Source: an uncultured Pelagibacteraceae bacterium (lineage in GTDB: Bacteria; Pseudomonadota; Alphaproteobacteria; Pelagibacterales; Pelagibacteraceae). Taken from it: DNA of 64,000 bases. Every line of letters starts with the position of its first letter. Within the stretch, counting starts at the first letter, position 1. The position numbers and the translations under genes were made by a program. The notes below the pieces were generated by a model. It was given only the letters and a program-made list of their open reading frames with translations, had not been told where the DNA came from and ran no database searches. This document shows positions 1 to 64,000 of this stretch, one piece after another. The stretch is from positions 1 to 64,000 of the forward strand of contig CACJNE010000005.1 of NCBI GenBank assembly GCA_902594675.1. The letters run 5' to 3'.

Positions 1-1
1 C

Positions 2-1315
2 CAAACAATAATTGAAAATTGGATAAAAAAAAATCAAAATTATGAGAAAAAAAGTTGGGAAATAGATATTCTTTCTAAAAGAGTAATAGCTTGGATATCG
101 AATTCGAAGATAACTTATGAAGAGTCAAATGATAACTATAAAAAAAATTTCAACGAAGTTATCAGTAAACAAGTTAATCATCTTATGAATGAAATAGACA
201 GATCCCTTAATTTTAGCGACAAAATGATTGGTTGTACAGCTATAACAATGACTGGCATAGCCTATAAAAACAACAAATACTTAGATTATGGTTTAAATTT
301 GTTAAAAAAAATAATTAATACTTCATTTGATAATAATTACTTTCCAAAATCGAGAAATATAAGACAGATGGTTTTTTACTTAAAATATTTTATTTTAATT
401 AGAGAACTTCTGAAAGATTCTTTAAACGAAATACCAGAATACTTAGATGAAATTATTTTCTATCTTGGAAAGTCATATGATTTTTTTTGGGGGTCATTAA
501 AACACAGCTTATTATTTAATGGGAATAATAACTCTGATAATAAAGATTTTGATAAATATTTAAATCTTTTTAGATATAAATTTAAAAATGATAAATTTGA
601 AATATCTGGATACACAATTCTTAAAAATAAAAATACCATTCTTGCAGTAGATACAGGACGTAATCCTGATAAAAATTTCTCTCAAAATTATCAAAGTGGA
701 CCTTTATCATTTGAATTTATTTTTAAAGACGAAAAACTAATAACAAACTCAGGTTATTTTCAAAACCATAACCATCAACTTAATGGAATTTCAAAATCAA
801 CTGCAACTCACTCAACCTTGATTTTAGATAATACATCTGTGAGTAGTTATAAAAAAAATAGTAAAGGACCAAGTATTGTTAATAAAGGATTTAAGACTTT
901 TGATAATAGGATAGTTTATGAAAAAAATTATTGGAAACTCCAGAGTTCCCATGATGGATATTTATCAAGATATGGGGTAATTCATCAAAGAAATTTAGAA
1001 TTTTATTCTGATAAAAATATTCTTATTGGTAAAGAAAAACTTATAAAAAAAAATAATTTTAAAACTACTAATTTTGAAATAAGATTTCACTTATTACCAA
1101 ATATTAAGCTAACAAAGTTACTTGACAATAAATCAGTTTTAATTGAGTTAGAGAATTCTGGCTGGAGGTTCTTTTCTAAAGATGGATTAATTGATGTTGA
1201 AACTGGACTATATTTCGGCAATAAAAACAGATATATAGAAAATCAAAATATTTTTATCTCAGGAGTGACACAAAATGAAGAACAATTAATTGAATGGCAA
1301 ATAAGCAAAATATGA
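2..1315 (+). CDS. Heparinase II/III-like protein, 5' end outside window
   Basis: The reading frame is open from the left edge, with no stop before the first in-frame ATG at 185, so the gene starts upstream and only its C-terminal part is seen. The region before 185 has the helical, Trp-rich look of the N-terminal toroid of heparinase II/III-like proteins (two W-I pairs in the first 35 residues). The rest looks like the beta-sandwich half, with the typical segment around ATHSTLILD near nt 800-830. Family members are polysaccharide lyases, usually envelope-associated; the substrate cannot be told here. It overlaps purH by four bases (ATGA), so the two are probably co-transcribed. Confidence 0.75.
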   Translation, partial: QTIIENWIKKNQNYEKKSWEIDILSKRVIAWISNSKITYEESNDNYKKNFNEVISKQVNHLMNEIDRSLNFSDKMIGCTAITMTGIAYKNNKYLDYGLNLLKKIINTSFDNNYFPKSRNIRQMVFYLKYFILIRELLKDSLNEIPEYLDEIIFYLGKSYDFFWGSLKHSLLFNGNNNSDNKDFDKYLNLFRYKFKNDKFEISGYTILKNKNTILAVDTGRNPDKNFSQNYQSGPLSFEFIFKDEKLITNSGYFQNHNHQLNGISKSTATHSTLILDNTSVSSYKKNSKGPSIVNKGFKTFDNRIVYEKNYWKLQSSHDGYLSRYGVIHQRNLEFYSDKNILIGKEKLIKKNNFKTTNFEIRFHLLPNIKLTKLLDNKSVLIELENSGWRFFSKDGLIDVETGLYFGNKNRYIENQNIFISGVTQNEEQLIEWQISKI

Positions 1316-2856
1316 GTAATAAAATTAAAAAAGCTCTTATATCTCTATCCGATAAATCAGAAATTAAAATAATTTTAAAAGCTCTTAAGAAATACAATAT
1401 AAAAATTATTAGCTCAGGTGGAACTTCCAAAGAAATTAAAAAGCTTGGGTATAAATGTGAAGAGGTGTCAGAATATACAAATTCAGATGAGATTTTGGAT
1501 GGTAGAGTAAAAACTCTTCATCCAAAGTTATATGCTGGAATTTTAAGTGAAAGAGATAATAAAAAGCATAAAAAAGATTTGAAAATAAGAAATTATGATG
1601 AAATCGATCTAGTTATAGTTAATTTTTATCCTTTTGAAGAGACTTTAACTTTGACAAAAAAACATAAAAAAATAATCGAGAATATTGATATCGGTGGCCC
1701 AACTCTTGTTAGAGCAACAGCCAAAAACTACAAAGATACAACTATTTTAATTTCGCCAGATCAATACGATGAATTTATTGCAAATTTAGATAAAAATAAA
1801 GGTTCAACAAGCTTAGAATTTAGAAAAAAAATGTCTCAAGAAGCATTCAATCTGACCGCCTATTATGATTCGGTTATTTCAGAATATTTAAATAATGATA
1901 ATAGTAATTATTTTCCAAAAAAAAAAACTGTGTATGGAAATTTAGTCGAAACATTACGTTATGGTGAGAATCCTCATCAAAAGTCTGCAATTTATAGTAA
2001 AAATAAAGAATTAAATATAAAAAAATTGGGTGGCAAAAAATTAAGCTACAATAATTACAACGATATTTACGCAGCTCTAAATATTTCTCATACACTACCA
2101 AAGAATACTGGAACCGTAATTGTTAAACATTCAAATCCTTGTGGGGTGTCAATAAATAAAAATAAAATAAATAGTTATAAGGAAGCTTTAGCTTGTGACC
2201 CAATAAGTGCATTCGGAGGAATTGTCTCATGTAATTTTAGAGTAACAAAAAAAATGGCTAGAGAATTAAGTAAACAATTTTTAGAAGTAGTAATAGGTAT
2301 GGGGTTTGAAAATGAGTCTCTTAAAATATTAAAAAAGAAAAAAAATTTAAGGTTAATTGATGCTTCAATAGTAAAAGAGCAAAATTCTAGCAATGTAATA
2401 AGTAACTTTGACTCTTTGTTATTTCAAAGCGCAGATAACAAAATTTTTACCAAAAAAGATTTTAAAGTAGTTTCAAAAGCTAAACCAACCAAAAAAATTT
2501 TCAATGATTTATTGTTTGCTTTTAATGTCTGTAGAAATGTAAAATCTAATGCAATTGTTTTAACAAAGAATGGTTCAACAATCGGGATTGGGTCAGGTCA
2601 ACCAAGTAGATTGGATAGCTGTAAAATAGCAATTGATAAAATGAAAAGATTCCAAACTTTAAGTGATAATGATATAATTTTAGGAGCATCAGATGCATTT
2701 TTTCCTTTTGTGGATGGTATTGAAACCTTAGTTCAAAACGGAGTGAGTGCTGTTATTCAACCTTCAGGCTCTATACGAGATAATGAAATTATTAAATTTG
2801 CCGATAAATTAGGAGTTATATTAGTTTTTTCAAATACTAGGCACTTTAAACATTAA
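1312..2856 (+). CDS. purH: Bifunctional AICAR transformylase / IMP cyclohydrolase
   Basis: Catalyses the last two steps of purine synthesis: formylation of AICAR and ring closure to IMP, in the cytoplasm. The N-terminal MGS-like domain (about residues 1-145) shows SSGGTSKEIKKLG and EILDGRVKTLHPKLYAGIL. The transformylase part shows KHSNPCGVS near residue 272 and GIGSGQPSRLDS further on. At about 514 residues the length is normal. I chose the ATG at 1312, not the one at 1294, because MSNKIKKALIS is the usual PurH beginning and the ATG overlaps the upstream stop as ATGA. The lysine-rich, asparagine-rich composition is typical of this AT-rich genome. Confidence 0.96.
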   Translation: MSNKIKKALISLSDKSEIKIILKALKKYNIKIISSGGTSKEIKKLGYKCEEVSEYTNSDEILDGRVKTLHPKLYAGILSERDNKKHKKDLKIRNYDEIDLVIVNFYPFEETLTLTKKHKKIIENIDIGGPTLVRATAKNYKDTTILISPDQYDEFIANLDKNKGSTSLEFRKKMSQEAFNLTAYYDSVISEYLNNDNSNYFPKKKTVYGNLVETLRYGENPHQKSAIYSKNKELNIKKLGGKKLSYNNYNDIYAALNISHTLPKNTGTVIVKHSNPCGVSINKNKINSYKEALACDPISAFGGIVSCNFRVTKKMARELSKQFLEVVIGMGFENESLKILKKKKNLRLIDASIVKEQNSSNVISNFDSLLFQSADNKIFTKKDFKVVSKAKPTKKIFNDLLFAFNVCRNVKSNAIVLTKNGSTIGIGSGQPSRLDSCKIAIDKMKRFQTLSDNDIILGASDAFFPFVDGIETLVQNGVSAVIQPSGSIRDNEIIKFADKLGVILVFSNTRHFKH

Positions 2857-2858
2857 TT

Positions 2859-3197
2859 TTAAACAATCCTGTCGATTTTTGCTGCAAGAACAAAATCACT
2901 TTCGTGTAAACCATTAATTGCATGTGTTTGTATTTTTATTTTTGCATATCCCCATCCAAACCATATATCTGGATGATGACCTTCTTGCTCAGATATTTCT
3001 CCTACCTTATTCACAAAAGATTGACTTTCTAAAAAATTATTAAATTTGAAACTTTTTATAATATAGTAATCTTTTTTATCTTGTGACTTCACATCCCAAC
3101 CATCAACTTTCTTTAAATATTTGTGAATTTCGTCTAAATTGAAACTTGGAATTCCACCTTCGCAAGGAATACATTTTTTATCCGCTAGATCATTCAT
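2859..3197 (-). CDS. phhB: 4a-hydroxytetrahydrobiopterin dehydratase (pterin carbinolamine dehydratase family)
   Basis: A 112-residue protein of the PCD/DCoH family, which dehydrates 4a-hydroxytetrahydropterin after an aromatic amino acid hydroxylase reaction. The family signature is clear: EGHHPDIWFGWGYAKIKIQT, then a TH-x-I-x-GL-x-x-x-DF-x-LA-x-x-ID ending. The His-His-Pro segment is the active site. No pterin-dependent hydroxylase is visible here, so its partner is unknown; some bacterial members act in molybdopterin metabolism instead. The start overlaps the end of the upstream sulfotransferase gene by eight bases, so the two are probably one transcript. Confidence 0.9.
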   Translation of the reverse strand: MNDLADKKCIPCEGGIPSFNLDEIHKYLKKVDGWDVKSQDKKDYYIIKSFKFNNFLESQSFVNKVGEISEQEGHHPDIWFGWGYAKIKIQTHAINGLHESDFVLAAKIDRIV

Positions 3198-4035
3198 TTA
3201 TAGCATAACCTAAATCATTTAAATCGTTTTGAAAAGAATTATTTAATTTAAACAAGATTTTTTTGGGTAAAATTTTTTGCCATCTATTATTAAAACCTAA
3301 ATTAAAAAAAGATTTTTTTTCTCCAGTATTAAGAGTAATACTTTCCTCAAATCCCTCCATTTTTTCCTTATTTTTTAGATTTACAAAATTTGTGGAATTA
3401 ATTGAATTAATTAATTTTTTTTCATTAATCGGATTTTTAATTGGTTTTAAACTTTCTATAAATGTAACAATTTTTTTGAATGTTTCAAATTTATTATGTT
3501 CTAAATCTTCATATTTAATAAAAAGAATTTTAAAATCCTTGCAGCTTTTCCAAGATTTATAATGATTAGACCATGAACCTAAAAAAGTAAAATTACTGTG
3601 ATCATTACCACTAGATTTTTGTAATAATTCAGCATTCTCATCAACTAATTTTGAATATGCATCATCATAACTTAATGAATAGTGATGTGTTAATGAAGTA
3701 ATTAGATTTCTTGGGTCTCTAACAATATATATTGCACCTAATGTCTCTTTATTAGTTGTGAAATTATTTCCTTCATATTGTTGTAAAGTATTATGTGTTT
3801 TTAAAAAGTGAATTTTGTCTCCAGAAAAAAATTCATTTTGATTAAAAACCCAACTTTGACTTGCTTCTTTTATAGAATGAATATTTTTTTTTGTAAATTT
3901 TACTGATGGAAATTGAAGTATTCTTAACAAAAGACTGAAATCAAATTTACCTTTTTTTGAATAATAGTAAGATGCTATGAAAGATCTTAAATATGTGTTT
4001 CCGCTTTTTGGGTATGAGGCTATCCATATTATCAT
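3190..4035 (-). CDS. Sulfotransferase family protein
   Basis: A 281-residue PAPS-dependent sulfotransferase-like protein. The N-terminal 5'-phosphosulfate loop SYPKSGNTYLR lies at residues 7-17. The 3'-phosphate-binding motif IVRDPRNLITSL is in the middle, and a basic Gly-rich segment lies near the C-terminus (LGFNNRWQKILPKK). These show the fold; the acceptor (cell-surface glycan or a small molecule) cannot be told. It closely resembles the protein at 37443-38300 and is probably a paralogue. It lies just downstream of the tRNA-Gly gene and outside the integrated element, so it belongs to the host chromosome. Confidence 0.85.
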   Translation of the reverse strand: MIIWIASYPKSGNTYLRSFIASYYYSKKGKFDFSLLLRILQFPSVKFTKKNIHSIKEASQSWVFNQNEFFSGDKIHFLKTHNTLQQYEGNNFTTNKETLGAIYIVRDPRNLITSLTHHYSLSYDDAYSKLVDENAELLQKSSGNDHSNFTFLGSWSNHYKSWKSCKDFKILFIKYEDLEHNKFETFKKIVTFIESLKPIKNPINEKKLINSINSTNFVNLKNKEKMEGFEESITLNTGEKKSFFNLGFNNRWQKILPKKILFKLNNSFQNDLNDLGYAINE

Positions 4036-4063
4036 AATGATTAGTGTTTCTATTATCTTAGTC

Positions 4064-4138
4064 TGGAGCGGGCAATGGGACTCGAACCCACGACCTTCTC
4101 GTTGGCAACGAGACGCTCTACCACTGAGCTATGCCCGC
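4064..4138 (-). tRNA. tRNA-Gly (anticodon GCC), intact copy at the left end of the element
   Basis: Read on the minus strand, all arms form. The acceptor stem is GCGGGCA with TGCCCGC, the D-stem GCTC with GAGC, and the anticodon stem TCTCG with CGAGA around the loop TTGCCAA. The T-stem GTGGG pairs with CCCAT around TTCGAGT, and CCA is encoded at 4064-4066. The anticodon is GCC. Bases 4085-4138, the 5' 54 nucleotides, are repeated exactly at 12440-12493, so this copy is a hybrid: its 3' end is continuous with host sequence and its 5' part was supplied by the element. The promoter upstream (from 4139) must therefore be element DNA. I see only a weak candidate -10 (TATAGG, minus strand, 4164-4169). 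Confidence 0.97.
4085..4138. repeat. Left attachment repeat (54 bp)
   Basis: Identical over all 54 bases to 12440-12493. It covers tRNA-Gly nucleotides 1-54, from the 5' end through the first two bases of the T-loop. The flanking bases differ on both sides (G versus T to the left, C versus T to the right), which sets the limits of the repeat. The strand-exchange point lies somewhere inside, most often within the anticodon stem-loop for this integrase family. Confidence 0.93.
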
Positions 4139-4249
4139 CTTTCTTAGTTAAACTCTTAATTACCCTATAATTTAGCAATAATAGGACAAATTAGTCTAAA
4201 TGTAATTAATCATGACTATTGATTTATTTCAAGGAATTTATGGATAAAC

Positions 4250-4270
4250 TACATCCCACATTGCGTCCCA
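4250..4270 (+). repeat. Left paired 9-bp repeats, candidate integrase arm sites
   Basis: TACATCCCA (4250-4258) and TGCGTCCCA (4262-4270) are repeated at a 12-bp step. The same pair, as two perfect TGCATCCCA copies with the same 12-bp step and orientation, lies just inside the right end at 12376-12396. Short paired repeats near both ends of an integrase element are what arm-type integrase-binding sites look like. Binding is inferred, not shown. Confidence 0.6.
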
Positions 4271-4436
4271 CTTGCTTAGAATATTTTATTCATGCAGTAC
4301 TAAGAGTCTAAAGTTTATCCAATGACTCTCTACGAGTCTCTATGGAATCTTAAACACTATGTTTAAGGGGTATGCAGGGTGCCCTAGGGGGTGTAGGTAT
4401 ACTATAGGTGCTTAAATTTTAAATTAGTAATTCAAT

Positions 4437-4512
4437 CTGTTAACCAGATTATATTCTAACTAAATTCCTAGGTTTATATCAGGAGTGTTAACCATAATAA
4501 TCTAGTTAACAG
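4437..4512. repeat. 16-bp inverted repeat with GTTAAC sites
   Basis: CTGTTAACCAGATTAT (4437-4452) and ATAATCTAGTTAACAG (4497-4512) are inverted repeats with one mismatch, 44 bp apart. A third GTTAAC lies between them at 4487-4492. The arrangement could be a regulator-binding pair, an origin feature or a long hairpin at the end of the polymerase-like gene. Confidence 0.6.
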
Positions 4513-4570
4513 TTTTGTTCTGAGTATAGATAGGGGTACCTTATACACCCTATAACATTGCCTGGAGATA

Positions 4571-5842
4571 CTACTTAATTAAAGGTATAGATGTAAACCT
4601 AGCTTCCTCAATAGCTTTACTCATAACATTCTTAATAAAGCTCTTATTCTTGTTCTCTACAATAAATGAGTCATGGATACTTAATACAGGTATTAATTCC
4701 CTATTACACTTACTAATAATATTGCTCGCTATCTCACTATCCTGAAACTGAAATTTTAGAGCAATCTGTTTGTAAATATAACCAGATATCTTAGGATTCA
4801 TCTCCTTAAATATATCTAATCTTTTCCGTATCTCTTTTTTGCTTGGTTTCTTACCAGATAACTTTCCTCTCTTATATTCTGAAACTAATGCGTGATTTAA
4901 ATTTTCAAAATCCCTGCAATTCAAAGCTATTTGTATTATTGCTTTATTAATCTTTCTTTCCGTGTCTTGAATTCCTCTCAATAAATAGGGATCCTCAGAA
5001 TAGGTATTCTCTTCAAAATAATTTAAACTCTCTGCACTATAAATTTGATGAATGATTAGGGAGGAGTAATCATATTCAACGGTTTTATTCTTATTAATAG
5101 TTATAAACTGTCTTAGCTCTGAAGGGATATTTAACCACCAAGGGCCATAAAATCTTCCTCCATGCTTAAAGTCTCCATTGAATATTCTTTGGTAACTTTT
5201 ATTTTTAAAATCAATAGTTTTATCTTTAAGGTATTCTTCGACCTGTTTATTTTTTAACACGCTTATCTTATTAAAACTTAAAATATTATTATAACTTAAG
5301 CATTCTCTTCTAATTTTATTGGTAAATCTATCCTCAGGATAATCTTTAAGTTGTTTATTGGAATTCCTAAGAACTATGACATCAGAATTTTTTTCCAAGA
5401 CATGCTCTTTTTTTAAATAGTGTTTCTTTAAGAAGTTTAAAAACTTAGGTGTTGGTCTAAATCTTGAACGATAGCTTAAGTTTTTATCATGTCTGACATA
5501 ACGTCCTTTTCTGTGATCTAAGAATTCATGCTTTATCAATAGCTCTATTATTTTCTTTATCTTTCTATTTGAAATTTTAAGGGGATTATATCTTTCTATA
5601 CTTTTATAAAGATTGTTATCCCTGGAATAAAAAACAAATTCACCTCTCTTGTTTAAATATAAGAGCATTAAATTAGCTGAAATACAGGCTAAATGATCTG
5701 AGTATTTTTTATGTTTATTACCTATTAAACCTAATTCTTCTGACAAATTGTAAAGAAAGCTATTAGGATGAGACTGGCTTGATAATGAAAGGTTAATATC
5801 GAACTTAATATCATTATTGTAGTTATAGATTTCAGGAGACAC
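4571..5842 (-). CDS. DNA polymerase family A-like palm protein of the element
   Basis: A 423-residue protein with weak but ordered signs of a family A polymerase palm. A GGRFYGPWW segment (228-236) precedes motif A-like VEYDYSSL (255-262, Asp258). A motif B-like helix ERKINKAIIQIALN (295-308) has the Arg and Lys placed as in the O-helix, and motif C-like SIHDSF (388-393) carries Asp391. The first 220 residues show no exonuclease motif I can recognise and may bind DNA. Proteins with this GGRFYG-WW and DYS-L pattern occur, as I recall, in other alphaproteobacterial genomic islands, mostly unnamed. It may copy or prime element DNA; activity is untested. It is transcribed away from the cargo operon. 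Confidence 0.65.
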   Translation of the reverse strand: MSPEIYNYNNDIKFDINLSLSSQSHPNSFLYNLSEELGLIGNKHKKYSDHLACISANLMLLYLNKRGEFVFYSRDNNLYKSIERYNPLKISNRKIKKIIELLIKHEFLDHRKGRYVRHDKNLSYRSRFRPTPKFLNFLKKHYLKKEHVLEKNSDVIVLRNSNKQLKDYPEDRFTNKIRRECLSYNNILSFNKISVLKNKQVEEYLKDKTIDFKNKSYQRIFNGDFKHGGRFYGPWWLNIPSELRQFITINKNKTVEYDYSSLIIHQIYSAESLNYFEENTYSEDPYLLRGIQDTERKINKAIIQIALNCRDFENLNHALVSEYKRGKLSGKKPSKKEIRKRLDIFKEMNPKISGYIYKQIALKFQFQDSEIASNIISKCNRELIPVLSIHDSFIVENKNKSFIKNVMSKAIEEARFTSIPLIK

Positions 5843-5971
5843 ATTGGAGAAATGGTAATTAAAACTAATAGTTCAATAATCTGGAAAAAATATTTTAAAG
5901 ATACCCACATACCACATACTACATAAAGGGATCCTACTGATTTAGGTGTATAGCAAGTCGAATAAAGACAA

Positions 5972-6025
5972 GACAATTGAAAATCGACTAGATATCATTC
6001 TTATTTGATAGAACTATTTAGGAGG
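5972..6025 (+). promoter_or_regulatory. Upstream region of the cargo operon with repeated motif and strong ribosome binding site
   Basis: The 12-base motif GACAATTGAAAA (5972-5983) recurs at 6265-6276, just before the second cargo gene. TTGAAA inside it could serve as a -35 box, but no clean -10 follows at the right distance. A perfect AGGAGG (6020-6025) stands four bases before the ATG at 6030; most genes in this window have much weaker sites. The role of the repeat is inferred. Confidence 0.4.
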
Positions 6026-6029
6026 AAAA

Positions 6030-6251
6030 ATGGATAGATATAAAAAATTTATTCTTACAATTATCGCAGTAGGAATAATCGGTATTAATATACAATTATT
6101 TAAAAATGATATTGTTTCAAATGCTAATGCTGAAGTTGCTGGAATGAATAGCATTGAGTTGAGGTTGGATTATGATTTTAAGAGCGCTGTAATGAGAATA
6201 GTTGAAGACTGTAAAGTTATTGGATCAAAAATAGATTGTTATGCATTTTAA
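6030..6251 (+). CDS. Small membrane-anchored or exported protein, first cargo gene
   Basis: A 73-residue protein I do not recognise. It has a basic start and a hydrophobic stretch at about residues 7-24, followed by SNANAEVAG, which could be a signal-peptidase site, so it may be exported or remain anchored. The mature part is about 40 residues with two cysteines close to the C-terminus (ending in DCYAF), which could form a disulfide. It has the best Shine-Dalgarno sequence of the element (AGGAGG), which supports it being translated, and it opens the rightward cargo run. Confidence 0.65.
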   Translation: MDRYKKFILTIIAVGIIGINIQLFKNDIVSNANAEVAGMNSIELRLDYDFKSAVMRIVEDCKVIGSKIDCYAF

Positions 6252-6300
6252 ACGACGAGTACAGGACAATTGAAAACTTTTTGGTACCATAAATAATTCA

Positions 6301-6504
6301 ATGGCTTGGTATAATATAAATTCTCAGGATAGCGTAACTGCGGAAACTTTAGAAAAAATCAGAACCGAAAGGTGTGGTTTCTGTGGACAAGAAAAACCAG
6401 TCAGAAAGAGAATGAAAATATATTTTTCAGAATTTGAAATAGCAGAAAAACCAGTATGTCGAGATTGCTATGTTCAGAACTCTAAGAAGGCTATAGCTAC
6501 TTAG
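6301..6504 (+). CDS. Small zinc-ribbon-like protein
   Basis: A 67-residue protein with two CxxC knuckles, CGFC at 25-28 and CRDC at 53-56, spaced as in a zinc ribbon or treble-clef finger. It is otherwise basic and lacks a signal peptide, so it is probably cytoplasmic and may bind nucleic acid or a protein partner. The 12-base motif GACAATTGAAAA lies 25 bases before its start, shared with the gene upstream. I do not recognise a named family. Confidence 0.6.
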   Translation: MAWYNINSQDSVTAETLEKIRTERCGFCGQEKPVRKRMKIYFSEFEIAEKPVCRDCYVQNSKKAIAT

Positions 6505-6534
6505 TTTTATTGGATATCATGAATAAATAGAGGC

Positions 6535-6567
6535 AGACTCATGGTTCAGGATTTGTTAATCTTGGAT
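6535..6567 (+). repeat. 33-bp leader repeat, copy 1
   Basis: 30 of 33 bases match 7899-7931. Both copies end at or within two bases of the start codon of a cargo gene. The shared core is GACTCATGGTTCAGGATTT, and the ATG inside it opens a short frame (MVQDL...). See the second copy and the finding on leader peptides. Confidence 0.85.
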
Positions 6568-6594
6568 GATGAAAACCGTTTACATCTTAACTAA
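6541..6594 (+). CDS. Candidate leader peptide MVQDLLILDDENRLHLN
   Basis: A 17-codon frame that begins in the leader repeat and runs over the start of the GIY-YIG gene in another frame. The matching frame in copy 2 also begins MVQDL and ends exactly at the next gene start. The shared first codons suggest a translated leader, but a DNA or RNA motif that happens to include ATG is equally possible. Confidence 0.3.
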   Translation: MVQDLLILDDENRLHLN

Positions 6595-7159
6595 TCAAGC
6601 AATGCCAGGAATTATTAAGATTGGTTTTACTGAAAACTCAGTAGAGCAACGAATGAGAGAACTGGATAAGACACCAACACCAATTCCTTTTGAGTGTTAT
6701 TATGCAAAAAGGATAGATAAAGCTGAGTTTGTTGAAAAGAAAATGCATGAAGCATTTGATGAATTTAGAATAAGGGATAATAGAGAATTTTTTAGAATGT
6801 CTCCAGAGCAAGCAAAAGCAGCACTGGATATTGCTGAAGGTGAAGATGTAACTCCAAGAGAGGACGTAGTTGAAACTACAAGTGATAAAACAGCATTAGA
6901 TAAAGAGAGAAATAGAAATCGATTTAATTTTGCACAAATAGGCATCGAAGTAGGTGAAGAATTAGAATTTAAAAAAGATAAAACAATAAAAGCTAAAGTT
7001 TTAGAAAATGATTTAATTGAATTTAAAGGAAGACCTATGTCTCTTTCACAATCGGCTTTAGAAATTGTACAAGAGATGGGCTACACATGGAATAAAATAG
7101 CAGGCCCTCAGTTTTGGATGTATAAAGGTAAAACGCTATACGAACTGAACAATCAATGA
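6566..7159 (+). CDS. GIY-YIG (T5orf172-type) nuclease domain with C-terminal RAMA/DUF4357-like domain
   Basis: A 197-residue protein. Residues 3-95 match the T5orf172 branch of the GIY-YIG fold: VYILTN replaces GIY, IKIGFT replaces YIG, then QRMREL supplies Arg, a VEKKMHEAF helix the catalytic Glu, and NREFF closes the domain. After a linker, residues 128-195 (GEELEF...KAKVLENDLIEFKGRPMSL...WMYKGKTLYEL) look like the RAMA or DUF4357 domain that accompanies restriction and methylation enzymes. It is probably a DNA-acting nuclease or modified-DNA reader. Starts at 6566 and 6569 are both possible. Its end overlaps the next gene by four bases. Confidence 0.75.
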   Translation: MMKTVYILTNQAMPGIIKIGFTENSVEQRMRELDKTPTPIPFECYYAKRIDKAEFVEKKMHEAFDEFRIRDNREFFRMSPEQAKAALDIAEGEDVTPREDVVETTSDKTALDKERNRNRFNFAQIGIEVGEELEFKKDKTIKAKVLENDLIEFKGRPMSLSQSALEIVQEMGYTWNKIAGPQFWMYKGKTLYELNNQ

Positions 7160-7347
7160 AAAAAAAACTAACTAAACTTCAAAAGGAATATAAAAATTAT
7201 AAAGATCCAAAAGATAGGCTATTACAAAAAATGAGAGAAAAGAAAGTTTATGGAACTTCAGATCTTAGGGGTGAGTATGTAAATTTATTTCCTCTAGTAG
7301 GAGTAATAGGGTTTGTAGCATTCATAATCTTTGTACTTATGAGTTAA
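7156..7347 (+). CDS. Small single-span membrane protein
   Basis: A 63-residue protein starting in the four-base overlap ATGA with the nuclease gene, so it is probably translationally coupled to it. The first 45 residues are strongly basic (KKKLTKLQKEYKNYK), followed by one hydrophobic span near the C-terminus (about 45-62). It may sit in the inner membrane with the basic part in the cytoplasm. No family is recognised. Confidence 0.6.
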   Translation: MKKKLTKLQKEYKNYKDPKDRLLQKMREKKVYGTSDLRGEYVNLFPLVGVIGFVAFIIFVLMS

Positions 7348-7358
7348 TTTAAATTTCT

Positions 7359-7874
7359 ATGAAAAAAATATACTCAATTATCATAATAACTTTATTTTAT
7401 TTCAGTGCAGTATCAGCTGATGAAGCTGAACAAAAAAGGATTTATGATGAATACAATCAAAAAATTCTTAATGCGGGCTTAGAAAAAAATGAGGAAAAAT
7501 ATAGAGAATTATGTGATCAATATGCCAAGGGTAAACTAGAAAATAAAATCGTTGGATTTCAAATGAAAGTATTTGATGGTATTCGATATAAAATGACGAA
7601 TAGTAATAACAGATTAGATTATAAATGTTCTGGTGTAGAAGATGGATTTTATTATGGTCCCGCAGTTTATGACCTTGTTACCGAAACCAATGATAAAGTA
7701 ATTGAACTTAGAGATGACGAAAGTCTTTCTGATGAGGAAAAGAGACAAAAAATAGTAAAAGTTTGCAAAGATTGGGATAATTATAACATCGAATTTTGGA
7801 ACTATGACGCCACCATGCTAAGAATTGGTGATGGTATAGATAGATTTTGTTTGCGTTATGAAGATTCAAAGTAA
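7359..7874 (+). CDS. Secreted protein of unknown function with four cysteines
   Basis: 171 residues with a clear signal peptide ending near SAVSA (about residue 20). The mature protein is charged and has four cysteines (LCDQY, KCSGV, VCKDW, FCLRY), which fits a periplasmic disulfide-bonded protein. Its first 30 coding bases match the PDZ gene at 7934 at 28 positions, though the mature parts are unrelated by eye. It lies in the cargo run between a membrane protein and the PDZ protein. No family is recognised. Confidence 0.65.
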   Translation: MKKIYSIIIITLFYFSAVSADEAEQKRIYDEYNQKILNAGLEKNEEKYRELCDQYAKGKLENKIVGFQMKVFDGIRYKMTNSNNRLDYKCSGVEDGFYYGPAVYDLVTETNDKVIELRDDESLSDEEKRQKIVKVCKDWDNYNIEFWNYDATMLRIGDGIDRFCLRYEDSK

Positions 7875-7898
7875 TAAATAGCCATTTTTAAAGCAAAT

Positions 7899-7931
7899 AG
7901 ACTCATGGTTCAGGATTTAGTAGTCTTGGAT
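7899..7931 (+). repeat. 33-bp leader repeat, copy 2
   Basis: 30 of 33 bases match 6535-6567. It sits directly before the PDZ gene (ATG at 7934). The internal ATG at 7905 starts the frame MVQDLVVLDQ, whose TGA overlaps the gene start as ATGA. Confidence 0.85.
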
Positions 7932-7937
7932 CAATGA
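7905..7937 (+). CDS. Candidate leader peptide MVQDLVVLDQ coupled to the PDZ gene
   Basis: A ten-codon frame inside the leader repeat. Its stop codon overlaps the start of the PDZ gene by four bases, the usual arrangement for translational coupling. The paralogous leader before the nuclease gene begins with the same MVQDL. Translation is not shown. Confidence 0.35.
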   Translation: MVQDLVVLDQ

Positions 7938-9661
7938 AAAAAATATATTCAATTATTATAATATGCTTATCGTGGAGTTTGCCTGTATCAGCATTTGTTA
8001 TTAATGATAAAGTTTATTTAAATGCATGCGGAAGCAATCCACAAGAATATAAAACAGAACCGTTAAATATACATAATGTAATAATAGAGGTTCCTAATAA
8101 AATAATTAGTTTAGAAAAAAGCAAGTATGATAGACCCATTCAAACTTTAGCGACTTCTTCACTAAGGTTTAATGATGAAAATTATCAGATAACTGTTTCC
8201 AATTTTAGAGATTTGGTAATTAAAAATGAAAGAAATGAAATTCTGGCTGAGAGAAAAATTACTGGAGCAAGCTCCATTTATGAAATTAAACATAAAGACA
8301 AAGTTGTTGCTTGGGGAGTTGGTTGGAATAAATTTTGCGGTGGCGGTTACTATGAGGATCTTATAGATTTTTCAGTTCTAAGAATTTTTACACCTACTTT
8401 AAAAAATAAAGAAACTGAAATTCAGCAAAAGGTTCTTGCAATAAATACAAGTAAAACTTATTCCTCACTTAAACCTTCAGAAAATTTTATTATTTCTGCT
8501 GCTGAAAAACTTTGGGGTTATAGAAATGCAGGGCTTTATAGAGATATTAATTTTTATGAACTAACTGAGAGTGATGGATTACAGTTTATTTTTCAATATG
8601 AAAATTTAATTGAGAAGGTAGATATATTTAAACTAAACCCACATGATACTGCTATTCAATTAGCAAAATATAGGCAACCTATAGCTCTTGAAAAATTTAC
8701 AAAAGATAATTTTGAAAAAATTCATAACGATATTAATTCAAGTTTAGATCTTATCAATTATGAGGAGAAATTGGAAAAAGTTAGAAAAACTTGTTTTAGT
8801 AACAAAGAATTTTCTTCTATAAATGAAATTGCAAAGAATTGTTATATGCTCTCAGATTGGATTGAAAATTCGCCCATATTAGGAGGAATGTTATTATACT
8901 ATTATGCAAATTTAGAAAATCCTAATAAAATTCTTCTTGGTAAGAGCAAAAGTGATATTGAAGATATTGTTAGTTTTGAGGTTCCCGATGTAAAAATTGA
9001 TTTATGGGACGAGGGTGAAAAAATATCCCTTAAGGAAGAAGTTTTAGCTTCAATTACTCATCCAGAAAACTTTCAATTAAAGAGAGTGAATAATGATTGG
9101 ACAACTTCTTTACAAGGATGCATGTATCAATACTGCTCAAATAAAGTCTTCCTCCTATTTGATATTGATGTAATAGGTTTAATTAGAACTAAAGATATTA
9201 ATGGAAATGAGGATTGGGTATTTTTTTCAAGATATTTTGATTCTTATTCAGATTTACCAAAAAACTTCTTTGATGAAGTTCTTACTTGGCAAAAAAAGGC
9301 TAGTGCATTTGAAAACGAAATAAAAACACCAAATAGAATTCGCTTTATAAATGATAACAAGATTGAAGAAATACAAAATTTTAATCCAGATACTCGTGGT
9401 AAACCTTGGATAGGAATAAGAATTCAAAATAATGACCAGGGTGTATTCATTCCCGTTGTTAGTAAAGGTAGTCCTGCTGAAAAATCTGGATTAATGAAAA
9501 AAGATATTATTATTGCATTTAACAATGAAGAGGTAAAAAATATCGATGATCTAGAAAGAATAAAATCTAATACTAAAATAGGTGATGAAATAACTCTAAA
9601 AATTATAAGGGATAAGGAGATAATTGAGAAGAAGTTAATTTTGGGTGATATGCCTAGGTAA
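7934..9661 (+). CDS. Secreted PDZ-domain protein of unknown function
   Basis: 575 residues. A signal peptide ends near LPVSA (about residue 20). Residues 21 to about 485 form a large periplasmic region I cannot place, with scattered cysteines including CMYQYCSN. The last 85 residues are a PDZ domain: GIRIQNNDQGVFIPVVSKGS, then PAEKSGLMKKDIIIAFNNEEV, the carboxylate-loop and hydrophobic-ligand pattern of HtrA- and Tsp-type PDZs. I see no GNSGG serine protease motif or other protease signature, so it is not an HtrA-type protease; it may be an adaptor or scaffold in the periplasm. It is the largest cargo gene and is preceded by the repeated leader. Confidence 0.7.
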   Translation: MKKIYSIIIICLSWSLPVSAFVINDKVYLNACGSNPQEYKTEPLNIHNVIIEVPNKIISLEKSKYDRPIQTLATSSLRFNDENYQITVSNFRDLVIKNERNEILAERKITGASSIYEIKHKDKVVAWGVGWNKFCGGGYYEDLIDFSVLRIFTPTLKNKETEIQQKVLAINTSKTYSSLKPSENFIISAAEKLWGYRNAGLYRDINFYELTESDGLQFIFQYENLIEKVDIFKLNPHDTAIQLAKYRQPIALEKFTKDNFEKIHNDINSSLDLINYEEKLEKVRKTCFSNKEFSSINEIAKNCYMLSDWIENSPILGGMLLYYYANLENPNKILLGKSKSDIEDIVSFEVPDVKIDLWDEGEKISLKEEVLASITHPENFQLKRVNNDWTTSLQGCMYQYCSNKVFLLFDIDVIGLIRTKDINGNEDWVFFSRYFDSYSDLPKNFFDEVLTWQKKASAFENEIKTPNRIRFINDNKIEEIQNFNPDTRGKPWIGIRIQNNDQGVFIPVVSKGSPAEKSGLMKKDIIIAFNNEEVKNIDDLERIKSNTKIGDEITLKIIRDKEIIEKKLILGDMPR

Positions 9662-9693
9662 TAAAAACATCTTCCTAACTATAGAATTTTAAA

Positions 9694-10140
9694 ATGAAAA
9701 AATTTTTTTTAATATTAATATTCAGTTTAATTTGCATTGGTTCGGCCTCTTCACAAGAAAGATTATCAGAGTGGGAAGGAAAATGTTTTATCCAATTTGA
9801 TGGAAAGGTTTTAATTGATGATGAAATTTGCAAAATGAGCTCTGATGATATGCCAATTGATAAGAAAGATGATTTTCTTGTTGTGGTTTCTAAACCTGTT
9901 TTATGTGACGATGGAAAAGAAGGTTGTTCATATTTCTTTTATGCCCAACAAGATAAATTTTTAGGCAAATATTTTTGGGTAGTTAATTTTAATGTAAAAA
10001 AAGATGTGAAAAAAGCTGTAATGCCTTTTCGACTAGCTGATATTGATTATTATGAACCTAAAGGCGGTGGATTTGGGGTGTGTTTTATAGATGGAGAAGA
10101 GCCAATTGCTTATGATAATAAATTTTGTTTTGAGTATTGA
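9694..10140 (+). CDS. Six-cysteine secreted protein, paralogue 1
   Basis: 148 residues with a signal peptide (cleavage near SASS, residue 20). Six cysteines at about 31, 46, 71, 78, 130 and 145 match those of the protein at 10640-11086 in order and local sequence: G-KCFIQ, E-C-MS, CDDG, CSYFFYA, CF and FC-E. This fits a periplasmic or extracellular protein with three disulfides. No named family is recognised. The two paralogues are separated by two small cytoplasmic-looking genes. Confidence 0.7.
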   Translation: MKKFFLILIFSLICIGSASSQERLSEWEGKCFIQFDGKVLIDDEICKMSSDDMPIDKKDDFLVVVSKPVLCDDGKEGCSYFFYAQQDKFLGKYFWVVNFNVKKDVKKAVMPFRLADIDYYEPKGGGFGVCFIDGEEPIAYDNKFCFEY

Positions 10141-10170
10141 AGAAGGATATTTAGAAAATTATTAGTTTTT

Positions 10171-10440
10171 ATGGAAAAAAAAAGACCGTTTCATGACTGG
10201 CCAAGTATGCCTGATAATTATATTGATCACCGAAAATTCGTTTACGATTTATGTAAAACAAAAGTGTCAAGACCATTTCATTCAACAGAATTTAATGTAA
10301 AAGAAGAAAAGTGGTCAGTAGTTCAATATCGAAATGTAAGACCACCTCGTATAGTTAATGTTTGGAATTTTAATAAAAAAGAAGAAGCAGAGTCTTTCAT
10401 GAAAAAAAATGAATTTATCTTAACAAAAAAACAAAATTGA
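10171..10440 (+). CDS. Small protein of unknown function
   Basis: An 89-residue protein with no signal peptide or membrane span, rich in aromatic and basic residues (RPFHDWPSMPDNY, VRPPRIVNVWNF). The next gene starts directly after its stop codon (TGA then ATG), which supports shared translation. I do not recognise a family. A phage-type DNA- or RNA-binding accessory protein is possible but not supported by a motif. Confidence 0.55.
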   Translation: MEKKRPFHDWPSMPDNYIDHRKFVYDLCKTKVSRPFHSTEFNVKEEKWSVVQYRNVRPPRIVNVWNFNKKEEAESFMKKNEFILTKKQN

Positions 10441-10635
10441 ATGAAAAAAAATGATTTTAAAATAGGGGGTAAATATTTAATACTCTATTCTCCCAGAATT
10501 AGTAGATACATGTGGTTTAGAGATATTGTCGTGACAGGAATAGAAGATAAAATAATTAAAGCTCATGACAGTTATAACAATAACGAAATTAGGTCTTTTG
10601 CTAAAAAATACATGACTGTGTTTAAAAAATACTGA
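10441..10635 (+). CDS. Small basic protein, possibly SH3-like fold
   Basis: A 64-residue protein that begins at the base after the stop of the upstream gene. The pattern FKIGGKYLILYSPR, then DIVVTGIEDKIIKAHDSYN, resembles small beta-barrel (SH3-like) modules that respond to or bind nucleic acid, but the match is only by eye. It is basic, has no signal peptide and no cysteines, and is probably cytoplasmic. Confidence 0.5.
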   Translation: MKKNDFKIGGKYLILYSPRISRYMWFRDIVVTGIEDKIIKAHDSYNNNEIRSFAKKYMTVFKKY

Positions 10636-10639
10636 GAAA

Positions 10640-11086
10640 ATGAAAAAACTTTTAGGTATCATGGTTCTGGGTTTGTTGTGGTTTATGCCAGTAAATGCAC
10701 AAAAAGAAGAGTTTGTAGCTCATGATGAGATCAACTGGACTGGGAAATGTTTTATTCAGTATGAGGGTAAAGTCGTAGTTGATAATGAGATGTGTACAAT
10801 GTCATTACAAGAGTACGGCAAGGAAAAAGATGAATTTACAATTATTGTTTCAAAAGAAGTTGACTGTGATGATGGAACAAAAAATTGCTCTTATTTTTTT
10901 TATGCACATAAAAACAAACTTTTAAAAACATATCTTTTTAATGTCTATTATAATGTTTGGAAAGATATGCCACAGGCTGGACAACGAATAAGTCCTGCTC
11001 AAATTGATGAATATTTTGTTGGGGGAATTGATGGAGCGTGTTTTCTCAAAGATAATCATAAATTTTGTTATGAGTTTAAAGAATGA
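10640..11086 (+). CDS. Six-cysteine secreted protein, paralogue 2
   Basis: 148 residues, the same length as the paralogue at 9694-10140. A signal peptide ends near PVNA (residue 20). Cysteines are at about 37, 52, 76, 83, 134 and 143. The shared segments GKCFIQYEGKVVVDNEMC, CDDGTKNCSYFFYA and KFCYEF align with the first copy, while the rest has diverged well, so the duplication is not recent. The end overlaps the next gene by four bases. It may act outside the cytoplasm, for example on the cell surface. Confidence 0.7.
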   Translation: MKKLLGIMVLGLLWFMPVNAQKEEFVAHDEINWTGKCFIQYEGKVVVDNEMCTMSLQEYGKEKDEFTIIVSKEVDCDDGTKNCSYFFYAHKNKLLKTYLFNVYYNVWKDMPQAGQRISPAQIDEYFVGGIDGACFLKDNHKFCYEFKE

Positions 11087-11379
11087 AAAATAAAAAGAAA
11101 AAAGTAAGAAGAAAAAAAGTAAAAAAAAATAAAAAAGCTGATTTTAAAGAATTTGCTAGAAAAGAAATAAATGATTTAAAATTTAGTGCAATTTTTTTTA
11201 TTATAATAGCTTTTATTATGAATCCCAGAGAAGATAGGATAGATGGAAGTTTTGAATGGATTACTTTTTCAATTGCATTATTTTTCATTGGTTTATTTTT
11301 TTGCCTTGGAGTTTACTATAAATTTAGAAATTGGATAAAATATCTTAAAGATGAAGACTATGAAAACTTAAATATTTGA
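11083..11379 (+). CDS. Small protein with very basic N-terminus and two membrane spans
   Basis: 98 residues. The first 25 are almost all Lys and Arg (KKKKVRRKKVKKNKK), followed by two hydrophobic spans at about 32-47 and 60-81. It begins in an ATGA overlap with the upstream six-cysteine gene, so the two are probably coupled. It is the last gene of the cargo run, 18 bases from the end of the converging integrase gene. No family is recognised. Confidence 0.6.
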   Translation: MKNKKKKVRRKKVKKNKKADFKEFARKEINDLKFSAIFFIIIAFIMNPREDRIDGSFEWITFSIALFFIGLFFCLGVYYKFRNWIKYLKDEDYENLNI

Positions 11380-11397
11380 TGACTATTAATATAAAAA

Positions 11398-12348
11398 TTA
11401 TACTAGCTTTTTAGCAACATCCTCTACCTTTAAATTATTATAAGTCCTGAGTAACATCCTTGGATCTGAATGACCTGCAATCATCATGGTTTCTGCAACA
11501 GATAATTTTTTATCTAACATAAAATTAGTTAAAGATTGCTTTCTTAAATCATGGAAGTGTGCATCTTCTATTCCATAATAATTACAAAGCTTTTTAAACT
11601 GTTTGCTCAAAGCATCACCTGTAATATTAAATGGTAGTTCAGCATTATTTAATAATGATATTGCCTTCAATGTTAAAGGAATAGTTCTTGATCTGGTTTT
11701 TGCAACTGGAATAAATAAAGTATTATTTCTTATATGTTCTCGTTTAACTCTCAATATTTCTCCTTGCCTCATTGCGGTCTCTAAAGCTATTTGAATAATG
11801 TCTCTAAGCAGAGGGGATGTTTTATTTCCATTAATGAGTTTTTTTAATTCATCTTTATTAAACCTTCTGTCCCTTGGTTCTGCTTTCTTAGGTCTTCTAA
11901 TTGAAAGAATTGGATTTTCTATTGGATAGCCCCATTCTTTTTTACATGTTGTAAATATTGTTGAGATTGCATCTAGAGCTCTATTCACACTACTGCCTGA
12001 AACTTTAATTAAATACTTATCTCTATATTTGCTGATAACTGCAGGAGTTATTTTGTTAATTGATTCTTCTGACCAACTCTCATTTAGTAATGCTAAGATA
12101 ATGTATCTCTCTTTAATGTAGGATTTTTTATAAGGAGACACTTCTTTAATATATCTGTGTGCTAGGTCTTTGAACTTGGGATATTTAATTTTTGATATTC
12201 CCAAATCATCCCTTCTTATTTTGCTTTCTATAGACAAAGCCCAAAGTTTTGCATCAGTTTTTGATACAAAGGATTTTGCAATTACTGGATGTCCTGTAAT
12301 TCTAATTATAGATTGCCATTTATTTCTATGTCGTCTTATGTAAGCCAT
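11398..12348 (-). CDS. Tyrosine recombinase / phage-type integrase
   Basis: 316 residues. The N-terminal part (MAYIRRHRNKWQSIIRITGH, then a SAM-like core-binding region) leads into a catalytic domain. Arg is in TAMRQGEILRVKREHI, HxxR in FHDLRKQSLTNF, His in MIAGHSD, and the nucleophilic Tyr in RTYNNLK, so all four key residues are present and it looks active. It sits at the right end of the element and reads inward, its start about 90 bases from the tRNA fragment, with the paired 9-bp repeats in between. It should integrate and, with a directionality factor not identified here, excise the element. Confidence 0.93.
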   Translation of the reverse strand: MAYIRRHRNKWQSIIRITGHPVIAKSFVSKTDAKLWALSIESKIRRDDLGISKIKYPKFKDLAHRYIKEVSPYKKSYIKERYIILALLNESWSEESINKITPAVISKYRDKYLIKVSGSSVNRALDAISTIFTTCKKEWGYPIENPILSIRRPKKAEPRDRRFNKDELKKLINGNKTSPLLRDIIQIALETAMRQGEILRVKREHIRNNTLFIPVAKTRSRTIPLTLKAISLLNNAELPFNITGDALSKQFKKLCNYYGIEDAHFHDLRKQSLTNFMLDKKLSVAETMMIAGHSDPRMLLRTYNNLKVEDVAKKLV

Positions 12349-12375
12349 GCGTTTTCCTTTCTATTAAGGACTAAC

Positions 12376-12396
12376 TGCATCCCACATTGCATCCCA
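12376..12396 (+). repeat. Right paired TGCATCCCA repeats, candidate integrase arm sites
   Basis: Two perfect TGCATCCCA copies (12376-12384 and 12388-12396) at a 12-bp step, in the same orientation as the imperfect pair at 4250-4270. They lie between the integrase start and the tRNA fragment. They could also serve as an operator for the integrase promoter. Confidence 0.65.
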
Positions 12397-12439
12397 GGTA
12401 ATTGATTGGAGATTTAAACTAGGTTTAGCAAGGCTAAAT

Positions 12440-12493
12440 AACCCACGACCTTCTCGTTGGCAACGAGACGCTCTACCACTGAGCTATGCCCGC
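12440..12493 (-). repeat. Right attachment repeat: 5' fragment of tRNA-Gly (pseudo-tRNA)
   Basis: 54 bases identical to the 5' part of the intact tRNA at 4064-4138. It stops after the first two T-loop bases, so it has no closed T-arm or 3' acceptor strand and cannot be a tRNA. The sequence to its right is host DNA and should hold the original tRNA promoter (candidate -10 TAATAC on the minus strand at 12514-12519), so the fragment may still be transcribed. Confidence 0.93.
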
Positions 12494-12581
12494 TTGTTCT
12501 ATTATTGTTGAAAGTATTAGCTTTTTGAAAATTAAGCAATAGGCAAAATAATATAAAAATGAATTTTAAATTTATTTAAAA

Positions 12582-14225
12582 TTAAAAATTTATTTTCTCA
12601 CTGATTAATGTTTCTTGCATTTTTCCAAGATAATCTCCATATTTTTTCCACTCTTGAGATGTATTTTTTTTAATTTTTTCTCTCACTTGTTGGTAAGATG
12701 CTGTTGTAACAACTCTTGTATTTTTTTGGTAATTTTTCATTTGTTTCTCCCACTTTAGGCCTAGGTATTCTAATATTTTTTTTGTATTTTTTTCAAAATC
12801 CTCTACAAAGCTTTCGTATTTTACATTAAAAATACTTTTACCAAATTTACTTTTCCAAAATAACATTAAATCTGAATATAATTTATAATATTTTGCAACA
12901 TCTTCTTGAGTTAAATTAAAATCCATACCACTATCAACAAAATTTGTTTTATAATTTGACCAACAAACTGCCATTGGGTTTCTCTCAGTATGAATTATTT
13001 TTGCTTCAGGAAAAGCTTTAATCACAAAACCTATCCATTTAAAATTAATAGGTAATTTGTCTATAATCATTTTACTCTCCGAGAGTTTTGATAAGTTTTC
13101 AAAATAATATCTTCTTATTTTTGTGAGATAATCTTTATAATCTTTTGGGCTTTCAGGACCCAGTCTTTTTATAGATTTTTGTAAAAAATTTAGTTCTCCA
13201 GCGCCATGTATATCTGAATGTGATGATAAAATTTGTTCGATCAAAGAAGTTCCTGATCTAGGCATACCAACTATAAATATAGGCTTACTTTTTAAATTAT
13301 CTTGAAATTTTATATTTAAATTTTCCATTTCACCAAAAGATTGTTTTATATTCTTAAACTCAGTTTCTTGTTCTCTAATAGAAAATTTTGATTTTTCTTT
13401 TTTTAAAAGATTTGATTTATTCAAATACTCAAATCCAAGATCTATATTTTTCATATCAAAATTACCTTTGCTAAGAGCACTTAGTAATAAAATTTTATCC
13501 TCATAATTTAAAAGAGCTAAATCAATATTTTCAAATTTTTTAAAGATTTGATTATTTTTATTAATATTTGTTATGGAGACATAATTTCTAAAACTTGAAA
13601 TATGATTTTCATCTTTATTAATTACTCTCTCGAAGTAGTATCTACCTTTGTTAAAATCACCTAAAAAAAGATATGCTGATCCAAGATTATATAGAGTTTT
13701 AATATTATTTTCGTCCAAAGCTAGAATTCTCTCATATATTTTGATCAATTTTTTAAAATTTTTATTTTCTTTAAAAATAATTGATAAATTTATAAGCGCC
13801 TCAATATTATCTTCTTTTACATTTATCGCTTTTTCATAATTCTTAATTGCCTCATTTCTTTCACCTATCAATTTTTTTGTATTTCCTAAATTATTATAAG
13901 CTTCAGAAAAATTTGGATTTATTTTTATAGCATTTTCAAATGAGATTATTGCATTATTAAATTTTTTTAATTTTTTCTGAATGTTCCCTAAAGTGTAGTG
14001 TATGTCTGCGTTCTTTTTAATTAATATCAATTTTTCAAAATATTTTTCTGCTAGTGAAAAATTTTGTGTATTAATTGAGGCTAGACCCAATAAATATATT
14101 AATTGTTCATCGTTTGGAATTAATTTGTTTAATTTAGATCCTGTTTTAATGACTTCTGCAAAATTTTTTTGTTTGAAAAATTTTATAATTTTATTTTTTT
14201 TATTATGTAAATTATTTGAAATCAT
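12582..14225 (-). CDS. TPR-repeat sulfotransferase
   Basis: 547 residues. About residues 1-270 are tandem tetratricopeptide repeats (for example NFSEAYNNLGNTKKLIGERN and ALINLSIIFKENKNFKKLI). From about 313 follows a sulfotransferase domain with the phosphosulfate loop IFIVGMPRSGTSLIEQIL and the second motif IIHTERNPMAVCWSNYK. The architecture is common in marine alphaproteobacteria; the acceptor is unknown, possibly a protein or surface glycan. Its start is only 26 bases from the diverging gene at 14252, so the two promoters must overlap or lie inside coding sequence. Confidence 0.88.
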   Translation of the reverse strand: MISNNLHNKKNKIIKFFKQKNFAEVIKTGSKLNKLIPNDEQLIYLLGLASINTQNFSLAEKYFEKLILIKKNADIHYTLGNIQKKLKKFNNAIISFENAIKINPNFSEAYNNLGNTKKLIGERNEAIKNYEKAINVKEDNIEALINLSIIFKENKNFKKLIKIYERILALDENNIKTLYNLGSAYLFLGDFNKGRYYFERVINKDENHISSFRNYVSITNINKNNQIFKKFENIDLALLNYEDKILLLSALSKGNFDMKNIDLGFEYLNKSNLLKKEKSKFSIREQETEFKNIKQSFGEMENLNIKFQDNLKSKPIFIVGMPRSGTSLIEQILSSHSDIHGAGELNFLQKSIKRLGPESPKDYKDYLTKIRRYYFENLSKLSESKMIIDKLPINFKWIGFVIKAFPEAKIIHTERNPMAVCWSNYKTNFVDSGMDFNLTQEDVAKYYKLYSDLMLFWKSKFGKSIFNVKYESFVEDFEKNTKKILEYLGLKWEKQMKNYQKNTRVVTTASYQQVREKIKKNTSQEWKKYGDYLGKMQETLISEKINF

Positions 14226-14251
14226 TTGATATATGTTATATTTTAAATATT

Positions 14252-14893
14252 ATGAAAAAAGAAGATCTTCCAAGTATATTGCCTGTTTTTCCATTATCTA
14301 ATTTTATCATTTTTCCAAGGACCACTGTCCCTCTAAATATATTTGAGCCTAGATACCTAAAAATGATAGATCAAAGTATGAAAAGTAATAGAATTATCGG
14401 TATGATACAGCCTAAGAAGACTGGAGAATTAAAAAAACCTGATTTACACAAAGTTGGTTGTGCTGGAAAAATAACAAGTTTCAATGAAACAGATGATGGC
14501 AGATATTTAATTGTATTAAATGGGATATGTAGATTTAAAATTATTGATGAAATAAATAATGGTAACCTATTTAGAGAATGTAAGGTTAAGTATGATGAAT
14601 ATTCAAGTGATCTAGAGGAAAAACTCAGCGAAATAAAATATACTGATTTAAAGTTAATATTTCAAAATTTAAAAGGACTTTTTAAAAAAGAAGGATACGA
14701 AATTAATTGGAAAGAAGTGGAAAAACAAAGTTTAGATCAAACTATAAACACTTTATCAATGGCTTCTCCTTTTTCATTAGAGGAGAAACAAGTATTACTA
14801 GAAAGCAGAGATTTGAGTAATAGAAAAGAAAAATTAGAGGAGATTCTAAATACCTACACTTTAGACAACTTTAACAACAAAACCATTCAATAA
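14252..14893 (+). CDS. Lon N-terminal substrate-binding domain protein
   Basis: About 213 residues covering only the N-terminal (LON) domain of Lon protease: LPVFPLSNFIIFPRTTVPLN, IFEPRYLKMIDQSM, then GCAGKITSFNETDDGRYLIV. There is no AAA+ or protease part, as usual for this stand-alone family. It may bind unfolded proteins; the role is not settled. I chose the ATG at 14252 because MKKEDLPSILPVFPL is the family beginning and the earlier ATG at 14216 would overlap the diverging gene. Confidence 0.85.
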   Translation: MKKEDLPSILPVFPLSNFIIFPRTTVPLNIFEPRYLKMIDQSMKSNRIIGMIQPKKTGELKKPDLHKVGCAGKITSFNETDDGRYLIVLNGICRFKIIDEINNGNLFRECKVKYDEYSSDLEEKLSEIKYTDLKLIFQNLKGLFKKEGYEINWKEVEKQSLDQTINTLSMASPFSLEEKQVLLESRDLSNRKEKLEEILNTYTLDNFNNKTIQ

Positions 14894-14897
14894 ATAT

Positions 14898-15968
14898 TTA
14901 AAATATCCCTTTATTTGAAAGTGTTGTGGCATACTTATTTAAATACTTATTATTTTTCAAAAATTTAGATAATGATCTAGATAATTTGTTATCAATTTTG
15001 TTATCAGTTTTAAAAAAAGTATTAATAAGATCTATGCCTACGCTAAAAATAAAATTTAAATGTTGAGTGTTTTTTTGAAATTTTTTAGCAATTAATTCAC
15101 CATCACTAATTCCTAGTAGAATATTCTCGTCTATAATTTTAGATAAAATTTTTATATCTCTTATTGTCATATTAAATCCCTGACCAGCAAGAGGGTGTAT
15201 TTTGTGTAATAAATCACCAAAAGATAAAATATTTTTGAAACTGTAGTTTCTTAAAACAGAAAATTTAATACTAAAGTACTCTATTTCACTAATATAATTT
15301 ATTTTATATTTAAGATTATAGTTTTTAATTATTTCATAAAATTTTTTTTTCTCTATTTTTTTAGTAGAATTATTTGAAAAAACCACAGAGGTTTGATTTT
15401 CTGACAACGGTAAAAATGCTAATGGTCCGTTTTTTGTAAAAATTTGAGTTGCAGTATTATTTTCAACTTTTTTGTGTTTAATGATCGCGGTGTGGGCTAA
15501 ACTCTTGTAATCTTTTTGGATTCTTTTTTGAAAATACTTTTTTGAGATAGAATTTTTTTCCACTGAATTTATGATTAAATCGTAATTTTTTTTTTTTAGC
15601 ATTTGATAATCATAATTTTTAATTTCAATTTTATTAATAAGCTTATTTTTTTTTAATATATTAAAAAATGAACTGTATTTAACTAAGTAAAAGTTATTTT
15701 GATTATGATTTTTAAATTCGAATAATTCAGAAGTACTTTCTTTTTCAGAATAGATTTTTATATGTTTTGTTGGCCAGCCTAATGAATTTATACCTTTAAT
15801 ATTTTTTTTTAAAAATTTATAATTTTCGTTTGATATTGCAATTGTTCTTGCTGTATTTAATACAATTGAAGTTGGGCTATAGAAGAGATCAACTTTTATA
15901 TTTTTCTTAATTAAGATATTTGCTAAAAGAAGGTTTGTTAAATTGTTTCCTAAAAGGCAGATTTTCAT
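14898..15968 (-). CDS. FAD-dependent hydroxylase of the UbiH/UbiF family (probable ubiquinone biosynthesis)
   Basis: About 356 residues. The N-terminal nucleotide-binding strand is degenerate (KICLLGNNLTNLLLANIL in place of GGGxxG), but the second FAD motif is strong: GDLLHKIHPLAGQGFNMTIRD, the hallmark of UbiH-type hydroxylases that oxidise the ubiquinone ring. Location beside ftsK and lolA is also seen in other alphaproteobacteria. The internal Met at 15968 is preferred over 15989 since the Rossmann strand begins there. Which ring position it acts on cannot be told. Confidence 0.75.
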   Translation of the reverse strand: MKICLLGNNLTNLLLANILIKKNIKVDLFYSPTSIVLNTARTIAISNENYKFLKKNIKGINSLGWPTKHIKIYSEKESTSELFEFKNHNQNNFYLVKYSSFFNILKKNKLINKIEIKNYDYQMLKKKNYDLIINSVEKNSISKKYFQKRIQKDYKSLAHTAIIKHKKVENNTATQIFTKNGPLAFLPLSENQTSVVFSNNSTKKIEKKKFYEIIKNYNLKYKINYISEIEYFSIKFSVLRNYSFKNILSFGDLLHKIHPLAGQGFNMTIRDIKILSKIIDENILLGISDGELIAKKFQKNTQHLNFIFSVGIDLINTFFKTDNKIDNKLSRSLSKFLKNNKYLNKYATTLSNKGIF

Positions 15969-16031
15969 AATATTATTTAATTTTATCAATAAAAATTAAA
16001 TGATACAAAGTGACAAATCACTAATAACAAA

Positions 16032-18119
16032 ATGAAATTTAAAAATTATTTTGAAAAATCTATAAGTTTTCTTCTAAAAAGACTTACTGAGCTGATTGGT
16101 CTATTTTTATTAGTTTTGTCAACATTACTGCTAGTATCATTAATTAGTTATTCACCAGAAGACCCTAACTTTATTTTTCCAGATAATGCTGAAATAAAGA
16201 ATTTACTGGGAGTAAAAGGAAGTTATGTATCTGATATACTTTATCAATCTGTTGGTTTAATTTCATTATTAATTCCTTTTTCATTTTTTTTTGTATCTTT
16301 ACAAGTGATAATTCATAAAAAAATTTTATATATTGTTGAAAGTTTATTTTTTATTATCTTATATTCTATCACAGGTGCATTTTTCTTTACAATTTTCCAT
16401 ACTGAAACATACTGGCTTATAAATAATGGTAACAATGGTTTTTTAGGTAACTTACTTAGTGAAACTTTTTTAATAAATTTAATTATATTAAACCAACAAA
16501 TAAGTTATATTATCTTGATTTGTTTAATAATATTGTTTTTTCTATTAAGTATTAAATTTAATTTAAAATTTTTAAAATCTTTAATTACAACTTTTTTAAA
16601 ACAAAAAAAAGAGGTGTCAAAAAATATTATTGATACGAATGATGCAATTATTAAAAGTGAAAAAGATTACTCAAACAATGAGACAAGAGTTCAAGAAAAC
16701 TTTTCATTTGATAGAGATTTAATATCTTCAGGTAAAAAAATTTTAAAATATAAATTACCTTCTATAGATTTTTTAAAAATTCCATCCAAAAAAAATAAAA
16801 ATTTCTCAGAAAATAAAATAGATGAAAAAATATTAGAAAAAATTTTACTTGATTTTGGTGTTGAAGGAGAAGTAAAGAAAGTAAGTCAAGGCCCTGTTGT
16901 AACCTTATATGAATTTGAACCTGCGCCTGGAGTAAAAGTATCAAAAATAATAAATCTATCTGAAGATATTGCAAGAAATACTAGTTCGGAATCTGCTAGG
17001 ATTGCAACTATACCTGGAAGTAACACTATAGGAATTGAATTACCCAAACCACAAAGAGAGAATGTTTTTTTAAGTGAAATAATTTCAGAATCTAGTTTTA
17101 AAAAGAAAGATGTAAAACTTCCAATAGCGCTTGGTAAAAGTATATCAGGATTACCAATAACTGGTGATTTAAGTGCAATGCCTCATTTGCTTATTGCTGG
17201 TACTACAGGCTCAGGGAAATCAGTTTGCATAAATACAATTATTTTATCGTTGTTATACAAACACTCTCCTGAAAAATGTAAATTTATATTAATAGATCCA
17301 AAAATGTTAGAGCTATCAACTTATGAAGGAATTCCACATTTGTTATGCCCAGTAATTACTGAGGCAAAAAAAGCTGCATCAGTCTTAGGTTGGGTAGTAA
17401 AAGAAATGGAAAATCGATACAAACTTATGACTAGAGTAGGAGTAAGAAATATAGATGGATACAATAAAAAACATAAGATTTCTATGCCTTATATCGTTGT
17501 AATCGTTGATGAAATGTCTGATTTAATGCTTGTTGCTGGAAAAGATATAGAGAATTACATTCAAAAACTTTCTCAAATGGCAAGAGCTGCTGGAATTCAT
17601 ATTATAATGGCAACGCAAAGACCGAGTGTTGATGTAATAACAGGTACAATAAAAGCAAATTTTCCTACGAGAATATCTTTCCAAGTTACTTCAAAAATAG
17701 ATAGCAGAACTATTCTTGGTGAACAAGGTGCTGAACAACTACTTGGTAAAGGGGATATGCTCTATATGACTTCAGCAAATAGAATAATAAGAATACATGC
17801 ACCATTTGTATCAGAAGGAGAAATTGAGAAAATAAATAATTTTCTTAGAAACCAAGCTGAACCGGATTACGTTGATGAAATCCTAAATTTTGTTGACGAA
17901 AAAGAAGGTTCCAGTGGTACAAGTGATAATGAAAATCTTGATGAATTGTATAATACTGCATTAGAGATTGTTAAATCCGAGAGGAAAGCATCAACATCTT
18001 TTTTACAAAGAAAATTACAAATTGGTTATAATAGAGCAGCCAGAATAGTAGATCAAATGGAAGCAAATGGAGAAGTTAGTCCAGCAAATCATGTAGGAAA
18101 AAGAGAAGTGCTTAAATGA
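16032..18119 (+). CDS. ftsK: DNA translocase FtsK
   Basis: 695 residues. The N-terminal 190 hold about four membrane spans that anchor it at the division septum, followed by a short Lys/Asp-rich linker. The motor has Walker A GTTGSGKS near residue 389 and Walker B VVIVDEMSDLM near 489, and the C-terminus is the gamma winged-helix domain (LQRKLQIGYNRAARIVDQME) that reads polar DNA motifs. It pumps the chromosome terminus through the septum and activates dimer resolution. The linker is much shorter than in E. coli, as in many streamlined genomes. The gene overlaps lolA by four bases. Confidence 0.96.
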   Translation: MKFKNYFEKSISFLLKRLTELIGLFLLVLSTLLLVSLISYSPEDPNFIFPDNAEIKNLLGVKGSYVSDILYQSVGLISLLIPFSFFFVSLQVIIHKKILYIVESLFFIILYSITGAFFFTIFHTETYWLINNGNNGFLGNLLSETFLINLIILNQQISYIILICLIILFFLLSIKFNLKFLKSLITTFLKQKKEVSKNIIDTNDAIIKSEKDYSNNETRVQENFSFDRDLISSGKKILKYKLPSIDFLKIPSKKNKNFSENKIDEKILEKILLDFGVEGEVKKVSQGPVVTLYEFEPAPGVKVSKIINLSEDIARNTSSESARIATIPGSNTIGIELPKPQRENVFLSEIISESSFKKKDVKLPIALGKSISGLPITGDLSAMPHLLIAGTTGSGKSVCINTIILSLLYKHSPEKCKFILIDPKMLELSTYEGIPHLLCPVITEAKKAASVLGWVVKEMENRYKLMTRVGVRNIDGYNKKHKISMPYIVVIVDEMSDLMLVAGKDIENYIQKLSQMARAAGIHIIMATQRPSVDVITGTIKANFPTRISFQVTSKIDSRTILGEQGAEQLLGKGDMLYMTSANRIIRIHAPFVSEGEIEKINNFLRNQAEPDYVDEILNFVDEKEGSSGTSDNENLDELYNTALEIVKSERKASTSFLQRKLQIGYNRAARIVDQMEANGEVSPANHVGKREVLK

Positions 18120-18676
18120 AAAAATACTTATTTTTTTGTTTAATTTTTTTTTTTAATTTCAATGCACAAAGTTCTTCAACTCAACAAATTATAAATCATT
18201 TAGAAAATATATATTCTTTACAATTCAAATTTATTCAAAAAATAGATAATAATAATACTGAAAAAGGAGAGTGTATAATTCTGTACCCGAAGAAAATTTT
18301 TTGTGAATATTATGACATATACAATAAGGTATTAGTTTCGAATGGTAAATCTCTAATTATCAATTCAGATAAAATCAAAAACTATTATAGATATCCATTA
18401 GAGAATACTCCGTTAAATTTTATTCTTGATAAAAAGTTTTTAATTTCAAAAATGAAGGAGGCACAAGATGATAAAGATTATCCTTTTTATTATACATTTA
18501 ATTTTGAATATGAAAATAACTTTATAAAAGTTTTTTTTGATAAGGAAAGTTTAGATTTGATTGGTTGGGAAACCAAAGATATATACCAAAACTTAATTCA
18601 AACCTTTTTAAGTGATGTTAATATTAATATTAATGTTGAAGAAAAATTATTTTCAATACAAAAATATACTAATTAA
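18116..18676 (+). CDS. lolA: Outer-membrane lipoprotein carrier LolA-like protein
   Basis: 186 residues with a signal peptide (MKKYLFFCLIFFFNFNAQSS). The mature part has the LolA half-barrel pattern: an early helix ending in SLQFKFIQKIDN, then antiparallel strands with GECIILYPKKIFCEY and VLVSNGKSLIINSD. In the periplasm LolA carries lipoproteins from the LolCDE transporter to the outer membrane. Location after ftsK with a four-base overlap fits the common alphaproteobacterial order. The sequence is divergent, so the call rests on pattern and context together. Confidence 0.75.
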   Translation: MKKYLFFCLIFFFNFNAQSSSTQQIINHLENIYSLQFKFIQKIDNNNTEKGECIILYPKKIFCEYYDIYNKVLVSNGKSLIINSDKIKNYYRYPLENTPLNFILDKKFLISKMKEAQDDKDYPFYYTFNFEYENNFIKVFFDKESLDLIGWETKDIYQNLIQTFLSDVNININVEEKLFSIQKYTN

Positions 18677-19181
18677 CCTCAACATTTATTTTTTCAGATT
18701 TAAATACTTGCATCCCTCTAGCTAGATAGTTTTTAATTGCATTTTCATGATCTAATGAACAAGTGTGTAACCAAACTCTAGAGTTTCCATCTTCAAATAA
18801 CTTTTTAATAGCCTCAGACAAAAGATATCCTCCACATTTTTTTCCAAAGTATTCCTCTAATATCCCAAAATATGCTATTTCTGAGCAATCATTATCAATA
18901 TCACGAATAGTTTCATAAAATCCTGCCAAGTTATTATTATCCTTTAAAACAAAGGTTTTTACCCTATAATTTTCAACGTATTCAATCCATTTTTTATCAC
19001 CCCATGCTAATCTATCTATCCATCTATGTTTTCTTCCAATTTGCTTATAAAAAAATTTGTTAATTTGAAAATCAGGTGGATTTACTTGTCTAATTTTAAA
19101 GTTTGGACCTGGACTTTTAGATATATTAAGTTTTTTTATTGAATTTATTTCTAAGAAACTTCTTTCTACGTTTATTATCAC
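18669..19181 (-). CDS. GNAT-family N-acetyltransferase
   Basis: 170 residues with a GNAT pattern: a beta strand FVLKDNNNLAGFYETI, a second strand IAYFGILEEYFGKKCGGYLL (acetyl-CoA-binding loop, a degenerate Q/RxxGxG/A) and a C-terminal HENAIKNYLARGMQVFK segment typical of the fold. The substrate is unknown. It is the last gene of the long minus-strand run that starts at hisB, overlapping the HIT gene by four bases, and its end overlaps the end of lolA by eight. Confidence 0.75.
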   Translation of the reverse strand: MIINVERSFLEINSIKKLNISKSPGPNFKIRQVNPPDFQINKFFYKQIGRKHRWIDRLAWGDKKWIEYVENYRVKTFVLKDNNNLAGFYETIRDIDNDCSEIAYFGILEEYFGKKCGGYLLSEAIKKLFEDGNSRVWLHTCSLDHENAIKNYLARGMQVFKSEKINVEVN

Positions 19182-19543
19182 GAGACCATTTTACCAATTT
19201 TCTCTCCACCAAACAAATGGAAATGTAAATGAGGAACCTCTTGCCCACCATCTTCACCTATATTTGCTAATGCTCTATACCCTTTACCAGTATTTACAGA
19301 TATATTTAATTTTTTTGCAACAATATTAATTCCTTTCAGTAGTCCAACCATTTCATCTGGGGAGGCATTTTGGCTAAAATCATCAAGGTCAATATATTTA
19401 CCTTTTGGAATAACCAATGCGTGAATTTTTTTTTGTGGATTTATATCATAGAAAGCTAAAACAAATTCATCCTCATAAATTTTATTACAAGGTATTTCAT
19501 TTCTTAAAATTTTAGCAAATATATTATTATCGTCGTAATTCAT
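19178..19543 (-). CDS. HIT family nucleotide hydrolase/phosphoramidase (HinT-like)
   Basis: 121 residues with the histidine triad VPHLHFHLFGG close to the C-terminus and the N-terminal FAKILRNEIPCNKIYEDE start typical of HinT proteins. Members hydrolyse aminoacyl- or phosphoramidate-linked nucleotides. It lies two bases after the malate-CoA ligase alpha gene and overlaps the GNAT gene, so it is part of the same transcript. A functional link with its neighbours is not evident. Confidence 0.92.
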   Translation of the reverse strand: MNYDDNNIFAKILRNEIPCNKIYEDEFVLAFYDINPQKKIHALVIPKGKYIDLDDFSQNASPDEMVGLLKGINIVAKKLNISVNTGKGYRALANIGEDGGQEVPHLHFHLFGGEKIGKMVS

Positions 19544-19545
19544 GA

Positions 19546-20433
19546 CTACATTTTTTCTAAAACTGATTTTACTGTATCTCCCATAACAGACGGATTTTTA
19601 GAAATTGTAATTCCACACTCTTTTAAAATTTCAACCTTTTCAATTGCACTTTCTCCGTAAGCTGAAACTATTGCTCCAGCATGACCCATTACTCTTCCTT
19701 TAGGAGCAGTTAATCCAGCTATGTATGCTATAATAGGTTTTTTCATATTTTCTTTCGCAAATTCTCCTGCAGCTACTTCTTGAGGACCACCAATCTCACC
19801 AATCATTAAAATTGCATCAGTCTCATCGTCTGTCTCAAACTTTTCAATTATGTCTCTAAATGAGCTTCCATTTATAGGGTCTCCACCTATTCCAACACTT
19901 GTTGAAATTCCAATATTTAAATTTTTAAGTTGTTGAGCAGCTTCATAGCCTAATGTTCCTGATCTACTTATGATTCCAATTCTTCCTTCTTTATAAATAT
20001 GTCCTGGCATTATCCCCAACATAGATTTCCCTGGACTTATAATACCTGCACAATTCGGTCCAACTAAAGTCATTTTAGAACTTTTGGTGTATCTCCTCAT
20101 ATACCTTTTTATTCTGATCATGTCATGAGATGGAATTCCATCAACAATAGCTACACAAGTTTTAATACCAGCATCAGCAGCTTCCATTGCCGAGTCTGCC
20201 GCAAAAGCTGGTGGTACAAATAAAATTGATGCGTCTGCTCCTGTTGCGCTGACTGCATCCTTAACGGTATTAAACACTGGTAGATTTAGGTGTTTTGAAC
20301 CTCCTTTTCCCGGAGTAACTCCACCTATAACATTAGAACCGTACTTTATCATCTCATCGGCATGAAAAGTGCCCATTTTACCTGTAAAACCTTGAATAAT
20401 TATCTTGCTGTTTTTGTCTATCAATACTGTCAT
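19546..20433 (-). CDS. mtkB: Malate-CoA ligase alpha subunit (MtkB-like; SucD family)
   Basis: 295 residues of the succinyl-CoA synthetase alpha family: N-terminal CoA-binding GFTGKMGTFHADEMI and GGVTPGKGG, and the phosphorylated His in the GHAGAIVSAYGES segment. I favour malate-CoA ligase over succinyl-CoA ligase. FAADSAMEAADAG, MRRYTKSSKMTLVGPNCAGI and SMLGIMPGHIY are like recalled methylotroph MtkB, where E. coli SucD has a different, shorter stretch and PNCPGVITPG. The enzyme makes malyl-CoA from malate, CoA and ATP. The beta subunit lies three bases upstream and malyl-CoA lyase before that. A dedicated succinyl-CoA ligase is the alternative. Confidence 0.75.
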   Translation of the reverse strand: MTVLIDKNSKIIIQGFTGKMGTFHADEMIKYGSNVIGGVTPGKGGSKHLNLPVFNTVKDAVSATGADASILFVPPAFAADSAMEAADAGIKTCVAIVDGIPSHDMIRIKRYMRRYTKSSKMTLVGPNCAGIISPGKSMLGIMPGHIYKEGRIGIISRSGTLGYEAAQQLKNLNIGISTSVGIGGDPINGSSFRDIIEKFETDDETDAILMIGEIGGPQEVAAGEFAKENMKKPIIAYIAGLTAPKGRVMGHAGAIVSAYGESAIEKVEILKECGITISKNPSVMGDTVKSVLEKM

Positions 20434-20436
20434 GAT

Positions 20437-21600
20437 TTATTTATTTAGAGCTGCAACCGCTTTATTAGCTGCATCCTCAAGCGTGTTTGCCTCTATATAA
20501 TTTATTTTACTCTCTTTTAAAATTTGATTACCTTTTTCAACGTTTGTACCTGCTAACCTAATTACTAATGGAACATTAACTTCGATTTTTTTTAAGGCTT
20601 CTACTATTCCCTCTGCAACCCAATCACATCTGTTTATACCAGCAAAAATATTTACCAAAATTACTTTTACTTTTTCATCCATCGTAACTAATTTAAATGC
20701 CTTGACTATTTTTTCAGGTGTTGCTCCACCTCCTACGTCTAAAAAATTTGCAGGACTTCCTCCAGCTAGTTTTATCATGTCCATAGAAGCCATTGCTAAA
20801 CCAGCACCATTTATAATGTTACCAATGTTTCCATCCAAACTCACATAATTTAATCCTCTATCAGATGCAAAAACTTCTTTTGAGTCCTCTTGTGTCTTAT
20901 CTCTAAGTTCTGAAACTTGATTTCTTCTAAACATTGCATTGTTATCAAAACTCATTTTACAATCCAAAGCTAAAATTTGTTTTTGTTTAGAAATAACCAA
21001 TGGATTAACCTCAACCATTGTAGCATCTAGTTCACTAAATGCTTTGTAACATCCAATAATAGTTTCAGAAGCTCTTCTAATTAAATCAGGTTCAATTCCT
21101 AAACCGAATGCCAATTCTCTAGCTTGGAAATTTTGCATCCCAACAGCGACTTCAATTTTTGATCTTATAATGGTTTCTGGTTTTTCTTTCGAAATTTCTT
21201 CAACACTCATACCACCTTCTGTCGATGCAACAACCATAATACTTTCTGAACTTCTATCAAAAACAAGACCAAGATAAAGTTCTCGCTCAATATCTGTTGC
21301 TTCTTCAATATAAATTCTATTTACTATTTTACCTTCGGGGCCTGTTTGATTTGTAACTAATTTTTTTCCTAACAATTTGTCTGTTGCTTGAGCAACTTCC
21401 AATGGACTATCACATACTATTATTCCACCAGCTTTTCCTCTCGCACCAGAGTGAATTTGTGCTTTTACTACCCATTTTGATCCACCAATCTCTCTAGCTT
21501 TATTCTCAGCATTCTCTGGGCTATAGACAATTCCGCCTCTTGGAATTGTTACACCAAAATCTGAAAGTATTTTTTTTGCTTGGTATTCGTGAATATCCAT
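20437..21600 (-). CDS. mtkA: Malate-CoA ligase beta subunit (MtkA-like; SucC family)
   Basis: 387 residues with an ATP-grasp domain (WVVKAQIHSGARGKAGGI) and a C-terminal flavodoxin-like domain. The diagnostic segment reads FAGINRCDWVAEGI and then RLAGTNVEKG, as in recalled MtkA, whereas SucC proteins have FGGI-RCD-IADGI and RLEGNN. LVTNQTGPEG and ERELYLG also agree with MtkA. It would pair with the downstream alpha subunit to activate malate, feeding the lyase gene just upstream. Confidence in the family is near certain; in malate over succinate it is moderate. Confidence 0.75.
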   Translation of the reverse strand: MDIHEYQAKKILSDFGVTIPRGGIVYSPENAENKAREIGGSKWVVKAQIHSGARGKAGGIIVCDSPLEVAQATDKLLGKKLVTNQTGPEGKIVNRIYIEEATDIERELYLGLVFDRSSESIMVVASTEGGMSVEEISKEKPETIIRSKIEVAVGMQNFQARELAFGLGIEPDLIRRASETIIGCYKAFSELDATMVEVNPLVISKQKQILALDCKMSFDNNAMFRRNQVSELRDKTQEDSKEVFASDRGLNYVSLDGNIGNIINGAGLAMASMDMIKLAGGSPANFLDVGGGATPEKIVKAFKLVTMDEKVKVILVNIFAGINRCDWVAEGIVEALKKIEVNVPLVIRLAGTNVEKGNQILKESKINYIEANTLEDAANKAVAALNK

Positions 21601-21608
21601 AATTTTAT

Positions 21609-22547
21609 TTATTTATTATGGATTAACTTATCGATGTTTACAATATTTTCAGCCATTCTAGCTGATGCAGCATCAATCATTCGTCCATCAAGCTGAGCAG
21701 CTCCTTTTCCTTCATTTGCAGCCTTTTCTAGTTCTTCTAGGATCCTTTTAGCCTTAGTAACCTCTGCCTCTGGTGGAGAAAACACTTTGTTTGCTAATTC
21801 AATTTGAGATGGATGAATTGCCCATTTGCCTTCAATACCAATTGCAGCTCCTCTTTTAGCGGCAGCTGTATAGGCATCTGGATCATTAAAATCTCCAAAT
21901 GGTCCATCAATTGCTCTTAAGCCATAAGCTCTGCAAGTCATTACTAATTCTGATAAACCATGATGCCACTGGTCTCCTGGATAATTTTCATTAAGCCCAC
22001 CTATAACTGTAGTTCTTGCTCTTAAACTTGCAGCATAATCCGCAACACCAAAATGTAATGCCTCAAGCCTTTCACTGGAAGTTGCAATTTCTTTGATATT
22101 TGACATACCTAATGCAGTTTCAATTAAACACTCAATTCCAATTTTATTTTTTAATTTTTTGTTTGTTTCAATCTGAGTTAATAAACAATCAACCATATAA
22201 ACATCGCTTGCAGTACCAGCTTTTGGAACTAAAATTGTATCTACATTTTCTCCTGCTTGTTCAACTATTTCAATTAAATCAGAGTACATATAATGTGTAT
22301 CTAAACTATTTATTCTCACAGAAATAGTTTTGCCACTACCTCTCCAATTCATTTCATTTAATGCTTTAATAACATTTGCTCTAGCAGTTATTTTATCATT
22401 AGGAGAAACTGCATCCTCTAGATCTAAAAAAACATAATCTGCTGCCGAACTAAGAGCCTTCTCAAACATTTTAGGAGATGAGCCTGGTACTGCTAATTCA
22501 CTTCTTTGTAATCTTGATCTTGCTGGTTTATAAAATTTATGGCTCAT
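21609..22547 (-). CDS. mclA: Malyl-CoA lyase (HpcH/CitE family)
   Basis: 312 residues of the CitE/HpcH TIM-barrel family. RSELAVPGSSPKMFEKAL, VFLDLEDAVSPNDK, the INSLDTHYMY segment, ECLIETALGMSNIKEIA and GKWAIHPSQIELAN match recalled methylotroph malyl-CoA lyase across its length. It cleaves malyl-CoA into glyoxylate and acetyl-CoA, or the reverse with glyoxylate uptake. Its start overlaps the end of hisE by four bases, and the two ligase subunits follow, making a compact three-gene malate to glyoxylate plus acetyl-CoA module. Confidence 0.85.
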   Translation of the reverse strand: MSHKFYKPARSRLQRSELAVPGSSPKMFEKALSSAADYVFLDLEDAVSPNDKITARANVIKALNEMNWRGSGKTISVRINSLDTHYMYSDLIEIVEQAGENVDTILVPKAGTASDVYMVDCLLTQIETNKKLKNKIGIECLIETALGMSNIKEIATSSERLEALHFGVADYAASLRARTTVIGGLNENYPGDQWHHGLSELVMTCRAYGLRAIDGPFGDFNDPDAYTAAAKRGAAIGIEGKWAIHPSQIELANKVFSPPEAEVTKAKRILEELEKAANEGKGAAQLDGRMIDAASARMAENIVNIDKLIHNK

Positions 22548-22816
22548 TTTTTTCTTTTATCTAATTCGCTCATTACATCTTCAATTTTAATATTGTTTGC
22601 TTCAAGGTACATAGCTAGATGATAAAATACATCTGCAGCTTCATGAATTTTATTTGTATCTTTTTCTACTGCCTCTATCAATTCATTTATTTCTTCAAGC
22701 ACTTTAGCTTTGCTTAAAGATTTATCACTTAGGAGTTTGTTAGTGTAAGAACCATCAACTGGTGATGATTTTCTCTCTCGAGCAAGATTAAATAGACTTT
22801 CTAGGGTATTTAGCAT
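22544..22816 (-). CDS. hisE: Phosphoribosyl-ATP pyrophosphatase
   Basis: 90 residues, a stand-alone HisE (not fused to HisI). The MazG-like helices show KVLEEINELIEAVEKD and then HEAADVFYHLAMYL, giving the acidic residues that bind magnesium. It performs the second step of histidine synthesis, the hydrolysis of phosphoribosyl-ATP. It is one base from hisF and overlaps the lyase gene by four. Confidence 0.92.
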   Translation of the reverse strand: MLNTLESLFNLARERKSSPVDGSYTNKLLSDKSLSKAKVLEEINELIEAVEKDTNKIHEAADVFYHLAMYLEANNIKIEDVMSELDKRKK

Positions 22817-22817
22817 C

Positions 22818-23573
22818 TCAAATCCTAACAGGTATACCTTTTGTGTCCAGATATTCTTTAGCTTCTTTCACAGAATATTTTCCGTAGTGAAATATGGATG
22901 CTGCTAAAACCGCGCTAGCGTTACCTAATTTGATGCCATCGACTAAATGATCAAGATCCCCAACCCCGCCTGATGCTATTGTGGGTATGTTTACCATAGA
23001 TGAAATTTTAGACATCAAATCTATGTCATAGCCTACCTGAGTACCATCTCTATCCATTGATGTAACAAGTAACTCACCTGCTCCGCTCTCTTCCATCTTT
23101 TTTGCGAACTCTAAAGCATCAATTCCAGTATTATTTCGTCCACCATGAGTAAAAACTTCCCATTTGTCTCCATTTTTCTTAGCATCAATTGCAACAACAA
23201 TACATTGAGAACCATATTTTTTTGAGCTTTGAACTACAACCTCAGCATTTTGAACTGCAGCTGTATTAATTGAAACCTTGTCAGCCCCGCAGTTTAAAAG
23301 TTTGCTAATATCATCCACACTTCTAACTCCACCTCCAACTGTTAAAGGTACAAAACATTTTTTTGAAGTATCTTTCACTACTTCGTAAATAGTATCTCTA
23401 TTTTCATTTGATGCTGTGATATCTAAAAAACAAATTTCATCAGCACCGCCATCACTATAAATTTTAGCTTGCTCCACTGGGTCACCTGCGTCTTGTAAAT
23501 CTACAAAATTTATTCCTTTTACGACTCTTCCGTTTTTAACATCTAAACAGGGTATAATTCTATTTTTAAGCAT
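22818..23573 (-). CDS. hisF: Imidazole glycerol phosphate synthase cyclase subunit
   Basis: 251 residues, a TIM barrel. The start [20 protein letters not shown] gives the catalytic Asp, VGGGVRS and then [10 protein letters not shown] give the two phosphate-binding loops, and the second catalytic Asp lies in SMDRDGT. With HisH it makes imidazole glycerol phosphate and AICAR. It overlaps hisA by eight bases, and hisH lies two genes upstream. Confidence 0.97.
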
Positions 23574-24291
23574 CTATCTCTTTTGCAAGTTCATCTAATT
23601 TAATATCACCATCATATATAGCTTTACCAACTATAATACCTTCAATATTTTTATTTCCTATTTCTTTAGCCTTTTTAATATCATTAATTGAGGAAACTCC
23701 CCCAGAAATAATCACTGGACAATTTGAATTATTAGCTACATTTTCTGTTTCATCAAAGTTTGGGCTTAGCTTCATGCCATCTCTATTAATATCGGTATAA
23801 ATTAATCTACTGGCTCCATAATCATTTACATCTTTTAAAAATTCTAATGTTTTTAAATTAGAATTTTCTTTCCATCCAGATACAGATAAATACCCATCTT
23901 TAGCATCTAGACCTAAAGCAATCTTGTCTGGAAAATTTTGACAAGCCTCTTTTAGAAAATTTTTATTTTTTATTGCAGCACTTCCTAAAATTACTTTCTC
24001 TACTCCAGCATCAGTATATTTTTGAATACTCTCAAAGTTTCTTACACCACCACCTATTTCAATTTTAACATCAAATTTTCCTACAATTTCCTCAATAATA
24101 TCAATATTTACAGTCTCTCCTGTTAATGCTCCATCTAAATCAACAATGTGTAAGTTTTTAAAACCATGGTCTTTATATTTACCAGCTTGTTCAACTGGCG
24201 ACATTTCATATTCAGTTTTATTATCAAAGTCTCCTTTAACTAACCTCACACACTTTTTATCTTTAATATCTATTGCAGGAAATATTTTCAT
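23566..24291 (-). CDS. hisA: ProFAR isomerase
   Basis: 241 residues, the TIM barrel that isomerises ProFAR to PRFAR, the HisF substrate. The start [20 protein letters not shown], the IEIGGGVRN loop and the TDINRDGM and IISGGVSS segments are all typical. Three bases separate it from the unknown gene upstream, and it overlaps hisF downstream. Confidence 0.97.
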
Positions 24292-24294
24292 TTT

Positions 24295-24861
24295 TTATAA
24301 TTTTTTGTGTTTTTCACAAAAATATTTTTCTTTTTTAATATGATCTAAAAAATCATCATCTTCTTTATAATAAATAATATTTTTATCATCTCTATCTCTT
24401 GCTATCTCTTCACCATTTACATCAAGTTCAATATTTGATCTTAATAGAATTCCAGCAATTCTATCAAGTTCATATCTATATCTTCTTATTTTTCCTGACA
24501 TTGCTTCAAAATCAATTATGACCTCAATTTCATTCATATTAAATCTTTTATACACAGCGGATTCCCAAAAATTTTTTGCCTTATTATCATCGTAATAATA
24601 ATAAAAATCATAGTCATTATTATCTTCAAAACTGTATTTTAATTTTCTTTTATACTCACCATAAGATTTAATTTTTTTAAATTTTTTTTTTTCGTCGTCA
24701 ATAATAAAATAATCTACCGCATCACTTTCAATAAAGTTTGTTGAAATAGTTGACTTTAAAATTTCATTTCCCTCATTTGCAGAAAAACAATAAATTGTTC
24801 CTGCAAATACTTTTGATGAAAAAAAAATTATTGAAATACATAATAAAATATTTTTCTTCAT
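24295..24861 (-). CDS. Exported protein of unknown function inside the his gene run
   Basis: 188 residues with a signal peptide (MKKNILLCISIIFFSSKVFA, cleavage likely before GTIYC). The mature protein is very rich in Asp, Tyr and Lys (NNDYDFYYYYDDNKAK) and has two cysteines. I do not recognise it. It sits between hisH (gap of one base) and hisA (gap of three), with no sign of its own promoter, so an exported protein is co-transcribed with histidine genes. A role in histidine synthesis is not implied by the sequence. Confidence 0.7.
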   Translation of the reverse strand: MKKNILLCISIIFFSSKVFAGTIYCFSANEGNEILKSTISTNFIESDAVDYFIIDDEKKKFKKIKSYGEYKRKLKYSFEDNNDYDFYYYYDDNKAKNFWESAVYKRFNMNEIEVIIDFEAMSGKIRRYRYELDRIAGILLRSNIELDVNGEEIARDRDDKNIIYYKEDDDFLDHIKKEKYFCEKHKKL

Positions 24862-24862
24862 T

Positions 24863-25489
24863 TTATAAATTTATAAAGTTACTTATTATTGTAAGCCCTA
24901 GTTTATCACTCTTTTCAGGGTGAAATTGAGTTCCAAATATATTTTCTTTTTCAACAGCACAAACAACATTGGAAGAGTAATTAGTTGTTGCTGAAATCAC
25001 AGACTTATTCTCAGGTACAAATTCATAACTGTGAACGAAGTACATATGAGAATTATTTTCTATGCCTTTAAAAATCATACTTTCTTTCTTAATATTAATT
25101 TCATTCCAACCAATGTGTGGAAGCTTAAATTTACCGCCTTGGTTATCAATTTTAGAAACTTTACCAGAAATCCATCCTAAACCTTTAGTCTCAACTTCTT
25201 CATAACCGATATCTGCAAACATTTGAAGTCCAACACAAATTCCAAGAAGTGGTTTTTTACTTTCTAATGCAAATTCATTAAGAGTATCTATCAAGCCGTT
25301 AATACTATTGAGACCATCAATACAGCTCTTGAAAGATCCTTGTCCTGGTAATACAACTTTATCGCTAGTTTTTATTCTTTCAAGATCAGATGTTACTTCA
25401 ATATTTACTTTATCTTTTGCGACTTCTTTAAATGAATTAATTACAGAACTTATGTTTCCTGAATTGTAGTCAACAATTGTGACATTCAT
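24863..25489 (-). CDS. hisH: Imidazole glycerol phosphate synthase glutaminase subunit
   Basis: 208 residues, a class I glutamine amidotransferase. The nucleophile Cys is in LLGICVGLQMF, the oxyanion region in VVLPGQGSFK, and the His and Glu in FGTQFHPEKSD. It supplies ammonia to HisF. The gene is five bases from hisB and one base from the unknown exported-protein gene. Confidence 0.96.
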   Translation of the reverse strand: MNVTIVDYNSGNISSVINSFKEVAKDKVNIEVTSDLERIKTSDKVVLPGQGSFKSCIDGLNSINGLIDTLNEFALESKKPLLGICVGLQMFADIGYEEVETKGLGWISGKVSKIDNQGGKFKLPHIGWNEINIKKESMIFKGIENNSHMYFVHSYEFVPENKSVISATTNYSSNVVCAVEKENIFGTQFHPEKSDKLGLTIISNFINL

Positions 25490-25494
25490 TAAAT

Positions 25495-26085
25495 TTATAA
25501 AGAACCTTTTGTAGAAGGTATTGTGGTTTTATTTCTTGGATCCATTTCTAAAGCAGCACGCAATGATCTAGCCAATCCTTTAAAGCAAGATTCGATTATG
25601 TGGTGACTGTTATCACCATAGATATTTTCAATGTGTAAAGTAATTCCCGCAGCTTGAGAGAATGCTTGGAACCATTCTTTAAATAATTCCGTGTCCATCT
25701 CACCTAATTTTTCTACTTTCAGTTTTACTTTCCAAATTAAATAAGGTCTGTTTGATACATCAATTGCAACTCTAGTTAATGTTTCATCCATTGGTATCAT
25801 TGCATGGGCGTATCTTTTTATACCAACAAATTTTTTAGATGCTTTTTTTAAACATTCGCCAATTGCAATTCCAGTATCTTCAGTTGTATGGTGAAGATCA
25901 ATGTGCGTATCACCTTTAGCTTTAATATTCATATCCATTGAAGAGTGTTTTGATAATTGCTCAAGCATGTGATCTAAAAATCCTATACCTGTGTCAACTT
26001 TGTACTTACCTTTTCCATCAATATTTAAATCAACACTAATGTTGGTCTCTTTTGTTTTTCGACTTATTTTAGCTTTACGTTTCAT
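25495..26085 (-). CDS. hisB: Imidazoleglycerol-phosphate dehydratase
   Basis: 196 residues, the stand-alone dehydratase without the histidinol phosphatase domain. The two metal-binding repeats are visible: [17 protein letters not shown] and [13 protein letters not shown], with [13 protein letters not shown] near the start. It forms imidazole acetol phosphate, and it is the first gene of the minus-strand run that continues to 18669. It diverges from hslV with 91 bases between. Confidence 0.97.
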
Positions 26086-26176
26086 AATCTGAAAAAGGTA
26101 TATATCTATTATTCAATTATGGCAATAATTCTAGCCTTGGTCTTGAACTATTAGATTTAGTATCCATCTATATCTC

Positions 26177-26692
26177 ATGACAACGATAGTATTAGTAAGA
26201 AAAAACAATGAAGTAGTAGTTGCTGGTGATGGCCAAGTTAGCATGGGAAATACAGTAATAAAGAAAACTGCTAATAAAGTTCGTAAAATTGAGAAAAGAA
26301 ACGTGATCGCAGGATTTGCTGGATCTACAGCAGATGCATTAACTTTGTTTGAGAGATTAGAATCTAAGCTTGAAAAACACGCTGGAAATTTGGCAAGAGC
26401 AGCAGTTGAATTGGCCAAAGATTGGCGAACTGATAAATATTTAAGGAGATTAGAAGCTCTTATGGCAGTTGGTGATAAAGAAAATAGTTTTATTATATCT
26501 GGAACTGGAGATGTTTTAGAACCAGAAGGTGATGTGATTGGAATTGGATCAGGTGGAAATTATGCATTAGCATCAGCAAAAGTGCTAATGGATACAGATT
26601 TATCAGCTGAGGAAGTTGCAAAAAAAGCAATTAAAGTTGCATCTGAAATATGTGTATTCACTAATGATAATTTAAATATAGAAAAAATTTAA
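26177..26692 (+). CDS. hslV: ATP-dependent protease subunit HslV (ClpQ)
   Basis: 171 residues, the proteasome-like peptidase of the HslVU complex. After removal of Met1 the N-terminal Thr2 ([20 protein letters not shown]) is the nucleophile, and [11 protein letters not shown] and the later [16 protein letters not shown] segments are family marks. It assembles as a double hexamer capped by HslU, which follows two bases downstream in the same transcript. There is no heat-shock promoter I can be sure of upstream. Confidence 0.96.
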
Positions 26693-26693
26693 T

Positions 26694-28064
26694 ATGGAAA
26701 AATCAAACGTTACAACTCTACCAAATGCTAAAGTAAAAAAAGAAAATAGTAACATCCAGAATTCATTATCTCCAAGAGAAATAGTTTCAGAATTAGATAG
26801 ATTTGTTGTTGGTCAAAACAATGCAAAAAGAGCTGTTGCAATTGCTTTAAGAAATAGATGGAGAAGACAAGCTTTAGAAGGAGACATGAAAGATGAAGTC
26901 CTCCCAAAAAATATTTTAATGATGGGACCAACAGGAGTTGGTAAAACAGAAATTTCCAGAAGGTTATCGAAATTGGCTGAAGCACCATTTGTAAAAGTTG
27001 AAGCTACAAGATTTACTGAAGTAGGTTACGTAGGAAGAGACGTTGAACAAATAATTAGAGATCTTTTAGAAATTGCTATTGCAATGGAAAAAGTGAAGAA
27101 AAGAAAAGAAGTGCACGCGAAAGCACAGAAGTTAGCAGAAGATAGAGTTCTCGACGCAATTGTTGGAAATAAAGCAAGTGTTGCAACAAGGGAAAGTTTT
27201 AGAAAAAGATTGAGAGATGGTGATTTAGACGATAACGAAATTGAAATAGCTGTTACTGAAAGTGGTGGTGGAATGCCATCGTTTGAAATTCCTGGAATGC
27301 CTGGTGCAAATGTTGGGATGATTAACATTTCAGATATGCTTGGAAAATCAATTGGTCAAAAACCAAAAAAAAAGAAAATGACTGTTAAAGAGTCCCATGA
27401 AATATTGCTTAATGAAGAAGCGGATAAGTTAATTGAACAGGATAAAATTATTAAATCAGCTAAAAATACTACTGAGAATAATGGTATCGTATTTTTAGAT
27501 GAAATAGATAAAATTTCAGCAAGAACGGACAGGGTTGGTGGTGATGTATCAAGAGAAGGAGTTCAAAGAGACCTACTTCCATTAATAGAAGGAACAACTG
27601 TAAGCACCAAATATGGACCGATAAAAACTGACCACATATTATTTATAGCCTCTGGTGCATTCCAATTAGCAAAACCATCAGATCTTTTACCTGAGCTTCA
27701 AGGAAGATTACCTATCAGAGTAGAGCTAGATGCGTTGAACAGCGATGATTTTAAACGAATTTTAAAAGAGCCGGACAACAGTTTAATAAAACAATACAAA
27801 GCTCTACTTAAAACAGAAAATGTTGATTTAGAATTCACTGAGGATGGGATAGATACCATTGCAACAATAGCAAGTGAGGTAAATACAACTGTTGAAAATA
27901 TTGGTGCAAGAAGACTACACACTATTATAGAAAGAGTGTTAGACGAAATTAGTTTCACAGCAACAGACAGAGCTGGAGAAAAAATTAGTATAGACTCAAA
28001 TTATATTAAGAAGAATATTGGTGAGCTTGTAAAAGACGCAGATCTTTCAAAATTTATTTTATAG
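26694..28064 (+). CDS. hslU: ATP-dependent protease ATPase subunit HslU (ClpY)
   Basis: 456 residues. The start [20 protein letters not shown], Walker [11 protein letters not shown] near residue 78, Walker B in [10 protein letters not shown], and the C-terminal sensor arginine region ([18 protein letters not shown]) are all present, with a variable I-domain between. It unfolds substrates and passes them to HslV. The protein ends with the short hydrophobic tail (DLSKFIL) that inserts into HslV. Its end overlaps the converging Smr gene by six bases. Confidence 0.97.
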
Positions 28065-28481
28065 CTGTTTTTTTTTTTTTAAATAGATATCAAAATTGCC
28101 CATAGAGGGATTTTCGACAGCCTCAAAATCGATACTAACAATTTTACTCATTAGTTGAGTATTATTTTTGATAAAATTTGGTACTGAAAATTTTAAAATA
28201 CTTAAATTACTAGATTGATATGGATCATTTAAATTTTTTGATCTTAAACCTTTTCCAGTAATAACATTGATTTTATTAATTCCATTTGCAAAACATTCTT
28301 CTATATAATCAGTCATTTTTTTATTAGCTTCTTCTAAAGTGTAACCATGTAAATCGATTGATTTTTCAACGAATTTCTTATGTAATATAGAAATTTTTTG
28401 ATCTTTGTTTTCTAATTTCTCAGTACTATTTAAAAAATTTAACCAGTCTTTTTTATCTTTATCTGAAATATTATCAGTCAA
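28059..28481 (-). CDS. Smr-domain protein
   Basis: 140 residues. A Smr (MutS2 C-terminal-like) domain occupies about residues 45-135: [19 protein letters not shown] with the hallmark DLHG, then [10 protein letters not shown]. Such domains bind or nick nucleic acid; the N-terminal part here is short and charged. It starts directly after the end of the Tim44-like gene (no gap), so the two share a transcript, as in many alphaproteobacteria. Confidence 0.9.
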
Positions 28482-29072
28482 CTAAGCCTGAGTATCCACA
28501 ATCAGCCAGTTAGGATTTCTTGAAGTGGTATCTTTTGTAAATTTCCAAGTATCAAGTACTTTTTTGACTTTTTTGGCATCACCAGAAATTACCTTATTGT
28601 CCTTATCTTTAATGCAAGATATGATTTCACTTACAAATTCTACACTGACTTCGAGCATATTTTTATTTTGATTATGCTCTTTTATTTCTGCAGAATTTAT
28701 TCCTATAAATGTAGTCTCTGAAGTAACATTTCTAGATTTTTTGTCTTTAACAGCTTCGTTAAACTGTTCATAAACATCTTCTGCTAAAAGGTTTTTGATA
28801 GATTTAAGATCCCCTTTTGAAAAGCTAGTGATAATACTCTCGTAGGCTATTTTAGCCCCATTCAAAAAATCTTTTTTTGCAGCATCATCAAATGTTTCAG
28901 CATTCAAAATAGGATGATTTTTTGTTTCTGAGACTTCTTCGTGTTGAAAAGTTGAATTAATATTTTCCTCAAAACCCGTCTTTTTACCTAAAATTCCTCT
29001 TAATCTGAGAAAAATAAAACCTGCTATCATTGCTAATAGTATTATATCGATATATTCAAAGCTATAACTCAT
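28482..29072 (-). CDS. Tim44/TimA family putative adaptor protein
   Basis: 196 residues. An N-terminal membrane span (about 7-24, YIDIILLAMIAGFIFLRL) precedes a polar linker, then a C-terminal Tim44-like domain (FSKGDLKSIKNLLAEDVYEQ, ending in DTWKFTKDTTSRNPNWLIVD). The mitochondrial relative tethers Hsp70 to the import channel; in alphaproteobacteria the exact role is unclear, likely membrane protein assembly. SecB and FxsA genes diverge next to it. Confidence 0.88.
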   Translation of the reverse strand: MSYSFEYIDIILLAMIAGFIFLRLRGILGKKTGFEENINSTFQHEEVSETKNHPILNAETFDDAAKKDFLNGAKIAYESIITSFSKGDLKSIKNLLAEDVYEQFNEAVKDKKSRNVTSETTFIGINSAEIKEHNQNKNMLEVSVEFVSEIISCIKDKDNKVISGDAKKVKKVLDTWKFTKDTTSRNPNWLIVDTQA

Positions 29073-29130
29073 ATACTAATAATATTTACTATGTTGATTA
29101 ATTTCAACCTGCAATTTACATTATAGACAA

Positions 29131-29559
29131 ATGAACACAGCAATAATACTTATTTTGGCAATACCTCTAATTGAAATCTACTTATTTATAAAAGTTGGAG
29201 CAGAATTAGGTGCTTTAAATACCATTTTACTCATATTAACGACAGCTGTGGTTGGTATTTGGTATGCACGATATGAAGGTTTTAATACTTTGAGATCGGG
29301 TATGTCACAATTAGTAAAGAATGAGCTTCCTCTATATGAGATAGTTTCTGGAGCTGCAATTGCTTTTGCAGCTTTACTATTAATATTACCAGGATTTGCG
29401 ACAGACGTGATAGGGATAATGCTAATCTTTCCACCAACAAGAAAATTAATTTTGAGTAAGTATTCAAATAGACACAAGAAAAAAAATAAAAGTAATAACA
29501 AAGAAAAAGATTTAATAGAAGGCGAATATGAAGATATAGAAGATAAAGATGGAAGATAA
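29131..29559 (+). CDS. fxsA: FxsA family membrane protein
   Basis: 142 residues. Two or three membrane spans (about 4-20, 25-45, 75-95) are followed by a basic, then acidic tail (RHKKKNKSNNKEKDLIEGEY). The family marks are IPLIEIYLFIKVG and LLILPGFATDVIGIMLIFPP. FxsA proteins are inner-membrane proteins with a limited known role (in E. coli, they ease exclusion of phage T7 by the F plasmid). It overlaps secB by 11 bases. Confidence 0.9.
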   Translation: MNTAIILILAIPLIEIYLFIKVGAELGALNTILLILTTAVVGIWYARYEGFNTLRSGMSQLVKNELPLYEIVSGAAIAFAALLLILPGFATDVIGIMLIFPPTRKLILSKYSNRHKKKNKSNNKEKDLIEGEYEDIEDKDGR

Positions 29560-29971
29560 ATACAAAATTATTTTAAGTTATATACAAGACTTATCTATTG
29601 AAATTCCAAGCCCGGAAAGTTTGCTCACAATTAGAAACACCATTCCAGAATTTCAAATGCAAGTTGGTATAAACTCTAAACCTTTAAAAAGAAAGATGAT
29701 TGAGGTAGTTACAACTCTAAATTATAGTAATCCAAGCAAAAAAAAAGTTACAGGTTTTTTTGAAATAAAATATGCAACTGTAATTAATGTTTTAGATCTT
29801 AAAATAGAAAAAAAAGAATTAGAAAAAATAGTTTTATGTGATCTACAAATAAAAATTTATCCAGAATTAGAACAAAAATTCTTAACTATTCTTAAAAATT
29901 CAGGTCTACCAAATTTAAAATTTGGAAAAAAAATTGATTTTGAAGAACTATATAAGGCAAGACTTAATTAG
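29549..29971 (+). CDS. secB: Protein-export chaperone SecB
   Basis: 140 residues. The N-terminal YIQDLSIEIPSPESLLTIRN segment is the SecB hallmark, and the length is normal. SecB is a homotetramer that holds preproteins unfolded and hands them to SecA. It overlaps fxsA by 11 bases, and its end overlaps the converging dnaQ by four. Its place close to dnaQ and the origin is the usual one in alphaproteobacteria. Confidence 0.92.
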   Translation: MEDKYKIILSYIQDLSIEIPSPESLLTIRNTIPEFQMQVGINSKPLKRKMIEVVTTLNYSNPSKKKVTGFFEIKYATVINVLDLKIEKKELEKIVLCDLQIKIYPELEQKFLTILKNSGLPNLKFGKKIDFEELYKARLN

Positions 29972-30633
29972 AAATAATTTTTCTTTAAATTTTTTTTTAA
30001 AAATTGATTATGATTATACAGCTCTTCTTTAGTCGGAAGAATAATTTTTCTATAATATCCTATTTTGCTATCATTTGTTGTTAACTTAACTTCATTATTC
30101 TCAACTAAATTTAATGTAGGTTCTCTTTGATCAATTAAATTTATATATACTTTTGCTAATAACTCACAATCAATTAAAGCGGTATGCTTTTCTCTTCTAG
30201 AATTATCAATTCTAAATCTTTTACACAATGCATCTAAGCTGATCCCTGAACCTGGGAACTTATTTCTTGCTAATTCCAATGTATCTATAACATAGGAATT
30301 ATTTATTTTTTCCTTACCTATTAATGATAATTCATTATTAAGATGTCCAATATCAAACTCGGCATTGTGTATTATAATTTTTTTATCTCTTACAAAATCT
30401 AGAAAATCATCAGCAATCTCAAAAAATTTTTTCTTATTTGATAAAAATTCATCGCTATACCCATGTACCTCAAAAGCCTTCTCAGAAACTTTCCTTTCCG
30501 GGTTTAAGTAAAAATGAAATATATTTTTTGTAGGTACTAAATCATCAAGTTCTATACATCCAATTTCAACAATTCTGTGCCCTTCTTTTACTGATAATCC
30601 TGTTGTTTCTGTATCAAGAACTATTTCTTTCAT
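29968..30633 (-). CDS. dnaQ: DNA polymerase III epsilon subunit (3'-5' exonuclease)
   Basis: 221 residues. The three exonuclease motifs of the DEDDh group are visible: LDTETTGLS (motif I), HNAEFDIGHLNNEL (II) and EKHTALIDCELLAKVYINL (III, His and Asp). It proofreads DNA made by the alpha subunit. It is the last gene of the ppsR-maf-aroE-coaE-dnaQ run and overlaps coaE by 20 bases. Confidence 0.95.
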   Translation of the reverse strand: MKEIVLDTETTGLSVKEGHRIVEIGCIELDDLVPTKNIFHFYLNPERKVSEKAFEVHGYSDEFLSNKKKFFEIADDFLDFVRDKKIIIHNAEFDIGHLNNELSLIGKEKINNSYVIDTLELARNKFPGSGISLDALCKRFRIDNSRREKHTALIDCELLAKVYINLIDQREPTLNLVENNEVKLTTNDSKIGYYRKIILPTKEELYNHNQFLKKNLKKNYF

Positions 30634-31201
30634 CTAAAATTTTTTTTTTAATTATTTTAATACTTTTTTTTAAGCTTTGTAGTTTAAAATTATTCTTAAT
30701 CACATAATTAGAAATTTTCTTTTTATAGTTCAATGACTTCTGTGATTTTCGAAGACTATTTATAATTCTTTTATCATAGAAAGGTCTTTTTTTAAGTCTT
30801 TTATCAATTTCATTTTTTTTTGATTGCACAAATATTAAGTAGAAGTTTTTATCGTAAAGTTTATTTTCAACTAATAATGGTATGTCTAACACGACCATCT
30901 TTCTTCCGGAATTTTTTTTAAAGAAAACATGCATTCTTTTTCTAACAATAGGATGTACGATATCTGATATTTTCTTTAGATTTCTTTTGTTTGCCTTTAT
31001 TAAATTACCAAGCTCATCTTTTTTTAAGGATTTTGACTTTATAAATTTTGGAAATTTTTTTTTAATTTTTTTGTAACAATGTTTATCATTATTATAAATA
31101 TCGCTAACTTCTTCATCTGCATTAAAAATAGGGTAACCAAATTGTTTTGCAACAAAACTTTTGCCTGAACCTATATCACCTAAAATACCAACTTTAATCA
31201 A
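30614..31201 (-). CDS. coaE: Dephospho-CoA kinase
   Basis: 195 residues. The P-loop GDIGSGKSFVAKQFG sits at the N-terminus (family usual GLTGSGKS), followed by FNADEEVSDI for the substrate-binding part and VVLDIPLLVENKLYDKN. It is very lysine-rich, especially near the C-terminus. It phosphorylates dephospho-CoA, the last step of CoA synthesis. It overlaps aroE by four bases and dnaQ by 20. Confidence 0.95.
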   Translation of the reverse strand: MIKVGILGDIGSGKSFVAKQFGYPIFNADEEVSDIYNNDKHCYKKIKKKFPKFIKSKSLKKDELGNLIKANKRNLKKISDIVHPIVRKRMHVFFKKNSGRKMVVLDIPLLVENKLYDKNFYLIFVQSKKNEIDKRLKKRPFYDKRIINSLRKSQKSLNYKKKISNYVIKNNFKLQSLKKSIKIIKKKILDERNSS

Positions 31202-31989
31202 TTTAAAAGCTCCATAACTATATCGTCTACTTTCGGTTCTAAATTATTCCAAATTCTAAAAGATGCTTGTGCTTGATAAATAAACATTTTTTTCCCGTTT
31301 TCTATTTTATTTCCGTTTTTTTTTGCAGATCTTAAAAAGTTAGTTTCAGAGGGATTGTATATGACGTCATAAAAGAATTTTTCTGAGGTAATTTTTGAAA
31401 AATCCAAAATAATATTATCCTCTTTTTTTAAACCTAAACTAGTTGCATTAATAATCATATCAAAATCTGGTGTTGACCCCCAATCAATAATTTCTATTTC
31501 ATTAAAGGTTTTTTTTAAATGTTCAGCTTTACTTTTTGTTCTGTTGCTTATGAATATTTTTTTGGCACACATATTGTTTAAAGCAACTACTATTGAAGGC
31601 GAGACTCCTCCTGCACCTAATATTAATACATTTTTCCCAACAACATCATAATTTATATGTTTAATGGCCAACTCAAAGCCCTCTATATCTGTATTGTGAC
31701 CTATTACCATTCCATCTCTTAAATAAATAGTATTAACTGATTGTGTTGTTTGGGCCTCTTTGGATAGTTTATCTAAAAAAGGAATTACAGAATTCTTAAA
31801 AGGAACTGTAACGTTAACTCCATCAATTTTTTTTTCTCTTAACTCTTTAATTAAAATGTCTAATTCTGATAAGTCTAGTTTTTTTTTATCATAAACTGCT
31901 TTTAAATTATTAGATTGTATCCAATAATTATGTAACTTTGGAGATAAAGAATGTTCAATTGGATTCCCTATTACTAAAAATTTCTTCAT
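31198..31989 (-). CDS. aroE: Shikimate dehydrogenase
   Basis: 263 residues. The shikimate-binding start GNPIEHSLSPKLHNYWIQ, catalytic VNVTVPFKNSVIPFLD (Lys) and the NADP-binding GAGGVSPSIVVALN with SNRTKSK are typical. It reduces 3-dehydroshikimate in aromatic amino acid synthesis. It overlaps maf by four bases and coaE by four, so translation of the group is probably coupled. Confidence 0.96.
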   Translation of the reverse strand: MKKFLVIGNPIEHSLSPKLHNYWIQSNNLKAVYDKKKLDLSELDILIKELREKKIDGVNVTVPFKNSVIPFLDKLSKEAQTTQSVNTIYLRDGMVIGHNTDIEGFELAIKHINYDVVGKNVLILGAGGVSPSIVVALNNMCAKKIFISNRTKSKAEHLKKTFNEIEIIDWGSTPDFDMIINATSLGLKKEDNIILDFSKITSEKFFYDVIYNPSETNFLRSAKKNGNKIENGKKMFIYQAQASFRIWNNLEPKVDDIVMELLN

Positions 31990-32570
31990 TTTTGTAGTTC
32001 CAAATATTCCTTAATTTTTTTAATAGGTAAGCCCATTATCGTGTCTTCATCGCCATCAATTTTTGAAAATAAAGCTCTTCCTTCTCCTTCAATTTGATAG
32101 ACATTATAAGCATACAAAGCTTCATCGCTTATTTTATTTAGGTAAGTGATTAATTCATTTTCAGAAAAATACTTCATGGTCAAATAAGCTTTGTCAGTAT
32201 AGTTCCAAATCATGGATCCATTTTTAGATATGCAAACCGAACTGATCAAAGAGTGTTTTTTTCCATTTAACTTCTTTAAAATATTTAAAGCCTCTTCCCT
32301 ACTTTCTGGTTTAGATATTAGCTGTCCGGTCAAATCGATAACGCTATCTGCCCCTAAAACTAAAGCATTATTAATTTTTTGACTAACCTTATTTGCTTTC
32401 AATTCTGCAAGATTTTTTGAAATGATTTCAGGTGAGGCTCCCTCTTTTAATAAACTTTCTTTTATTGGATCTTCATCAACATTTGATACCTCGACATTAC
32501 AATTGATATTATGGTTATCCAATATTTCTTTCCTAACCTTGCTTTTTGAAGCTAAAATAATCTCAGGCAT
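31986..32570 (-). CDS. maf: Maf family nucleoside triphosphate pyrophosphatase
   Basis: 194 residues. The start IILASKSKVRKEILDN, ALVLGADSVIDL and YQIEGEGRALFSKIDGDEDT are family marks. Maf proteins hydrolyse non-canonical or modified nucleoside triphosphates to keep them out of RNA and DNA. It overlaps ppsR by eight bases and aroE by four. Confidence 0.93.
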   Translation of the reverse strand: MPEIILASKSKVRKEILDNHNINCNVEVSNVDEDPIKESLLKEGASPEIISKNLAELKANKVSQKINNALVLGADSVIDLTGQLISKPESREEALNILKKLNGKKHSLISSVCISKNGSMIWNYTDKAYLTMKYFSENELITYLNKISDEALYAYNVYQIEGEGRALFSKIDGDEDTIMGLPIKKIKEYLELQK

Positions 32571-33390
32571 TTTTTTTATTTTTTATTTCATAAATTTTAA
32601 TCACAGATGCTGCTGTTTCCTCAACTGATTTTCTAGTTACATCTATAGTGGGCCAATTATTCTCTTTAAATATTTTTTTAGAACTATCCAATTCATCCCT
32701 TATTTTGTCTATATTTACGTATTCACTATTTTGATCTTCTTTAAGAGAGTTAAGTCTGTTCTTCCTTAAATCGTACAATCTTTCTGCTTCTGTTACTAAA
32801 CCAACCACACAAGGAGAAAAATTTCTTTCTGTAACTTTTGATGGAATTGAATCTTTATTAACCAATGGGATGTTAGACGTTTTAAAGCCTCTATTTGCCA
32901 AATAAATTGCAGTTGGAGTCTTACTTGTCCTGCTTACACCTAATAAAATTATATCAGATTTTTCTATGTCATCTGTCTGATTACCATCGTCATGATTCAT
33001 AGTAAATTGAATTGCCTCAATTCTATCGTAATATTCTTCGTTAAGAATATGTTGACCACTTGGTTGATGAGAAGCTTTCTGATTAAGAACTTTAGAAAAA
33101 TTTAAAATCAAATCTCCAAGAACTCCAAAGCAGGGCATGTCCCTTTCATAGGCCTTTTCCATAAGGTACTTTGCGAGTTTACTATTAACTATTGTGTACA
33201 AAATAATAGAATTTTTATCTTTCTTAGCTTGTTTTAAAATGCTTAAGATTTGACTTTCAGTTCTTGTGAAAGAAAAATGATTAGTTTCATATTCAAAATT
33301 AGGGAATTGTGCTTTAAGTGCTAAAAAAATTCTATCTAATGTTTCACCAGTCGAATCCGAAATAAGATAAATTTGGTACAAGTTTTTCAT
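32563..33390 (-). CDS. ppsR: PPDK/PEP synthase regulatory protein (kinase-pyrophosphorylase)
   Basis: 275 residues of the DUF299 family. The P-loop-like GVSRTSKTPTAIYLANRG and the start YLISDSTGETLDRIFLALK are the family marks. It regulates pyruvate phosphate dikinase or PEP synthase by adding and removing phosphate with ADP and phosphate. Its start is at 33390, facing the candidate origin. In Caulobacter the first gene beside the origin belongs, as I recall, to this family. Confidence 0.93.
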   Translation of the reverse strand: MKNLYQIYLISDSTGETLDRIFLALKAQFPNFEYETNHFSFTRTESQILSILKQAKKDKNSIILYTIVNSKLAKYLMEKAYERDMPCFGVLGDLILNFSKVLNQKASHQPSGQHILNEEYYDRIEAIQFTMNHDDGNQTDDIEKSDIILLGVSRTSKTPTAIYLANRGFKTSNIPLVNKDSIPSKVTERNFSPCVVGLVTEAERLYDLRKNRLNSLKEDQNSEYVNIDKIRDELDSSKKIFKENNWPTIDVTRKSVEETAASVIKIYEIKNKKNA

Positions 33391-33674
33391 GTATAAGATG
33401 TTTATAAACTATTAGTAAAATAAGAAAAATGTAGAATTAGTAATTAGACCTGTCAAAGCTTGTTTTTTTTTCCAAATAATTAACCTAGTAATAAATTGTG
33501 ATTAATTTTATACATAATGGTAAAAAATGAGAAAAATCTATAATTAAGCTTATAATACCTTATTAATTTAAGATTTTGATTGTTAATAAAAAGTTAATTA
33601 AGTGTGGTAATTGACTAATTTACGTTATTCACATTACATAATACTAATAAAGTAAATAATATATATCTATTTAT
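33391..33674. other. Candidate chromosomal replication origin (oriC)
   Basis: The 284 bases lie between ppsR (leftward) and hemE (rightward), the place of the origin in Caulobacter and Rickettsia. One perfect DnaA box TTATTCACA is at 33625-33633; one-mismatch boxes are TGTGATTAA (33497-33505, reverse) and TTATACATA (33508-33516). A TTAA-N7-TTAA sequence at 33583-33597 fits the CtrA consensus, though that is weak evidence in AT-rich DNA. Flanking genes diverge and point away from the gap on both sides. GC skew, which would settle it, was not computed. Confidence 0.75.
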
Positions 33675-34676
33675 ATGAGTCCCTTAACTAATTGTATTAA
33701 AAATAAAGATACGAAAACTAATCCTATATGGTTAATGAGACAAGCTGGAAGATATTTACCTGAATTCAGAGAAATTAGAAAACAAAATCAAGACTTTATA
33801 AAACTTTGTTTAAATACTGATTTAGCATCTGAAATTACTCTACAACCTATTAAAAGGTTTGGATTTGACGGAGCTGTAATATTCTCAGATATTTTAATGT
33901 TACCATATGGACTTGGTCAAAAAGTAGAATTCGAAAAGAATTTTGGACCCAAGTTAGGAGAAATAAATTTAGAAAAGATAAAAAATACTGACGAAATAAG
34001 TTTTACAGAAAAAGTTTATAAAGTTTATAAAGCAATCACAAAAACATCAAAAGACCCTTTAATGAAGAATAGAGATATGATTGGATTTGTTGGAGCTCCG
34101 TGGACCATTTTAGTTTATATGATCAATCAATCCTCTCCCAAAAAAGGTTTATCAAGTGATTTTTTTAAAGACGATTTTTTAATTAATAGATTATTGGGAA
34201 TAATAGAGAGATTTTTAAAACTTCATATAAAAAACCAAGTTGAAGCAGGAGCTCAAGTTATTCAAATCTTTGATAGTTGGGCTGGATTATTAGAAGATAA
34301 AATTCCAGAATACATATATATACCTACTCTTAATGTTGTCGAATATGTAAAAGAGTTAGGTGTTCCTGTTATTTGTTTTCCTAGAGGTATTAAAGATTAT
34401 AAAAATTTTTGTGAAATTGTAAAACCTGATGCTATTAATATAGATTATAATGTTGACCCAAAAAAAATAGTCAATGAAATCAAAATACCAATACAAGGTG
34501 GTCTTGACCCAAAAATATTATTAACTGACCAAAAAACCCTTAAAAAAGAGGTTGAAAAATATCTTAGTATTTTTAAAGATCATCCATACATTTTTAATTT
34601 AGGTCATGGAATACTTCCTGAGACTAAGATTGAAATGGTTGAAGAATTAATAAAGATTGTAAGAAATTTTAAATGA
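33675..34676 (+). CDS. hemE: Uroporphyrinogen decarboxylase
   Basis: 333 residues. The start PIWLMRQAGRYLPEFREIRK and the active-site Asp in AVIFSDILMLPYGLG are typical, as are GAPWTI and the IFDSWAGLL segment. It decarboxylates uroporphyrinogen III to coproporphyrinogen III in heme synthesis. It overlaps hemH by four bases and is the gene that marks the right side of the origin region. Confidence 0.97.
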   Translation: MSPLTNCIKNKDTKTNPIWLMRQAGRYLPEFREIRKQNQDFIKLCLNTDLASEITLQPIKRFGFDGAVIFSDILMLPYGLGQKVEFEKNFGPKLGEINLEKIKNTDEISFTEKVYKVYKAITKTSKDPLMKNRDMIGFVGAPWTILVYMINQSSPKKGLSSDFFKDDFLINRLLGIIERFLKLHIKNQVEAGAQVIQIFDSWAGLLEDKIPEYIYIPTLNVVEYVKELGVPVICFPRGIKDYKNFCEIVKPDAINIDYNVDPKKIVNEIKIPIQGGLDPKILLTDQKTLKKEVEKYLSIFKDHPYIFNLGHGILPETKIEMVEELIKIVRNFK

Positions 34677-35665
34677 CACCAGACCATCCAAAAATTAATT
34701 ATGGTAAGACAGGTATTATAATTGTTAATCTTGGTACACCTGACTCAACAAGTTGGTTAGATATTAGGAAATATTTAAAAGAATTCTTATCAGACAGACG
34801 AGTAATTGAGGTTAATCCCTTAATTTGGCAAGTAATACTTAACTTATTTATACTTACCTTTAGACCTTCTAAAACAGCTAAAGCTTATAAAGAAATATGG
34901 ATGAAAGATAAAAATATGTCTCCTTTAAGATACTTTACAGAAAGACAAGCAGAAAAATTATCTAATCAAATTGGCAATGAACATTTAATTGTTGATTTCG
35001 CTATGAGATATGGAAATCCAAGTATTAAAAGTAAAATTCATGGCCTTCAAAAAAAAGGTTGTGAAAATTTAATTATACTCCCCCTTTATCCCCAGTATGC
35101 TGCCGCAACAACTGCAACAGTTTGTGATGAAGTTTATAGAACTTTAATGAAAATGAGGTGGCAACCAAATCTTAAAATAATACCTCATTATGAATCTGAA
35201 CCATTATATATTGAGGCGATTAAAAATAGTATTTTAAAAAAGATAAGTGAAATTAATTGGAAGCCTGATTTAATAATTGCATCTTATCATGGAATTCCAA
35301 AAAAATATTTTGATAAGGGTGATCCTTACCATTGTTATTGCCACAAAACTACGAGATTAATCTCAGAACAATATTCAGATATTGATATCAAGACCACGTT
35401 TCAATCTAGATTTGGTCCACAAGAGTGGTTGCAACCATATACAGATAAAACTTTTGAAGTTTTACCTAAAGAAGGTAAAAAAAATATTTTGGTTATTTGC
35501 CCTGGATTTTCATCTGATTGTGTAGAAACCTTGGAGGAAATATCTATTCAGGGCAAAGAAAGTTTTATCAATTCAGGCGGTGAAAATTTTGAAATGGTAC
35601 CATGTCTAAATGATAATGAAGATCACATTTCTTTGTTAAAACATCTAGTTATAAAAAACTTATAA
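34673..35665 (+). CDS. hemH: Ferrochelatase
   Basis: 330 residues. GIIIVNLGTPDSTSWLDIRK, the catalytic His in ASYHGIPKKYFDKGDPY, and CPGFSSDCVETLEEI (Glu and Cys) are the family marks. It inserts iron into protoporphyrin IX, the last step of heme synthesis. It starts in the end of hemE and is followed by hemJ three bases later, so the three are one transcript. Confidence 0.97.
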   Translation: MTPDHPKINYGKTGIIIVNLGTPDSTSWLDIRKYLKEFLSDRRVIEVNPLIWQVILNLFILTFRPSKTAKAYKEIWMKDKNMSPLRYFTERQAEKLSNQIGNEHLIVDFAMRYGNPSIKSKIHGLQKKGCENLIILPLYPQYAAATTATVCDEVYRTLMKMRWQPNLKIIPHYESEPLYIEAIKNSILKKISEINWKPDLIIASYHGIPKKYFDKGDPYHCYCHKTTRLISEQYSDIDIKTTFQSRFGPQEWLQPYTDKTFEVLPKEGKKNILVICPGFSSDCVETLEEISIQGKESFINSGGENFEMVPCLNDNEDHISLLKHLVIKNL

Positions 35666-35668
35666 ATT

Positions 35669-36103
35669 ATGAGCGGATATCTTCTATTTAAATCTCTGCA
35701 TTTAATTGCAGTTATATCTTGGATGGCTGGACTGTTATACTTGCCAAGAATATTTGTTTATCACGTTGAGAATTTTGAAAAAGACCAAGCTACAGAAATT
35801 TTTGAGACCATGGAAAGAAAATTGTATAACTATATAATGAGACCAGCTATGATCTTATCATGGTTATTTGGTATCATTTTGATTTGGATTAATGGTATTG
35901 AGAGTTTTGCTTATTTATGGTTGCAACTTAAAATATTATTTGTAGTGATTTTGACAATTTATCATGAGTATCTTGGAAAATGTATGCGTTTATTAAAATC
36001 AAAAGAAAGTACAAAAACTTCCAAATTTTTTAGGATAATTAATGAAATACCTACAGTATTGTTAATTTTCATTGTTTTTGTTGTAGTATTTAAGCCTATC
36101 TAG
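35669..36103 (+). CDS. hemJ: Protoporphyrinogen IX oxidase HemJ
   Basis: 144 residues and about four membrane spans. The start FKSLHLIAVISWMAGLLYLP with the conserved His and Arg, then the RPAMILSWLFG segment, identify the HemJ (UPF0093) family. It oxidises protoporphyrinogen IX in the inner membrane, the step between hemE and hemH products. Its position directly after hemH supports the role. Confidence 0.92.
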   Translation: MSGYLLFKSLHLIAVISWMAGLLYLPRIFVYHVENFEKDQATEIFETMERKLYNYIMRPAMILSWLFGIILIWINGIESFAYLWLQLKILFVVILTIYHEYLGKCMRLLKSKESTKTSKFFRIINEIPTVLLIFIVFVVVFKPI

Positions 36104-36162
36104 GGTTGAAATTTCTATATCAGTATATATATTTATAATATCTTTAACAAAAACTTCCACAC

Positions 36163-37434
36163 ATGAATATTCAAGAATTAAAAGAAAAAAGCTCAGAAAA
36201 GTTAATCACAGAGGCTGAAAAGCTTGGTATTGAAAATGCAAGTACCTTGCGTAGGCAAGAAATTTATTTTGCAATTTTAAAAAAACTTGCAGAAAAAGGT
36301 GAAGAGATTACTGGTGGTGGAGTATTACAATTACTCCAAGATGGTTTTGGTTTTTTAAGAGCAATGGAGTCAAATTATTTACCTGGAGCTGATGATATTT
36401 ATGTAAGTCCGAGTCAAATCAGAAGATTTGGTCTTAGAACTGGTGATACTGTAGAGGGACCAATAAGATCTCCAAAGGATGGAGAAAGATATTTCGCGCT
36501 TCTTCAAGTAAGTAAAATAAATTTTGAAGAGCCTGATAAATTTAAACATAAAATTGCATTTGATAATTTAACCCCCCTGTATCCAAATAAGCAACTGGCG
36601 ATGGAGGTTGAGACTAATAAAGTAGAAAAAAAACCTGATCTTACTCCAAGATTAATAGATTTAGTGAGTCCGATTGGGAAAGGTCAGAGATCGCTAATTA
36701 TATCCCCGCCAAAAGCTGGAAAAACAATGATTTTACAAAGCATAGCCAATTCAATAACTGCTAATCATCCAGAATGTTATTTAATGGTCTTACTAATTGA
36801 TGAAAGGCCCGAAGAGGTTACTGACATGCAGAGAACTGTAAAAGGCGAGGTTATAAGCTCAACCTTTGATGAACCTGCTCAACGTCATGTAGCAGTAGCA
36901 GAAATGGTAATTGAAAAAGCAAAAAGGCTTACTGAACATAAAAAAGATGTAGTAATCTTATTAGACTCAATTACAAGGCTGGGGAGAGCTTATAATGCTG
37001 TAATTCCAAGTTCTGGTAAAGTTTTAACTGGCGGTGTTGATGCAAATGCCCTTCAAAGACCAAAAAGATTCTTTGGTGCAGCAAGAAATATCGAAGAAGG
37101 TGGATCACTTACAATAATTGCTACAGCTCTAATAGATACAGGGAGTAGAATGGATGAAGTAATTTTTGAAGAATTTAAAGGAACTGGAAATAGTGAAACT
37201 ATATTAGATAGAAAAATATCTGAAAAAAGAATTTTCCCCGCAATAGATATTACAAAATCAGGAACCAGAAGAGAAGAATTGATTTTCGAAAAAAATGATC
37301 TTCAAAAAATGAATGTTTTAAGAAGAATAATTGCTCCAATGGGTTCAATGGATGCAATAGACTTCATTAATTCAAAATTAAAAACAACGAAAAACAATGC
37401 TGAATTTTTTAATTCGATGAATAAACCATCATAA
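36163..37434 (+). CDS. rho: Transcription termination factor Rho
   Basis: 423 residues. The start [20 protein letters not shown] leads to an RNA-binding cold-shock-like domain ([20 protein letters not shown]), then the RecA-like motor with Walker A PPKAGKTM, the [11 protein letters not shown] Walker B and Q-loop/R-loop segments ([19 protein letters not shown]). It is a hexameric RNA helicase that ends transcription. The gene order hemE-hemH-hemJ-rho is close to the alphaproteobacterial origin order. Confidence 0.97.
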
Positions 37435-37442
37435 AAAAAGGT

Positions 37443-38300
37443 TTACAGGTATTTTAATTCCTTCATTTCAATCTCAAATTCTCTGTTGATCTCATCAATA
37501 ATATCCTTATCTAAAATTGTTTCCCAATTATTCCTAGGCCCAAGGTAAAAAAATTTATTTTTACTACCGTCAGTATTGGTAGAGCTTTCAGTAAAACCAT
37601 ATGTCTTTTCCATTTTTTCTAAATTATTAAAAGAACTTAATTTAATAGCATTTAAAATCTGTTCTTCACTAAATTTTAATTTTAAATTCTGACTTATAAA
37701 TTTTGAGATTTTTGAAAATCCATTTAATGGGTCAGTAATTAAATCTTCGTATTTTACAAGTAGATAATTTTTTTTCATATTTTTCCAAGACAAATAGTGA
37801 GTTTTCCATGATCCAATTATCTGAGGAAGAGGATGATTTTTATTAGAATATTTTTCTTTCTCTTGCTTTGATAATGTTAAAATTTGTTTGTTAAAAAACA
37901 AAAAATTTTTGGCTTCATTATAATTATTTAAATTATAATGATTTTTTAAAGATGTAATCACATTTCTCGGATCTCTGACAATATGAATTGTTGCTAAAGT
38001 ATTACTTGCATTTGTAAAAGGATAATTATTGAATCTTCCTAGCATATTGTGAGTTTTAAAAAATCTTATTGAGTTATCTAAATTCATTTTATTTTGGGAA
38101 GAAATCCAGTTTTTGGCAATCTCTTCTAAATTCAAAGTATCTGATAATAAACCTTTGAAATGAGATTTGTCAGGATATGAAATTATTGCTTTTAAGTGAT
38201 TTAAATTTAAGTCAGTTTTCCCCCCCATCAATAATGATAAAATAAAAAATCTTAACCATGTATTTCCACTCTTGGGGTAAGATGCTAACCAAAATATCAT
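37443..38300 (-). CDS. Sulfotransferase family protein (paralogue of 3190-4035)
   Basis: 285 residues. The start MIFWLASYPKSGNTWLRFFI matches the protein at 3190-4035 nearly residue for residue, as do IHIVRDPRNVITSLKNHYNL and the C-terminal LGPRNNWETILDK. This shows a paralogous pair in one window. The phosphosulfate-binding loops are intact, and the acceptor is unknown. It lies between rho and mnmE, a spot not usual for such a gene in the conserved order, so it was probably added. Confidence 0.85.
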   Translation of the reverse strand: MIFWLASYPKSGNTWLRFFILSLLMGGKTDLNLNHLKAIISYPDKSHFKGLLSDTLNLEEIAKNWISSQNKMNLDNSIRFFKTHNMLGRFNNYPFTNASNTLATIHIVRDPRNVITSLKNHYNLNNYNEAKNFLFFNKQILTLSKQEKEKYSNKNHPLPQIIGSWKTHYLSWKNMKKNYLLVKYEDLITDPLNGFSKISKFISQNLKLKFSEEQILNAIKLSSFNNLEKMEKTYGFTESSTNTDGSKNKFFYLGPRNNWETILDKDIIDEINREFEIEMKELKYL

Positions 38301-38347
38301 TAAAAAAATTATATAATTATGCTTGATATAAAACTATAATAATAATA

Positions 38348-39679
38348 ATGACCATATATGCCCTTTCGTCTGGATCTGGAGTATCAGGTGTTGCTGTTGT
38401 TAGAATATCTGGGATTGAAACTGAGAAAGTAATCAATTTACTCACGAATAGCGATCTTCCCGAACCAAGAAAAGCTACACTTAAAAAATTCAATAAATTT
38501 AATAGTTCTGAACTAATTGATGAGGGTATTTTGCTCTGGTTTCCTGGTCCTGAGAGCTACACAGGAGAAGATATGGCTGAAATTCATATTCATGGTAGCA
38601 TAGCTGTAGTCAGAGCAATACTAGATCAATTATCAAAAATAGACGACTGTCGTTTGGCTGAGCCTGGAGAATTTACAAAACTAGCTTTTCAAAATGGAAA
38701 AATAAATCTTTTAAAAGCAGAGAGTATTTCAGATTTAATTTCTGCTGAAACTGAAATTCAAAGAAAACAAGCTATTAAAATAATGAGTGGAAAAAGTTCT
38801 GAAAAGTTTAATTCATTTAGAGAAAAGCTTTTAAAAATTTTATCAAATGTCGAAGCTAAAATTGATTTTCCTGAAGATGATCTTCCTGATGACATAATTG
38901 AAAATATAAAAAATAATTCTCAAAAAGTGAGAAATGAAATTGAAAAAGTTTTAGATGATCAAAGAGTTGGAGAAAGAATTCGTGAAGGCTTTAAAATTGC
39001 AATTATTGGACCAGCCAATGCTGGTAAATCATCTTTATTAAATTATCTTTCTAAAAGAGAAGTTGCTATTGTTTCAGAAATTGCAGGCACAACAAGAGAT
39101 GTTATCGAAGCACATTTAAATTTGAATGGGTATCCAGTTGTGATTTCTGACACTGCTGGAATTAGAGACTCCCAAGATGAAATTGAAAAAAAAGGGATCA
39201 AGCTAGCACTTAAAAAGGCTGATGATGCTGACCTCAATATAATTGTAATAGAACCAAAAAGTGTTCAATTTACTGGGTTTTTGAACGATTTGATAAATGA
39301 AAAGTCTATAATTGTTATAAATAAAATAGATCTTGGACACAAAAATATTAATCAAAAAATTAAAAAATTTGATCCAATTTTTCTATCAATTAAAAATGAA
39401 ACAAATTTAGACGAGCTCATAAATAGAATTAAAGATAAATTAAAAAATAAATTCTTCAGTTCAAATGAAATTTTGATTACTAGAGAAAGACATAGACAAA
39501 GTTTAGAAGCTTGTATTCATCATTTAAAAAACTTTGAAGAAAAAAACTCTATTGAAGATTTTGATAAGGCTGCAGAAGATTTAAGGTTAGCCACAAGACA
39601 TCTAGGCATGATAGTAGGTAAAGTAGATGTTGAAGAAATATTAGGGTCAATTTTTAGTGACTTTTGCATAGGGAAATAA
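38348..39679 (+). CDS. mnmE: tRNA modification GTPase MnmE
   Basis: 443 residues. The N-terminal folate-binding domain (MTIYALSSGSGVSGVAVVRI) is followed by the G domain: G1 GPANAGKSSL, G3 DTAGIRDSQ and G4 NKID. The C-terminal CIGK ending is the family's catalytic Cys motif. With MnmG it makes 5-carboxymethylaminomethyluridine at wobble position 34. It lies just before mnmG on the same strand with 76 bases between. Confidence 0.96.
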   Translation: MTIYALSSGSGVSGVAVVRISGIETEKVINLLTNSDLPEPRKATLKKFNKFNSSELIDEGILLWFPGPESYTGEDMAEIHIHGSIAVVRAILDQLSKIDDCRLAEPGEFTKLAFQNGKINLLKAESISDLISAETEIQRKQAIKIMSGKSSEKFNSFREKLLKILSNVEAKIDFPEDDLPDDIIENIKNNSQKVRNEIEKVLDDQRVGERIREGFKIAIIGPANAGKSSLLNYLSKREVAIVSEIAGTTRDVIEAHLNLNGYPVVISDTAGIRDSQDEIEKKGIKLALKKADDADLNIIVIEPKSVQFTGFLNDLINEKSIIVINKIDLGHKNINQKIKKFDPIFLSIKNETNLDELINRIKDKLKNKFFSSNEILITRERHRQSLEACIHHLKNFEEKNSIEDFDKAAEDLRLATRHLGMIVGKVDVEEILGSIFSDFCIGK

Positions 39680-39755
39680 GCATTGAATTTACTTACTTTT
39701 TTAACATTTTTTACTGTTTTCTTGTAAATTCTAAGATCAATAATAAATTACAACT

Positions 39756-41627
39756 ATGAAAAAAGAGCTTTCTTTTGATGTAGTGGTAATCGGTGGAGGC
39801 CATGCTGGCTGTGAAGCTGCAGCAGCATCGGCTAGGTTAGGAGTAAATACTGCATTGTTCACTCATAAATTTGATACTATTGGTGAGATGTCATGTAACC
39901 CAGCAATCGGAGGATTGGGGAAAGGTCATCTTGTTCGAGAGATAGACGCACTTGATGGATTAATGGGAGAAGTCGCTGATAAATCAGGAATACAATTTCG
40001 ATTATTAAATAGAAGCAGAGGCCCTGCAGTGCGTGGGCCAAGAACACAAAGTGATAGATTATTATATAAGAAATATATGCAAGAAAAACTTGTAAATTAT
40101 TGTAATTTAAGCATTTTTTCTGACCCTGTAATTGAGTTTATTTTTGATAAAAACAATATAATTGGTTTTGTTACTCAAGAAGGTAAAAAAGTACTTTCAT
40201 CTAAAGTAATCCTGACAACTGGAACTTTTTTAAATGGTTTAATTCACATTGGTGAAGAAAAAACACCTGCAGGAAGATTTAATGAAAAGCCTTCAACAGG
40301 TTTAAGTGAACAATTAGAAAGATATGATTTTAAAATTGGAAGATTAAAAACAGGAACACCACCAAGATTAGATGCAACGACAATTAATTTTGAAAAACTT
40401 GAAGAGCAGCACGCAGATGAAGATCCATATTTTTTTTCTTTCCTTACAAAAAAAAATATCAATAGACAAATTTCATGTAGGATGACTTATACCAATCAAG
40501 CAGTGCATAAGATCATATCTAAAAACATTAAAAGTAGTGCTATGTACTCAGGAAGTATCCAAGGAGTTGGTCCTAGATACTGTCCATCAATAGAAGATAA
40601 AATTATAAAGTTTGCAGATAAGCAAAAGCATCAAATATTTTTAGAGCCAGAAGGTCTAAATGATAAAACAATCTACCCTAATGGAATTTCAACCTCTCTT
40701 CCTGCTGGAATTCAGCAAGAAATATGTAACAATATCAATGGTTTAGAGAATGTTAAAATTTTAAGGCCTGGATACGCTATAGAATACGATTTTGTGGATC
40801 CAAGGGAGCTATTCCTTACTTTAGAGACAAAAAAAATTAAAAATCTTTACCTTGCAGGACAAATAAATGGAACAACAGGCTACGAGGAAGCTGCAGCGCA
40901 AGGATTGATAGCTGGCATAAATGCTGCTCTCTCTATTAGGGGTGAAGAACCATTTATACTTGATAGATCTGAAGCATACATAGGTGTTATGATAGATGAT
41001 TTAGTCACAAAAGGAGTTGCAGAGCCCTATAGAATGTTCACATCAAGGGCAGAATACAGATTATCTTTGAGATCTGATAATGCAGATATTAGACTTACCC
41101 AAAAAGGAATTGATATTGGTTTAATATTAGATGAAAGGAAAATTATATTTAAAGAGAAAGCTCTAAAATTGGAAAAAAGTCTAAAAAAGATGGAAAATTC
41201 TCTAATTTCCCCATCAAAAGCATCTAAATTTGGAATAAACATTGCAAAAGACGGTGTTAAAAGAAATGCAATAGAAATATTAAGGCAAAAGTCAGTAAAT
41301 ATGAGTAAAATTAGGGATATTTGGCCAGAAATTGAATATGTTTCACGTGAAATTGATGAGCAAATTGAGATAAAGGCTCATTATAAAGGTTATCTAAAGA
41401 AACAAAATGCAGATATTTTAGCATTCAAAAGGGATGAGAATCTTAAAATACCGGAAAACCTAGATTATGATCAATTTTCTGGATTATCAAATGAAGTTAA
41501 GTCAAAATTTAAGGAAATAAAGCCAAAAACACTTGGTCAGGCACTTAGAATAGATGGAATTACTCCAGCAGCAGTATATATTTTGTTGTCTCATGTCAAA
41601 AGAAAGTCTATTAAGCATATAGCTTGA
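39756..41627 (+). CDS. mnmG: tRNA uridine 5-carboxymethylaminomethyl modification enzyme MnmG
   Basis: 623 residues, normal length. The start shows the FAD-binding [20 protein letters not shown], then [19 protein letters not shown], and late [18 protein letters not shown]. It is the flavin partner of MnmE. The coding sequence contains a near-perfect parS at 41339-41354 (TGTTTCACGTGAAATT). The stop overlaps the TTG start of rsmG by four bases. Confidence 0.97.
41339..41354. other. Candidate parS site inside mnmG
   Basis: TGTTTCACGTGAAATT matches the parS palindrome TGTTTCACGTGAAACA at 14 of 16 bases, with the inner TTTCACGTGAAA perfect. It lies about 330 bases left of the perfect copy in rsmG and near parAB. 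It codes for the YVSREID part of MnmG. Confidence 0.75.
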
Positions 41628-42268
41628 TTGATTCGAAAATAATAAAAACTAATAAAATTTATATCCCAAATGTTTCACGTGAAACACTTAAGGAGTTAGT
41701 AGAATATTCTGAGTCAATATTGAGCACAAACAAGAGAATAAATTTGATAAGTTCAACTACAGAAAAGTCAATAAATATAAGGCATATTTATGATAGCGCT
41801 CAAACCATTGAATTTGTTGATAAAAATGACATCAAAGTATGTACTGATCTCGGCTCAGGTGCAGGGCTTCCTAGTATAGTTTTGGGTATTTTGATGAAAT
41901 CAAAAAAGCAAGGTTTTAAGCTAATTTTTTATGAGAAGAGCTATCATAAGAGCAATTTTTTAAAGGAGATGGTAGAAAAGTTTAAATTGGAAGCAAAAGT
42001 TTACCAAAAAAATATATTTGAAGAGAAAAATTTAGTTACAGATGTAATAATTTGTAGAGCATTCAAACCTTTGCCAGTCATTTTTGATATAGCAACAAAA
42101 AATTTTAAAAATTTTAAATACATAGTCATGTATTTAGGAAAGAGTGGAAAAAAAATTTTAAAAGAAGTCTCAACAAAATGGAAATTTGATATTGAGGAAA
42201 TGAAAAGTCTTACAAGTGATGAGTCATCAGTAGTAAAAATTTCTAATTTAAAAAAAAAATATGAATAA
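41624..42268 (+). CDS. rsmG: 16S rRNA (guanine-N7) methyltransferase RsmG
   Basis: 214 residues with a TTG start that overlaps the mnmG stop (TTGA). The SAM-binding motif [19 protein letters not shown] and the CRAFKPL segment identify RsmG, which methylates G527 of 16S rRNA. The N-terminal [10 protein letters not shown] lies over a perfect parS site. The gene order mnmG-rsmG-parA-parB is the classical one near bacterial origins; it overlaps parA by eight bases. Confidence 0.94.
41671..41686. other. Perfect parS site inside rsmG
   Basis: The 16-bp palindrome TGTTTCACGTGAAACA, identical to the consensus ParB-binding site, lies in codons 16-21 of rsmG. It is 600 bases from parA and about 8 kb from the candidate origin. 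ParB should load here and spread. Confidence 0.95.
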
Positions 42269-43061
42269 AAAAATTATTTCGGTCATAAACCAAAAAGGTG
42301 GAGTAGGAAAGACCACGACTGTCATCAATCTTGCCGCTGGTCTAACCATGAAAGGAAAAAAAATTCTTGTAATAGATCTTGATCCACAAGGTAATGCTAC
42401 AACGGGACTTGGATTATCTAACGCAACAAGTTCTGATCAATCAATTTACAATGTATTAAATGGAAATAAAAAAATTACTGATGTAATCCAGCCTACAAGC
42501 TTTGAAAATTTAGATTTAATATCATCAAATGTTGATTTGTCAGGGCTAGAGGTGGAGACAGCTGGAGACAGCAGGAGAGCCTTTAAATTAAAAGACGAAT
42601 TAACCCTGATTTTAAATAATTCTGAGCCATCCTATGATTATATCATAATTGATTGCCCACCATCCTTAAGTCTGCTAACAATCATGGCCTTGGTAGCTTC
42701 TGATGCCCTCGTCGTACCACTTCAGACAGAATTCTTTGCTTTGGAAGGACTCACACAGCTTATGAAAACAATTGAAAGAATAAAGTCCAACCTAAATCCA
42801 AATTTAGACATAAGAGGAATACTTCTAACAATGTATGATAAGAGAAATAAATTATCAGGTGAGGTAGAAACAGAGGCAAGGAACTATTTTAAGGATAAAG
42901 TTTATACCACAGCTGTTCCAAGAAACGTCAGACTATCAGAGGCACCCTCACATGGTGTTCCTGTTCTTATATATGACAAGACTTGCCCAGGAAGTAGAGC
43001 ATATTTTAGTTTTACAGAAGAATTCTTAAACCAAGATAAACTAGTGGAGAGTGCAGCATGA
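42261..43061 (+). CDS. parA: Chromosome partitioning ATPase ParA
   Basis: 266 residues. The deviant Walker A motif NQKGGVGKTTTVINLAAGL is at the N-terminus, with LVIDLDPQGNATTGL and the YIIIDCPPSLSLLT Walker B. It binds nonspecific DNA and moves ParB-parS complexes. It overlaps rsmG by eight bases and parB by four, so the group is translated together. Confidence 0.97.
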   Translation: MNKKIISVINQKGGVGKTTTVINLAAGLTMKGKKILVIDLDPQGNATTGLGLSNATSSDQSIYNVLNGNKKITDVIQPTSFENLDLISSNVDLSGLEVETAGDSRRAFKLKDELTLILNNSEPSYDYIIIDCPPSLSLLTIMALVASDALVVPLQTEFFALEGLTQLMKTIERIKSNLNPNLDIRGILLTMYDKRNKLSGEVETEARNYFKDKVYTTAVPRNVRLSEAPSHGVPVLIYDKTCPGSRAYFSFTEEFLNQDKLVESAA

Positions 43062-43909
43062 TTAATCCGTTTAAATCAAAAAAAGGACTTGGAAGAGGAT
43101 TATCTTCCTTAATAGGTGATAGTGAAAAAATTGATGATAAAAAAAATGTTTCTATAAGTTCATTAGTAAGAAATAAGTATCAACCAAGAAAAAAATTTGA
43201 CGAAGTTAGTTTAGAGGAGCTAACTAACTCTATAAGAGAACGAGGCATTATCCAACCTATTATAGTAAGACCATCTTCTGATGCAGAAGATAAATTTGAA
43301 ATAATAGCTGGAGAAAGAAGATGGCAGGCAGCACAATATGCGGGGCTTCATGAGGTGCCAATCATTGTAATTAATGTGGATAATCTAAAATCATTAGAAT
43401 TTGCAATCGTTGAAAATGTTCAAAGACAAGATTTAAATCCAATAGAAGAAGCTGAAGGTTATAAAAGATTAATAGATGAATTCAGTTATGATCAGAATAA
43501 GGTATCAAAATTCATCGGCAAAAGTAGAGCACATATATCAAATTGTTTGCGACTTCTAACTCTCCCACAAGAAATTATAGAATTAATAATTGAAGAGAAA
43601 TTATCTCAAGGTCATGCAAAAATTTTAGTTGGTTTAGACAATGCTATTCTTTTAGCAAAGAAAATTATTTCAAAAAAATTATCTGTTAGACAATCTGAGA
43701 GTTTAGTCCGTATGTTGAAATCTAGCCCCAAATCCTCTATTAATAATAAAGATCCAAATATCGTAAGTCTTGAGAAGGAGCTAACAGACAAAATTGGGAT
43801 GAGAGTCTTTGTTAAGAATAAGAGGAATAATTCTGGGATTATAAGTTTAGAGTATAAAGGAGCAGATCAATTAGATAGATTAGTAGAAATTATTAAGCAA
43901 AATTACTAA
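43058..43909 (+). CDS. parB: Chromosome partitioning protein ParB
   Basis: 283 residues. The N-terminal GLGRGLSSLIGD ParA-contact segment, the CTPase/ParB domain with IIAGERRWQAAQYAGLHEVP and VENVQRQDLNPIEEAEGY, the HTH region (KVSKFIGKSRAHISNCLRLL) and a C-terminal dimer domain are all present. It binds the parS sites in mnmG and rsmG. Its end overlaps holA, which converges, by four bases. Confidence 0.97.
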   Translation: MINPFKSKKGLGRGLSSLIGDSEKIDDKKNVSISSLVRNKYQPRKKFDEVSLEELTNSIRERGIIQPIIVRPSSDAEDKFEIIAGERRWQAAQYAGLHEVPIIVINVDNLKSLEFAIVENVQRQDLNPIEEAEGYKRLIDEFSYDQNKVSKFIGKSRAHISNCLRLLTLPQEIIELIIEEKLSQGHAKILVGLDNAILLAKKIISKKLSVRQSESLVRMLKSSPKSSINNKDPNIVSLEKELTDKIGMRVFVKNKRNNSGIISLEYKGADQLDRLVEIIKQNY

Positions 43910-44883
43910 TAATTACTTACAAAATTAGATACAAAAAGCATTGAATTTGTTGCATTTTTCTTAACTAAAGCCTCTAAATCATTAATTCTAAATATAATTT
44001 CCTTCACTTCGTGTGTAGACCATGACTGAGCTTGTTTTTTTACAATATCTTTTTCTTTCCAAAATATTGGAGGCTTAAAACCAGATATAACTTGATCAAT
44101 ATTTTTATTATTATCAATTTCAGTTCTTATTTTTAAAAGTCTTTTAGATTTATTTAATATTGTTCTTATAATTAGTATGCAGTCATCAGATGAATAATTA
44201 TTCTCATTAAGAATATTTGCCACTTTTTTTGAATTTTTAGCCAAGTAATTGTCTGATAATTCAAAAACACTAAAGTTTTCAGCTAGATTTGAAAGCTTTA
44301 GGACATCATCAGTACTTAATTTACTTTTACTAATTTGCAAATTTTCCAATTTTGAGAGCTCATTTTTTAAATTAATTCTATCACCCTTACATCTTTCAAT
44401 AAGTATATTTTTAATTTCTTGAGATAAACTCATCTTATTTGTTTTTAGAAAATTTTGGATAACGTTATTTAGTGCTCTATTATCATCCTCATAAACAGGC
44501 GTGCAGATTAAGTTATTTCCTTTTTCAAATAAATTTCTCAATTTGGATTTTTTTTCAAGGTTTGAGCTTTTAATTATAATTTTAGCTTCTACTTTCTCTC
44601 TTTCTAAAATATCACAAATGATATTATTTAATTTATCTGTAGCTCTCGAAATAACTATTAATTTACTGTTACTAAAGAGAGAATTAGTCAACAAACTAGA
44701 TAAAAAATTATCTTGGTTGTTTAAAATTTCTTGTTCATCATATTTCAATAACTCACCATCAAATTCTTTAAGATAAACATTATTTATAATATCTTGTTTA
44801 ATGCCCTCATTGTTTCCGTAAATTAAGTGCAATTTAAATTTAGATGATTTTAATTTTTCTAGTTCAAAACTTTTAATTATCAT
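43906..44883 (-). CDS. holA: DNA polymerase III delta subunit
   Basis: 325 residues. The start [20 protein letters not shown] followed by LIYGNNEGIKQDIINNVY gives the family fold (degenerate P-loop), and NFSVFELSDNYLAKNSKK lies in the later domain. It opens the sliding clamp as part of the clamp loader. Sequence conservation of HolA is low, but the order parB-holA-lptE-leuS is a strong support. It overlaps lptE by 11 bases. Confidence 0.88.
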   Translation of the reverse strand: MIIKSFELEKLKSSKFKLHLIYGNNEGIKQDIINNVYLKEFDGELLKYDEQEILNNQDNFLSSLLTNSLFSNSKLIVISRATDKLNNIICDILEREKVEAKIIIKSSNLEKKSKLRNLFEKGNNLICTPVYEDDNRALNNVIQNFLKTNKMSLSQEIKNILIERCKGDRINLKNELSKLENLQISKSKLSTDDVLKLSNLAENFSVFELSDNYLAKNSKKVANILNENNYSSDDCILIIRTILNKSKRLLKIRTEIDNNKNIDQVISGFKPPIFWKEKDIVKKQAQSWSTHEVKEIIFRINDLEALVKKNATNSMLFVSNFVSNY

Positions 44884-45382
44884 CGATATTTATTATGGAG
44901 GAAATTATTGAACTAGTAATATTTTGTGCTAGATTCTCTATTATAATATTTTCTGTTTCTTCTAACTTAAATTTATCATTATCATTATTGTAAGCATATT
45001 TCTCTTCTATTTCTCTATTTATAACTATATCGTTATCACTAAATACTTCATAATTAACAACAAGAACTTTTTCAAATTTTTGGGGATCACCTTTAGAGTC
45101 TTTAGAAACAATAACTTTATTTAATTCAGAGAATAGTTTAATTGAATATATTTTTGCTGTATCTAAAGCTTTAGGTTTTGATTTATCTTCATCGTTATTT
45201 TCCACACTTCTAAAAAGACTAAGTTGATTTTCTATTATTTTATTAATTTCTTTTTCGCCTGATAAAGTTAAATCCTCAATTTTAATGTTATAATTTTTTT
45301 GTGAAAAAATTGGATCATATGAGCATGAGGTTATTAGAAAAACCAAAAATAGAAATATTAATTTAATTTGTAATTTATTCAT
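44873..45382 (-). CDS. lptE: LPS-assembly lipoprotein LptE
   Basis: 169 residues with a lipoprotein signal (hydrophobic core, then LITSC with Cys20), so the protein is anchored in the outer membrane. LptE plugs the LptD barrel in lipopolysaccharide transport. The mature sequence is too divergent to name alone; position between leuS and holA is the usual one for lptE. It overlaps leuS by eight bases. Confidence 0.8.
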
Positions 45383-47933
45383 TTACTAAAATATTAATTA
45401 ATCTGTTTTTAACAAAAATAATTTTTTTTATTTCCTGATCTTTTAAGTACCTCTCAGCAACTTTATTAGATTTTACCTTTAGTAAAAGACTTTCTTGATC
45501 AGTGTTTCTATTTTCATTTAAAATCAACCTTTTTTTTCCATTTATTTGAATAACATAATCTATTTTATCATCTATGAGTAGATCTTTATTGGTTTTAGGC
45601 CAAGAAACAAAATCTATATTTCCCAGATCTTCCAAACATTCTGAAGTGTAGTGTGGTATTGCAGGCAAAAATAGGGTTAGTAATTTTATATAATTGTCTT
45701 TAAGAACATGGCCAGGAATTTGCTTTTCAATCTCTTTATTTAAATAATTATATATTTCATAAATATTAGCTATGATTACATTATAATTAAAATTTTCTAG
45801 GTTATTTGTTATTTTATTAATCATTTGATTTGTAAATTTTTCTAAATCTGTATTTTCTTTAGAATTATCATTTTTTTTATTTATTTTATTTTTAACTTTA
45901 TTATGAAGTACCCATAATTTTTGTAAAAATTTGTAAGAGGCAATCATTCCTTGATCTGACCACTGAACATCTTTTTCTGGAGGACTATCAGATAATATAA
46001 ACAATCTTACTGCATCAGCACCATAGCCTTTAACAATATTTTGAGGATCAATTACATTTTTTTTTGATTTAGACATTGATTCTGATGGTCCAACTTTAAC
46101 CGTGCCACCTGGAATAAGTTTATTTTTGAATTTATCTCCTATTATTTCAACTTCCTCTGGACTTAACCAGTTATTATTCTCGTCCTTATATGTTTCATGA
46201 CAAACCATACCCTGGGTAAATAAACCTTTGAATGGTTCATTAAATTTAAATTCATTATCTTGATATCCTAATGCTTTAATAAAAAAACGTGAATACAACA
46301 AATGTAAAATTGCGTGTTCTACACCACCTATATATTGATCTACAGGCATCCAATAATCTATTTCATCTTTTCGAAATCCATAATTTTTTTCATTTGGTGA
46401 GCAAAACCTCAAGTAATACCATGAAGAACAAACAAATGTGTCTAAAGTATCAGTCTCTCTAGTAAATTTTTTTCCATCAATTATGATATTTTTCCAATCA
46501 TCTATGGAATCCAATGGATTACCTTTAGTATTTAAATTTATTTTTTCGGGAAGTTTTACTGGTAAATCTTTTTTTGGTATTGGAAATACATTTCCACTTT
46601 CGTCATAAACCATTGGTATTGGACATCCCCAATACCTTTGTCTGGAAACTCCCCAATCTTTTAATCTAAAATTAATTTGTTTTTGACCAATTTTTTTTTC
46701 TTCTAAAATATCAATTGTTTTTGTAATTGATTCCTCTGGCACTTTTAAATCATTTAGAAATTTAGAATTTATTATAACACCTGAACCAGTGTACGCCTCG
46801 TTCTTAACTTTGTACTGGTCACTTTCCTCTAAAGGCCTAACAACAGTTTTAATTTTAAGATTATATTTTTTTGCAAAGTCAAAATCTCTTTGGTCATGGG
46901 CCGGGCACCCAAAAACTGCTCCAAATCCATAATCCATCAACACAAAATTGGCAAAGAAAACTGGCACTTTTTGACTACTATCTAGAGGATTAATAGCCAT
47001 TAAATTTGTTTTAAAACCTATCTTTTCACCAATTGCAATCGCTTCTTCAGTAGTCCCTGTTTTAGAACATTCTTTCTTGAACTTTTGAAACTCTTGGTTC
47101 TCAGAAAAGTATTTAGAAATTTCATGATCTACAGAAAGAGCTAAAAACGAAAATCCAAATAAAGTATCTGGCCTTGTCGTAAAGCATTTAATTTCCTTGA
47201 CTGGAAGATCTCCTTCAGTTTGAAAAGAAATTTCACATCCAAAGGATTTACCAATCCAGTTTTTCTGCATTATTTTAACTTTATTTGGCCATTCTTTAAG
47301 TTTTTCTAGATCACTTAAAAGCTCTTCAGAAAATTTTGAAATTTTAAAAAACCATTGATTTAGTTTTTTCCTTTCTACAACTGCCCCAGATCTCCATCCT
47401 TTACCGTCTATTACCTGTTCATTAGCAAGTACAGTTTGATCTACAGGATCCCAATTAACATAGTTTTCTTTCCTGTAAACTAAACCTTTTTCATAAAGCT
47501 CTAAAAAAAATAATTGCTGATGTTTATAATATTCTTCAGAACAAGTAGAAATTTCTCTATCCCAGTCTATAGAGAGACCCAATCCCTTTAGCTGTTCTCT
47601 CATTATCGATATGTTTTTATTTGTCCAATCTTTTGGATCTAAATTATTTTCTTTTGCAGCATTTTCTGCCGGCATACCAAATGCATCCCATCCCATTGGA
47701 TGAAGAACGTTAAAGCCCACTAAAGATTTATATCGAGATAATACATCACCTATTGTATAGTTTCTTACATGTCCCATATGAATTTTACCTGAGGGGTAAG
47801 GAAACATTTCTAAACAATAGAATTTCTCTCTATCTTTATCTATTTTGGAAGAAAATATCTTTGATTTCTGCCACTTCTGTTGCCATTTTTCTTCAACTAA
47901 TTTAAAATTGTATCTATTTGTAGTAGAATTCAC
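45375..47933 (-). CDS. leuS: Leucyl-tRNA synthetase
   Basis: 852 residues. The HIGH-type motif is [15 protein letters not shown], an editing domain follows ([18 protein letters not shown]), and the KMSKS motif is SMSKSKKN. The class I core and the C-terminal anticodon domain are complete. It charges tRNA-Leu. The gene is between the DUF3576 lipoprotein and lptE on the same strand. Confidence 0.98.
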
Positions 47934-47950
47934 TTTTCGAATTATCTTAA

Positions 47951-48520
47951 TTATTTAATTAAATCTGAATTATAAGGCTTGAAATTTTTATCTTTATTCT
48001 GCTTTTTATAAATTGTCGCCTTGCTTAAAATTTCTTTTTTCAGCTCTGCTGTAAGTGGGCCTTGTTTTTGTGTTACCTTGCAATTGATCACTTGATTACA
48101 TTTTTTATAAAAAACCTTTATATCTAATGCATCAGATCTAACTTCATTTGTTAGAAAACGAATTGAAATTTTTACAGATTCATTTTCACTTTGTCCATCA
48201 GAGTACCAGTCAGTAATTATAATTCCACCACTATAATTGACTGATGCAAGAGGCATAAAGTCTATTGTATCTAGTGATGCTCTCCAAAGTTCGTTTGAGC
48301 TTGCAAAAACAAAATCACCACCTTTATTATTTCCTTTTATTGCATTATCCAATCTAAAACCTCTACCTTCTTCTAGATTTTTCTTAACCCTAGCTTTTGG
48401 ATCAGGGGGATTTTTTCTTGCATCGCCTCCAGGTATACTCTCAATACTTTTGCATGAGTTTAGAGTAAATAAAGCTACAACTAAAAATGTAGTGATTGGA
48501 GATTTTAAAAAATTTGACAT
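47951..48520 (-). CDS. DUF3576 family lipoprotein
   Basis: About 189 residues. I set the start at the ATG at 48520 ([18 protein letters not shown]), which gives a signal sequence ending LNSC with lipidated Cys23; the earlier Met would add a poorly placed 39 residues. The mature part has the family pattern: [20 protein letters not shown], then [12 protein letters not shown]. Its function is not known; it is commonly just upstream of leuS in alphaproteobacteria, as here, which suggests an envelope role. Confidence 0.85.
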
Positions 48521-48702
48521 AAATGTTATTAAAAACTTAGTATTAGATGAAAAAATCAAATAATTAAAAGAATTTCTTAATAAATGAAAAAAATCAACAA
48601 ATTCAAGTATTTTTAGTGATGTAAAAATACAACACATTAAAAAAATTAGATATTTTTAAGCATTTTTGAGCATAAATTTAAAAAATTATTGGTAGAGATT
48701 AC

Positions 48703-48720
48703 TTGTTTAATATTAAACAA
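48703..48720. promoter_or_regulatory. 18-bp perfect palindrome upstream of the porin-like gene
   Basis: TTGTTTAATATTAAACAA reads the same on both strands. It ends 18 bases before the ATG at 48739, so it lies in the 5' untranslated leader or around the transcription start. It could be an operator, or a hairpin in the leader RNA. Confidence 0.55.
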
Positions 48721-48738
48721 TTAACGAAAGGTAATAAT

Positions 48739-49665
48739 ATGAACAAACTAAAGACTATAGGTTTGACAGCATTAGGTACTGTATTGATGGCAGGATCTGC
48801 AAACGCAGTAGGCGTTTCAGCAACAGCTGCAACTTCAATTACATATAATGGTGCAGACAACGGTGATAATGGTAACGGTTGGACAATGACTGACTCTGTT
48901 ACTTTTTCAGCTAGTGGTGAAATGGATAATGGTTTCACAGTTTCAACTACAATTGAGATGGACGGTAACGTAGTAGATACTAGAAATATATCAATCGACA
49001 CTGGTGATATGGGTAAATTAACGTTCTCAGGTGATGGTGCATCTGGACCAATTGGTTCTTGGGATGATATTACTCCAAGTGCTAACGAAGAAGCTCATGG
49101 TGTAACAGTTAATGGTACAATTGCAGGAGCTGCTAACGCTGCATCTACAAAAGATATATTTATCTATGACTATACTATCATGGATGGTTTAGCGCTTAAA
49201 GCGTCATACACTCCATCTGATGGTGCAACTGCAGTTGATAGTTCAATGGACTACGGTGTATTATACACAGGTGTTGAAGGTCTATCTTTATACGCTGCAT
49301 TAGGTGAAAATAATAATGCTGCAGCAGGTATTGATAACTCAATGTTTGGTGCAACGTATGCTGCGGGTGCATTTACAATTGGATACCAAGTAAATGACAC
49401 TGACAGTAGTGCTGCAAATGGTGACGAAGAGTTTACTGCAATGGGTATTTCATACGCAGTAAGTGATGACTTATCAGTATCATTAAACTCATCAACAATT
49501 GATTTCGAGTCTGGAACTAATGATCAGGAAGCTACAGGTATAAGTTTCTCTTATACTTCAGGTGGAATGACAATTTCTGCGACTCATTCAACAGTTGATA
49601 ACGTAGGTGGAACTGGAACAGCAGATAACACTGGATACGAAATTAACTTTGGATTTGCATTCTAA
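48739..49665 (+). CDS. Porin-like outer membrane protein
   Basis: About 308 residues. The signal peptide MNKLKTIGLTALGTVLMAGS ends ANA (about residue 23). The mature part is made of alternating strands rich in Gly, Ser, Thr, Asp and ends in the aromatic NFGFAF expected of an outer membrane barrel. The codon use and the ordinary amino acid content (few Lys, Ile) differ from its neighbours, which fits high expression. I chose the ATG at 48739 with AAAGG just before it. It has an 18-bp palindrome upstream and a strong hairpin terminator downstream. Confidence 0.85.
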   Translation: MNKLKTIGLTALGTVLMAGSANAVGVSATAATSITYNGADNGDNGNGWTMTDSVTFSASGEMDNGFTVSTTIEMDGNVVDTRNISIDTGDMGKLTFSGDGASGPIGSWDDITPSANEEAHGVTVNGTIAGAANAASTKDIFIYDYTIMDGLALKASYTPSDGATAVDSSMDYGVLYTGVEGLSLYAALGENNNAAAGIDNSMFGATYAAGAFTIGYQVNDTDSSAANGDEEFTAMGISYAVSDDLSVSLNSSTIDFESGTNDQEATGISFSYTSGGMTISATHSTVDNVGGTGTADNTGYEINFGFAF

Positions 49666-49679
49666 TTAGAAGCAAATAT

Positions 49680-50252
49680 TTAATTAAAAGGCCCCTTTTT
49701 AGGGGCCTTTTTTTTGTTCCTAAAATAGGAAATACCAGCAAAACCCTCTAAGTTAACTAAATTTAAAAGTAGAAGCATTTTTAAGTTTGTCTTTGAAACT
49801 CCACCCAAAGCTATAATTTTTTTTTTGGATAAATTTGATAACAATTTAAATTTATTAATTCCTAAGAAGTTATTATTTTTTTTAAATATTGAGGATAGAA
49901 AAACTTTATCCACTTTTTGTTTTTCTTTAATTCTTATATCCTTTAAATTGTGAGCAGATCCTATTAAAATAAAACCTTTCTTTAATTTATAGGTCAAGTG
50001 ATTAAAATTTTTATTAAATGATGGTATATACGCTCCATCTAAATTTAATTTTATAGCAAGTTTAATATTATTTGATAGGACAAATTTAAGTCCTCTACTT
50101 TTGCAATAATGTTTTATATCGAGTATTTTTTTAACATTGAAATCTTCTTTGTAATTTCTATATATTATCCAAGTATTTTTATCTTGCATATCAAGATTAC
50201 TTTTCTCTAATTTTTCTATAAAGTAGTATCTTAGAAGTATTTTTTTATGCAT
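49680..50252 (-). CDS. Thiamine-phosphate-synthase-like protein (ThiE/TenI family)
   Basis: About 190 residues. A short TIM-barrel fold of the TenI/ThiE group: HYCKSRGLKFVLSNNIKLA and LNLDGAYIPS early, then VDKVFLSSIF and KIIALGGVS, with GFAGISYF near the end. Some key ThiE residues appear changed, and the protein is shorter than usual, so the reaction is uncertain. I set the start at 50252, within a palindrome ATGCAT shared with the yggS start. The last codons are in the porin terminator. Confidence 0.7.
   Translation of the reverse strand: MHKKILLRYYFIEKLEKSNLDMQDKNTWIIYRNYKEDFNVKKILDIKHYCKSRGLKFVLSNNIKLAIKLNLDGAYIPSFNKNFNHLTYKLKKGFILIGSAHNLKDIRIKEKQKVDKVFLSSIFKKNNNFLGINKFKLLSNLSKKKIIALGGVSKTNLKMLLLLNLVNLEGFAGISYFRNKKKAPKKGPFN
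49686..49715 (+). terminator. Rho-independent terminator of the porin-like gene
   Basis: A hairpin AAAAGGCCCC-TTTTTA-GGGGCCTTTT followed by a run of T ends the porin transcript. Because the stem is symmetric and A-rich on the other side, it could end the converging thiE-like transcript too. It lies within the last codons of that gene (encoding KKAPKKGPFN). Confidence 0.9.
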
Positions 50253-50909
50253 AAAACAGTACAAAATTTAATCTCTATTCAAAGTTCAATCAAATCAAAA
50301 ATTTTGGAATTAAATGAAAAGGAAAGAATACCAAGGATAATTGCGGTATCAAAAACTTTTAAGATAGATCATATTATGCCACTGATAGAGTATGGGCACT
50401 TAGATTATGGAGAAAATAAAGTTCAAGAGGCAATTGAAAAATGGACGGATATTAAAATGATTAATGACAAAATTAAACTACATTTAATTGGAAAACTTCA
50501 AACTAACAAAGTTAAATTTGCTGTAAAAATTTTTGATTATATTCATTCTCTCGATAGTGAAAAGTTAGCTAAGAAATTAGCTGAAGAACAAATAAAACAA
50601 AACGTGAAACCTAAAATTTTTATTCAGATAAATGTTGGAGAGGAAAATCAAAAATCTGGAATTAATAAAAAAGATTTAACTGAGTTTTTCAATTTTTGTA
50701 AAAATTTGGGTCTCAATATAATTGGAACTATGTGTATTCCACCATTTGGAGAAGACTCGACTAAATTTTTTTCACAAATGAGTGAACTAAATCAAAAAAT
50801 TGATTTAAAAGAATTAAGTATGGGAATGTCTTCTGATTATCTTGATGCGATAGAATTTAAATCAACATATGTTAGAATTGGTTCGAATATTTTTGGCCAA
50901 AGATCTTAA
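50247..50909 (+). CDS. yggS: PLP homeostasis protein (YggS/PROSC family)
   Basis: 220 residues. The start of the barrel RIIAVSKTFKIDHIMPLIEY gives the PLP lysine, and YGENKVQEAIEKW, LHLIGKLQTNKVKFA and SMGMSSDYLDAIEF complete the family marks. It binds pyridoxal phosphate and helps keep its pool stable. Its start codon overlaps the diverging thiE-like start by six bases. Confidence 0.94.
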   Translation: MHKTVQNLISIQSSIKSKILELNEKERIPRIIAVSKTFKIDHIMPLIEYGHLDYGENKVQEAIEKWTDIKMINDKIKLHLIGKLQTNKVKFAVKIFDYIHSLDSEKLAKKLAEEQIKQNVKPKIFIQINVGEENQKSGINKKDLTEFFNFCKNLGLNIIGTMCIPPFGEDSTKFFSQMSELNQKIDLKELSMGMSSDYLDAIEFKSTYVRIGSNIFGQRS

Positions 50910-51400
50910 TTTATCTTAATTTTAGTTTTTTTATTAACAAGTTTTATCAAGATTAAAAAATCTTTTTTTTGAAGAGTTAGACACCCAAATGTGGGTTCAA
51001 AATTTTTTGTAAGATGAATAAATATTGCACTTCCTTTTCCTAATTTTGGATTTTTAGTATTATAGTGAATTGGAATTAAAAAATCGTATTTATAATCATT
51101 TCTAAATAATTTTTCATGTCGAATATTTTTTTTTATGTTTATGAGCTTATTATAATATTTTTTATTTTTAATATCATCACACCACCCCATGTTTTTTTTA
51201 ATTGGGATACACTTTAATTTAGTTAAAGGTTTAGGATGTCTGTCTTTTCTATAGTATAAATTACCTAACGAAAATATTCCAATAGGAGTTTTCTTATCAC
51301 CTTCTATCTTACTCTTAGTAAATCCACTTTTTCCAATTGAACACTTAAAATTAAAATCGTCAAATTTAAGAGTTTCTTTATTTTTCAAAATAATTGTCAT
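50906..51400 (-). CDS. L,D-transpeptidase (YkuD) family protein
   Basis: 164 residues covering the YkuD catalytic domain, with the active-site HLTKNFEPTFGCLTL (His, Cys) and an early GKSGFTKSKIEGDKKTPIGIF. Enzymes of this fold crosslink peptidoglycan or link lipoproteins to it. I see no signal peptide or membrane segment, so export would need another explanation or the start could be elsewhere. It diverges from the regulator gene at 51414, 13 bases away, and its end overlaps yggS by four. Confidence 0.85.
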   Translation of the reverse strand: MTIILKNKETLKFDDFNFKCSIGKSGFTKSKIEGDKKTPIGIFSLGNLYYRKDRHPKPLTKLKCIPIKKNMGWCDDIKNKKYYNKLINIKKNIRHEKLFRNDYKYDFLIPIHYNTKNPKLGKGSAIFIHLTKNFEPTFGCLTLQKKDFLILIKLVNKKTKIKIN

Positions 51401-51413
51401 ATCCTCTTTATAT

Positions 51414-51974
51414 ATGAATAATCGAACTTTAGTAATTTATGATTTCAATGTCCTATATGATATTCTTGTTGAACTAGAAGATTATCTTGGCTTTAAAATA
51501 TTTAAAATTAAAAAAATTGAAGATCTAGAAATTTATAATAATGAAAAACACAATACTTTATTAATCTCAAAAGAAAAAATATTTAATGATGAGTATCAAT
51601 TAAAGATTTTTACATATCCAGTTGAAATATCAAAGTTAGTAGAAAATATAAATATTAAATTTTTAAAAAATAAATATACCCAACAGTCAGATATTAACAT
51701 TGGTAATTATAAACTAAATTCAAACTCAAGAAAAATTAGTAATGGATCTAATTATTTAGATCTTACTGAGCGTGAGGCAAACATTTTAATTTATTTAAAA
51801 AATTCAAAAAAACCTGTAAAAATTTCTCAGATGCAAGCAGAAGTATGGGGGCATAACTCAAAATTAGAAACCCATACTGTAGAGACACATATTTATAGAT
51901 TAAGAAAAAAAATAAAAGATATATTTAAGGATGATAATTTCATAAAAAGTTCTAAATCTGGTTATTTTATTTAG
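51414..51974 (+). CDS. OmpR/PhoB-type winged-helix regulator with degenerate N-terminus
   Basis: 186 residues. The C-terminal half (about 100-186) is a winged-helix DNA-binding domain: YLDLTEREANILIYLK, then TVETHIYRLRKKIKDIF and the KSSKSGYFI wing. The N-terminal 90 residues resemble a receiver (LVIYDFNVLYDILVELEDYL) but have no clear phosphorylation Asp pocket, so it probably acts without phosphorylation. Its target is unknown; a location beside an L,D-transpeptidase suggests cell-wall control, but this is inference. Confidence 0.8.
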   Translation: MNNRTLVIYDFNVLYDILVELEDYLGFKIFKIKKIEDLEIYNNEKHNTLLISKEKIFNDEYQLKIFTYPVEISKLVENINIKFLKNKYTQQSDINIGNYKLNSNSRKISNGSNYLDLTEREANILIYLKNSKKPVKISQMQAEVWGHNSKLETHTVETHIYRLRKKIKDIFKDDNFIKSSKSGYFI

Positions 51975-52031
51975 TGAAACAAAAAGACAATAATATTCAA
52001 CTTTAACTAAGCTTAGATCTTAAATATCATA

Positions 52032-52154
52032 ATGAAAATAATAATGAAAAATAAAAAAAATTTAGCTATGAAAGATTTATTTACAAATAAATATAAACCT
52101 CGAATCGTTAAACCTAAAAAAGGTAAAGGAAGTTTTAAAAGAAAAAAAAAGTAA
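52032..52154 (+). CDS. arfA: ArfA-like alternative ribosome-rescue factor
   Basis: A 40-codon gene. The C-terminal half reads DLFTNKYKPRIVKPKKGKGS and then FKRKKK. This matches the conserved core of ArfA (FR-R-VK-KKGKGSY-RK), the basic tail that inserts in the mRNA channel of a stalled ribosome, with release factor 2 recruited. The start may be 52032, 52044 or 52068; all keep the core. It has a normal TAA stop three bases before the converging kinase end. It is the smallest recognisable gene in the window. Confidence 0.7.
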   Translation: MKIIMKNKKNLAMKDLFTNKYKPRIVKPKKGKGSFKRKKK

Positions 52155-52157
52155 TCT

Positions 52158-53087
52158 CTAAAGTCTCGCGCCAATCTGTTGAATAACTTTAGATGACATC
52201 TCTGTACCTTTATCTAAACTCTCTTTTAGAGACATATTATTTACATGACCATGAAGAAATCCACCTGCAAAAAGATCCCCGGCTCCAGTTAAATCTACAA
52301 CTTTAAGACCTTCTTTAATTCCACACTCAACAACTTCATCTCCGTTTATAGCGACAGCACCTTTTTCTCCTCTAGTTAGAACAATTATTTTGTTAAGAGA
52401 TTTAGAAAAACTAATTACCTCATCAAAAGACTTTGCATCTACTAATGACATTATCTCTTGTTCATTAGCAAATGTGATATCTAATTTATTCTTAACTAAT
52501 TCTAAAAAATGAGGTTTATGTCTATCAACACAAAATTGGTCAGATAATGACATTGCAACTTTATTTGCATTTTGAATTGCTTTTTCGAAAGCTTTTTTGG
52601 GTTCTCCTTCGTCCCACAGGTATCCTTCTAAAAGTATTATTTCACTTTGCTTAATTGCGTCTGCACTGACATCCTTTTCATTTATTTTACCTGCAGTTCC
52701 TAAAAAAGTACACATTGTTCTTTCAGAGTCAGGCGTAACTAATATTAAACAAGTACCAGTAGGTAGCTCTTCTTTTTTCTTTGAGTAAAAATATTTAACA
52801 TTCTCTTGCTTAAGACCATCTTCGTATTTACTTCCTAGATCATCATCGTTTACTTTTCCTATAAATCCTACATCATTCCCAAGTTGTGATAATCCTACAA
52901 TTGAATTTGCAACTGACCCTCCCGAAACAGTTTTTTCAATTTTAAGATTAGAAAACAAGTTTTTGAACTCATTTTCATCAAAGATTAACTTCATCGTACT
53001 TTTGGTTAAATCATTTTGCTTAATAAAATCATCCTCTACTTTACAAATCACATCTACTATTGCGTTTCCTATCCCTAATATTTTCAT
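52158..53087 (-). CDS. PfkB-family sugar/adenosine kinase
   Basis: 309 residues of the ribokinase fold. The start MKILGIGNAIVDVICKVED, TVSGGSVANSIVGLSQLG and the catalytic DLTGAGDLFAGGFLHG (anion hole and Asp) are all present. The N-terminal part most resembles alphaproteobacterial adenosine kinases, so adenosine is a likely substrate, but other sugars cannot be excluded. It starts three bases from the end of nth, which is upstream. Confidence 0.88.
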   Translation of the reverse strand: MKILGIGNAIVDVICKVEDDFIKQNDLTKSTMKLIFDENEFKNLFSNLKIEKTVSGGSVANSIVGLSQLGNDVGFIGKVNDDDLGSKYEDGLKQENVKYFYSKKKEELPTGTCLILVTPDSERTMCTFLGTAGKINEKDVSADAIKQSEIILLEGYLWDEGEPKKAFEKAIQNANKVAMSLSDQFCVDRHKPHFLELVKNKLDITFANEQEIMSLVDAKSFDEVISFSKSLNKIIVLTRGEKGAVAINGDEVVECGIKEGLKVVDLTGAGDLFAGGFLHGHVNNMSLKESLDKGTEMSSKVIQQIGARL

Positions 53088-53090
53088 TGT

Positions 53091-53744
53091 TTATGCTTTC
53101 TTAGTTATAAGTGGTTTTTTTCTCCTAGGATAACAAGTGGTACAGATTTTACAAGATAAACCATAACACTCTCTTGCCTTACAGTATTCTCTTCCATAAT
53201 AAATTATTTGAAGATGTAACTTATTCCAATACTTTTTTGGAAAAAGTCTTTTTAAATCTTTCTCTGTTTGAATAACATTTTTTCCATTAGTTAAACCCCA
53301 CCTTTGAGCAAGTCTATGTATGTGAGTATCAATGGGGAAAGCAGGAAAGCCAAATCCTTGAGACATCACCACACTAGCTGTTTTGTGTCCAACACCTGGT
53401 AGTTCTTCAAGTTGCTCAAATGTTTTAGGAACTTTTCCATTATATTTTTCCACTAAAGTTTTTGATAAATTATAAACGCTCTTAGCCTTAACTCTAAAAA
53501 TACCAATACTTCTTATTAGCTTTTCAATTTTTTTTCTTCCAAGCTTAACAAAATGTTCTGGCTTATTATATTTTGGATATATATTTTTTGTTACATTATT
53601 AACATTTACGTCCGTACATTGTGCGGACAAAAGAACAGAAACCAATAAAGTAAACATATTTCTATGTTTGAGAGGTATTGGTGTTTTTGGATATATTTTA
53701 TTTAGAATTCTAAGAACAATTTTTGCTCTTTGTTTTTCGCTCAT
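53091..53744 (-). CDS. nth: Endonuclease III
   Basis: 217 residues. The helix-hairpin-helix LEELPGVGHKTASVVMSQGF, the catalytic Lys in that segment and the Asp in FPIDTHIHRLAQRWGL are all present. It removes oxidised pyrimidines by base excision. The C-terminal cysteine cluster, CKARECYGLSCKICTTC, does not follow the standard C-X6-C-X2-C-X5-C spacing of the 4Fe-4S loop; five cysteines are available. It overlaps dapB by four bases. Confidence 0.93.
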   Translation of the reverse strand: MSEKQRAKIVLRILNKIYPKTPIPLKHRNMFTLLVSVLLSAQCTDVNVNNVTKNIYPKYNKPEHFVKLGRKKIEKLIRSIGIFRVKAKSVYNLSKTLVEKYNGKVPKTFEQLEELPGVGHKTASVVMSQGFGFPAFPIDTHIHRLAQRWGLTNGKNVIQTEKDLKRLFPKKYWNKLHLQIIYYGREYCKARECYGLSCKICTTCYPRRKKPLITKKA

Positions 53745-54517
53745 TTAAAATTTAAAACATCACGCATAGAATATAAACCAGGTTTCTTATTCATTAGCCA
53801 TTTTCCAGCTGTTAAAGCCCCTTCACTATATAAAGCTCTATCAAAAGCCTCATGATTTAGTGTTATAATTTCTTTACCACTAGAAAATTTTACCTCGTGT
53901 TCACCAACAGTTTTGCCTTTACGTATTGAGTTAAAATTAATTTTTTTTCCATAAGGAAAACTTTTATTGTTAAGATATTTCTTTCCAATTAAATTATAAA
54001 AATCTTTATTTTTACCAATTGCTATACCTTTGCCTAGCATCAATGCTGTTCCAGACGGATGATCAATTTTATGTTTATGATGTACCTCATACACTTTACT
54101 TAAAAAATTATTACCTAATGATTTAGAGGCAATTTCAGTTAAATACATCAAAAGATTTATGCCTAAACTCATATTACCAGCTTTTAAAATTGGAATTTTT
54201 TTTGAAAACTTTTTAATTTGAAGTTCCTCTTTTTTTGAGAAACCGGTTGTGCCAATAACTACTCTTTTTTTTAGCTTTGATGCTATTTTAAGAATTTCAA
54301 AAGTACATTTAGGAATTGTAAAATCGATTATTAAATCAACATTTTTAAAAGAATTTTCTTGATTCAAACTAGGTTTTATTCCTGATATATTTTTTTTGAT
54401 TAATCTATTTTCCGTAAGTGCTGTCAGTTTAAAACTTTTATCAATTTTAGAAGATTTTACTAATTGTTGGCCCATTCGTCCCATGCAACCAGATATCGCT
54501 AATTTTACTTTGCTCAT
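53741..54517 (-). CDS. dapB: 4-hydroxy-tetrahydrodipicolinate reductase
   Basis: 258 residues. The NAD(P)-binding AISGCMGRMGQQLVKSSK, VVIGTTGFSKKE, and the substrate-binding EVHHKHKIDHPSGTALMLG (catalytic His and Lys) identify DapB, which works in lysine and diaminopimelate synthesis. It is the first gene of the dapB-nth-kinase run and diverges from the FG-GAP gene at 54559. Confidence 0.97.
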   Translation of the reverse strand: MSKVKLAISGCMGRMGQQLVKSSKIDKSFKLTALTENRLIKKNISGIKPSLNQENSFKNVDLIIDFTIPKCTFEILKIASKLKKRVVIGTTGFSKKEELQIKKFSKKIPILKAGNMSLGINLLMYLTEIASKSLGNNFLSKVYEVHHKHKIDHPSGTALMLGKGIAIGKNKDFYNLIGKKYLNNKSFPYGKKINFNSIRKGKTVGEHEVKFSSGKEIITLNHEAFDRALYSEGALTAGKWLMNKKPGLYSMRDVLNFK

Positions 54518-54558
54518 TAAATTATTTTAATATATTTTTTCATTAATATACAACAATT

Positions 54559-55995
54559 ATGGTTATTAAATACCTTTTAAAATTTTTTCTGGTTTTATTT
54601 TTTTTTGTGTATCACAATCATTCTAAAGCAGATTTTTTTAAAGATATTACCTTCCAAATTGAAAATAATGATTTTAGATTAAGTTATGGTATTTCCGTTA
54701 CAGATGTAAATCAAGACAACAAATATGAATTTGTGGTTACTGGATTTGGATTTTCAAATTTAGCGCTTACTTATCAAAATGGTAAAATAGTAAATATTAA
54801 TAAAAATGAAATATTTGATGATGCTAAAAGAAAAACAATTGGTGTAGCCGCATGTGATATAGATCAAGATGGCTTTGAAGAAATTTATTTTTTAAACACT
54901 GATACTTATAGTGGAGAAAAAAAATATTCAGATAGATTAATTGATAATAATAGCGATAGCTTTGTAGATTTATTTGAGAAAGAGATTAATAAAAAGAACT
55001 TGAATTTAACCGCTGGTAGATCAGTTGTTTGTGTTGACAGAAATGGTAATGGAAAATATGGAATATATGTTGCTAATTATGGAGGTCCTACTAGATTTTA
55101 TGAACTTCGAACCGGACAAATTTTAGATTTAGCAGAACAGCTTAAAATCAATAAAATAACTGGTGGAAGAGCAGTGGTTGCAGGAAATATTTTGTCAGGA
55201 AAAATGGACATATTTGCTGCAAATGAGAGAGGTAAAAACTTTTTATATTACAACTCCGATGGATATTTTCAGGATATTGCTGAAGATTATAAAGTGGACG
55301 ATCAATATGAAAATGGAAGAGGTACAACTTTAACTGATATATTTTACAGAGGAAGATTAGATATAGTTACTTCTAATTGGAATGGCTATCATAGGGCCTT
55401 TGTTTTAAAAGACAACAAATTTAAAGATATTGCTACTCCAACTTACAATATTCCAACTAGAATTAGAACTGTAATATCAGCAGATTTTGATAATGATGGT
55501 TATGATGAGATATTTATGAATAACATTGGTGAACCAAATAAACTATTCAAAATAAAAGAAAATGGATTTTTTGAAGAAATTAATATTAAAAATGCTTATG
55601 AAGCAAATGGTCTTGGAACAGGTGCTGCAGTTGCAGATATAGATGATGATGGAATTTTAGAATTGTTAATTGCTCATGGTGAGTCTGGAATGCAACCATT
55701 AACAATGTACAAAGCTGATATTAAAAAAGATTTTAAATATTTGAGGATAAAGCCATTAAATAAATTTGGAGCTCCTGCTAGAGGAGCTACTGTAATATTA
55801 AAATCAAATTTGAGAAATCATGCTAAAACAATTGATGCTGGATCTGGTTATTTATGTCAAATGGAACCAGTGGCACATTATGGAATAAGAGATGGTGAAA
55901 AAAATATTTCTATTAAAATTATTTGGACGAATGGTTTTACTGAGACTTTAAATATTAATGAATTAAATAAAACAATAGAAGTTACCCAAAAATAA
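54559..55995 (+). CDS. Exported FG-GAP/VCBS repeat protein with ASPIC/UnbV domain
   Basis: 478 residues with a signal peptide (cleavage near SKA, about 24). Several calcium-loop-like repeats of the FG-GAP type follow: DVNQDNKYEF, DIDQDGFEEIYF, DFDNDGYDEIFM and DIDDDGILELLI. The C-terminal 90 residues show the ASPIC/UnbV pattern (GAPARGATVILKS, then the SGYLCQMEP segment and IIWTNGF). Such proteins are extracellular or periplasmic beta-propellers, often for adhesion; no precise role is known. It is read alone, between dapB and the Cys-rich gene. Confidence 0.85.
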   Translation: MVIKYLLKFFLVLFFFVYHNHSKADFFKDITFQIENNDFRLSYGISVTDVNQDNKYEFVVTGFGFSNLALTYQNGKIVNINKNEIFDDAKRKTIGVAACDIDQDGFEEIYFLNTDTYSGEKKYSDRLIDNNSDSFVDLFEKEINKKNLNLTAGRSVVCVDRNGNGKYGIYVANYGGPTRFYELRTGQILDLAEQLKINKITGGRAVVAGNILSGKMDIFAANERGKNFLYYNSDGYFQDIAEDYKVDDQYENGRGTTLTDIFYRGRLDIVTSNWNGYHRAFVLKDNKFKDIATPTYNIPTRIRTVISADFDNDGYDEIFMNNIGEPNKLFKIKENGFFEEINIKNAYEANGLGTGAAVADIDDDGILELLIAHGESGMQPLTMYKADIKKDFKYLRIKPLNKFGAPARGATVILKSNLRNHAKTIDAGSGYLCQMEPVAHYGIRDGEKNISIKIIWTNGFTETLNINELNKTIEVTQK

Positions 55996-56049
55996 TAGGA
56001 CAATAAAACCCAATTAATTAATTATAATTAAAAGTATACTTGAATAAAT

Positions 56050-56760
56050 ATGAGTTTATTAAAAAAAATTAAAAAATTTATACTATTTAGTCTTTTTATA
56101 AGCTTTAGCATGTCTCAACCTACCCAAGCAACCCAATTTAATTATTATGCTGATCTAGTTGGTGATTGGTCAGAAATTTTTCCTGATCAAAATAGAAATG
56201 CAGCAGGACCAAAATTTTTTAAGCATATCTTGGGTAAAAAAATTACTTTTCAAGACTTTTTGGAATATAACAAACTATATTGTGCAGTGTCTGGTTCGTT
56301 GATAGACCCGAATAACAAGCCAGAATTTGTGTATCTTAATAGCGTTGAAAATGGAGAGAAAATATGTGGTTTTTATCATAGATGCTGTGTACCATGTTCA
56401 TGTGATTTGATGAAATATTCAAAAGTTAAAAAAATGAATTACACTTTTACAGATGGTGAAAAAGAATTTTTTGTTTTAACAATAAGTAATCCCTGTGGAA
56501 AAGATGACTTTCCAATGGAAGTTAATAAGAATTATTTTTGTAACGGTAAAAAACTTGATGCCAAACAAGTATATGTTCTAGATGATAGGTTAGTTATTGG
56601 TTTATTTCACAATGCATCAAAATGTAATGAACAAAGCATAGCAGCAATCGATAAACATGAGATAACTGGCCAATATTGTGCTTTTAGAAATACCGCACCT
56701 CTTGAGGAAGTAAAAGGGGGCATGGGAGATATCTTTATTAGGCTAGCAAAAGAAAATTAA
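56050..56760 (+). CDS. Exported cysteine-rich protein of unknown function
   Basis: 236 residues with a signal peptide (ends near TQAT, about 29). A cluster of cysteines lies in the middle (KICGFYHRCCVPCSCDLMKY), with four further cysteines spread in the second half. The cluster is dense enough for metal binding or several disulfides. I do not recognise a family. It follows the FG-GAP gene on the same strand after a gap of 54 bases, and may share its transcript. Confidence 0.7.
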   Translation: MSLLKKIKKFILFSLFISFSMSQPTQATQFNYYADLVGDWSEIFPDQNRNAAGPKFFKHILGKKITFQDFLEYNKLYCAVSGSLIDPNNKPEFVYLNSVENGEKICGFYHRCCVPCSCDLMKYSKVKKMNYTFTDGEKEFFVLTISNPCGKDDFPMEVNKNYFCNGKKLDAKQVYVLDDRLVIGLFHNASKCNEQSIAAIDKHEITGQYCAFRNTAPLEEVKGGMGDIFIRLAKEN

Positions 56761-56858
56761 ATTATTCCAATTCCTTCTTTATAGAAATAGGCACCTAATA
56801 TTAAAATTGCTAAAATATAAACAATACCAAAAATAATATATTTAATTTTTTTTTTCAT
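56757..56858 (-). CDS. Candidate 33-residue single-span membrane protein after dnaJ
   Basis: The frame begins at the base after the dnaJ stop and encodes a basic start (MKKKIKYI), one hydrophobic span (about residues 6-25) and a short KEG tail. Its stop overlaps the end of the converging Cys-rich gene. The direct abutment with dnaJ would allow translational coupling. Composition alone could produce this in AT-rich DNA, so conservation is needed to confirm it. Confidence 0.45.
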   Translation of the reverse strand: MKKKIKYIIFGIVYILAILILGAYFYKEGIGII

Positions 56859-57986
56859 TTAATTTTTCCAGAAATTTTTAGCTTTTTGAAAAAATCTTTT
56901 AATACTTGGATTTGATCTATCATTTTCGATTTTTCTAAATTTCTCAAGTAATTCTTTTTGTTCTTTGTTTAATGATACTGGTACTTCAGTGTTAACTTGG
57001 ACGTATAAGTCTCCGTAGTCTCCTCTTCTCATAAATGGCATTCCTTTACCTTTCAATCTAAATTGTTTTCCACTTTGTGTTCCGTCTGGAATCTTTATTT
57101 TTGCTTTGCCTCCATCTATTGTAGGTATTTCAATCGTTGTTCCTAATGCTGCATCTGTAAATGAAATAGGAAATTCAAAAAATAAATTTACTTCTGATCT
57201 TTTAAAAAGTTCGTGTGATTCAACATTGATAAATAAATAAAGATCACCATTACTTGCTCCTCTTGATCCAGCTTCTCCTTTTCCAGATAATCTAATCCTT
57301 GTTCCATCATCTACACCTTTAGGAATAGTTACAGAAAGTCTTTTACTAGCTTGCTTTTTGCCTTGCCCTCCGCAACTTGCACATGGATCAGTAATCTGTT
57401 CACCAGAACCAGCACATTGAGGGCATGTTTGCTGAACTGTAAAAAAACCCTGACTTGATCGCACTTGTCCATGACCGCCGCACATTGAGCAAGAACTTGC
57501 ACTATGACCTGGTTTTGATCCTGAACCGCTGCATGTACCACATCTTTCGGACGTTGAAAATTTAATATCTTGTTTTTTTCCACTATAAGCTTCTTCTAAA
57601 GTTATTGAAAGATCATATCTTAAATCAGATCCCCTGTTATTAGATCTTCTTGATCTTCTTCCACCTCCACCAAATCCTTCTCCAAAAAAATCCTCAAAAA
57701 TGTCTGAAAAGGAGCCTGAAAAGTCAAAGTTTCCAAATCCTCCTCTACCACCTCCGCCATTTTCAAAAGCTGCGTGTCCAAAATTATCGTAATTCTGTTT
57801 TCTCTCTGAGTTTGATAAAACATGATATGCTTCTGATGCTTCTTTAAATTTTTCCTCAGCCCCTTTATCACCCTTATTTTTATCAGGATGATATTTTACT
57901 GCTTGTTTTCTGTACGCTGCTTTTATTTGTTCGGGACTAGCACTTTTTTCAACACCTAATACGTCGTAATAATCTCTTTTTGCCAT
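56859..57986 (-). CDS. dnaJ: Co-chaperone DnaJ
   Basis: 375 residues. The J domain has the HPD motif (KYHPDKNKG), followed by a Gly/Phe region, and four zinc-binding CxxCxGxG repeats ([40 protein letters not shown]), then the substrate-binding C-terminal domains. It stimulates the DnaK ATPase. It is 28 bases from dnaK in the same direction. Confidence 0.98.
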
Positions 57987-58014
57987 AACTAGTTATAGAC
58001 AAATGGTTGATAAT

Positions 58015-59934
58015 TTAGGCGCTCTTTTCTTTATCTTCTTTTACTTCTTCAAAGTCTGCATCAACAACATTATCGTCTTTTTTCCCTTCATCTTTTGCGT
58101 CTTTAGGTGCTTCACCAGGTTTAGTACTTTGTTGTGATTTGTAAATAGCCTCTCCAAGTTTCATAGAAGCTTGAACCAAATCTTGGGTTTTCTTTTTAAT
58201 CTCCTCTACATCAGTCCCTTTTAATGCATTTCTAACATTTGCAGAAGCATCCTCGATAGCTTTTTTATCTGCATCAGAAACTTTACTACCATGTTCTTTT
58301 AGATTCTTTTCTGTAGAATGAAGCAAAGTATCAGCTTGATTTCTAGCATCAACAGCTTCTCTTTTCTTTTTATCAGCCTCTTTATTTGTTTCAGCATCCT
58401 TAACCATTTGATTTATTTCATCTTCACTTAATCCTCCTGATGCCTGTATTTGAATTTTCTGTTCTTTACCAGTTCCCTTATCTTTTGCAGATACATTTAC
58501 AATACCGTTCGCGTCAATATCAAAAGTAACTTCAATTTGAGGAACACCTCTAGGTGCTGGTGCAATACCTACTAGCTCGAAATTACCTAGAACCTTATTA
58601 TCTGAAGCCATATCTCTTTCACCTTGTAAAACTCTTATCGAGACCGCAGGTTGGTTATCTTCTGCTGTCGAGAAGACTTGGCTTTTTTTAGTTGGTATTG
58701 TTGTGTTCTTTTCTATTAGCTTAGTTGAAACTCCGCCTAATGTTTCGATTCCAAGAGAAAGCGGTGTAACATCAAGTAAAAGAACATCTTTAACGTCACC
58801 CTGTAAAACTCCTGCTTGAATAGCAGCTCCCATTGCAACAACTTCATCAGGATTTACGGATTTATTTGGTTCCTTACCAAAGAAGTTCTTAACCTCTTCT
58901 ATTACTTTAGGCATTCTTGTCATTCCACCAACTAGAATCACTTCATCTATTTCACTTGCATTTAAACCAGCATCTTTAAGAGCCGTTTCACATGGTGGGA
59001 TTGTTCTGGAAATAAGATCTTCAACAAGAGCTTCAAGTTTTGCTCTTGTCATCTTCAAATTTATATGTTTTGGACCAGTTTTATCTGCAGTTATAAATGG
59101 TAAATTTATCTCTGTTTGTGCAGCTGAAGATAGTTCGATTTTTGCCTTTTCTGCAGACTCTTTAAGTCTTTGTAAAGCTAATTTGTCAGATTTTAGATCA
59201 ATACCATTTTCTTTTTTAAATTCAGATAATAAATATTCAACAATTGTGTTATCAAAGTCCTCACCACCTAAGAAAGTGTCACCATTTGTTGATTTTACTT
59301 CAAATACTCCATCACCAAGTTCAAGTATAGATACATCAAAGGTACCTCCACCTAGGTCATAAACAGCAATTTTTTTATTTGTTTTTTTATCCAATCCATA
59401 GGCAAGGGAAGCCGCAGTTGGCTCATTAATAATTCTTAAAACTTCTAATCCTGCAATTTTACCGGCATCCTTAGTAGCTTGTCTTTGAGCATCATTGAAG
59501 TAAGCTGGTACAGTAATTACAGCCTGTGAAACCTCCTGACCTAAATATTTTTCTGCAGTTTCTTTCATTTTTTGAAGTGTGAATGCGGAAATCTGGGATG
59601 GAGAATACTTATTTCCTTTAGCCTCGATCCAAGCATCACCTTTGTCTGAATTGACAATTTTAAATGGAGCAGTTTCAACATCTTTTTTGACAGATGGATC
59701 ATCAAAATTTCTTCCAATCAATCTTTTTACAGCAAAAATTGTATTTTCAGGGTTTGTTACTGCCTGTCTTTTTGCAGGTTGACCTATTAATTTTTCGTCA
59801 TTATCTGAAAATGCTACAACTGAAGGGGTTGTTCTAGCGCCTTCTGCGTTTTCTAATACCTTAGCTTGTGTACCTTCCATTACAGCGACACAAGAATTTG
59901 TAGTTCCAAGATCTATTCCTATAACTTTGCTCAT
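58015..59934 (-). CDS. dnaK: Molecular chaperone DnaK (Hsp70)
   Basis: 639 residues, complete. The nucleotide-binding start [16 protein letters not shown], the [18 protein letters not shown] phosphate loop and the substrate-binding domain with lid are visible, ending in an acidic tail ([15 protein letters not shown]). GrpE, DnaK and DnaJ follow one another on the minus strand. A ribosome-binding GGAAGGAA lies before the ATG. An AGTGCTAA (59960-59967) upstream resembles half of a CIRCE element but has no partner. Confidence 0.98.
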
Positions 59935-60032
59935 AAATTCAATTCCTTCCGGTCATATAAGTGCTAATTTTTATACTACAACCATATTTAATATTTAAAT
60001 TTTCGTTGTTTTTATTGGTTTTTTTCATCTTT

Positions 60033-60659
60033 TTAATTTTCTTTTTCACTTTCTTCTGTTTTTTTCTTTGAAACTCCAACTAAAGATGGTCTCAATAATC
60101 TGTCTTTCATCATAAACCCTTTTTGAATTTCCTGAACAATTGTGCCAGGTTCTTTTGTATCATCTTCTACTTCCATCATTGCCTGATGTAGATTTGGATC
60201 AAGTTTTTCATTAATTGATTTAATTGGTTCAATATTATTTTTCTTAAATATTGAAAGCATATCATTTTGAATAATATTTAAATGTTCTACAATTATTTTG
60301 AGTGCATCAGTATTTTTAAGTTTATCGTCATTTTCTAAAGCAACTTTTGATCTCTCAAGATTGTCTAACAAGTTAAGGGCTTCTTTAGCAAACGAATATC
60401 CTCCATATTCATACGCATCGTCTTTTTCTTTCTCAAATCTTCTTCTTTGATTTTCCATTTCTGCAAAAGTTCTTGCAAGTTTATCTTTTAATGCCTCTAC
60501 CTCTTCTTCTGGTGTTAGTTTTTCCTCTTTTTCTACACCATCTTCTTTTTCTACGCCATCACCACTAACTTTTTGCTCCTCAACAACTTTTTCTGATGAC
60601 TGCTCATTATTTTCACTTTTTGAAGCTGAAGTGCTATGTTTATTTTCTTCCTTGTCCAT
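60033..60659 (-). CDS. grpE: Nucleotide exchange factor GrpE
   Basis: 208 residues. The N-terminal 60 residues are acidic and Ser/Glu-rich, followed by the long helix (KLARTFAEMENQRRRFEKEK) and the C-terminal wing with the conserved NEKLDPNLHQAMMEVED. It releases ADP from DnaK. It diverges from rdgB with 36 bases between. Confidence 0.95.
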   Translation of the reverse strand: MDKEENKHSTSASKSENNEQSSEKVVEEQKVSGDGVEKEDGVEKEEKLTPEEEVEALKDKLARTFAEMENQRRRFEKEKDDAYEYGGYSFAKEALNLLDNLERSKVALENDDKLKNTDALKIIVEHLNIIQNDMLSIFKKNNIEPIKSINEKLDPNLHQAMMEVEDDTKEPGTIVQEIQKGFMMKDRLLRPSLVGVSKKKTEESEKEN

Positions 60660-60695
60660 ATATGTTTATATGGTAAGAAAATATATAATTTCTAG

Positions 60696-61298
60696 ATGTC
60701 CAAAAAAAAAATAAAAGAAATATTTATTGGGTCAAATAATAAAGGAAAACTCAAGGAAATTGCAGATCTTCTACCTAAAAAATTAAAATTATATTCTAAT
60801 TTAGACTACAAAATTCCTAGTCCAATAGAAATAGGAACCTCATTTTATGAAAATTCACTTCTTAAAGCGAAATATTTTTCAAAAAAAACTAAAAAAATTT
60901 GCATGTCTGATGATTCTGGAATTGAAATTGATATTTTAGATAAAAAACCAGGAGTGTACTCGGCGGATTGGGCTGGTAAAAAAAGGAATTTTGATTTAGC
61001 CATTAAAAAAGTATACAGAGAAATTAAAAAGAAAGATAAAAATTGGAAAAAGAAAAAAATTACAGCTAGATTTATTTGTGTCTTAACAATATTTTGGCCG
61101 AACGGAAAATTTGTGAGTAAACTTGGTAAGATTGAAGGTCGTATATCTTACTTTAAAAAAGGAAAAAATGGTTTTGGCTATGATCCAATTTTCATACCAA
61201 AAGGAAAAAGATTAACTTTTGGTGAGCTAGAACCTCAAAAAAAATATAAAATAGATCATCGCTTTAATGCATTTAAAAAAATTAAAAAATTTTTTTAA
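60696..61298 (+). CDS. rdgB: Non-canonical purine NTP pyrophosphatase (RdgB/HAM1 family)
   Basis: 200 residues. GSNNKGKLKEIADLL, SDDSGIEID, GVYSADWAG and NGFGYDPIFIP are the family signatures, with a C-terminal HRFNAFKKI. It removes inosine and xanthosine triphosphates. Its end overlaps the converging LppC-like gene by 17 bases. Confidence 0.96.
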   Translation: MSKKKIKEIFIGSNNKGKLKEIADLLPKKLKLYSNLDYKIPSPIEIGTSFYENSLLKAKYFSKKTKKICMSDDSGIEIDILDKKPGVYSADWAGKKRNFDLAIKKVYREIKKKDKNWKKKKITARFICVLTIFWPNGKFVSKLGKIEGRISYFKKGKNGFGYDPIFIPKGKRLTFGELEPQKKYKIDHRFNAFKKIKKFF

Positions 61299-62433
61299 AA
61301 TCATTATCCTCAATACTAAAAAAATTTAATTGATGAGTTATTATATTTTTATTTATTTCAAAAATACCAATTTTTCCTTTAAATTTATTTTTTTTGTAAA
61401 ATATGTTTTTTGAAATTTTAAAATCATTTTCATAAATTAAAAAATATACCAAACCTAATAAATCATAACTCAAAAATGAAAGTTGATCTGCCTCTAGGTT
61501 GTATGTATCTTTAAAATCTTTTTTAAATAATTCATAATTTTTTTTATTTACAGATGGAAAATATATTGGATGAAGAGAGGTCTCTTTCAAAAGAGAATTA
61601 TCAAACCATTGGTTTAAGGTAATATATTTAATTCTTTTTGAGGAAACATCTGTATAAAGTAGAGATGTAGCTACACTTTTCAAATTTTCATCAAAATCAG
61701 CTATTACTACTGAGTCAAAGTCAATATTTCCTAGAGTGTCCATTTTTTTTAAGTTTTGAATTTTTTTATCTTTATCTTTAAACGATAAACTCTCTATCTT
61801 TTTTATTTCATTTTCAAGATTGTTTTTTCTAACTTTATATTTTGTTAAATCCTCAATTTGTTTTGTAAGTTTTGTTGGTTCTCTATCATAATAAAATACT
61901 TCTTTATGTTTGATATTTGTTTTATCTATTGCTAACTCTATTTCTCTTTTAAACTCTGACCTTGGAATTAAAAAAATACTTTCTGATAAGTTTTTTTTTT
62001 CATTAAATTTTTTTATAGTCTGGATTTGAGAAATTGCATTAACTCCGGCACTAATTACATTCTTCGGATTACCTATTAACTTATTAGTAAACGATATAAA
62101 AACAACATCTTTTAGATCATCTAAATATTTAGTGTTTTCATTGAATACTGGTCCAATTATTATTCTGACTCCTTGTTTATGTAATTCTTTTGATACTTTT
62201 AGTGTATCTATAGGATTTGATTTTGTATCTTTTAGAATTATCTCAATTCTTTTATCATTAATTTTATTTACAGCCATTCTGATGGATTTGACAATACTTT
62301 CACCAACCAGAAAATTATCACCACTTAAAGGAACAATTAAACCAATCTTTATCCTTTCTGATGCATATATATTTTGAGTTAAAATACATGTACTTATAGC
62401 AAAAAATATTATCAATTTAATTAAAGTTTTCAT
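61282..62433 (-). CDS. Penicillin-binding protein activator LppC-like periplasmic protein
   Basis: 383 residues with a signal peptide (cleavage near YASE, about 25). The mature part has a periplasmic-binding-protein-like fold (IGLIVPLSGDNFLVGESIVK and VRIIIGPVFNENTKYL). I favour the LppC/LpoA group because the gene sits beside rsmI as in many bacteria; a solute-binding protein of an ABC transporter is the alternative, and no permease is near. There is no lipoprotein cysteine. It diverges from rsmI with 36 bases between. Confidence 0.7.
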   Translation of the reverse strand: MKTLIKLIIFFAISTCILTQNIYASERIKIGLIVPLSGDNFLVGESIVKSIRMAVNKINDKRIEIILKDTKSNPIDTLKVSKELHKQGVRIIIGPVFNENTKYLDDLKDVVFISFTNKLIGNPKNVISAGVNAISQIQTIKKFNEKKNLSESIFLIPRSEFKREIELAIDKTNIKHKEVFYYDREPTKLTKQIEDLTKYKVRKNNLENEIKKIESLSFKDKDKKIQNLKKMDTLGNIDFDSVVIADFDENLKSVATSLLYTDVSSKRIKYITLNQWFDNSLLKETSLHPIYFPSVNKKNYELFKKDFKDTYNLEADQLSFLSYDLLGLVYFLIYENDFKISKNIFYKKNKFKGKIGIFEINKNIITHQLNFFSIEDNDFKKIF

Positions 62434-62469
62434 TTAACTTTATATAATATATTTAAATATTAAATTCAT

Positions 62470-63321
62470 ATGAATTTAAACAATAATAAATTTAAACCTG
62501 GGCTATATTGTGTTGCAACACCAATTGGAAATATGGGTGATATTTCCTTAAGAGCTATAAAAATATTAAAAGACTCAGATTTAATTTTGTGTGAAGATAC
62601 TAGGGTAACAAAAAAAATACTAAAAAAATTTGAAATAAATAAAAAACTTATTTCAAACCATAAATTCAATGAAAATAAAAATTTAGAAAAGGTATTGGAT
62701 CTTCTCAATAAAGAAAAAATAGTATCTATAGTTTGTGATGCAGGTACTCCTGCTGTTTCAGATCCTGGACGAATACTTATTAAAGAGTGTGTAAAAAATG
62801 GGGTAAATATTTTTCCAGTTCCAGGAGCATCTGCAGTAAGTGCAGCAATATCAATAAGTGGTTTTTCTGATAATTTTTATTTTTGTGCTTTTCTACCAGA
62901 AAAGGAAAATCAAATTAAAAAATTATTTAAAAGTTTATCATCCCTTAATAGCTCAATTGTATTTTTCATATCGCCAAATAAACTTAATAAAAGAATTGAT
63001 TATATAAAGGAATTTTTTTTGAATAGAAATATTTTGATTTGTAGAGAAATTACAAAATATCATGAGGAGTATATTAGAACTTCTGTAGAGGAGTTATCTA
63101 ATGTAAATTTTTCAAGAAGGGGTGAGATAACCGTTGTTATATCAGAAATAAAAAAAGAAAAAATAGGTTTCAAAGAACTTGAAGAATCAGATAAAAAAAA
63201 AATTAATAAACTAATTAAAAATATGTCAATCAAAGATATTGTTAAAAAAATTTCAGAAGATAGGAATATTTCAAAAAAACTTATTTATAACTATTGTCTT
63301 AATATTAAAAATGAAAATTAG
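62470..63321 (+). CDS. rsmI: 16S rRNA (cytidine-2'-O)-methyltransferase RsmI
   Basis: 283 residues of the tetrapyrrole-methylase fold. GLYCVATPIGNMGDISLRAI, LCEDTRVTKKILKKF, and DAGTPAVSDPGRILI identify RsmI, which methylates C1402 of 16S rRNA. The C-terminal part is very basic, as expected for RNA contact. Its end overlaps the BON lipoprotein gene by 11 bases. Confidence 0.95.
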   Translation: MNLNNNKFKPGLYCVATPIGNMGDISLRAIKILKDSDLILCEDTRVTKKILKKFEINKKLISNHKFNENKNLEKVLDLLNKEKIVSIVCDAGTPAVSDPGRILIKECVKNGVNIFPVPGASAVSAAISISGFSDNFYFCAFLPEKENQIKKLFKSLSSLNSSIVFFISPNKLNKRIDYIKEFFLNRNILICREITKYHEEYIRTSVEELSNVNFSRRGEITVVISEIKKEKIGFKELEESDKKKINKLIKNMSIKDIVKKISEDRNISKKLIYNYCLNIKNEN

Positions 63322-63904
63322 AAAAATTATTATATTATTTAGTTTTTTATTAATTACTGGCTGTGTTGGTTATTCATCAACAGGAGTTTTAGGAACAGGT
63401 GTCTCAATAGCATTAGACCCAAGAAGTTTAGGTACACAAATTGACGATTCTCTTATGCAACAAAATTTAAGAACAAAATTATTATCTGCAGACAAAAGTT
63501 TTTTTATTTCTGTGAAAGCAAAAGTTCTTGATGGAAGAATTTTTCTAACTGGAAAGGTAAATTCTGTTGAAGATAAACTTAAAATTACAAAATTAGCATG
63601 GGAGATAAAAGGTGCAAGATCGGTTAATAATGATCTACAAATCAAAGAAAAGTTCGATTTCAAAAGATCTGCAAAAGATCTGCTTATAACTTCACAACTT
63701 AGAGCTGCTTTGATTGCTAATAAAAAAATTAAAGCAGTAAATTATAATATTGATACATACAAAAAGAAAATTTATGTTTACGGAATAGCTCAAGACCAAA
63801 CTGAAAGAGATGAGGTAATGAGAGAAGCAAAACAAATTCTAGACGTGAAGGATGTAATAACAAGCATTTTTTTAGTCGATGATCTAAGAGTTGTTAAAAA
63901 ATAA
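63311..63904 (+). CDS. BON-domain lipoprotein
   Basis: About 197 residues. The start at 63311 gives a lipoprotein signal (MKIRKIIILFSFLLITGC, Cys18), better than the earlier in-frame Met at 63239. Two BON domains follow: KAKVLDGRIFLTGKVNSVED, and later KKIYVYGIAQDQTERDEVMR. It resembles the outer-membrane-associated DolP (YraP) proteins found beside rsmI in other bacteria. It overlaps rsmI by 11 bases. Confidence 0.88.
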   Translation: MKIRKIIILFSFLLITGCVGYSSTGVLGTGVSIALDPRSLGTQIDDSLMQQNLRTKLLSADKSFFISVKAKVLDGRIFLTGKVNSVEDKLKITKLAWEIKGARSVNNDLQIKEKFDFKRSAKDLLITSQLRAALIANKKIKAVNYNIDTYKKKIYVYGIAQDQTERDEVMREAKQILDVKDVITSIFLVDDLRVVKK

Positions 63905-63912
63905 TATAGATT

Positions 63913-64000
63913 TTATTTTTTCTTATAATCAATTACTCCCGCTGAATATGCAGCTACAGAGGCCAAATTTAATATTTCAGAGGTAGATGATCTTAATGGA
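63913..64000 (-). CDS. C-terminal end of an unidentified gene, cut by the window edge
   Basis: An open frame on the minus strand enters from the right edge and ends at TAA (63913-63915), giving about 28 residues (SEILNLASVAAYSAGVIDYK and a lysine tail). It converges with the BON gene. Too little is visible to name it. Confidence 0.55.
   Translation of the reverse strand, partial: PLRSSTSEILNLASVAAYSAGVIDYKKK

Follow-up and report, generated by a model that had tools for sequence, protein, structure and literature searches.

What kind of enzyme is encoded by a short polymerase-like gene in a small mobile element of a SAR11-type bacterium, and what does the element need it for? The window, the 64,000-nucleotide stretch of DNA analysed here, is one contig of a 1.24-Mb SAR11-type genome. 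Its open reading frame at 4571–5842 (minus strand) starts with GTG, encodes 423 residues and lies between a tRNA-Gly gene (4064–4138) and a block of rightward genes. A preliminary description, made from the letters of the sequence, had read the product as a family A polymerase-like palm and suggested that it could be the element's own replication or priming enzyme; the positions given there for the reading frame and for residues D258 (in DYSSL), R296, K300 and D391 (in HDSF) are all correct.

The gene lies in an element integrated at tRNA-Gly

The element and its main features are as follows (three noncoding features are given further below).

4085–12493: integrated mobile element, about 8.4 kb, with perfect 54-bp direct repeat ends and an empty site in a relative
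4064–4138, minus strand: tRNA-Gly(gcc), the integration target, of which the 5' 54 nt (4085–4138) are one att copy
4571–5842, minus strand: predicted compact family A-like palm/fingers polymerase, 423 aa, with a winged-helix-like N-terminus and no exonuclease
6030–6251, plus strand: 73-aa small protein with a hydrophobic N-terminus, in module 4321–6575, conserved in L002 and L003
6301–6504, plus strand: 67-aa small protein with CGFCG/CRDC cysteine pairs, zinc-ribbon-like, in module 4321–6575, conserved in L002 and L003
6566–7159, plus strand: T5orf172 (GIY-YIG-like) protein, cargo, of candidate anti-phage family PDC-S57
7934–9661, plus strand: 575-aa secreted-looking PDZ protein, cargo, common to the L002 and L003 elements
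11398–12348, minus strand: tyrosine integrase, at the right end of the element
12440–12493, minus strand: second att copy, a 54-nt tRNA-Gly fragment at the far element end

In a relative of the same genus (locus L222, genome G005) tRNA-Gly sits directly between the two flanking genes, left and right, with no element present, and this empty site demonstrates the insertion directly. Integrase, tRNA-derived att repeats and empty site together mark a tRNA-integrated mobile element. The polymerase-like protein was found in one of 101 related genomes searched, that of the window itself, which is consistent with a sporadic mobile gene. The gene evolves under purifying selection, with a dN/dS of about 0.21 in comparisons with two relatives.

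tRNA-integrating elements mostly use the 3' part of the tRNA. Here att comprises the 5' 54 nt of tRNA-Gly (4085–4138; 12440–12493), so the element sits on the promoter side and must provide the upstream region of the intact tRNA gene. Above threshold, an Rfam scan returned the tRNA and its fragment only, and no known RNA family in the noncoding region.

The T5orf172 protein matches PDC-S57 with an E of 1.1e-69 and is likely defence cargo of the element. Four secreted-looking proteins within 7359–11086 have alike signal-peptide starts (at 7359, 7934, 9694 and 10640). Two of their genes, 9694–10140 and 10640–11086, look paralogous (75% identity over a 60-nt stretch), and one of this pair, like the PDZ protein, is also present in the L002/L003 elements.

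The protein is predicted to have a family A-type palm and fingers

Pfam and NCBIfam scans of the 423-aa protein gave sub-threshold noise only, PDB sequence searches, whether run with the protein or a profile, brought no relevant match, and PF00476 matched neither this protein nor any of 13 family members. By profile it belongs to phrog_4756 (E = 4.7e-43; residues 44–412 on profile positions 55–425 of 440), which PHROGs annotates as function unknown; our literature searches found no paper that names the phrog_4756-type family.

The AlphaFold2 model of the protein, built with 37 homologues, has a pLDDT of 86.6 and a pTM of 0.79. Asp258 lies at the end of strand 252–259, Arg296, Lys300 and Asn308 all lie on helix 293–308, and His390-Asp391 occupy the turn of the 387–396 hairpin, so that motifs A, B and C follow one another as they do in family A. 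Foldseek ranks family A DNA polymerases in each of the ten top places among PDB entries (best E 8.6e-5, probability 1.0). With VIA-align, model residues 153–423 superimpose on the apicoplast polymerase with a Z of 13.8 and an rmsd of 4.2 Å over 246 residues; yeast mitochondrial RNAP (Z 13.2), T7 DNAP (13.0) and T7 RNAP (12.7) align over about 240–250 residues. A BFVD structural homologue, from Rheinheimera phage Barba31A, bears the name 'DNA polymerase'. The palm proposed from the sequence is thus borne out by a confident model with family A fold matches, AlphaFold2, Foldseek and VIA-align all agreeing with the palm and fingers of family A polymerases and single-subunit RNA polymerases (ssRNAPs).

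In a profile-profile alignment of the family with PolA (196 columns, score 41.8, E = 5.6e-4) all the motifs fall in register: GGR230 with GRL, NIP with NIP, DYS258 with DYS, Arg296-Lys300 with RR-K, and HDS391 with HDE. No control, whether reversed or one of ten with shuffled columns, scored above 15.8; the hhalign probability for the match is only about 30%. The corresponding comparison with T7-like RNAPs yielded a match confined to the short HDSF stretch of motif C, and by eye the likeness to T7 RNAP lies in the GRxY, HDSF and D-S patterns.

On the strength of fold and motifs, the protein is very probably a family A-type nucleotidyl transferase, in which Asp258 and Asp391 are predicted, from alignment register and secondary structure, to be placed as in a palm. 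It has no exonuclease domain, as the preliminary description had supposed, and only a short region at the place of the thumb, the core being about 270 residues; we know of no smaller natural family A-fold polymerase.

Residues 42–141 predicted alone adopt a winged-helix topology (pLDDT 77). Their top structural neighbours include PadR/LmrR- and MarR-type winged helices, with no significant Foldseek E, and since Z values of up to 6.6 are by themselves not significant, it is by topology that we call the N-terminus winged-helix-like. Among the larger members tested, no enzymatic domain was found in the C-terminal extensions, and only one showed an HTH, below threshold.

Conserved motif residues and an altered predicted active site

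Motif residues were counted in an alignment of 69 homologues (about 20–27% identity). Arg230, Arg244, Asp258 and Lys300 are each present in 69/69, Arg296 and Tyr286 in 68 and Asp284 in 67; among the 68 sequences ungapped at motif C, Asp391 is present in all, His390 in 67 and HDS in 60. Conservation of these residues is far beyond chance expectation, and the order of motifs A, B and C recognised earlier holds, with residues 258, 296/300 and 391 both conserved and in PolA register. The GGRFYG-WW segment (GGRFYGPWW, residues 228–236), which the preliminary description had singled out as a mark of unnamed proteins in alphaproteobacterial islands, stands in part: GGRFYGGWWQ is the consensus of the alphaproteobacterial homologues, but WW is not universal (W236 in 29/69).

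Two positions depart from the known enzymes. At Lys300+8, which we equate with Klenow Tyr766 and T7 RNAP Tyr639, 61 of the 69 sequences have Asn (Asn308 here), and the Gly that follows is replaced by Ala, Cys or Ser. The residue at Asp258+5, presumably the place of the DNA-polymerase steric-gate Glu710 and of T7 RNAP Gly542, is His in 53 of the 69 and Ile263 in the 423-aa protein; across the phrog_4756 family it is His, Gln, Asn or Ile, never Gly as in T7 RNAP. We draw these equivalences from the gap-free R-x3-K-x7-Y spacing and the Klenow and T7 numbering. With the O-helix Tyr changed to Asn and the steric-gate Glu to His or Ile, substrate choice, and even activity, is therefore uncertain.

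The same two changes could be taken to mean a catalytically dead palm that has become a DNA-binding or regulatory protein. We regard this as highly improbable, because a dead enzyme would not require an invariant Asp pair and Arg/Lys, and the metal-binding Asp pair and the O-helix Arg and Lys are essentially invariant across very divergent sequences.

With family A DNA polymerases (PolA, T7 gp5, apicoplast polymerase; PF00476) the protein has in common the palm/fingers fold, the motif A Asp, the O-helix Arg-x3-Lys, the motif C His-Asp, the GR and NIP signature and the Q-helix Gln. It differs in its roughly 270-residue core, reduced thumb, lack of an exonuclease, position below Pfam detection and extra winged-helix-like N-terminal domain. 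In the phrog_4756 family, moreover, the Glu of HDE is replaced by Ser, as the O-helix Tyr is by Asn and the steric-gate Glu by His or Ile; of the O-helix pattern R-x3-K-x7-Y-G the protein keeps R296 and K300, with Tyr and Gly replaced.

With ssRNAPs (T7 RNAP, mitochondrial RNAP; PF00940) it shares the fold, the HDSF motif C, GRxY at the DxxGR place and D-S in the helix ahead of motif C, but it is half as large, has no recognisable promoter-recognition domain, and has Ile263 and Asn308 instead of the ribose-gate Gly (Gly542) and the Tyr639 equivalent. None of the phrog_4756 family members scanned reached the PF00940 cut-off, sub-threshold matches (E of 0.15 and 0.011) being seen in members other than the 423-aa protein. 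As the protein lacks defining sequence features of PF00476 and likewise of PF00940, we assign it to neither family and treat it as a clade of its own, divergent within the family A/ssRNAP superfamily.

These comparisons bear on a doubtful alternative, that the protein is a compact ssRNAP that either primes replication of the element or, with the winged helix recognising a promoter, transcribes the element's genes. T7 RNAP and mitochondrial RNAP serve in both transcription and priming. HDSF is the motif C of T7 RNAP, GGRFY is similar to RGRVY of the DxxGR motif, as is Q..DS.I to SQDGSHL; the fold matches mitochondrial and T7 RNAP about as well as it does DNA polymerases, the DNA-polymerase steric-gate Glu is absent, and some family members match PF00940 weakly. 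Yet where T7 RNAP owes its open ribose site to a Gly, this family has His, Gln, Asn or Ile; PolA gives a stronger profile match than do T7 RNAPs, and a promoter-recognition domain of the ssRNAP type was not found. As to substrate, the bulky gate residue speaks for a preference for dNTPs, and the HDSF and GRxY features together with the missing Glu would leave use of rNTPs possible.

The gene recurs in alphaproteobacterial islands and in phages

The family was found in 22 of 289 sampled alphaproteobacterial genomes (about 8%); a phylum-wide sample of 299 genomes contained 16 carriers, 15 from alphaproteobacteria. phrog_4756-type relatives also occur in 54 phage records, mainly of large-genome Vibrio, Aeromonas and Pseudoalteromonas phages, on alphaproteobacterial plasmids and at 38 viral-contig loci; single-protein scans of viral contigs with the 423-aa protein and two phage homologues found nothing.

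An integrase lies near the gene at 13 of 18 loci in the alphaproteobacterial stretches, against 0.7 expected from the integrase counts per genome (P about 2e-15), and 10 of the 15 tRNA-bearing loci, the window and L003 included, have a perfect tRNA-derived direct repeat (17–59 bp) elsewhere in the stretch. The link drawn earlier between GGRFYG-WW proteins and alphaproteobacterial islands is upheld by this recurrence with tRNA genes and integrases. Among 20 other island proteins, Pfam identified restriction-modification proteins, SMC/AAA and OLD-like ATPases and a nuclease-related protein, besides one transposase and one protein of extensin-like type; most of the recognised cargo is thus of restriction-modification or defence-ATPase type. 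No other replication initiator, primase or replicative helicase was recognised in this set.

Some loci show the family in other states. In another tRNA-Gly element (L172) the homologue at 8297–9712 is broken by a stop codon, a decayed copy, and a second complete-looking tRNA-Gly lies at the far end. On Paracoccus versutus plasmid pBEN (L007) an integrase gene (3246–4460) is directly upstream of the full homologue, and a second, partial homologue (7–492) lies about 4 kb from it. Highly diverged relatives in two 1.4-Mb alphaproteobacterial genomes (L035 in G341, L036 in G108) match the profile in two separated pieces and may be a second branch of the family.

Linkage to integrases would also suit a gap-filling or repair polymerase that serves integration or excision and not replication, and small polymerases without an exonuclease are often repair enzymes. 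To our knowledge, however, tyrosine recombinases require no gap filling, and phage homologues stand at loci where no integrase was detected; we judge such a role very unlikely.

The family is present in one to three copies in each of 21 phage or viral records. A DNA polymerase A model matched elsewhere in 15 of these records (11 above the curated cut-off), one record has a family B polymerase and one its own primase/helicase. With a full-size PolA in most of the sampled phages, the compact protein would be a second, different enzyme there, not needed as the main replicase. In three phages its gene adjoins or is near a phrog_1967 DNA helicase gene. PF08275 had no match in the 21 records, but this model of DnaG-type primases misses primase-helicases of the phage type, and one of these does occur there, so we draw no conclusion from the negative result. 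Several phages (L006, L014, L015 and L016) have a small XRE/HTH gene just upstream of the polymerase-like gene, possibly its regulator.

Could the protein instead be cargo, an enzyme of defence or inter-phage competition that, for example, makes DNA or RNA upon infection? Many islands place the gene among defence cargo, one to three copies are present in lytic phages equipped with a replisome of their own, and the XRE/HTH gene precedes some phage copies. Against this, the polymerase-like protein has no PADLOC match, it recurs with an integrase whereas the cargo changes from island to island, and SAR11 elements keep it together with its flanking noncoding DNA at 94–98%. We consider the cargo reading unlikely.

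The polymerase gene travels with adjacent noncoding DNA

Three features lie between the tRNA and the gene.

4321–4570: noncoding region downstream of the polymerase gene, 250 bp, conserved in two relatives; candidate origin or att-arm region
4434–4515: 19-nt inverted repeat (arms 4434–4452 and 4497–4515) with GTTAAC cores; candidate binding sites
4438 and 4486: direct repeats TGTTAACCA in the same noncoding region; candidate binding sites

The polymerase gene, about 250 bp of noncoding DNA past its stop codon and the two small ORFs form a module (4321–6575) that is 95–98% identical in L002 and L003. The polymerase copies of two SAR11 single-cell genomes are 98% and 94% identical to that of the window. 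The L003 element uses tRNA-Met as its target, where it has a perfect 59-bp repeat; identity to the proteins of the window's element is 94% for the polymerase and only 27% for the integrase. Target and integrase have therefore been exchanged, and polymerase and adjacent noncoding DNA have been kept together. Between the window and L003, 4.4% of sites differ in 4321–4570, with synonymous divergence at about 13%; against L002 the divergence of the region is similar to the synonymous rate, which makes the argument for constraint only moderate.

The description of the gene's surroundings as structure-rich applies to one flank: 4139–4570 folds somewhat better than shuffles (z of -2.1 on the plus and -3.0 on the minus strand), whereas the other side (5843–6030) is ordinary (z of 0.18). 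A retron-like pairing of polymerase and template RNA, suggested by the structured noncoding DNA, was considered and set aside: the region abuts the att site, and modest z-scores can come from the inverted repeats of an origin or of att arms.

Proposed role

We lean towards a minimal family A-fold polymerase that is dedicated to replication or priming of the small tRNA-integrated element. This reading is based on its recurrence with integrases in islands that have no other recognised replication gene, on its being kept together with flanking noncoding DNA, and on its DNA-binding-like N-terminus.

From the observed fold, motifs, conservation, element borders and association with integrase and tRNA, we infer catalysis, origin binding and replication of the element by the compact polymerase, along the following lines. 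The integrase would excise an 8.4-kb circle by recombining the 54-bp tRNA-Gly repeats, and the N-terminal domain would bind the conserved noncoding region beside its own gene (candidate origin 4321–4570). In the palm, Asp258 and Asp391 would hold two metals; Lys300 and Arg296 would lie on a helix resembling the O-helix, and Arg230 would take the T/DxxGR position. The palm would then make the first template-directed strand or a primer, and replication proteins of the host or of a helper phage would finish the copying.

In most satellites and small integrative elements described so far, a Rep protein or a primase can be recognised. Like phage satellites and marine islands (PICMI, tycheposon, VEIME), the window's element is small and has att repeats, a tyrosine integrase, one replication-type gene and defence cargo; it differs from them in that this gene encodes a family A-like palm and not a known primase or Rep. 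The closest functional parallel that we know to be backed by evidence is offered by PICMI satellites, which require prim in order to replicate efficiently; the study assigns their replication to a primase and states that most known satellites have prim homologues (PMC10803314).

A more far-reaching proposal, which we offer tentatively and would not yet favour, is that the new clade, with Asn for the O-helix Tyr and His for the steric-gate Glu, combines origin-binding initiator, primase and polymerase in one protein. Its gene would then be the replication gene that defines an unnamed superfamily of alphaproteobacterial elements, small, integrated at tRNA genes and provided with defence cargo, those of SAR11 included, and would be shared with large marine phages.

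If the protein is indeed a compact family A-like replicase, it would explain how apparently replication-less islands copy themselves, and its family would provide a sequence marker for finding such islands. The unusual active site would be useful for understanding how the DNA and RNA polymerases of the superfamily diverged. SAR11 is among the most abundant bacterial groups in the sea, and a replicase of its mobile elements would give a handle on SAR11 gene flow.
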